Positions 1 to 22,821 of a DNA stretch of 22,821 bases are shown piece by piece. The translations under genes were made by a program, and so were the position numbers. Origin of the DNA: a virus; the IMG/VR virus record IMGVR_UViG_3300037491_000006, positions 1 through 22,821 of that record. One strand, written 5' to 3'. The notes below the pieces were generated by a model. The model was not told the DNA's origin and ran no database searches. It saw only the letters and a program-made list of their open reading frames with translations. Within the stretch, counting starts at the first letter, position 1, and each line of letters begins with the position of its first letter.

Positions 1-2
1 AG

Positions 3-425
3 ATGCAGGCCCAGCAGGAGCAGGAGCGCGCGATCTGGGCGAAGGAGAGAGAGTTCGCCGAGCTGCGTGACTACGCCCAGCAGCAGGTCGCCGCGAACCG
101 CGAGCACATCGTGCCGGAACTGCTCGACCTGGTGACCGGCAGCACTCGGCAGGAAATCGACGCGTCGATCGAGACGCTCAAGACCAAGACCACCGCGATC
201 CTGCAAGGGATCTCGGGAGCACAAGCGCAGGCTGCGCAGGCCAGCCCGCGCGGGGTGTCCGTCACCGGCCGCCCCGACGTCGACCTGCTGAACGCCAACT
301 CGGGCACGCGCAATCTCAGCCCCCAGGACATCGCGAACATGTCCCCAGCCGAGTACGCGCAAAATCGGCAACAGCTCCTCGCGGCATCGTCCAACCACGT
401 CCGGACCCGAGGCCTCTACGGCTAA
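3..425 (+). CDS. Scaffold-like capsid assembly protein, C-terminal part (5' partial)
   Basis: The frame is open to the left edge, so the ATG at 3 may be internal and the true start probably lies upstream. The visible 140 residues begin with a charged, Gln/Glu-rich helical stretch (about residues 1-35) that looks coiled-coil. A segment with VTGSTRQEI followed by a helix to KTTAIL comes next (about 44-68), and the C-terminal half is Pro/Ser/Asn-rich and ends in RGLYG. This helical-then-disordered layout, directly upstream of the major capsid gene, is typical of actinophage scaffolding proteins, which guide procapsid assembly and leave or are degraded during maturation. No protease motif is visible in this part; one could lie in the missing N-terminal part. 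The role is inferred from position and composition. Confidence 0.6.
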   Translation: MQAQQEQERAIWAKEREFAELRDYAQQQVAANREHIVPELLDLVTGSTRQEIDASIETLKTKTTAILQGISGAQAQAAQASPRGVSVTGRPDVDLLNANSGTRNLSPQDIANMSPAEYAQNRQQLLAASSNHVRTRGLYG

Positions 426-458
426 GGGCGCGGACTCGCCCGAGAGGAGCGGCCAGCA

Positions 459-2047
459 ATGGCCAATGCGATCACGGGCACCCCGAACCTCTCCGGATCG
501 CCGACCAACTACAGCGGCAGCAACACGCAGCTGAGTCCGGCGATCCAGACCATCTGGTCAACCTTGGCCACCTGGTAAAGCGATTTACCAGTGCAAACCG
601 CGCTGTATCGGTGAACCCCACCAGCCTTCGCAGAACTCGATTGTGGCAGGGGGAATACCGAGGCAACCCGTCCCGGGAAGTCCGTAGAGACTTGTGCGCG
701 CGGCGACTCCGAGAGACCTACCCAGCCGGGATAGCTGGGTCGGGCTGGAGCCGAAGATACAGTCCGAACTGCATCGATGGAAAAGATGCAGAGCCAGGCG
801 GAAACGACCTGGCCGCGTCGCCTGTGTGCGGCGAGGTAACAGTGTGCGAAGGAGATTCTCTTCCAAGCGATGCCGATCCTCCGGTTCGAGCAGTTCGCTG
901 TCAAGAAGACAGAACTCGGGGTTGCGCCCGGACTAACCATCAACTTCATGCGCTACCTCAACCAGGCTCCGCCGACCGCGGCGCTGGTCGAGGGCGTGCG
1001 CATGCAGACCAATGCGCTGAGCGCTCAGCAGTTCTCCATTACGGTGGCGGAGCAGGGCTACGCCGTCGCCGTGACCGAGCTGCTGCTCAACGCCTCGTTC
1101 GACGATGTCATGGCGTCGGCGTCCCGCCTGCTGGGCCGCAACATGGCTCAGTACCTCGACAACATGGCGCAGAACACCCTGCTGACGGCCTCGAGCCTGC
1201 TGTTCGGGTACTTCAAGGACCAGGCAGCGAGCATCACAGCGGTCTCTCCGTACGACCTGGGCTCCGTCGGCACCTCCGCCAACGGCCTGACCGGCGGGTA
1301 CTACCTGACGCCGTCAGCACTCAGGGACATCAGCGAGACCCTGGCAACCAAAAACGTCCCGCGCATCGGCGAGACCTACGTCACCTTCGTACACCCGCAC
1401 CAGTCTCGCCACCTGCGCGAGCAGCCCGAGTTCATCGAAGTCACCAAGTACGCAGCGCCCGGTCTACGGCGAGACACCTTCGCACTGGCCGCCTGATCCA
1501 GCAATGGATCAGTGAAAAACCCGAGAACTGCTGGGAAACCCGAGTCACCTACCCGCACCACAGCGTGGGGCCAAAGCCCGAGCGCGACGGTTCTAAGAAG
1601 CGAGTAGCAGGGGCAATCAGCAGCCGAGCCCGCCTGGTACGTCCGACGGGAAGGTTCACAGACCATGTACGGGTCACCCCATGAGGGTGAAGATATGGCC
1701 GGAGCTGCATGGAGACATGCAGAGGTTGGCGGAAACGACCAGCCCCACATAGCTATATGTGAGTAACAACACTGAACTTCATGCTTGGTGAGATCGGACG
1801 CCTGTTCGACCAGGTGTTCATCGAGACGACGCAGATCACGAACGCCATGAACAACGTGGCAAACCAGCAGGTTTACAACGCGATCACGATCGGCGACAAC
1901 GCCTTCGGACACGCGATCAGCCTGCCGGTCGAGCTGCGCGACGGCGGCGTCCTGGACTTCGGACGTGAACATGCACTGGCTTGGTACGCGATTCTCGGCA
2001 TGGGCCTGATCACCGATCAGTCCGTCGTGGTGACCGCGACCAACTGA
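459..2047 (+). CDS. Major capsid protein, N4-gp56-like family; three exons split by two group I introns
   Basis: The coding sequence is join(459..558, 847..1463, 1775..2047): 990 nt, 329 residues. Exon 1 starts at an ATG nine bases after GAGAGGAG (442-449) and ends after the first base of codon 34 (phase 1). Exon 2 ends after codon 239 (phase 0). The junctions read IWS-KEILFQAMPILRF and KYAAPG-NFMLGEIGRLF, continuous sequence as expected for N4-gp56-type capsid proteins, which form the shell lattice. Exon 2 carries the core (GLTINF, ALVEG, LTASSLLF, FVHPHQSRHLR) and exon 3 the C-terminal part (VFIETT, NAITIGDNAFGHA, HALAWYAIL). Without splicing, translation would stop at 576-578 (39 residues) or at 1494-1496, so neither exon set alone gives a full protein. 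A frameshifted pseudogene is unlikely because the intervening segments fold as introns and removing them restores frame exactly. Family assignment is by motif recall, not a search. Confidence 0.88.
559..846 (+). ncRNA. Group I intron 1 in the major capsid gene (288 nt, no ORF)
   Basis: The upstream exon ends in U558 and the intron ends in G846. P1 pairs UGGU (555-558) with GCCA (567-570), with U558.G567 at the splice site. CCUU (562-565) can pair with AAGG (849-852) of exon 2 as P10. P2 is CTGGTAAA (572-579)/TTTACCAG (584-591) with a GCGA loop. P3 is CCGCGC (598-603)/GCGCGG (698-703). P7 is GACUUGU (689-695)/ACAGUC (759-764) with one bulged base. An inner P8 helix is ACCCAGC (720-726)/GCTGGGT (734-740). 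GAAGATACAGTCC (753-765) matches the conserved S element of phage group I introns. P9 is CTGCATC (769-775)/GATGCAG (785-791), P9.1 is GCCAGG (793-798)/CCTGGC (808-813), and a last hairpin is TCGCC (818-822)/GGCGA (830-834). No homing endonuclease frame is present. The subgroup was not assigned and self-splicing was not shown. Confidence 0.88.
1464..1774 (+). ncRNA. Group I intron 2 in the major capsid gene (311 nt, no ORF)
   Basis: The upstream exon ends in U1463 and the intron ends in G1774. P1 pairs CGGU (1460-1463) with GCCG (1488-1491), with U1463.G1488 at the splice site. P2 is CTGATCCA (1493-1500)/TGGATCAG (1505-1512) with a GCAA loop. P3 is ACCCG (1519-1523)/CGGGU (1670-1674). A segment at 1610-1630 (GGGGCAATCAGCAGCC...) resembles the P4/P5 region of known group I introns, and GGTTCACAGACC (1653-1664) resembles the R element. 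P7 pairs GACCAU (1661-1666) with AUGGC (1695-1699), one A bulged, and AAGATATGGCC (1690-1700) is the S-like element. P8 is CACCC (1675-1679)/GGGTG (1685-1689). P9 is CTGCATG (1705-1711)/CATGCAG (1716-1722) with a GAGA loop. P9.1 is GUUGG (1725-1729)/CCAGC (1739-1743), and a last hairpin is CACATA (1746-1751)/TATGTG (1756-1761). No endonuclease frame is present. Confidence 0.88.
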
Positions 2048-2056
2048 CCGTGGGCC

Positions 2057-2086
2057 GGAGCGGCGGCCTGACCCCGCCGTCGCTCC
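2057..2086 (+). other. GC-rich hairpin after the major capsid gene
   Basis: GGAGCGGCGG (2057-2066) can pair with CCGCCG-t-CGCTCC (2074-2086), giving about ten G/C-rich pairs with a small bulge and a seven-base loop. It starts ten bases after the capsid stop. No U-tract follows, so it is not a standard intrinsic terminator. It could stabilise the capsid mRNA or mark a processing site, or be a chance fold in GC-rich DNA. Confidence 0.3.
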
Positions 2087-2120
2087 GACCTGCGCCACCA
2101 CACCATCTCAAGGAGCATCG

Positions 2121-2501
2121 ATGCCCCCAGCCACGCGCCAGCGTCAGGCCAAGAGGCCGCAGGACTACACCGGCCGGGAACGCGACCGTCTGGCCGCCGA
2201 GCACGCCGAAGAGACCAAGCGGCGCGCCGAGGAGGTCGCCATGGTCACCCAGGCTGAAGCCGAGGCCGCCGAGAACGAGGTCACGGACCTCACCACGCCG
2301 ACACCGGCGCCGCAGGCCCCGCAAGAGCCGAGCGGCCCGGTCGAAGTGCGCAAGCCCCACCGGGTCATCCGGGTCAACTCGGACCTCGAGGACATGACCT
2401 ACGGCCACGGCAATACCTACAACTTCAAGGCCGGACAGCAGTACAAGGTGCCCGCGGACGTGGCCAACCACCTCGACCGCCTCGGCTTCGTCTGGCACTG
2501 A
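2121..2501 (+). CDS. Hypothetical protein after the major capsid gene
   Basis: The gene encodes 126 residues; AAGGAG lies five bases before the ATG (2110-2115). The first half (residues 3-60) is highly charged with many Arg, Glu and Ala and is likely helical or coiled-coil. Residues 58-78 form a Thr/Pro/Ala-rich linker. The C-terminal 45 residues look like a compact domain (VIRVNSDLEDMTYGHG, FKAGQQYKVP, DRLGFVWH). Small proteins of this layout commonly follow the capsid gene in actinophages, but I do not recognise a named family. A head-associated role is inferred only from position. Confidence 0.75.
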   Translation: MPPATRQRQAKRPQDYTGRERDRLAAEHAEETKRRAEEVAMVTQAEAEAAENEVTDLTTPTPAPQAPQEPSGPVEVRKPHRVIRVNSDLEDMTYGHGNTYNFKAGQQYKVPADVANHLDRLGFVWH

Positions 2502-2541
2502 GCGACCCGGCCACCAGAGTCAGAACACGAAGGAAACCACC

Positions 2542-2898
2542 ATGCCCCAGGCAACCCTCGGCAGGATCGTTCAGTACACGCTGAACGAGGGCGACGCTGA
2601 CACCATCCGCGCGAACCGCGAGGATGCCGGCGTTCACGCCAACTCGGCCAACGCCGGCGACGTCTTCCCGGCCACCATCGTCCGGGTCTGGAATTCGACC
2701 TACATCAACGCCCAGGTGCACCTCGACGGCCCCGACGTCTATTGGAAGACCTCCGCCGGCGAGGGCACAGGACCGGGCACCTATGCGTGGCCGACCCTCG
2801 ACACCTCCGACCAGGACGACGAGACGGACTCGGGGGACCAGGACGAGGACGACGACGAGGACACCGACGACGAGGACGAGGCGGACGACGAGTCGTGA
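2542..2898 (+). CDS. Hypothetical small protein with a strongly acidic tail
   Basis: The gene encodes 118 residues; AAGGA (2530-2534) precedes the ATG. Residues 1-85 look like a small beta-rich domain (LGRIVQYTL, FPATIVRVW, AQVHLDGPDVYWKTS, GTYAWP). The last 30 or so residues are almost all Asp/Glu with Thr, Ser and Gln, giving a disordered polyacidic tail. Its stop overlaps the GTG start of the next gene (GTGA at 2895-2898), so the two are probably translationally coupled. It sits in the head gene cluster and could be a capsid accessory protein; the function is not established from sequence. Confidence 0.75.
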   Translation: MPQATLGRIVQYTLNEGDADTIRANREDAGVHANSANAGDVFPATIVRVWNSTYINAQVHLDGPDVYWKTSAGEGTGPGTYAWPTLDTSDQDDETDSGDQDEDDDEDTDDEDEADDES

Positions 2899-3215
2899 GC
2901 ACCGCAACGCCCCACCTCGGGGCCAGCGTGCACTACGTCAGCTACGGCACGCCGGGCGGCGAATACCGCTCGGTGTGCCGCACCGCCCTGGTCACCGAGG
3001 TCCCGACCGACGGGCCGACGATGCTCGCCGTGATCAACCCGACCGGCCTGTTTTTCCACGACGCCGCGCACGATAGCGGAGCTGGCCAGCCCGGTGACCC
3101 GGACTGCGCGATGAAGGGCATGCACGGCGTGCCGATGCGGTACTGCCCGTGCGGCTGGACCGAGCCGTCCCTACGCGGGGGCACCTGGCACTGGGCCTCG
3201 GAGTGTCTGACATGA
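2895..3215 (+). CDS. Hypothetical Cys/His-containing protein
   Basis: I chose the GTG at 2895, which overlaps the upstream TGA, over an in-frame ATG at 2742 deep inside the previous gene. The product is 106 residues. The N-terminal half looks beta-rich (ASVHYVSYGTPGG, RTALVTEVP, LAVINPTGLFFH). The C-terminal 45 residues hold several Cys and aromatic residues (CAMKGMHG, YCPCGW, TWHWASEC), which could bind a metal. Similar proteins occur in actinophage structural regions without a firm role. The stop overlaps the next start as ATGA (3212-3215). Confidence 0.7.
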   Translation: MSTATPHLGASVHYVSYGTPGGEYRSVCRTALVTEVPTDGPTMLAVINPTGLFFHDAAHDSGAGQPGDPDCAMKGMHGVPMRYCPCGWTEPSLRGGTWHWASECLT

Positions 3216-3655
3216 GCGGCGCGTTTACACCGCTCGGCGCGGAGTTCGCGCTCGACTACCTGTCCGGCTCCATGTCGACCACGCTGGTGGTGGGCGCCTC
3301 CTCCCGCAGTGTCTACATCATGCTGCTCACGGCGACCCCGACGAACCTCTCGGAGATGTCCACCTACGTCGAGGTATCCGCGACCGGCTACGCCCGCCAG
3401 GCCGTGACCTGGGGCGCCGCGACGCTCAATTCCGCCGGGGTTTACCAGATCAGCAACACCAACTCGCTGCTGTTCGGACCTTTCACCGCCGTGGGCGGCC
3501 TGGGCCCGCAGGCCACGATGTGTGCCCTGGTCACGGTCGAGACCGGCGTCGGCGGTCAGCCGCTGATGCTGTGGACCCTGGACACCCCGGGCAGCGCCCC
3601 GCAGAACGCGAGCCTGGAAATCGCCGCCGGCACCTTGACGATGTCCCTGGCGTAG
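3212..3655 (+). CDS. Putative virion structural protein
   Basis: The product is 147 residues from the ATG at 3212, which overlaps the previous stop; GGAG lies at 3200-3203. An in-frame ATG at 3149 was rejected because it lies inside the upstream gene. The protein is rich in Ser, Thr, Gly and Ala with repeated beta-strand patterns: a central SATGYARQAVTWGAA, then LLFGPFTAVGG and ending AAGTLTMSLA. This pattern (YARQAVTWGAP-type, then FGPFTA) is familiar from small structural proteins of actinophages, possibly head decorations or fibres. The exact location on the virion is unknown. Confidence 0.65.
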   Translation: MSGAFTPLGAEFALDYLSGSMSTTLVVGASSRSVYIMLLTATPTNLSEMSTYVEVSATGYARQAVTWGAATLNSAGVYQISNTNSLLFGPFTAVGGLGPQATMCALVTVETGVGGQPLMLWTLDTPGSAPQNASLEIAAGTLTMSLA

Positions 3656-3664
3656 GAGGCCCTG

Positions 3665-3820
3665 ATGTGCCAGAAGCAGCGCTTGCGCAGGAAGCTCGAC
3701 GCGAAGATCGCGTTGGCGAAGACGCGGCGCGGTGACCGCAATTCGTGTCGCGAGGAGCAGCGGTACTACTGGTGCATCCACTGCCGTGCCTACCACCTGA
3801 CAAGTGAGCCGAAGCGATGA
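3665..3820 (+). CDS. Small zinc-ribbon-like protein (51 residues)
   Basis: This short gene has one of the strongest ribosome binding sites in the window, AGGAGG at 3654-3659, five bases before the ATG. The product starts with a Lys/Arg-rich helix (MCQKQRLRRKLD) and ends with YYWCIHCRAYHLTSEPKR. The C-x2-C plus His pattern is like the small zinc-ribbon proteins with a CPxC...WHLTS ending seen in many tailed phages. Its TGA overlaps the next ATG (ATGA at 3817-3820), which supports real translation. The function is unknown; metal binding is inferred. Confidence 0.7.
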   Translation: MCQKQRLRRKLDAKIALAKTRRGDRNSCREEQRYYWCIHCRAYHLTSEPKR

Positions 3821-4647
3821 GCAGGCGACCCTGTGCGATCCCTGATGTGGTCGCGCGCGTGCGCAGAGAGCTCGGCGACCTCGGCACCCCGTTCCAGGAC
3901 AGTTTCGGCGGCACGGGCGAGCTCGGGCAGTTCGATCTGAGCGAGTCGGGCATCGCCACCGCCACGGTCACCACCGTCGCGAGCGGCGTGGTCACACAGC
4001 TCGTACCGGACCGCGACTACACCATCGAGCCGGTCGAGGGCCGCATTCTGCTGCTCGGCTCGGCCAACCCGCTGCCGGACAACACGACGCTCATCGTCAG
4101 TGGGTTGGCACAGGGCATGTTCACCGACGAGGAGCTGGACGGCTACGTGCGCGAGGCCGTGCGCATGCACTGCGGCGGCCGGCACCTGCCGGCCAGGGTC
4201 CTGGACCAGCACGGCTTCATTCAATACCCGCAGGTCCCTGAGGTGCTGGCCAATCTGCCGGAGATCGAGTTCCTGCCGCTGACGCTGCTGGCCACGGTCA
4301 ACGCACTGTGGTCGCTGGCGACCGACGCGTCTACCGACATCGACATCAGTACCGTGGAGGGCACCACCGTCGCGCGCTCCCAGCGGTTCCAACAGCTGAT
4401 GACGATGATCGACGCGATCAACTCCCGCTACCGCGACTACTGTCAGCAGCTGAATATCGGTTTCTGGAGGATCGAGCAGACCACGCTGCGCCGCGTCTCA
4501 CGCACCACCGGGCGCCTGGTGCCGATCTACAAAGAGCGCGAATACGACGACTACTCCCTGCCGATCCGGCTCATCCCCGAGATCGACTACCAGGACGAGG
4601 ACACCTCGCAGGTGCCCGACCCCGGCTACGGCGGAGGGTACTGGTAA
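3817..4647 (+). CDS. Putative head-tail connector / neck adaptor protein
   Basis: The product is 276 residues, with its start overlapping the previous stop. The N-terminus is helical (PDVVARVRRELGD). A beta-rich segment follows (residues about 45-95, with VVTQLVPDRDYTIEP and GRILLLGSANPL), then helices FTDEELDGYVREAVRMH and RSQRFQQLMTMIDAIN (about 188-203). The C-terminus is Asp/Tyr/Gly-rich and ends GYGGGYW. Helical adaptors of this size lie between capsid and tail-completion genes in many tailed phages and bind the portal ring. The call rests on position and overall layout, since no diagnostic motif was recognised. The stop shares one base with the next start (TAATG). Confidence 0.5.
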   Translation: MSRRPCAIPDVVARVRRELGDLGTPFQDSFGGTGELGQFDLSESGIATATVTTVASGVVTQLVPDRDYTIEPVEGRILLLGSANPLPDNTTLIVSGLAQGMFTDEELDGYVREAVRMHCGGRHLPARVLDQHGFIQYPQVPEVLANLPEIEFLPLTLLATVNALWSLATDASTDIDISTVEGTTVARSQRFQQLMTMIDAINSRYRDYCQQLNIGFWRIEQTTLRRVSRTTGRLVPIYKEREYDDYSLPIRLIPEIDYQDEDTSQVPDPGYGGGYW

Positions 4648-5183
4648 TGGGCCGCGCGGACTACAAGCGGGGCCGGTTCACCGCCGGGCAGGAGACCCGG
4701 TCGATCAACGCCGGCCTGCGCGGCTACCAGTCCTACGCCGGCGACCAGGTCGAGTACTGGCGGTTCGACCACGCCGACTCCGTCATGGACGACGTCTACG
4801 ACGAGGCCACCGGCGCCGGCCGGGTCTTCTACGGGCCCTACGCCATCCCGGTGCTGCACGTGGTGCACCTCCAGGGCGAGGACACCGCCGGCGGTACGAA
4901 GGGTTTTTATACCAATGACACGCTGTCGGCGTCCGCGTCGTTCCGGCAGGTCGCGCTGACCGGGATGACCCTCGCGGACATCCGCACCAACGCGTACCTG
5001 CGGGACAGACTCGTCTACGACGAGAAGGCCTTCAGGGTCACCCGCATGACGGCGCTGGGCCAGATCCAGCGCGCCGACCTGATCCTGGCGATCGAGTGCC
5101 AGCAGCTCAAAGCGGACGAGATCGTCGACGACGCGCAGTTTCGGCAGTGGGCCGTCGACCCCAACGCGGTCACATTTAACTGA
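4647..5183 (+). CDS. Putative head-closure / neck protein
   Basis: The product is 178 residues from the ATG at 4647, which shares one base with the previous stop. An upstream in-frame ATG at 4308 was rejected because it lies inside the connector gene. The protein has a basic N-terminus and beta-rich segments (VEYWRFDHADSV, VFYGPYAIPVLHVVHLQGEDTAG, FRQVALTGMTLADIRTN), then an acidic C-terminus. Its size and position between the adaptor and tail-terminator candidates fit a head-closure or stopper protein. No motif proves this. Confidence 0.5.
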   Translation: MGRADYKRGRFTAGQETRSINAGLRGYQSYAGDQVEYWRFDHADSVMDDVYDEATGAGRVFYGPYAIPVLHVVHLQGEDTAGGTKGFYTNDTLSASASFRQVALTGMTLADIRTNAYLRDRLVYDEKAFRVTRMTALGQIQRADLILAIECQQLKADEIVDDAQFRQWAVDPNAVTFN

Positions 5184-5309
5184 TATCCAGACGCTAACAA
5201 CGCGGGTTTTTCCGCTGCGAACCTGGAACCGCGCAGGACAACCGCCCATATCGCCACACCCCGGGAGGTGCGCCGTGCCCGTGCGCCCCCCGCTTCGGCG
5301 GCGATAGCG
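5184..5309 (+). promoter_or_regulatory. Leader region with hairpins upstream of the tail-terminator candidate
   Basis: This 126-base gap is one of the longest in the window outside the introns. It contains a possible stem, CGCGGGTT with AACCGCG, around 5200-5235. A compact UUCG-capped hairpin, CCGC (5290-5293)/GCGG (5298-5301), lies eight bases before the ATG at 5310. A strong Shine-Dalgarno GGGAGG (5263-5268) sits too far from that ATG but at ideal distance from a GTG at 5275 that opens a ten-codon frame. The region may control translation of the next gene. No promoter hexamers were convincing. Confidence 0.3.
5275..5307 (+). CDS. Possible ten-codon leader peptide
   Basis: GTG at 5275 lies six bases after GGGAGG. 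It opens a frame encoding MPVRPPLRRR, with stop TAG at 5305-5307, two bases before the ATG of the next gene. The downstream ATG has no Shine-Dalgarno of its own and follows a UUCG hairpin inside this mini-frame, so coupled re-initiation is a reasonable idea. It could equally be chance in GC-rich DNA. Confidence 0.25.
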   Translation: MPVRPPLRRR

Positions 5310-5924
5310 ATGCCCCTGTTCCGTAACGAGGACGCCGCGGTCAAGAGCAAATTCGCCGGCCTGACCGTGCAGAGCGCAGCCCTGAGCAGCCCGACGAACG
5401 TGGTGGTGCGCTACCAGGGGCCTGAGAACGAGTACGCGGACGCGACCTACCCGCTGATCCTCATCCAGCGCGTCGACGTCGCCTTCGCGAAAGACCGCGC
5501 AGTGCAGGGATACGCCCCGCTCAACTACGCCCCCGAGGGCTACCAGAGCTACACCGGCGCGCCCGACCCGGCGAAGTCGCCGTACTGGACGAACATGCCC
5601 ACCCCGGTCTACCTCGACTACGTCGTCACGCTGCTGTGCCGGCGCGCGGAGCACCAGACCGAGCTGCTCGCCACGCTCGCCGGCTTCGACTACTGCGACG
5701 CACGCTACGGCTACCTCATCGTGCCGGCCGACAACACCGTGCGGCGTTTCGACGTGCTCGGCGGCCCGGAAACCGACACCGCACGCGACGAGCTGGGCAA
5801 ACGGCTGCTGCGCGCGACCTGGCGGCTGCGTACCGCCGGCGAGCTGATCTGGGCCCCGATCGAGACCCCCGCCAAGACCACCGCCGTCGACCTGACCGTC
5901 CAGCCCACCACGGCCGGAACATAG
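5310..5924 (+). CDS. Putative tail terminator / tail completion protein
   Basis: The product is 204 residues from the ATG at 5310. A GTG at 5268 is in frame and would add 14 residues, but it abuts the Shine-Dalgarno with no spacer. The N-terminus (MPLFRNEDAAVKSKFAG) and the central PLILIQRVDVAFAKDR, YAPEGYQSY and PVYLDYVVTLLCRR strings fit a family of phage tail-associated proteins located just before the sheath gene. These usually cap the tail or join it to the neck. The acidic TARDELGKRLLRATWRLRT helix and the WAP strand near the end are also typical. The assignment is from position and overall resemblance. Confidence 0.55.
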   Translation: MPLFRNEDAAVKSKFAGLTVQSAALSSPTNVVVRYQGPENEYADATYPLILIQRVDVAFAKDRAVQGYAPLNYAPEGYQSYTGAPDPAKSPYWTNMPTPVYLDYVVTLLCRRAEHQTELLATLAGFDYCDARYGYLIVPADNTVRRFDVLGGPETDTARDELGKRLLRATWRLRTAGELIWAPIETPAKTTAVDLTVQPTTAGT

Positions 5925-5939
5925 AGGAGCTGATCAGGC

Positions 5940-7472
5940 ATGTCCTTGGGCCGTCCCGGCGTCTACGTCCAGGAGACGCTCTCCCCCCTGCCGTCGTCCG
6001 CCGCCAACACCGCCAATGCCATCGCGGCCTTCGTCGGCACGGCCACGTACGGCGTCTCGACCCCGCAGTTGATCACCAGCTGGGCGCAGTACAACGCGCT
6101 GTATAACGGCTTCGGCAACACGGCCGACCTGTTGCCGTACAGCGTGTACGAGTTCTTCAACAACGGCGGCCAGGCGTGCTACGTCGTGCGCGCGACCGCC
6201 TCGGACGCGGTGGCGGCCTCCCTCTCGCTCAACGACCAGCAGATGACGCCGGCCGCCCTGATGACCATCACGCAGAAGAGCGTGGGCACCCAGGGCAACG
6301 CGACCTACATCACGATCAACGCGAACCCGACCGCCGGGTACTTCGACCTGCTCATCGCGGCGGGCAGCACCTCGAACGTAGTTGAGCGCTACATCGGCGT
6401 CAGCCTCAACCCCGCCGATCCGCAGTACCTGCTCGCCCTGGTCAACTCGCCGATCTCTGGATCGCAGACCGTCACCGTCACCTACACCAGCGCCGTGAGC
6501 CCCTGGACCACCGCGCAGACCCCGGCCGCCCAGTCCAACACCCCGCTGACCGGCGGCGCCAACGGCACCACCGGCAACATCAACCTGGTCACCACCGCCG
6601 AGCAGCTCGCCAGCATCCAGGGCATCATCAACCTGAACCTGCCGGGCGTCACGACCGTGGCCACCGTCAACGCGCTGACCGCGTGGGCCGCGGGCCTCGG
6701 CAACGTCTTCCTGGTCGTCGACTGCCCGCAGGCCTCGACCACCTATGCGAGCACCGTGGCCGCCTACGAGGCCCTGGCCCCCAACGCGGAATCCGGCACC
6801 CCGTACACGCAGACCTCCTATGCCGCGATGTACGGGCCGTGGCTGATCTGCTCGGACCCCTCCGCCCTGGCCGCCGGCGCCGTGCGCACCCTGCCGCCCG
6901 GCGGCGCCGTGCTCGGCCAGTACGCGGCCATCGACCTGGCCCAGGGCCCCTACCAGGTCCCGGCAGGCGTGGGCACCACGCTGTCCGGCCCGGTCGGCGT
7001 GGACACCACGTTCCTGGCCTCGGACCTGGACGCGCTGCAAAACGACGGGGTGAACATCATCAGGCAGGTGCCAAGCTATGGATTCTGCATCATGGGAGCA
7101 AGAACCCTGACTTACGGCATGCCCAGCCGCTACATCAACATCCGCCGGACACTGATGTACATCGAGAACACCCTGGAACAGCAGCTGCAATTCGCCCTGT
7201 TCCAGCCGAACAACTCCACCCTGTGGAGCAAGATCACCGCCGTGGTCACCCAGCAGCTCCAGTCCATGATGCAGGCCGGATACTTCGCCTCGAAATCAGC
7301 GTCAACCGCTTTCTTCGTGACCTGCGACAGCTCGAACAACACGCCGACCAACCAGGCGACGGGCGTGGTCAACGTGACCGTCGGCGTCGCGCTTTCCGCG
7401 CCGGCCGAGTACGTGGTCATCGACATCGGCCTGACCCAGGAGGCGACCACCGTCACCTCGACCCTGACCTGA
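5940..7472 (+). CDS. Contractile tail sheath protein
   Basis: The product is 510 residues; GAGGAG lies ten bases before the ATG (5924-5929). The N-terminus GRPGVYVQE is the classic sheath start (PGVYveE), followed by AIAAFVGTATYG. The conserved C-terminal domain has GARTL (residues 386-390), then YINIRRTLMYIENTL and a final domain with NVTVGVALSAPAEYVVIDIGLTQ. Sheath subunits stack around the tail tube and contract to drive it through the cell envelope, so this gene makes the phage a myovirus. The length fits the family. Codon use changes visibly around 7055-7140, over the GARTL motif, with AGA, GCA, GGA, CCA and TAT codons uncommon elsewhere in the gene. Confidence 0.95.
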   Translation: MSLGRPGVYVQETLSPLPSSAANTANAIAAFVGTATYGVSTPQLITSWAQYNALYNGFGNTADLLPYSVYEFFNNGGQACYVVRATASDAVAASLSLNDQQMTPAALMTITQKSVGTQGNATYITINANPTAGYFDLLIAAGSTSNVVERYIGVSLNPADPQYLLALVNSPISGSQTVTVTYTSAVSPWTTAQTPAAQSNTPLTGGANGTTGNINLVTTAEQLASIQGIINLNLPGVTTVATVNALTAWAAGLGNVFLVVDCPQASTTYASTVAAYEALAPNAESGTPYTQTSYAAMYGPWLICSDPSALAAGAVRTLPPGGAVLGQYAAIDLAQGPYQVPAGVGTTLSGPVGVDTTFLASDLDALQNDGVNIIRQVPSYGFCIMGARTLTYGMPSRYINIRRTLMYIENTLEQQLQFALFQPNNSTLWSKITAVVTQQLQSMMQAGYFASKSASTAFFVTCDSSNNTPTNQATGVVNVTVGVALSAPAEYVVIDIGLTQEATTVTSTLT

Positions 7473-7519
7473 TCCGTCCTCTCGCGGCTTGATCGGCGCA
7501 ACGCCCCCGAGGAGTAAGG

Positions 7520-8107
7520 GTGAGCAGCGGCACCGTCACCCAGTCGCCGTCCCTGGCGACCTATCAGACCGACCCACTTCGCAACTTCAAGTTCATCGTC
7601 ATCATCAACAACCCGATTTTCACCCCCTCGTCCGCAGGGACGACGCCCACCTTCGGCTTCATGTCGGTCAGCGGGCTGGGTCAGCAGACTGACATCATTG
7701 CCTACCGGCAGGGTGGCTATAACACCACAACCCAGAAGATGCCTGGCCAGACGGACTTTAGCCCTCTTGTATTGCAAAAAGGACTTATCTGCGGGGACCT
7801 GGAGGCCCTCGGCTGGATGCAGTCCCTGTTCGCCGTGCAGCAGGGCTCGGGCAACTGGTCCAACAGCCAGGAATTCCGCTCGAACGTCGACATCCTGGTC
7901 ATCGACCACCCGGTGACCACGCAGACCGCCGCGGTCAAAGCCGCCTTCAGGGTCTACAACGCGTGGCCGACCCAGATCTCCTTCACGGACCTGGACGCGG
8001 CCGGCAACGGTTTCCTCGTCAGCCAGATGACACTCGCCCACGAAGGCTGGGCCCTGAACGTCGCCACGGCCGCCGGCTCCGGCAGCACCGTCACCCCGCC
8101 CACCTGA
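7520..8107 (+). CDS. Tail tube protein (T4 gp19-like)
   Basis: The product is 195 residues from the GTG at 7520, five bases after GAGGAG (7509-7514). The start DPLRNFKFIVIIN, the central VSGLGQQTDIIAYRQGGY, then KMPGQTDFSPLVLQKGLICGD and the C-terminal AFRVYNAWPTQISF match the tail-tube fold of contractile phages (G-tdvieYreGg, klpG, itLkrG). It lies directly after the sheath gene, the usual order. Tube hexamers form the inner channel and assemble on the baseplate hub along the tape measure. Codons from 7672 to 7795, over the most conserved motifs, are less GC-biased than the rest of the gene. Confidence 0.9.
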   Translation: MSSGTVTQSPSLATYQTDPLRNFKFIVIINNPIFTPSSAGTTPTFGFMSVSGLGQQTDIIAYRQGGYNTTTQKMPGQTDFSPLVLQKGLICGDLEALGWMQSLFAVQQGSGNWSNSQEFRSNVDILVIDHPVTTQTAAVKAAFRVYNAWPTQISFTDLDAAGNGFLVSQMTLAHEGWALNVATAAGSGSTVTPPT

Positions 8108-8136
8108 TCAGTACCGGATACCCCTCGGAGAACACG

Positions 8137-8985
8137 TTGTCGTCACTGCAACTGGACTACCCCACGTTCGACGCGCTGCCCGGACAGGTTTTCGACGCGC
8201 GCACCAGCAGCCAGGGCGCGGTCGACGCGAAACTGGCCGAAATCCTCGGGCCCGGCGCCGAGCCGGAGCCGCCGCTGCCGCAGGACTGCACGGTCACGCT
8301 GCCCTTCGGCCTACGGCGCGGCGCCGAGACGCTGCGCGACGCGGTGGTGCGTGAGCTGACCGGCGAAGACGAGGAAGCCATGGCCAAGGTCGGCGCCAAC
8401 CCGCTGACCTACCTGGACGAAATCCTGGTCCGCGGCACGGTCAGCATCGGTCAGTACCCCGCGAGCGCCGAACTGGTGCGCGAGCTGACCATCGCGGACC
8501 GCGACACGCTGCTGATCGCGATTCGCCGCGTCACGCTCGGCGACGAGCTGAACATCACGGGTCTGACGTGCCCGCACTGCCTGCGGCGCTCGGACATCAC
8601 GGTGCACCTTGGCCGGCTCGACACCCCCCTGCCGGGGGAGTACGACCGCGAATTCGAGGTCAAGCTGCGCACCGGCGGTGTGGCTCTGATCTGCCAGCCG
8701 ACCGGCGCGGACCAGATGCTCTTCGACCTGAACGCCAGCCTGGCCGAACAGAACACGCTGCTGATCGCGCGCACGCTGCGTACCTTGCGCACCGTCGACA
8801 AGGACGCGCGCACCGGCTCGCTCGCCCTGGCCCGCAGCCTGGGGCTGGCCGACCGGCGCGCCATCCTCGCGGCCCTGGAGGAGCACCGTTTCGGCCCGCG
8901 CTACAGCCAGGTCACGATGACCCACCAGGCGTGCGGACAGGAGGTTCCCATCCCCCTCGGCCCGGGGGACCTGTTTCGCGGCTAG
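8137..8985 (+). CDS. T4 gp26-like / tail-assembly chaperone candidate with a CPxC motif
   Basis: I chose the TTG at 8137, six bases after GGAG (8127-8130). An in-frame ATG at 7963 lies inside the tube gene. The product is 282 residues. Central strings LTIADRDTLLIAIRRVTLGDEL and a CPHC motif (Cys145, Cys148), followed by DITVHLGRLDTPLP and FEVKLRTGG, resemble the T4 gp26-type baseplate family. That family often lies between tube and tape-measure genes, where tail-assembly chaperones are expected. HQACG (His263, Cys266) near the end might complete a metal site. The last codons run CCG GGG GAC CTG, giving a five-G slippery run before the TAG. The next frame could be a frameshifted extension. Confidence 0.65.
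   Translation: MSSLQLDYPTFDALPGQVFDARTSSQGAVDAKLAEILGPGAEPEPPLPQDCTVTLPFGLRRGAETLRDAVVRELTGEDEEAMAKVGANPLTYLDEILVRGTVSIGQYPASAELVRELTIADRDTLLIAIRRVTLGDELNITGLTCPHCLRRSDITVHLGRLDTPLPGEYDREFEVKLRTGGVALICQPTGADQMLFDLNASLAEQNTLLIARTLRTLRTVDKDARTGSLALARSLGLADRRAILAALEEHRFGPRYSQVTMTHQACGQEVPIPLGPGDLFRG
8964..8968 (+). other. Possible +1 frameshift site at the end of the chaperone candidate
   Basis: The run GGGGG (8964-8968) in the zero frame reads CCG GGG GAC. A tRNA on GGG (8965-8967) could slip one base forward onto GGG (8966-8968) and continue at ACC in the frame of the next 46-codon gene. That frame is open from here to 9139. Tail-assembly chaperone genes in many phages use programmed frameshifting near their ends. 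No stimulatory pseudoknot was worked out, so this is a candidate only. Confidence 0.3.
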
Positions 8986-8998
8986 CCCGATCCGCACG

Positions 8999-9139
8999 GT
9001 GCTGGAGCAGATCTCCATCCTCGCGCGTGTGCATCCCAGCTGGCGCCTGGTCGATGTGAAAAGCCTGACAATCCGGGAGCGCCGGTACTGGATGGACCTG
9101 GCGCGTTACGAGGCGGAACGGAGGTCGATGCCGCAATGA
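8999..9139 (+). CDS. Small Trp-containing protein or frameshift extension of the chaperone candidate
   Basis: From the GTG at 8999 the frame encodes 46 residues (QISILARVHPSWRLVDV, then LTIRERRYWMDLARYEAE). The W-x-L and RRYWxDLARYE pattern resembles the short second frames downstream of tail-assembly chaperone genes. No Shine-Dalgarno precedes the GTG, and the frame extends upstream across the end of the previous gene. Frameshifted expression is therefore at least as plausible as independent initiation. Its TGA overlaps the tape-measure ATG (ATGA at 9136-9139), placing it exactly where the second chaperone frame is expected. Confidence 0.6.
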   Translation: MLEQISILARVHPSWRLVDVKSLTIRERRYWMDLARYEAERRSMPQ

Positions 9140-12100
9140 ATGAACAGTCGCAGGCCCCGGGCCCGTCGCTGCGCCCGGAGCAGTCCGGCGAGCCGGCCAC
9201 CGCGGCATCGATCCTGGGCACGAACAACCTCCAGGGCAGCGTCGACTCCCTGTCCAGCTCGGTCAGCAAGCTGAGCACGGACGTCAGCGGTCTGGCCGAG
9301 CAGATCAGCGCGCAGACGGGCAAGGCGAGTGCGACCAGCTCCAGCGGCACGGCGAAGACGGCGGCGTCCTCGGCGGCCACCGGCGGCGGGTATGCCTCGC
9401 GTGCCCCGTCCGGCTCCCCGATCCGCACGATGGGCGCCGCCGCCAACGCGGTCGCAGCGAAACTCGGCGGCACGGTCGGCGGCTGGCTCAGCGGGGCAGG
9501 CGGCGGTGGGGGCGGTGGGGGCGGTGGGGGCGGTGGCCTCGGTGCGGTTGCCGGCGCTGCCGGGGGTGCTGCCGGCGGCGGTGGTGGGACCGGTGGCAGC
9601 AACCTGAAAGGCACCATCGCCGGAACGGCGGTCACCGCCGGGTTCAAGGCCCTGACCAGCTACGCACAAAACCAGGCGTCCGTCATCATGACCATGAACC
9701 GGGCCGCGACCAACGGGGTGAACAACTCCGGCATCGGCCCCGGCGGCTACGATGCGACGGCGCAGCGCGTCGTCGGCATGATCTACGGCAGCCATGGTCA
9801 GGGCCTCAACGTCACCGCCTCCTCGCCGCAGGACGCCGCGGGCGCCGCGGCGATGCTGAACTACTACAGCGGCCAGACGATGATGACCTCGAGCGGCGGG
9901 GTGAATCAGAACTGGTTCACGGCGCAGTCCGGCATGTACTCCATGGGTTACGCCAACCCGTACATGTCGCAGACGCAGATCGCCCAGAACCTCGCCTCGG
10001 TCTACAGCAACAAGTCGTTGATGACGATGTGGGGGCTGGGCTACCACCCGTCGGTCGGCGCCGGCGGCCAGCTGGCCAGCCCCATGAGCATCGCGCAGAA
10101 CGTGTTCTCCCGCACGTTCGGCGGCAAGACGTCGGTGAGCAACGCCACGATGGCCGCGGCCACCGGCGAGCGCGGCAGCCTGAACGCGAACCTCGGGTAC
10201 CTCGCGCAGCAGTCCGGCTGGTCACAGGGCACTGTCACCATGCTCGAGACCTACCTCCAGCAGCGCAACACGGCCATCAACGCCGGCGCGAACCCGAACA
10301 CCCTCGACAGCCTGATCCAGCAGGCCTCCAGCGGCAGCAAGACCGCCCAGTCCCAGCTGAGCAAATACGGCATCGGCGCGAGCACCGTCCAGAGCATCAA
10401 GGACCTGCAAGCCACCCAGACCGGGACGAGCGCCGATCAGTACTCCGCTTTCAACAATTCCCTGCAACAGTCGGTGGGCCTGCTCAACGACTTCAACCAG
10501 GCCCTCAGCGGCGTACTGGGCTCTACGCCGCTGGGCACGATGCTGGGCACCGCCGGCGGGGTCGCGGCCACCTTCCCCGGGGTGACCAACGCGTTCGGCG
10601 GCGCCGCCGGAGGGTTCACCAGCGGCATGATGAACTCCGCCGGCGGAGGCCTGGGCGGCGCGGGGATGGGACTGGCCACCAACCTCACCGGCAGCGCCCT
10701 GTCCGGTGTCGCGTTCCGCAAAGGCGGGTCGCTGGCGGCCAACGCCTGGAACCGGATGCGCGGCAACACCTCGAGCAGCGCGGCCGACGACGCCGGGGAC
10801 GCCGGCGGCGATGTGGCCGGGGACGTCGGCGGCGACGTGGCCGCCAGCGCGGCCGATGCGGGCGGCGCCGGACTGCTCGGCAGCATGGGCATGGTGGGCC
10901 TGGGCGTGGGGACCGCCTACATGGGCAGCCACCTGTCCCAGAGCGTGAGCACCTCAGTGGCGCCGGCCGGCAGCAACACCCAGGAACTGGTGCGCATGGG
11001 CGGCCTCGCCGGCTCCTACGCGCTGGCCGGCGCTGCGATCGGCAGCATTTTTCCCGGCCCCGGCACGGCGATCGGCGCGGGGATCGGCGGCATCATCGGC
11101 TTGCTGCAAGGCGCCTACGACGCCTACAAGGACCGCCAGACCGCCGCAGCCGGCAACCCGGCCGCCACCACGTCGATCATGCCGTCCGGCATCGCGGGCG
11201 TCTCCACCAACGGCGCCCCGGCCCCGATGATCACCGGGCCGAATCAGATCACCGTCGGCCAGGGCTCCGGCGCCGCGGTCGGCTCCCCGCTGCCGGGGCT
11301 CACGGGCCTGCCGAACGTCGGGGTCGCCGCGCCGCCGAGCTCCGTGACGCCCGCCGTCGGTGCCGGCGCCGCGGGCGGCGCGGGAGGCGGCGCCGTGGCC
11401 AAAGCCCTCGCCTTCGGCCTCGCCCAGGTCGGCAAGCCGTACCTGTGGGGCGGCACCGGCCCGAACGCATACGACTGCTCCGGGCTGACTCAGGCCTCGT
11501 ACAAGGCGGGCGGGGTGTCGATTCCGCGCACCAGCCAGCAGCAGATGACCATCGGCTCGCCGGTCAAGCCCGGCACCGAGGTCCAAGGTGACCTGATGTT
11601 CCCGGAGCCCGGCCACGTCGTCATGTGCCTGGGCGGCGGCAAATGCCTCGAGGCGCCGCACACGGGAACGAACGTGCGCACCCGCACGTATCAAACCTCT
11701 GAATTCCCGACGATGCGGCGGGTGGTGGCCACGGCCACCCAGCCCCAGGGCGCCGCCGGCGGCAATGCGGCGACCAACACGGCCGGCTCCGGGGCGAACA
11801 TGTCCAACCTCTCGGACTCCTCGATCGGCGGCCTGTCCGAGTTGCAGGCGTTCAACAACGCCATGAACAACGCCTTCCTTTCACCGCTGCCCACCAACGG
11901 CTCCGGCGCGCCGGTCCCCACCACCAACACCAGTTCGCCGAACTCGACGACCAACACCGAAGGCCTCAACCCGCAGTCGATGAACGGCAAGGCCAGCGAC
12001 CAGTACGGGCACACCTACCAGGTGCCCAGCGGCCCGAAGCCCCCGGGCACCCTGGCCAGCTGGATCTCCACGGCGCTGAGCATCCTCGGCCTGCCGTCCG

Positions 12101-12684
12101 CGGACAGCGACGACATCAACATCATCGCCAGCCACGAGTCCGGTGGAAACCCCTGGGCGATCAACCTGACCGACTCCAACGCGGCGGCCGGGCACCCCTC
12201 CGAGGGGCTCATGCAGACGATCCCCTCCACGTTCACCGCGCACGAGCTGCCCGGCCACACCGACATTTGGAACCCGGTCGACAACATCATGGCCGGCACG
12301 CGCTACGCGATCTCCCGCTACGGCTCGCTGGACAAGGTGCCCGGCGTCGTCGCCGTCAAGGCGAACCGGCCGTACGTCGGGTACTCCGTGGGCACCTACA
12401 ACGTGCCGAACACCGGGACCGCCCAGCTGCACGCCGGCGAAATGGTGGTCGAGGCGCCGCTGGCCAACACCATCCGCAACTCGCTACTGAAGGAGTCGCT
12501 CTACTCCCCCGGCGCAGCCGGCGCCCAGGGCGGCGGCGGGCAGGTCGCGCTGAATTTCGCGCCCGGCTCGATCAGCGTGTCGATCCCCAACGCGTCGGCG
12601 GCGTCCGCCCAGCAGGCCGCGCAGATGATCGTAGACAACATCACCAGTGACCCGCGGATCGCGCAGATGGCGGTGGGCCTGTGA
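9136..12684 (+). CDS. Tape measure protein with NlpC/P60 and lytic transglycosylase domains
   Basis: The product is 1182 residues, the largest gene here, and sets tail length. The N-terminus has Ser/Thr-rich and Gly-rich regions with a run of about 13 Gly (near residues 122-134). The centre is Ala/Gly/Ser-rich with hydrophobic stretches near 581-600 and 627-660. An NlpC/P60 endopeptidase domain spans about 755-860: GKPYLWGG, YDCSG with Cys781, PGHVVM with His827, and a further His842. A lytic transglycosylase (SLT) domain spans about 985-1085: HESGGNPWAIN with catalytic-type Glu1001, GLMQTIPSTF, and NIMAGTRYAISRYG. Carrying both an amidase-type and a glycosidase-type domain suggests local peptidoglycan degradation during DNA entry. 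The C-terminus (NTGTAQLHAGEMVV) is a familiar tape-measure ending. The stop overlaps the next start. Confidence 0.93.
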   Translation: MNEQSQAPGPSLRPEQSGEPATAASILGTNNLQGSVDSLSSSVSKLSTDVSGLAEQISAQTGKASATSSSGTAKTAASSAATGGGYASRAPSGSPIRTMGAAANAVAAKLGGTVGGWLSGAGGGGGGGGGGGGGLGAVAGAAGGAAGGGGGTGGSNLKGTIAGTAVTAGFKALTSYAQNQASVIMTMNRAATNGVNNSGIGPGGYDATAQRVVGMIYGSHGQGLNVTASSPQDAAGAAAMLNYYSGQTMMTSSGGVNQNWFTAQSGMYSMGYANPYMSQTQIAQNLASVYSNKSLMTMWGLGYHPSVGAGGQLASPMSIAQNVFSRTFGGKTSVSNATMAAATGERGSLNANLGYLAQQSGWSQGTVTMLETYLQQRNTAINAGANPNTLDSLIQQASSGSKTAQSQLSKYGIGASTVQSIKDLQATQTGTSADQYSAFNNSLQQSVGLLNDFNQALSGVLGSTPLGTMLGTAGGVAATFPGVTNAFGGAAGGFTSGMMNSAGGGLGGAGMGLATNLTGSALSGVAFRKGGSLAANAWNRMRGNTSSSAADDAGDAGGDVAGDVGGDVAASAADAGGAGLLGSMGMVGLGVGTAYMGSHLSQSVSTSVAPAGSNTQELVRMGGLAGSYALAGAAIGSIFPGPGTAIGAGIGGIIGLLQGAYDAYKDRQTAAAGNPAATTSIMPSGIAGVSTNGAPAPMITGPNQITVGQGSGAAVGSPLPGLTGLPNVGVAAPPSSVTPAVGAGAAGGAGGGAVAKALAFGLAQVGKPYLWGGTGPNAYDCSGLTQASYKAGGVSIPRTSQQQMTIGSPVKPGTEVQGDLMFPEPGHVVMCLGGGKCLEAPHTGTNVRTRTYQTSEFPTMRRVVATATQPQGAAGGNAATNTAGSGANMSNLSDSSIGGLSELQAFNNAMNNAFLSPLPTNGSGAPVPTTNTSSPNSTTNTEGLNPQSMNGKASDQYGHTYQVPSGPKPPGTLASWISTALSILGLPSADSDDINIIASHESGGNPWAINLTDSNAAAGHPSEGLMQTIPSTFTAHELPGHTDIWNPVDNIMAGTRYAISRYGSLDKVPGVVAVKANRPYVGYSVGTYNVPNTGTAQLHAGEMVVEAPLANTIRNSLLKESLYSPGAAGAQGGGGQVALNFAPGSISVSIPNASAASAQQAAQMIVDNITSDPRIAQMAVGL
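9502..9537 (+). repeat. Nine-base tandem repeat encoding poly-glycine in the tape measure
   Basis: Four tandem copies of GGCGGTGGG, the last ending GGC, lie in frame and encode Gly-Gly-Gly each. Copy-number change by slippage would alter the protein by three residues at a time without breaking the frame. It looks like a flexible linker and probably expanded by slippage. Confidence 0.85.
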
Positions 12685-13436
12685 TCGGCAACGCGTACCC
12701 CCAGGCGAATTTCGACCCGCGGATTTTGAATCTGCCGATGCCGCAGGCGTGGCTGGGCAAAAACCCCGGCGCGCTCAGCCGCGGCTACATCACCCAGACC
12801 GCGTCCATCACGAACGACCCGGCGCTGATCTACGCGTGCGCGTTCCTGTACAACCCGGGGCAGGTCGAGGTCACCCACGCGCTGGACCCCTCGTCCTGGG
12901 TCACCCCGCAGTTCGCGCGCAGCACCGCGGACACCGGGCAGTTCCTCGTCGGCCTCCAGGCGACGCTGAACTTCACCTTGATGTTCGATCGTACGTACGA
13001 GGTCAACACCGCGGGCGGTTCGATCGTCAACGGGCAGGGCCCGACCACCTACCCCTCCGGGCAGATCCCCGTGGCCAACCAGGCGGGCATGGGCAGTCAG
13101 GCCACCGACTCCGGGGAGGACCCGCGCGTGCTCGGCGTGCGCGCCGACATCAACGCCCTCTACCGCATCTGCGGCATCAACGCCCCCCTGGCCAACCAGG
13201 CCTACAGCGACGCCCAGGGCAACCCCTACACCGGGAACCTGACCGGCCCGATGCAGCAGGTTCCCGCCTGGTGCTACTTCGGCAACACCGGCAGCGGCAA
13301 CAACCTGGCGTACTTCGGGTATCTCAGCGAGCTCGATATCCAGTACACCCACTTCACGCAGGACCTCACGCCCATGCGGTGCACCGTCGCCGTCTCCTTC
13401 ACCCTCCTGCCCATCGTCAGCCCCCCGTCATCATGA
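12681..13436 (+). CDS. Baseplate hub-proximal tube-like protein (CIS-tube-type)
   Basis: The product is 251 residues from the GTG at 12681, overlapping the tape-measure stop. It contains FLYNPGQVEVTH, a middle ATLNFTLMFDRTYEV, VRADINALYRICG, and near the end YLSELDIQYTHFTQDLTPMRC followed by VAVSFTLLPI. This order (FNP near the start, LxFTLxFDxTY, VRxDIxALY, then F-GYLxxLDxxYTxFTxDxTPMR) resembles the N-terminal tube-like domain of LysM baseplate proteins in contractile injection systems. In those systems a LysM domain is often fused behind it; here LysM is a separate next gene. It probably joins tube to hub. The stop overlaps the next ATG. Confidence 0.65.
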   Translation: MIGNAYPQANFDPRILNLPMPQAWLGKNPGALSRGYITQTASITNDPALIYACAFLYNPGQVEVTHALDPSSWVTPQFARSTADTGQFLVGLQATLNFTLMFDRTYEVNTAGGSIVNGQGPTTYPSGQIPVANQAGMGSQATDSGEDPRVLGVRADINALYRICGINAPLANQAYSDAQGNPYTGNLTGPMQQVPAWCYFGNTGSGNNLAYFGYLSELDIQYTHFTQDLTPMRCTVAVSFTLLPIVSPPSS

Positions 13437-13711
13437 TCAGTACCAGTTCCCGGTATGCCTCCGCGCAGGTCGCCCCGGTCACCGACACAGCCGGCGTCAC
13501 GCGCCTGACCATCCTGCCCAGCCCCCCGGCGGATGCGACCTACCAGGTGCAGTACTACAGCTGGCAGCAGAACGACCGCGTCGACACGGTCGCCGCGCGC
13601 TTCTACAACTCCGAGCAGCTGTGGTGGATCTTCGCGCGGGCGAACCCGGAAATCCTGGTCTGGACTAACCTCGCGGCGGGCACGGTGATCAGGGTGCCGA
13701 CCCATGCCTAG
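13433..13711 (+). CDS. LysM / gpX-like baseplate protein
   Basis: The product is 92 residues from the ATG at 13433, overlapping the previous stop. The C-terminal half YSWQQNDRVDTVAARFYNSEQLWWIFARANPEIL ends in TVIRVPTHA. This matches the LysM-like fold of phage tail protein X (WxxADRxDxxAxxxYG...WWxIaxANP...G-xIxVP). Such proteins sit near the hub and may contact peptidoglycan or clamp the inner tube. The last eight bases overlap the next gene in another frame. Confidence 0.8.
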   Translation: MISTSSRYASAQVAPVTDTAGVTRLTILPSPPADATYQVQYYSWQQNDRVDTVAARFYNSEQLWWIFARANPEILVWTNLAAGTVIRVPTHA

Positions 13712-14921
13712 CTCACTGCCCGCCCCCAGCTTCGCGCCGAACCTCACGCTGGTCACCCCGCCGATCGACGGCAACCACCGCCTGGCCGGCGCACAGATCC
13801 GCCTGGCCGAGGGACAGCACGCCCTCGCACAGATCAGTGTCCTGACCCCCCTGGACCCGAGCCAGTCCGCCGTCAACGCCGCAGTACCCGCCGCCTTGAT
13901 CTGGCCGGACTTCACCCCGGTCCATTTCACGTACGGTTCGTCACTGAGCGATATCACAGACTTCTACGGCTACATCGCCTCCTCGCGCATCCAGCCCGAG
14001 CAGACCCCCACGCGCCTGTCCGGCATCGCCACCGCGACCGTGCAGTACACGCTGACCGGCACCTCGATGTACATGCAGTCCGCACTCTCGCGCAGCTACC
14101 TGAACACCACCGCCTCCGCCATCGCGCGCCAGATCGCCGCCGCCCACCAGCTAGCGGTCTACACCACCCCCAGCCCGCGGCTCTTTCCCGCCAAAACCCA
14201 GGCCAACCAGTCGGATTTCGCGTTCCTCCAGGCCCTGGCCCAGCAGGTCGGCGCGCGCTGCTGGGTCGACAACGCCCTGCTGTACTTCGTGTCCCCGGCC
14301 ACGAACATCGACCCGGCCGGCGCCGCCGTCCCGGCCTTCCAGCACAACCGCACCCCCGGCCAGTGGGACACCCTGAGCCAGTGGCAGCCCACCGTCGGGG
14401 AGAGCGACCCGTCCGGCGCGATCCTGGCCTCGCACACCGCCACCACCGTGCGCTCGGCCTCCGGCCTGATCGCCACCGCCACGGTCACCCCGCAGCGCGT
14501 CTCCGGCGGCCAGACCAGCGCCCCGGCCCTGTCCTCGATCGTGCGCGACCAGCTGGCCGGCAGCGCGGGCGAGGCCGAGCAGATCGCCCAGGCCGCCGCG
14601 GACAACCAGCGCTACTGGGTCTCGGCGAACGCCACCGTCGACGGCAACACGGCGCTGCGCCCCGGCCGGCAGGTCACCATCTCCGGCAACGCGATCTCCG
14701 GGTCGGACGCCGGCACCTGGCGCATCTGCCAGGCCGTGCACAAGATCACCCTCGACCTGATCGCCGCCTGGCACAACACCTACCTGTGCGATCTGAGCGT
14801 CGGGCGCGACCAGGAGGGCTCGCTCAGCCTCCAGCAGCCCGTCGTGCCCGCCCCGCTGCCCGGACCCATGACCCTGATCGGGAGCACCTGGCAGGCCACC
14901 AGCTACGGGAGCGGCACATGA
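13704..14921 (+). CDS. Baseplate hub protein (gpD / gp27-like)
   Basis: The product is 405 residues. It begins PNLTLVTPPIDGNHRLAGAQIRL and has a strand-rich region with ADxxxV-type segments (HALAQISVLTPLDPS, DFTPVHFTYGSS, DFYGYIASSRIQPE). A central helix TASAIARQIAAAHQL is followed by QSDFAFLQALAQQVGARCWVDN, the signature segment of gpD/gp27-type hub proteins (W/SDxxFLxxLAxxxGxxxxV). A C-terminal strand-rich domain contains RPGRQVTISG. Hub trimers connect the tube to the central spike. It overlaps the LysM gene by eight bases and the spike gene by four (ATGA), so the three genes are probably co-translated. Confidence 0.8.
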   Translation: MPSSLPAPSFAPNLTLVTPPIDGNHRLAGAQIRLAEGQHALAQISVLTPLDPSQSAVNAAVPAALIWPDFTPVHFTYGSSLSDITDFYGYIASSRIQPEQTPTRLSGIATATVQYTLTGTSMYMQSALSRSYLNTTASAIARQIAAAHQLAVYTTPSPRLFPAKTQANQSDFAFLQALAQQVGARCWVDNALLYFVSPATNIDPAGAAVPAFQHNRTPGQWDTLSQWQPTVGESDPSGAILASHTATTVRSASGLIATATVTPQRVSGGQTSAPALSSIVRDQLAGSAGEAEQIAQAAADNQRYWVSANATVDGNTALRPGRQVTISGNAISGSDAGTWRICQAVHKITLDLIAAWHNTYLCDLSVGRDQEGSLSLQQPVVPAPLPGPMTLIGSTWQATSYGSGT

Positions 14922-15487
14922 GCGCAGAGATCTACGAGGCCGTCGTCGTCAGCACGGCCGACCCGCTCGGCATCGGCCGCATCAAGCTCGCCATCCCCCA
15001 GCTCTGCGGGACCGCGGTGTCCACCTGGGCCCAGCCGACGGCGCGCACCAACGGCGCGCCGCCACCGACCGGGTCCACCGTCTGGGTCAGCCTGGACACC
15101 GGAGACCCGAGCAAGCCGGTCTACCACGCCGCCGCGTTGTGGTCCGCCTGGACCGCGCTGCCGGGCGAGGCACTGGCCGCCGGCTTCAGCGCCCCGACCG
15201 CCGCCTACCGCACCGGGCCCGGGGGCGCCGTGCAGTGGCGCGGCCAGGTCAGTACCACCACCTCCCCCCTCGCGCAGGGCACTGCGATCCTGACCGCGCC
15301 GCCCGCCCCGGCCGCCGCCGGCGCGCCGACGGCCTTCACGCTGATCGCCACGCCCGGCAGCTCCACGCCCGCCGCCGCCCCGGTGGCCCTCAGCGCCGGG
15401 GGGACGCTGAGCTACCTCGGCGCGAACCTGTCGTTCAGCGGCACCCTGACCCTCAACCTCGCCCCGCTCGCCTATAGCACCCTGTGA
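14918..15487 (+). CDS. Baseplate spike OB-fold protein (gpV / gp5-like)
   Basis: The product is 189 residues. The N-terminal 75 or so residues fit the OB-fold of tail spikes: YEAVVVSTADPLGIGRIKLAIPQL, then WAQPTARTNGAPPPTGSTVWVSLDTGDPSKPVYHAA. The usual GRVKV-P, WA, VWV and GDP-PV positions are present. Residues 120-189 are Ala/Pro/Thr-rich and low in complexity, with no recognisable beta-helix or lysozyme domain, so the needle part is short. No PAAR tip gene was seen nearby. The spike sits under the hub and touches the envelope first on contraction. Confidence 0.78.
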   Translation: MSAEIYEAVVVSTADPLGIGRIKLAIPQLCGTAVSTWAQPTARTNGAPPPTGSTVWVSLDTGDPSKPVYHAAALWSAWTALPGEALAAGFSAPTAAYRTGPGGAVQWRGQVSTTTSPLAQGTAILTAPPAPAAAGAPTAFTLIATPGSSTPAAAPVALSAGGTLSYLGANLSFSGTLTLNLAPLAYSTL

Positions 15488-15494
15488 GCCGCAC

Positions 15495-15914
15495 ATGAGC
15501 ACACCCCTCGCCATGGCCATCCCGTTCGCCGTCGACCAGGCCGGCAACGTCGCCCAGCAGCAGGCCCCGATCACCCAGCTCCAGGACCGGGTCACCGCCC
15601 TGGTCGGCACGCTGCCCGGCCAGCGCGTGATGTCCGTCGGGTTCGGCGTGGCGCTCGCGCACCTGCTGTTCACCCCCGGCAACGAGATCCGCGTGCAGGC
15701 CACCTACCAGCAGATCGCCGACGCGCTGCGCGTCTACGAGCCCAGCGCCCGCCTGGTCAACGTCACCCCGATCTCCGACGCCTCCGGCACCGGCGTCTCG
15801 GCGGTGCTGGCCACCGCGACCCCGGCGGCGATGAGCGGCCCGAACAGTTCGGCGGTCCAGAGCGTCTTCATCGCCGCCGACGGCTCCGTGGTCGATTTCG
15901 CCTCAGCATCGTGA
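15495..15914 (+). CDS. Baseplate wedge protein, gpW/gp25 family
   Basis: The product is 139 residues. It contains AMAIPFAVDQAGNVAQQQ, a central QLQDRVTALVGTLPGQRVMSVGFGVALAHLLFTP and QQIADALRVYEPSARLVNV. The I-qrl-tllgt-pGeR-m-p-fG--l--llFep pattern is the gp25 signature. This small protein starts sheath polymerisation and belongs to the conserved wedge core with gp6/gpJ. It starts eight bases after the spike stop without a strong Shine-Dalgarno. A 72-base gap follows before the gpJ-like gene; apart from that gene's Shine-Dalgarno I see nothing definite in it. Confidence 0.85.
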   Translation: MSTPLAMAIPFAVDQAGNVAQQQAPITQLQDRVTALVGTLPGQRVMSVGFGVALAHLLFTPGNEIRVQATYQQIADALRVYEPSARLVNVTPISDASGTGVSAVLATATPAAMSGPNSSAVQSVFIAADGSVVDFASAS

Positions 15915-15986
15915 ATATTCGTCCCTAGACTAATGACGACGTCTCGCAGCCCGCTCGGAGCATGATCCGCACCGAAGGAGGCGCAC

Positions 15987-17504
15987 GTGTCGACGCCCGC
16001 GACGGGAACGCCCCTGCCGGCCACGATCGACTACACGTCGAAAGACTTCTCAGGCTTCGAATCCTCCCTGTTCGCCTACGCGAGCCTGGTGATGCCGCAG
16101 TGGACCGCCCGGCAGACCGGCGACTTCGGCGTCCTGCTGGTCGACATGGTCGCCTACGTCGGCGACATCCTGTCCTACTACCAGGACCGCATCGCCGCCG
16201 AGGCGTACCTGTCCACCGCCACCCAGTACTCCTCCGTGGTCAACCTCGCCGCGCTGATCGGGTACACCCCCGCGCCCGCCCTGCCGGCCACCGGGTCGGT
16301 CACCTTCGTCTCCGACCCGTCCACCACCAACCCCATCGTCATCCCGGCCGCCACGCAGCTGATCACCGGCTACCAGGCGACGATCGACGGGGTCGTCACC
16401 TTCGAGCTCGACGACGCGGTCACCGTCCCGCCGGCCGGCGCCACCGCGACCGGCACCGTCACCCAGGGCAAGGACCAGGGCACCTACACCCTGTCGGTCT
16501 CGATCGGCGTGCCCACCACCACCGACTACCTCGTCAAGGACCTGGGACAGTCCACTGGCGCGGCCGGCGAGCAGTTCACGCTGCCGACCTCCCCGGTGCT
16601 GCTGGACACCCTCACCGTCATCGTGCAGCTGCCCGCCGGGGGCGCCGTGTGGAGCCCGGTGGCCACCTTGCTGACCGCAGGGCCCACCGACGCCGTCTAC
16701 TCCACGTCCACCGACGCCAACGGCGCGGTGACCCTCACCTTCGGCGACAGCGTCAACGGGTCCATCCCGCCGGCCGGCGTGACGGTCTCGGCGAGCTGGC
16801 GCGTGGGCGGCGGCGCCTACGGCAACCTGACCGCCGGCTCGATCACCGACCTGGCCGTCACGCTGCCCGGGGTCTCCGTGCAGTCCTCCAGCCAGACCAC
16901 CGGCGGCGCCGACGCCGAGTCGATCACCTCGATCCGCACCAACGCCCCGCGAGCCTGGCGCTTCCAACAGCGCGCCGTCACCGTGCAGGACGTCGCCGAC
17001 GCCGCCCTGGCCACCCCCGCCGTGTATAAGGCCTCCGCGATCCTGTCCGGGCCGGGCAGCGCCACTGTGTTCATCGTCGCCGCGCAGAACACCGCTGCGA
17101 GCACGTCGCTGATCACCGCCGTGCAGAACTACCTCAGCCCCCTGATGATGGCCGGGTGCACGGTCAGCGTGCAGGGCGGCACGACCGTGCCGGTCAACCT
17201 CGGCACGCCCGAGAACCCGGTGCAGCTCGGCGTGCAGCCCACCTACAACCGGGCCAACACCGTCTCTGCTGTCCAGCAGGCGATCAGCAACTTGTTCGCA
17301 CCGGACGCCGTCGATTTCGGCCAGCTGATGCCCCTGTCGGCCGTCTACGCCGCCATCGACGCGGTCCCGGGGGTCTCCCTGGTCTCCATTCCCGTCTACG
17401 CCCGCAGCGACCTGCCGCAGACCGGCACCGCCGACGCTTTTTTCCGCGCGTGGGAGATCCCCGCCGCGGGAACCGTGACCGTCAATGCGACCGGAGGGAT
17501 GTAA
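15987..17504 (+). CDS. Baseplate wedge protein J (gpJ / gp6-like)
   Basis: The product is 505 residues from the GTG at 15987, five bases after AAGGAGG (15975-15981). The N-terminus IDYTSKDFSGF and then LLVDMVAYVGDILSYYQDRIAAEAYLSTATQ match the start of J-type baseplate proteins (helical region, residues 45-75). A central beta-rich region has GDSVNGSIPPAG (about residues 250-262). The C-terminal part, NAPRAWRFQQRAVTVQDVADAALATPAVYKA with later VQQAISNLFAPDAVDFGQ, is the classic J core (aR--g-avt--Dy------p-v). J-type subunits form the ring of wedges around the hub and trigger sheath contraction. Confidence 0.9.
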   Translation: MSTPATGTPLPATIDYTSKDFSGFESSLFAYASLVMPQWTARQTGDFGVLLVDMVAYVGDILSYYQDRIAAEAYLSTATQYSSVVNLAALIGYTPAPALPATGSVTFVSDPSTTNPIVIPAATQLITGYQATIDGVVTFELDDAVTVPPAGATATGTVTQGKDQGTYTLSVSIGVPTTTDYLVKDLGQSTGAAGEQFTLPTSPVLLDTLTVIVQLPAGGAVWSPVATLLTAGPTDAVYSTSTDANGAVTLTFGDSVNGSIPPAGVTVSASWRVGGGAYGNLTAGSITDLAVTLPGVSVQSSSQTTGGADAESITSIRTNAPRAWRFQQRAVTVQDVADAALATPAVYKASAILSGPGSATVFIVAAQNTAASTSLITAVQNYLSPLMMAGCTVSVQGGTTVPVNLGTPENPVQLGVQPTYNRANTVSAVQQAISNLFAPDAVDFGQLMPLSAVYAAIDAVPGVSLVSIPVYARSDLPQTGTADAFFRAWEIPAAGTVTVNATGGM

Positions 17505-18281
17505 ATGGGCAGCGCCACCTACCCGGCCGCCGTACGCACGTTCAGTGAGAAAACCGACAACGTCACCACCGTCGACGCGAGCGACGTCAACAGCCTGCAA
17601 GACGAGGTGGTCGCGATCGAGACGACGTTGGGCGTCAATCCCGCTGTCTACGCCCCGGTCGGCGTGCCGCCGACGCCCTACGGCTCGGTCGCCGCGCGCC
17701 TGGCCGCGCACGAGGCCTATATGGCGGAGCTCGAAAACCAGATCAACCTGCTGTCTTTCGCGGCGGCCGACGGCTGGTCGACGCCGGTGCTGCGCCTGAG
17801 CCAGGGCGGCGTCACACCACCGGTGATCAACCTGCTGCACGGCACCGGCTACGCCCCGGTGGTCTGGAACACCGCCCCGACGCAGGACCCGGGCCACATG
17901 TGGACCCCCGGCAGCGTCCTGACCTGCGTGCTCGGCGGCTGGTACAACCTGGAGTACTCGCTGACGGCCGCCGTGGACTGGACCACCCTGAACACAGTGC
18001 AGGCCAGCAACAACGCGCTGGGCATGGTGCCGATCCCGTTGGCCATGCAGCGCGTGATCATGCAGGTCGCCATCAACGGCACCGTGGTCAGCCAGGACTC
18101 CTCCGTGATGGTGTGGACCAACCAGGCATACGGCCTGCCGCACAACATCTGCGCCGCCTACTCCGGCCCCCTGAACCAGGGCGACGTGATCACTGTGCTC
18201 ACCGGGGAGTACTCCGGCCTGGTCACCGCCACCGCGGGGTTCGCCGCCACGTTCGTGCGGGGCCTGCCGGGAGTCGACTGA
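17505..18281 (+). CDS. Minor tail / fibre-adaptor protein
   Basis: The product is 258 residues, starting directly after the gpJ stop. The N-terminus has the repeated phage motif FSEKTDNVTTVDASDVNSLQ followed by DEVVAIETTLGVNP, a short segment often found at the base of actinophage and firmicute tail proteins (D-v-a--vN-lq-ev-aiE--LG). A short Ala/Glu-rich helix follows (about 63-82). The rest is a beta-rich domain (about 85-258) that could be C1q- or fibre-head-like. It probably attaches to the wedge ring and displays an adhesion domain. The ligand is unknown. Confidence 0.65.
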   Translation: MGSATYPAAVRTFSEKTDNVTTVDASDVNSLQDEVVAIETTLGVNPAVYAPVGVPPTPYGSVAARLAAHEAYMAELENQINLLSFAAADGWSTPVLRLSQGGVTPPVINLLHGTGYAPVVWNTAPTQDPGHMWTPGSVLTCVLGGWYNLEYSLTAAVDWTTLNTVQASNNALGMVPIPLAMQRVIMQVAINGTVVSQDSSVMVWTNQAYGLPHNICAAYSGPLNQGDVITVLTGEYSGLVTATAGFAATFVRGLPGVD

Positions 18282-19927
18282 TGGCCGTCTACGGCGTCGC
18301 GGTCTACGGCAAGGAACTCTACGGCGCGCCGCTGATCTCGGCCTACACCGTCCAGGGGCTGACCGCCAACCAGGACGACTTCGGGCGCATCACCGTGTCG
18401 TGGACCTCCCCGCCGCTGGCCGACTGGTCGCAGCTGATCCTCGTGCGCAGCGGCTACGGGTTCCCCGTCGCGCCGACCGACGGCGTCCTGCTGGCCACGT
18501 GGGACACGACCGGCACCCCGCAGTCCTACACCGACCTGGGCCTTAGTCCCGGCTACTGGTACTACACGCTGTTCATCACCGCGGACTTCGCCAGCTGGAC
18601 GGCCGACACCGTCTACTCCAGCGGCGACCAGGTGGCCTACGGCGGGTCGGTCTGGATGTGCCTGGCGCCCTACGCCCTGGACGTCACCCCCGGCTCGAAC
18701 GACGCCGTGTGGATTCCGGACAGCGAGATCGTCCAGTACATCCCGGCCGGGTCGATCTCCAGCCTGGCCGTGGTCGACCACGGCTACGGCGCGATGCTCT
18801 ACACCCAGATGCCCGCCGCCTACAAGACCGCCCCGGCCAGCTCCACCGACACCGGCCCGGACAACGACGACCTCCAGGACTTTCTCAATGTGCTGGGATT
18901 CGGGTTCTCGACAGTCGCCACCGAGCTGGACGACCTGCTCGCTGCGTACGACGTGACCACCGTGCGCCAGGACCGGCTCTACGCGATCAGCCAGACCCTC
19001 GGCCTGCTCGACGAGATGGGCTCCAGCGCCCGCTTCCAGCGCCTGCGCACCTTGAACGCGGCGAAGATCAACCAACAGCACGGCACCCAGAACGGCATCC
19101 TCGATCTGATCTCCAGCGCCACCGGCCTGCCGACGCAGATCGAGACCGGCTACAACCTGCTGCTTGGTCAGGACCAGTCCGCGTTCGCCGACCCGATTCC
19201 CGCGCCCTGGTCCGCCGCGGCCACCTACCAGGCCAGCCAGCAGGTCTCCTACCAGGGCGTACGCTACACGTGCATCGGGTTCTCGCAAACCACGAATGCG
19301 GCCTCCTACGGTGCCCAGGGGGTCACCGCGACGCCGAACGCGCTCAGTACCCCGAGCCTGGGCGGCATCACACAGGTCAAAGAAGCCGCCGTGGCGCCGG
19401 CATCGATCACCATCCCGTTCACCGTCACCGAGCCCGGCGCCTACTACGCGCAGGTCGCCGTGGACGCCGCAGCGGACCACGGCATCCTGACCGCGGCCAT
19501 CAACGGCACAGCCGTCACCCTCGCGCCGCTGCCCACCGCGCTGCCCACCGGATTCGGCCTGGCCCCACCGCCGCCGAGCGCATTCGTCGACCAACTCGAC
19601 CTGTACGCCCCGTCCGCCACCGCCCTGTGCACCGTGCAGAGCTCCACCGTGCCGCTGTCCGCCGGCAGCTACACCCTGGTCCTGAGCACGACCGCGAAAA
19701 ACCCCGCGTCCAGCGGATACTCGATCGCGTTCAGCCAGGCACTGATCACCGGGGCGTTGCCGGTCTACGCAGCCGGCGCGCCCCCGCCCTCGGCGCCCTC
19801 GCAGTGGTCGGCCACCGCCACCACCTCGAGCAGCACCCTGTACGCCAATGCGGCCACCGGCGCCCAGGGCACCTGGAGCGTGCTGGCCGGCGCCGCCACG
19901 CTCGCCATCGGATATCTGGGAGGCTGA
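18281..19927 (+). CDS. gpI-like tail protein with FnIII-like and carbohydrate-binding modules
   Basis: The product is 548 residues from the ATG at 18281, which shares one base with the previous stop; an in-frame ATG at 17900 lies inside the upstream gene. An FnIII-like domain spans about 20-100 (GRITVSWTSPP, PGYWYYTLFI). A segment resembling a chitin/cellulose-binding module follows at about 106-128 (WTADTVYSSGDQVAYGGSVWMC). The gpI-type core at about 165-300 has LQDFLNVLGFGFSTVATELDD, TLGLLDEMGSSARFQRL and KINQQHGTQNGILDLISSATGL. A second module-like segment, WSAAATYQASQQVSYQGVRYTC, lies at about 310-332. The C-terminal 200 residues are Ala/Ser/Thr-rich beta structure. gpI links wedges to fibres. 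The extra modules suggest direct surface binding. Confidence 0.72.
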   Translation: MAVYGVAVYGKELYGAPLISAYTVQGLTANQDDFGRITVSWTSPPLADWSQLILVRSGYGFPVAPTDGVLLATWDTTGTPQSYTDLGLSPGYWYYTLFITADFASWTADTVYSSGDQVAYGGSVWMCLAPYALDVTPGSNDAVWIPDSEIVQYIPAGSISSLAVVDHGYGAMLYTQMPAAYKTAPASSTDTGPDNDDLQDFLNVLGFGFSTVATELDDLLAAYDVTTVRQDRLYAISQTLGLLDEMGSSARFQRLRTLNAAKINQQHGTQNGILDLISSATGLPTQIETGYNLLLGQDQSAFADPIPAPWSAAATYQASQQVSYQGVRYTCIGFSQTTNAASYGAQGVTATPNALSTPSLGGITQVKEAAVAPASITIPFTVTEPGAYYAQVAVDAAADHGILTAAINGTAVTLAPLPTALPTGFGLAPPPPSAFVDQLDLYAPSATALCTVQSSTVPLSAGSYTLVLSTTAKNPASSGYSIAFSQALITGALPVYAAGAPPPSAPSQWSATATTSSSTLYANAATGAQGTWSVLAGAATLAIGYLGG

Positions 19928-19929
19928 AC

Positions 19930-21012
19930 ATGACCCTGCCGATCGCGAACCAGAACTGGCTGACCGCCACGCCCACCGGGTCGACCCCCACCCTCCTGAC
20001 CACCGCGTCCTACCCGGCGATCACCGCCTGGTCCGGCACGGTGACCTACCAGGCCGGTGCGATCGTCACCGGCCCGGACACCCTGCAATACCAGGCCCTG
20101 GTACAGAACACGAATATCGCGCCGCCCGCCCCGGCGACCTGGACGCGCACCGCGTATACGAGCCCGGACAAGGGGATGCTCGCGCAGAGCGCCGTCGCCC
20201 TGCCCTATCTGCCCGAATGGGACCCGGCCACCGCGTATACTCCCGGCACGCAGGTCGTCTACGGCAACAACACGTTCCTGACGATCGACGGCAGCCGGGG
20301 CGTGACCCCGCCGGTCGTCCCGAACAGCAACAGTGACTGGGAATGGGTCGGCTCCTCCCAGGCCGGCACGCTCGCCTCCTGCTACGTCGCCGGCGGCAGT
20401 TACAGCGCGACCGTGTACACCGGCACGTCTTATTTCGATAGTGACGGCGCGCTGATCGCCGCACCCAGCGGCATGTCCAGCACCGGCGCCACGATCACGA
20501 TGCCGCTGTTCGCGAGTCTGACCGACGACATGACAGAGCTGTACTACACCAACGGCAACACGCTCGGCTACCTGTGGCTCGCGAACCCGCTCGGGTTCTG
20601 GCAGATTTCCGATGGCATGCTCTATGGCTCCCTCACCTATTCCGGAGCGCAGGCCATGAAGCTGCTGACCGTTCAAGACCTGCGTTCGGACTGCTGCATC
20701 GGAGTGACCGCGCAGACGGAGGTTGCCGCCGGCACCGAGGTCGGCATTATTTTCCGGTTGGATATCGACACGCAGAACTACTGGACCGCCTCCCGCTCCC
20801 AGATTCAAAAAGTGGTGCTGGGCGTCGCGACGACCATGGCCACTTATACCCGGTTGCCGGTCGGCTCGCGTTTCTACGTCCAACTCAGCGGCCCGGCGAT
20901 CCACCTGTACGCCTACCCGGGCAACGCGGCAGCCCCGGTGCTGATCGCCTCGGTCTCCGACTCCTTCAATCAGGGCTCGGTCAATCACGGGCTCTACCAG
21001 CAGGTTATCTGA
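19930..21012 (+). CDS. Tail fibre / receptor-binding protein candidate
   Basis: The product is 360 residues. The first 120 residues hold two segments like those in the gpI-like protein: WSGTVTYQAGAIVTGPDTLQYQ (about 34-56) and WDPATAYTPGTQVVYGNNTF (about 97-117). They fit a W...Y..G..V.Y....Y pattern seen in small carbohydrate-binding modules. The C-terminal half (about 215-360) resembles a jelly-roll or LamG-type domain (DLRSDCCIGVTAQTEV, VGIIFRLDIDTQNYWTASRS, FYVQLSGPAIHLYAYPG). Part of this half (20600-20880) is less GC-rich than its neighbours. It probably binds a cell-surface glycan. Its stop shares one base with the next start. Confidence 0.6.
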   Translation: MTLPIANQNWLTATPTGSTPTLLTTASYPAITAWSGTVTYQAGAIVTGPDTLQYQALVQNTNIAPPAPATWTRTAYTSPDKGMLAQSAVALPYLPEWDPATAYTPGTQVVYGNNTFLTIDGSRGVTPPVVPNSNSDWEWVGSSQAGTLASCYVAGGSYSATVYTGTSYFDSDGALIAAPSGMSSTGATITMPLFASLTDDMTELYYTNGNTLGYLWLANPLGFWQISDGMLYGSLTYSGAQAMKLLTVQDLRSDCCIGVTAQTEVAAGTEVGIIFRLDIDTQNYWTASRSQIQKVVLGVATTMATYTRLPVGSRFYVQLSGPAIHLYAYPGNAAAPVLIASVSDSFNQGSVNHGLYQQVI

Positions 21013-22643
21013 TGACGATCAATATCAGCGCCTCCGGCGAGAGCTACAGCTTCGGCGCGGCCGCAGCCACCGGCACCTCCCTGGCCATCGCGATCACCGC
21101 GGCCGGCAGCTCGCAGTCCGCAGGCGATGCCGCCGTCGTCCTCGCGCTGCCGCCAGGGGGCCTGACCGACTTCGGGATCTGGGACCTCAATGGCGTCGAC
21201 CCGGCGATCAGCTGCCTGATGACCTCGATCGCCGGAACGCCGAACGGGCGCGCCTCGTGCGCCTCGACCGTCCCGATCCAGTACACCACGGCGCTCGGCA
21301 CGCTGTGGAACGGCGCCCAGTGGGCCGCCGTGCGCATGATCTGGGACAGCGAAAGCCCCGCCGCGATCACCGCCGTGCAGATCGAATCGGTCACCCTCGG
21401 CAACCTGCTGCCGCCGGACGCGGCGGATTACCGCACCCGCCTGGCCTACACCCCGCTAACCGACAACGCCACCGTCTCACGTACCGACGAGTTGGCGCTG
21501 AGCGGTACCTATGCCGGAAAACTGGTCAATGTCGGCGGCTATGTCGAGTATTCGATGGCGCCGATGGACATCTCGGTCGTGCCCTGCACCCCCGGCGACG
21601 TGATTACCGCGTCGGTCAACGTCGCCATGCAAGACGCCGGCGCCGAAGTCTCCGCCGTGTTGCAGTTCTACTACGCGAACATGGAGCCCCGGGGCATCTC
21701 CGGCAGCCTTGCCATCATCCATCCGGGCGGGTTCGCCTGGGTGAAGCCGACCGTGCAAAGCCCGGTGCTCTCCGGCGCCGCCTACGTCGGGGTCGTGCCC
21801 ACGATCTTTCGCTCGCCGCCCATCGCCGGCGAGGTCGCGTATGTCGACTGCCACCATATCGCCAGCGGCATCCCCTCGATTTCGCTCGCTCCAAGCGCCT
21901 ACCAGGCGCCGCGCCAGCAGAACATCACAATCCTGCCGAACCGCGCGAATTTGATGTTCAACCCCGGGTTCAATTCCTCCACCAGCTCCTGGTGGGCCAC
22001 CGGCGGCCCGTCCCCGGAGTTGACCTGGGACGAGACGGTCGGGCGCACCAAGCCCGGCGCCGCGAAACTCGTGGCGAGCTACGGCTCGGGCACCTGGCCG
22101 CAGATCGGCTCTCAGAGCGCCACGACGCAGGCCGCGCGCGGCATGGCGCTGCTGACCCCCGGGGTGACCTACACCGTCTCCGGCTGGGTCCTGGCCGCCC
22201 CGGGCATGCCCGCGATCGGCATCACGGTGCAGATCGACGGCGACGTGTATTTCAACGGCTCCACCACCGTGGACGCCCTGGCGGACGACACACTCCAGGA
22301 TGCCGGCTGGCTGCGCACCTACCTGACCTTCACCGTGCCGCAGAGCACATCGGGCAACACGTCGGTGATTTTCGGCACCACCCAGGCCGGCTGGAGCGCG
22401 TTCGCGAACGCGGTGACGTTCTGGGTCGACGACGTGCTGTGCGAGCAGACCCCGGTGCTCACCGGCTATTTCGACGGCGACGAGCCGAGCCTGGACTACA
22501 TGTGGGCCGGGGCCAACGACGCCTCGCCGTCCCTGTATTACCGGGATTTCCGGGCGCTGCAATACCGTCTAGATGAGCTCGTCGCACCGGCGCTGCCGCT
22601 CGGCGTGCCCTACGCGTTGAATTTCACCTTGCCGTATTCGTGA
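21012..22643 (+). CDS. Tail protein with two CBM4/9-like domains
   Basis: The product is 543 residues from the ATG at 21012; upstream in-frame ATGs lie inside the previous gene. The N-terminal 130 residues look beta-rich (FGAAAATGTSLAIAITAAG). Two jelly-roll-type domains follow. The first is at about 155-300 (LSGTYAGKLVN, PCTPGDVITASVNV, GAAYVGVVPTIFRS). The second is at about 313-480 (NLMFNPGFNSSTSSWWATGG, TPGVTYTVSGWVLA, FWVDDVLCEQ). Both follow the NPgFE...W pattern, with GvtYtvSgwv, of CBM4/9-like modules. TGYFDGDEPSLDYMWAG (from about 484) is a common ending of this domain in actinophage tail proteins. The final helix (RALQYRLDELVAP) may oligomerise. It probably completes the distal adhesion apparatus. 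Confidence 0.68.
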   Translation: MTINISASGESYSFGAAAATGTSLAIAITAAGSSQSAGDAAVVLALPPGGLTDFGIWDLNGVDPAISCLMTSIAGTPNGRASCASTVPIQYTTALGTLWNGAQWAAVRMIWDSESPAAITAVQIESVTLGNLLPPDAADYRTRLAYTPLTDNATVSRTDELALSGTYAGKLVNVGGYVEYSMAPMDISVVPCTPGDVITASVNVAMQDAGAEVSAVLQFYYANMEPRGISGSLAIIHPGGFAWVKPTVQSPVLSGAAYVGVVPTIFRSPPIAGEVAYVDCHHIASGIPSISLAPSAYQAPRQQNITILPNRANLMFNPGFNSSTSSWWATGGPSPELTWDETVGRTKPGAAKLVASYGSGTWPQIGSQSATTQAARGMALLTPGVTYTVSGWVLAAPGMPAIGITVQIDGDVYFNGSTTVDALADDTLQDAGWLRTYLTFTVPQSTSGNTSVIFGTTQAGWSAFANAVTFWVDDVLCEQTPVLTGYFDGDEPSLDYMWAGANDASPSLYYRDFRALQYRLDELVAPALPLGVPYALNFTLPYS

Positions 22644-22678
22644 TCTGATCGGGCAGGCGCATCCTCCGGAGAACGCTC

Positions 22679-22821
22679 ATGGATCGTGTCAGTCTCCTGT
22701 CCCTGCTCGTCGGCACGGTGCTGCCGCTGCTGGTCGCCCTGGTGACCAAGGCCAGCTGGTCCGAGACCCCCAAGGCGCTGCTGCTCGCGGTGCTCTCCGC
22801 GGCCACCGGCGTCGGCGCCGA
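22679..22821 (+). CDS. Holin-like membrane protein (3' partial)
   Basis: GGAG (22668-22671) lies seven bases before the ATG, and the frame runs off the right edge after 47 codons. The visible part has a hydrophobic helix (VSLLSLLVGTVLPLLVALV), a short polar link (TKASWSETPKA) and the start of a second hydrophobic helix (LLLAVLSAATGVGA). The DRVSLLSLLVGTVLPLLVALVT type of start is common in actinophage holins, which open the membrane at lysis. Position after the tail genes fits a lysis cassette. Another small membrane protein cannot be excluded. Confidence 0.65.
   Translation, partial: MDRVSLLSLLVGTVLPLLVALVTKASWSETPKALLLAVLSAATGVGA

Follow-up and report, generated by a model that had tools for sequence, protein, structure and literature searches.

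Group I introns in structural genes of actinophages have been described in Cluster J mycobacteriophages, for which RT-PCR showed splicing of an intron in a tail gene of BAKA, with the 3' splice site at 28450, and of another in the capsid gene of LittleE (PMC3706429), so there is precedent for one such spliced intron in the capsid gene of an actinophage. The LittleE intron, of approximately 0.8 kb, carries an endonuclease gene and resides in a siphovirus, and the intron of BAKA and Optimus is a single, endonuclease-less element of 265 nt located in a minor tail gene (PMC3706429); a capsid intron in lactococcal phage Tuc2009 is cited in the same paper. Several group I introns within one structural gene are on record for Staphylococcus phage Twort, whose tail tube gene, orf142, contains three (Landthaler and Shub 1999, as cited in PMC11878797). 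In fungal rDNA, related group I introns occur at several sites, with short flanks matching the guide, and are thought to spread via reverse splicing (PMC1299323), a process that, according to a review, requires 4 to 6 matching bases and for which direct proof is absent (PMC3984707). A 2025 survey raises the question of why introns in phages are confined to genes of nucleotide and DNA metabolism (PMC11878797).

The capsid locus considered here lies near the start of an IMG/VR fragment of 22,821 nucleotides (the window) from a bacterial virus of soil. The window shares with LittleE the interruption of an actinophage's major capsid gene by group I sequence, an exon ending in U, an intron ending in G and a related core, but it contains two small endonuclease-less introns rather than a single long one. 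The BAKA/Optimus intron belongs to the same family and is likewise endonuclease-less, yet it is alone in its gene and that gene is not for the capsid. Twort, in the account cited, is comparable by description, and differs in its low-GC host, in the gene concerned (tail tube, not capsid) and in having three introns at most. Finally, whereas the fungal introns reside in eukaryotic rRNA genes, those described here interrupt a phage protein gene for which intact homologues are available.

A major capsid gene in three exons

The preliminary description, made from the letters alone, had proposed that three reading-frame pieces encode consecutive parts of one capsid protein of 329 codons, and spliced alignment, profile matching and intact homologues all bear this out. 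Joining exon 1 (459–558; codons 1–33 and the first base of codon 34, with the same N-terminus as in relatives L002 and L092), exon 2 (847–1463; through codon 239) and exon 3 (1775–2047; codons 240–329 and the stop), all on the plus strand, yields 330 codons including the stop, with no internal stops. In a profile search, the joined protein matches phrog_1357 (major head protein) over residues 18–328 of 329 (E = 5.7e-64), and this coverage of nearly the whole protein places it among the BRock-like major capsid proteins. It is 83% identical to the product of the uninterrupted L002 gene, and with the product annotated as capsid protein in Streptomyces phage BRock it shares 71% identity. Uninterrupted homologues with 65–83% identity were found in the 80 top viral contigs (full length in 79), and intact homologues are also present in Terracoccus, Nonomuraea and Herbidospora genomes. 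Both intervening segments are absent from the intact homologues, and the exons join in frame; the motifs IWSKEILFQ and YAAPGNF, which had been noted to become continuous upon joining, are approximately 90% conserved among intact relatives. All three exons evolve under purifying selection (NG86 dN/dS of 0.12 relative to L002). Without splicing, exon 1 would run into a stop at 577–579 and exon 2 into another at 1494–1496. Comparison of the capsid protein with solved structures by sequence gave no match.

The junctions were located with a purpose-written dynamic-programming aligner of a capsid profile to DNA, in which introns may open only after T and close only after G. Alignment of the first 2600 bases, with no junctions supplied, returned introns at 559–846 and 1464–1774, exactly to the base of the previously proposed junctions 558/847 and 1463/1775, with a profile of intact homologues that also contained the window's own joined protein (1 of 75 rows), so that the test is not wholly independent. 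Intron 1 follows codon 33 in phase 1 (site 33.1) and intron 2 follows codon 239 in phase 0 (site 239.0). Plain blastn alignments to homologues break at matching places (557–559/847–849 and 1462/1774–1775). The joining is unambiguous, because moving the junctions of intron 1 by one base, which C559 = C847 would permit, would violate the rule that the 5' exon ends in U and the intron in G.

The gene upstream of the capsid gene (3–425, plus strand) shows a weak match to head scaffolding proteins (phrog_2592, E = 7.6e-4) and adjoins the capsid gene in relatives too, as judged by tblastn. Downstream follow the genes for the sheath of a contractile tail (5940–7472, plus strand; phrog_23, E = 2e-46), the tail tube, which is uninterrupted in the window (7520–8107, plus strand; phrog_4542, E = 2.6e-26), the tape measure and the baseplate. 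Together with the BRock-like relatives and the homologues in actinomycete genomes, these matches indicate that the earlier placement of the window phage among actinophage-like, contractile-tailed viruses is right. The C-terminal half of the tape measure protein (9136–12684) reads like a putative cell-wall hydrolase, judging from NlpC/P60-like and transglycosylase-like motifs. Two tail-end proteins (18278–19927 and 21012–22643) have carbohydrate-binding modules CBM_5_12 and CBM_4_9, suggesting binding to a host glycan.

Fold and kinship of the two introns

Both segments are group I introns, as the preliminary description had it. Intron 1 (559–846, plus strand, 288 nt) is of type A and intron 2 (1464–1774, plus strand, 311 nt) of type B, and neither contains an endonuclease ORF. 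A search with the Rfam group I model RF00028 went only half way, recovering intron 2 (1470–1722) by a narrow pass of 51.6 bits versus a gathering threshold of 50 and missing intron 1. Covariance models were built from each type without the intron of the other: R2, made from type B introns alone (intron 1 excluded), finds intron 1 at 98 bits (E = 6.9e-33), and R1, made from type A introns alone (intron 2 excluded), finds intron 2 at E = 2.5e-25; the RF00028 match to intron 2 and the R2 match to intron 1 extend over the catalytic core. No third intron was found in the window by the type A and type B models.

In intron 1, P1 (555–570) is formed by 4 pairs between exon UGGU (555–558) and guide GCCA (567–570), including U558•G567, and P10 by 3 pairs between CGA (847–849) and UUG (564–566). 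P3 (598–703) joins CCGCGC (598–603) to GCGCGG (698–703), and in P7, the guanosine-binding helix (687–765), G687, G689–C691, U693 and G694 pair with C760–C765, leaving A688 bulged and U692 as an extra base. In intron 2, P1 (1460–1491) pairs exon CGGU (1460–1463) with guide GCCG (1488–1491), including U1463•G1488, and an adjacent P10 was not found; its P7 (1659–1701) consists of C1659–G1701, G1661–C1700, the mismatch A1662•C1699, C1663–G1698, C1664–G1697, A1665–U1696 and U1666–A1695. Both 5' exons end in a U paired to a guide G, and the introns end in G846 and G1774, in agreement with the terminal bases reported previously.

The folds were evaluated on alignments of 21 type A introns (intron 1 among them) and 21 type B introns (intron 2 among them). 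With the pseudoknot of P3 and P7 named, 97.8% of cells are paired and 29 of 54 pairs show double changes in type A, compared to 98.6% and 45 of 81 in type B, bearing in mind that each fold was derived from the tested sequences themselves, which favours the pairing figures and, less so, the double changes. None of 500 shuffles of either alignment reaches the observed level, and slid controls drop to 30–41%. Compensatory changes affect P3, P7 and other helices, as expected of a pseudoknotted core. Used alone, RNAalifold wrongly paired the 5' strand of P3 with the 3' strand of P7 in type A, and this solution was discarded in favor of the named and counted P3 and P7. The A1662•C1699 mismatch of intron 2 adjoins the guanosine-binding pair and does not recur in any other of the 21 type B introns; it could, together with the missing adjacent P10, make intron 2 splice slowly, as could the extra U in P7 for intron 1.

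Among 50,697 phage records, blastn with intron 1 matched only Cluster J mycobacteriophages (the tail intron and the LittleE capsid gene), and intron 2 had no match in cultured phages. The R1 model scores the BAKA intron at E = 5.1e-64, with a 3' end at 28450, identical to the RT-PCR splice site, and the LittleE capsid intron at E = 3.4e-53, so that the latter is related to intron 1 by both blastn and the model. Since R1 finds introns proven by RT-PCR, the family to which intron 1 belongs is spliced in vivo, in members other than the window phage. Three actinomycete genomes that carry intact capsid homologues gave no match to the type A model.

Introns across the capsid family

Relatives were gathered by 3 scans for intron sequence patterns, blind to the gene, which yielded about 170 viral loci; as these were selected by their introns, the intron counts below do not give frequencies in the whole population. 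This capsid family has introns at 36 other loci, a count that includes some near-copies and some adjoining parts of a single record. The capsid introns, of which 50 are distinct, measure 234–321 nt, their longest stop-free stretch is 103 aa, and none of them encodes the endonuclease by which a homing intron would be recognized. They occupy 13 sites (codon and phase 33.1, 37.2, 46.1, 51.2, 69.1, 99.2, 130.0, 139.0, 231.2, 239.0, 252.2, 302.0 and 308.1) and fall in all three codon phases, with five introns per gene in L086 and in L131 and four in L126. Once the introns are removed, each of the 30 complete intron-bearing relatives has an open frame of 326–381 aa, free of internal stops and closed by a stop codon. 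Site 239.0 is common to the window and L126, in which the introns are 85% identical and sisters at full support. Candidate introns of 153–165 nt at codons 260–273 of some relatives were excluded as in-frame loop insertions; in L086, L142, L154, L172, L232 and L240, in-frame insertions of about 50 residues near these codons mark a variable loop.

The preliminary description had called two introns in one capsid gene of an actinophage-like myovirus unusual. With a spliced capsid intron of LittleE published and relatives carrying up to five, two is not extreme; as far as the literature searched shows, most subscription papers lying outside it, a capsid-biased family with up to five introns per gene and 13 sites has not been described.

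In 30 whole records, the introns of phages bearing this capsid are nearly all within the capsid gene. The capsid gene holds all 4 introns of an 82.9-kb record, both introns of a 104.9-kb record and 3 of the 4 in a 98.4-kb record, the fourth being in the tail tube gene; the records were chosen for a capsid intron, and once one intron per record is set aside for this, 6 of the other 7 in these three large records reside in a gene that makes up approximately 1% of the genome. A 35-kb record carries two more introns upstream of the capsid gene, and 11 records with an intact capsid gene, BRock included, had no introns found. In other phages, exons beside related introns most commonly match major head proteins (phrog_10 for 36 of 139 exon peptides and phrog_617 for 11; Pfam Phage_capsid for 36), followed by the unnamed family phrog_13692 (13), which may be another virion protein, and then by major tail proteins; polymerase, reductase and terminase, the usual intron hosts, are not among the exon families listed. 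Endonuclease matches beside related introns seem to be ORFs inside longer introns.

Several further loci are of note. An intron of the same family splits the coding sequence of the tail tube protein between residues 75 and 76 in L191 (4224–4512) and L210 (510–798), the latter record having three capsid introns as well. In L169, L180, L194, L216, L245 and L249, related group I introns lie at or beside genes of phrog_13692, several to a gene, with about 3–7 model matches over a few kb, and L238 (2546–10049), a low-GC (30–38%) viral contig, is extremely intron-dense, the type B model matching it roughly twelve times in 8 kb. Other phages (L161, L165, L168, L179 and L246) have longer introns of this family in their capsid genes, apparently with an endonuclease VII-like ORF inside.

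Could the window instead contain a decayed or assembly-broken gene, with the segments being dead insertions and no capsid made? It is a metagenomic fragment known as DNA, and intron 2 has a mismatch in P7; against this stand the purifying selection on all three exons, the exact restoration of the frame in every complete relative, the sister intron at the same site in L126 and the covariation of the segments as structured RNAs, which make decay very improbable. Slightly less probable still is separate translation of the three pieces into a split capsid protein that assembles, with the segments as spacers. Exon 2 does have an ATG at 870 behind AAGGAG at 849–854, and exon 3 an ATG at 1781, but AAG GAG encodes a Lys-Glu conserved in nearly all intact relatives and is 15 bases away, a ribosome site before 1781 is absent, residues 34–42 and 240–241 would be lost, and the segments are group I RNAs.

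Guide match and possible routes of intron spread

The exon sequence at the insertion sites ends in GGT at 11 of 13 sites and in CCT at the other 2, and the guides correspond, being GCC where the site is GGU and GGG where it is CCU. As 9.8% of the T positions of intact genes are the end of a GGT, 11 of 13 would arise by chance with a probability of about 5e-10 if the sites are independent. P1 alone, over a wide search range, is weakly specific (a median of 21% of U positions score equally well); P1 and P10 combined, within 36 nt, are specific. By this measure, 49 of 50 introns pair better with their own exons than with those of other sites, and with one intron per site the observed sum was reached in 1 of 5000 permutations. 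The sites also lie in conserved codons (0.95 versus 0.85; 16 of 10000 permutations). The intron tree has two lineages, on which the 13 sites require 20 changes, the minimum being 12. Sites 46.1, 51.2, 231.2 and 252.2 each contain both lineages and must therefore have been entered at least twice. Near-identical introns are found at different sites (94% identity between L086 at 231.2 and L232 at 51.2), and the two L228 introns, located at 51.2 and 302.0, are closer to one another than to any other intron. This is ectopic intron movement, within this capsid gene or via unsampled sites.

The gene structure, the group I fold with its covariation, the guide-exon match and the repeated ectopic gain, all established by computation, are very probably accounted for by two self-removing introns, a capsid made from spliced mRNA only, and two endonuclease-less lineages that repeatedly entered the capsid family. 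GTP would attack after U558 and U1463, aligned by P1, followed by exon ligation after G846 and G1774; early stops in each intron would keep ribosomes out of the core, and full-length capsid protein would come only from spliced late mRNA. Splicing in the window phage itself is inferred, with good support from sequence, structure and precedent. Two related endonuclease-less lineages would have entered the gene family nearly always after GGU, where the guide pairs with the exon, and we infer that they spread by guide-directed insertion, whether abundant late mRNA is the target of reverse splicing or copying occurs at the DNA level with the guide match as a filter. Neither a reverse transcriptase nor an endonuclease was seen in the window, leaving the mobility step without a visible enzyme, and the P1 match may reflect survival of the insertions able to splice rather than targeting.

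The mobility part of this explanation competes with one in which the introns splice but owe their spread to homing endonucleases that act in trans at the DNA level (collaborative homing) rather than to RNA insertion. The LittleE intron carries an endonuclease gene, endonuclease VII/HNH ORFs follow capsid introns in some other phages, the sites lie in conserved motifs, and phages recombine readily. Yet an endonuclease gene would not fit into any of the 50 distinct capsid introns, and 13 sites that share only GGU (or CCU) are far below the specificity of a homing enzyme; weighing these, we give trans homing somewhat less than an even chance. Guide-directed reverse splicing fits the frame-independent GGU sites, the lack of endonucleases and the bias to what are presumably the most transcribed late genes. 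These features are explained almost equally well by copying at the DNA level, given an enzyme in trans and selection for insertions that can splice. The fuller proposal, that the introns move through RNA, reverse-splicing at guide-matching GGU of the most abundant late mRNAs (capsid, then tail tube) from which copies return to the genome, with the capsid gene as a sink, is tentative and on balance rather unlikely.

Occupation of 13 sites of one gene, introns 94% alike at different sites, site-matched guides and no endonuclease constitute a type of evidence best documented in rDNA (PMC3984707). The distribution is the opposite of the pattern surveyed in 2025 (PMC11878797), in that this intron family resides mainly in major capsid and tail genes, whose product is needed in huge amounts, after splicing. 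Phages allow direct testing of RNA-level intron mobility, and the capsid gene is a natural test of how such elements jump.
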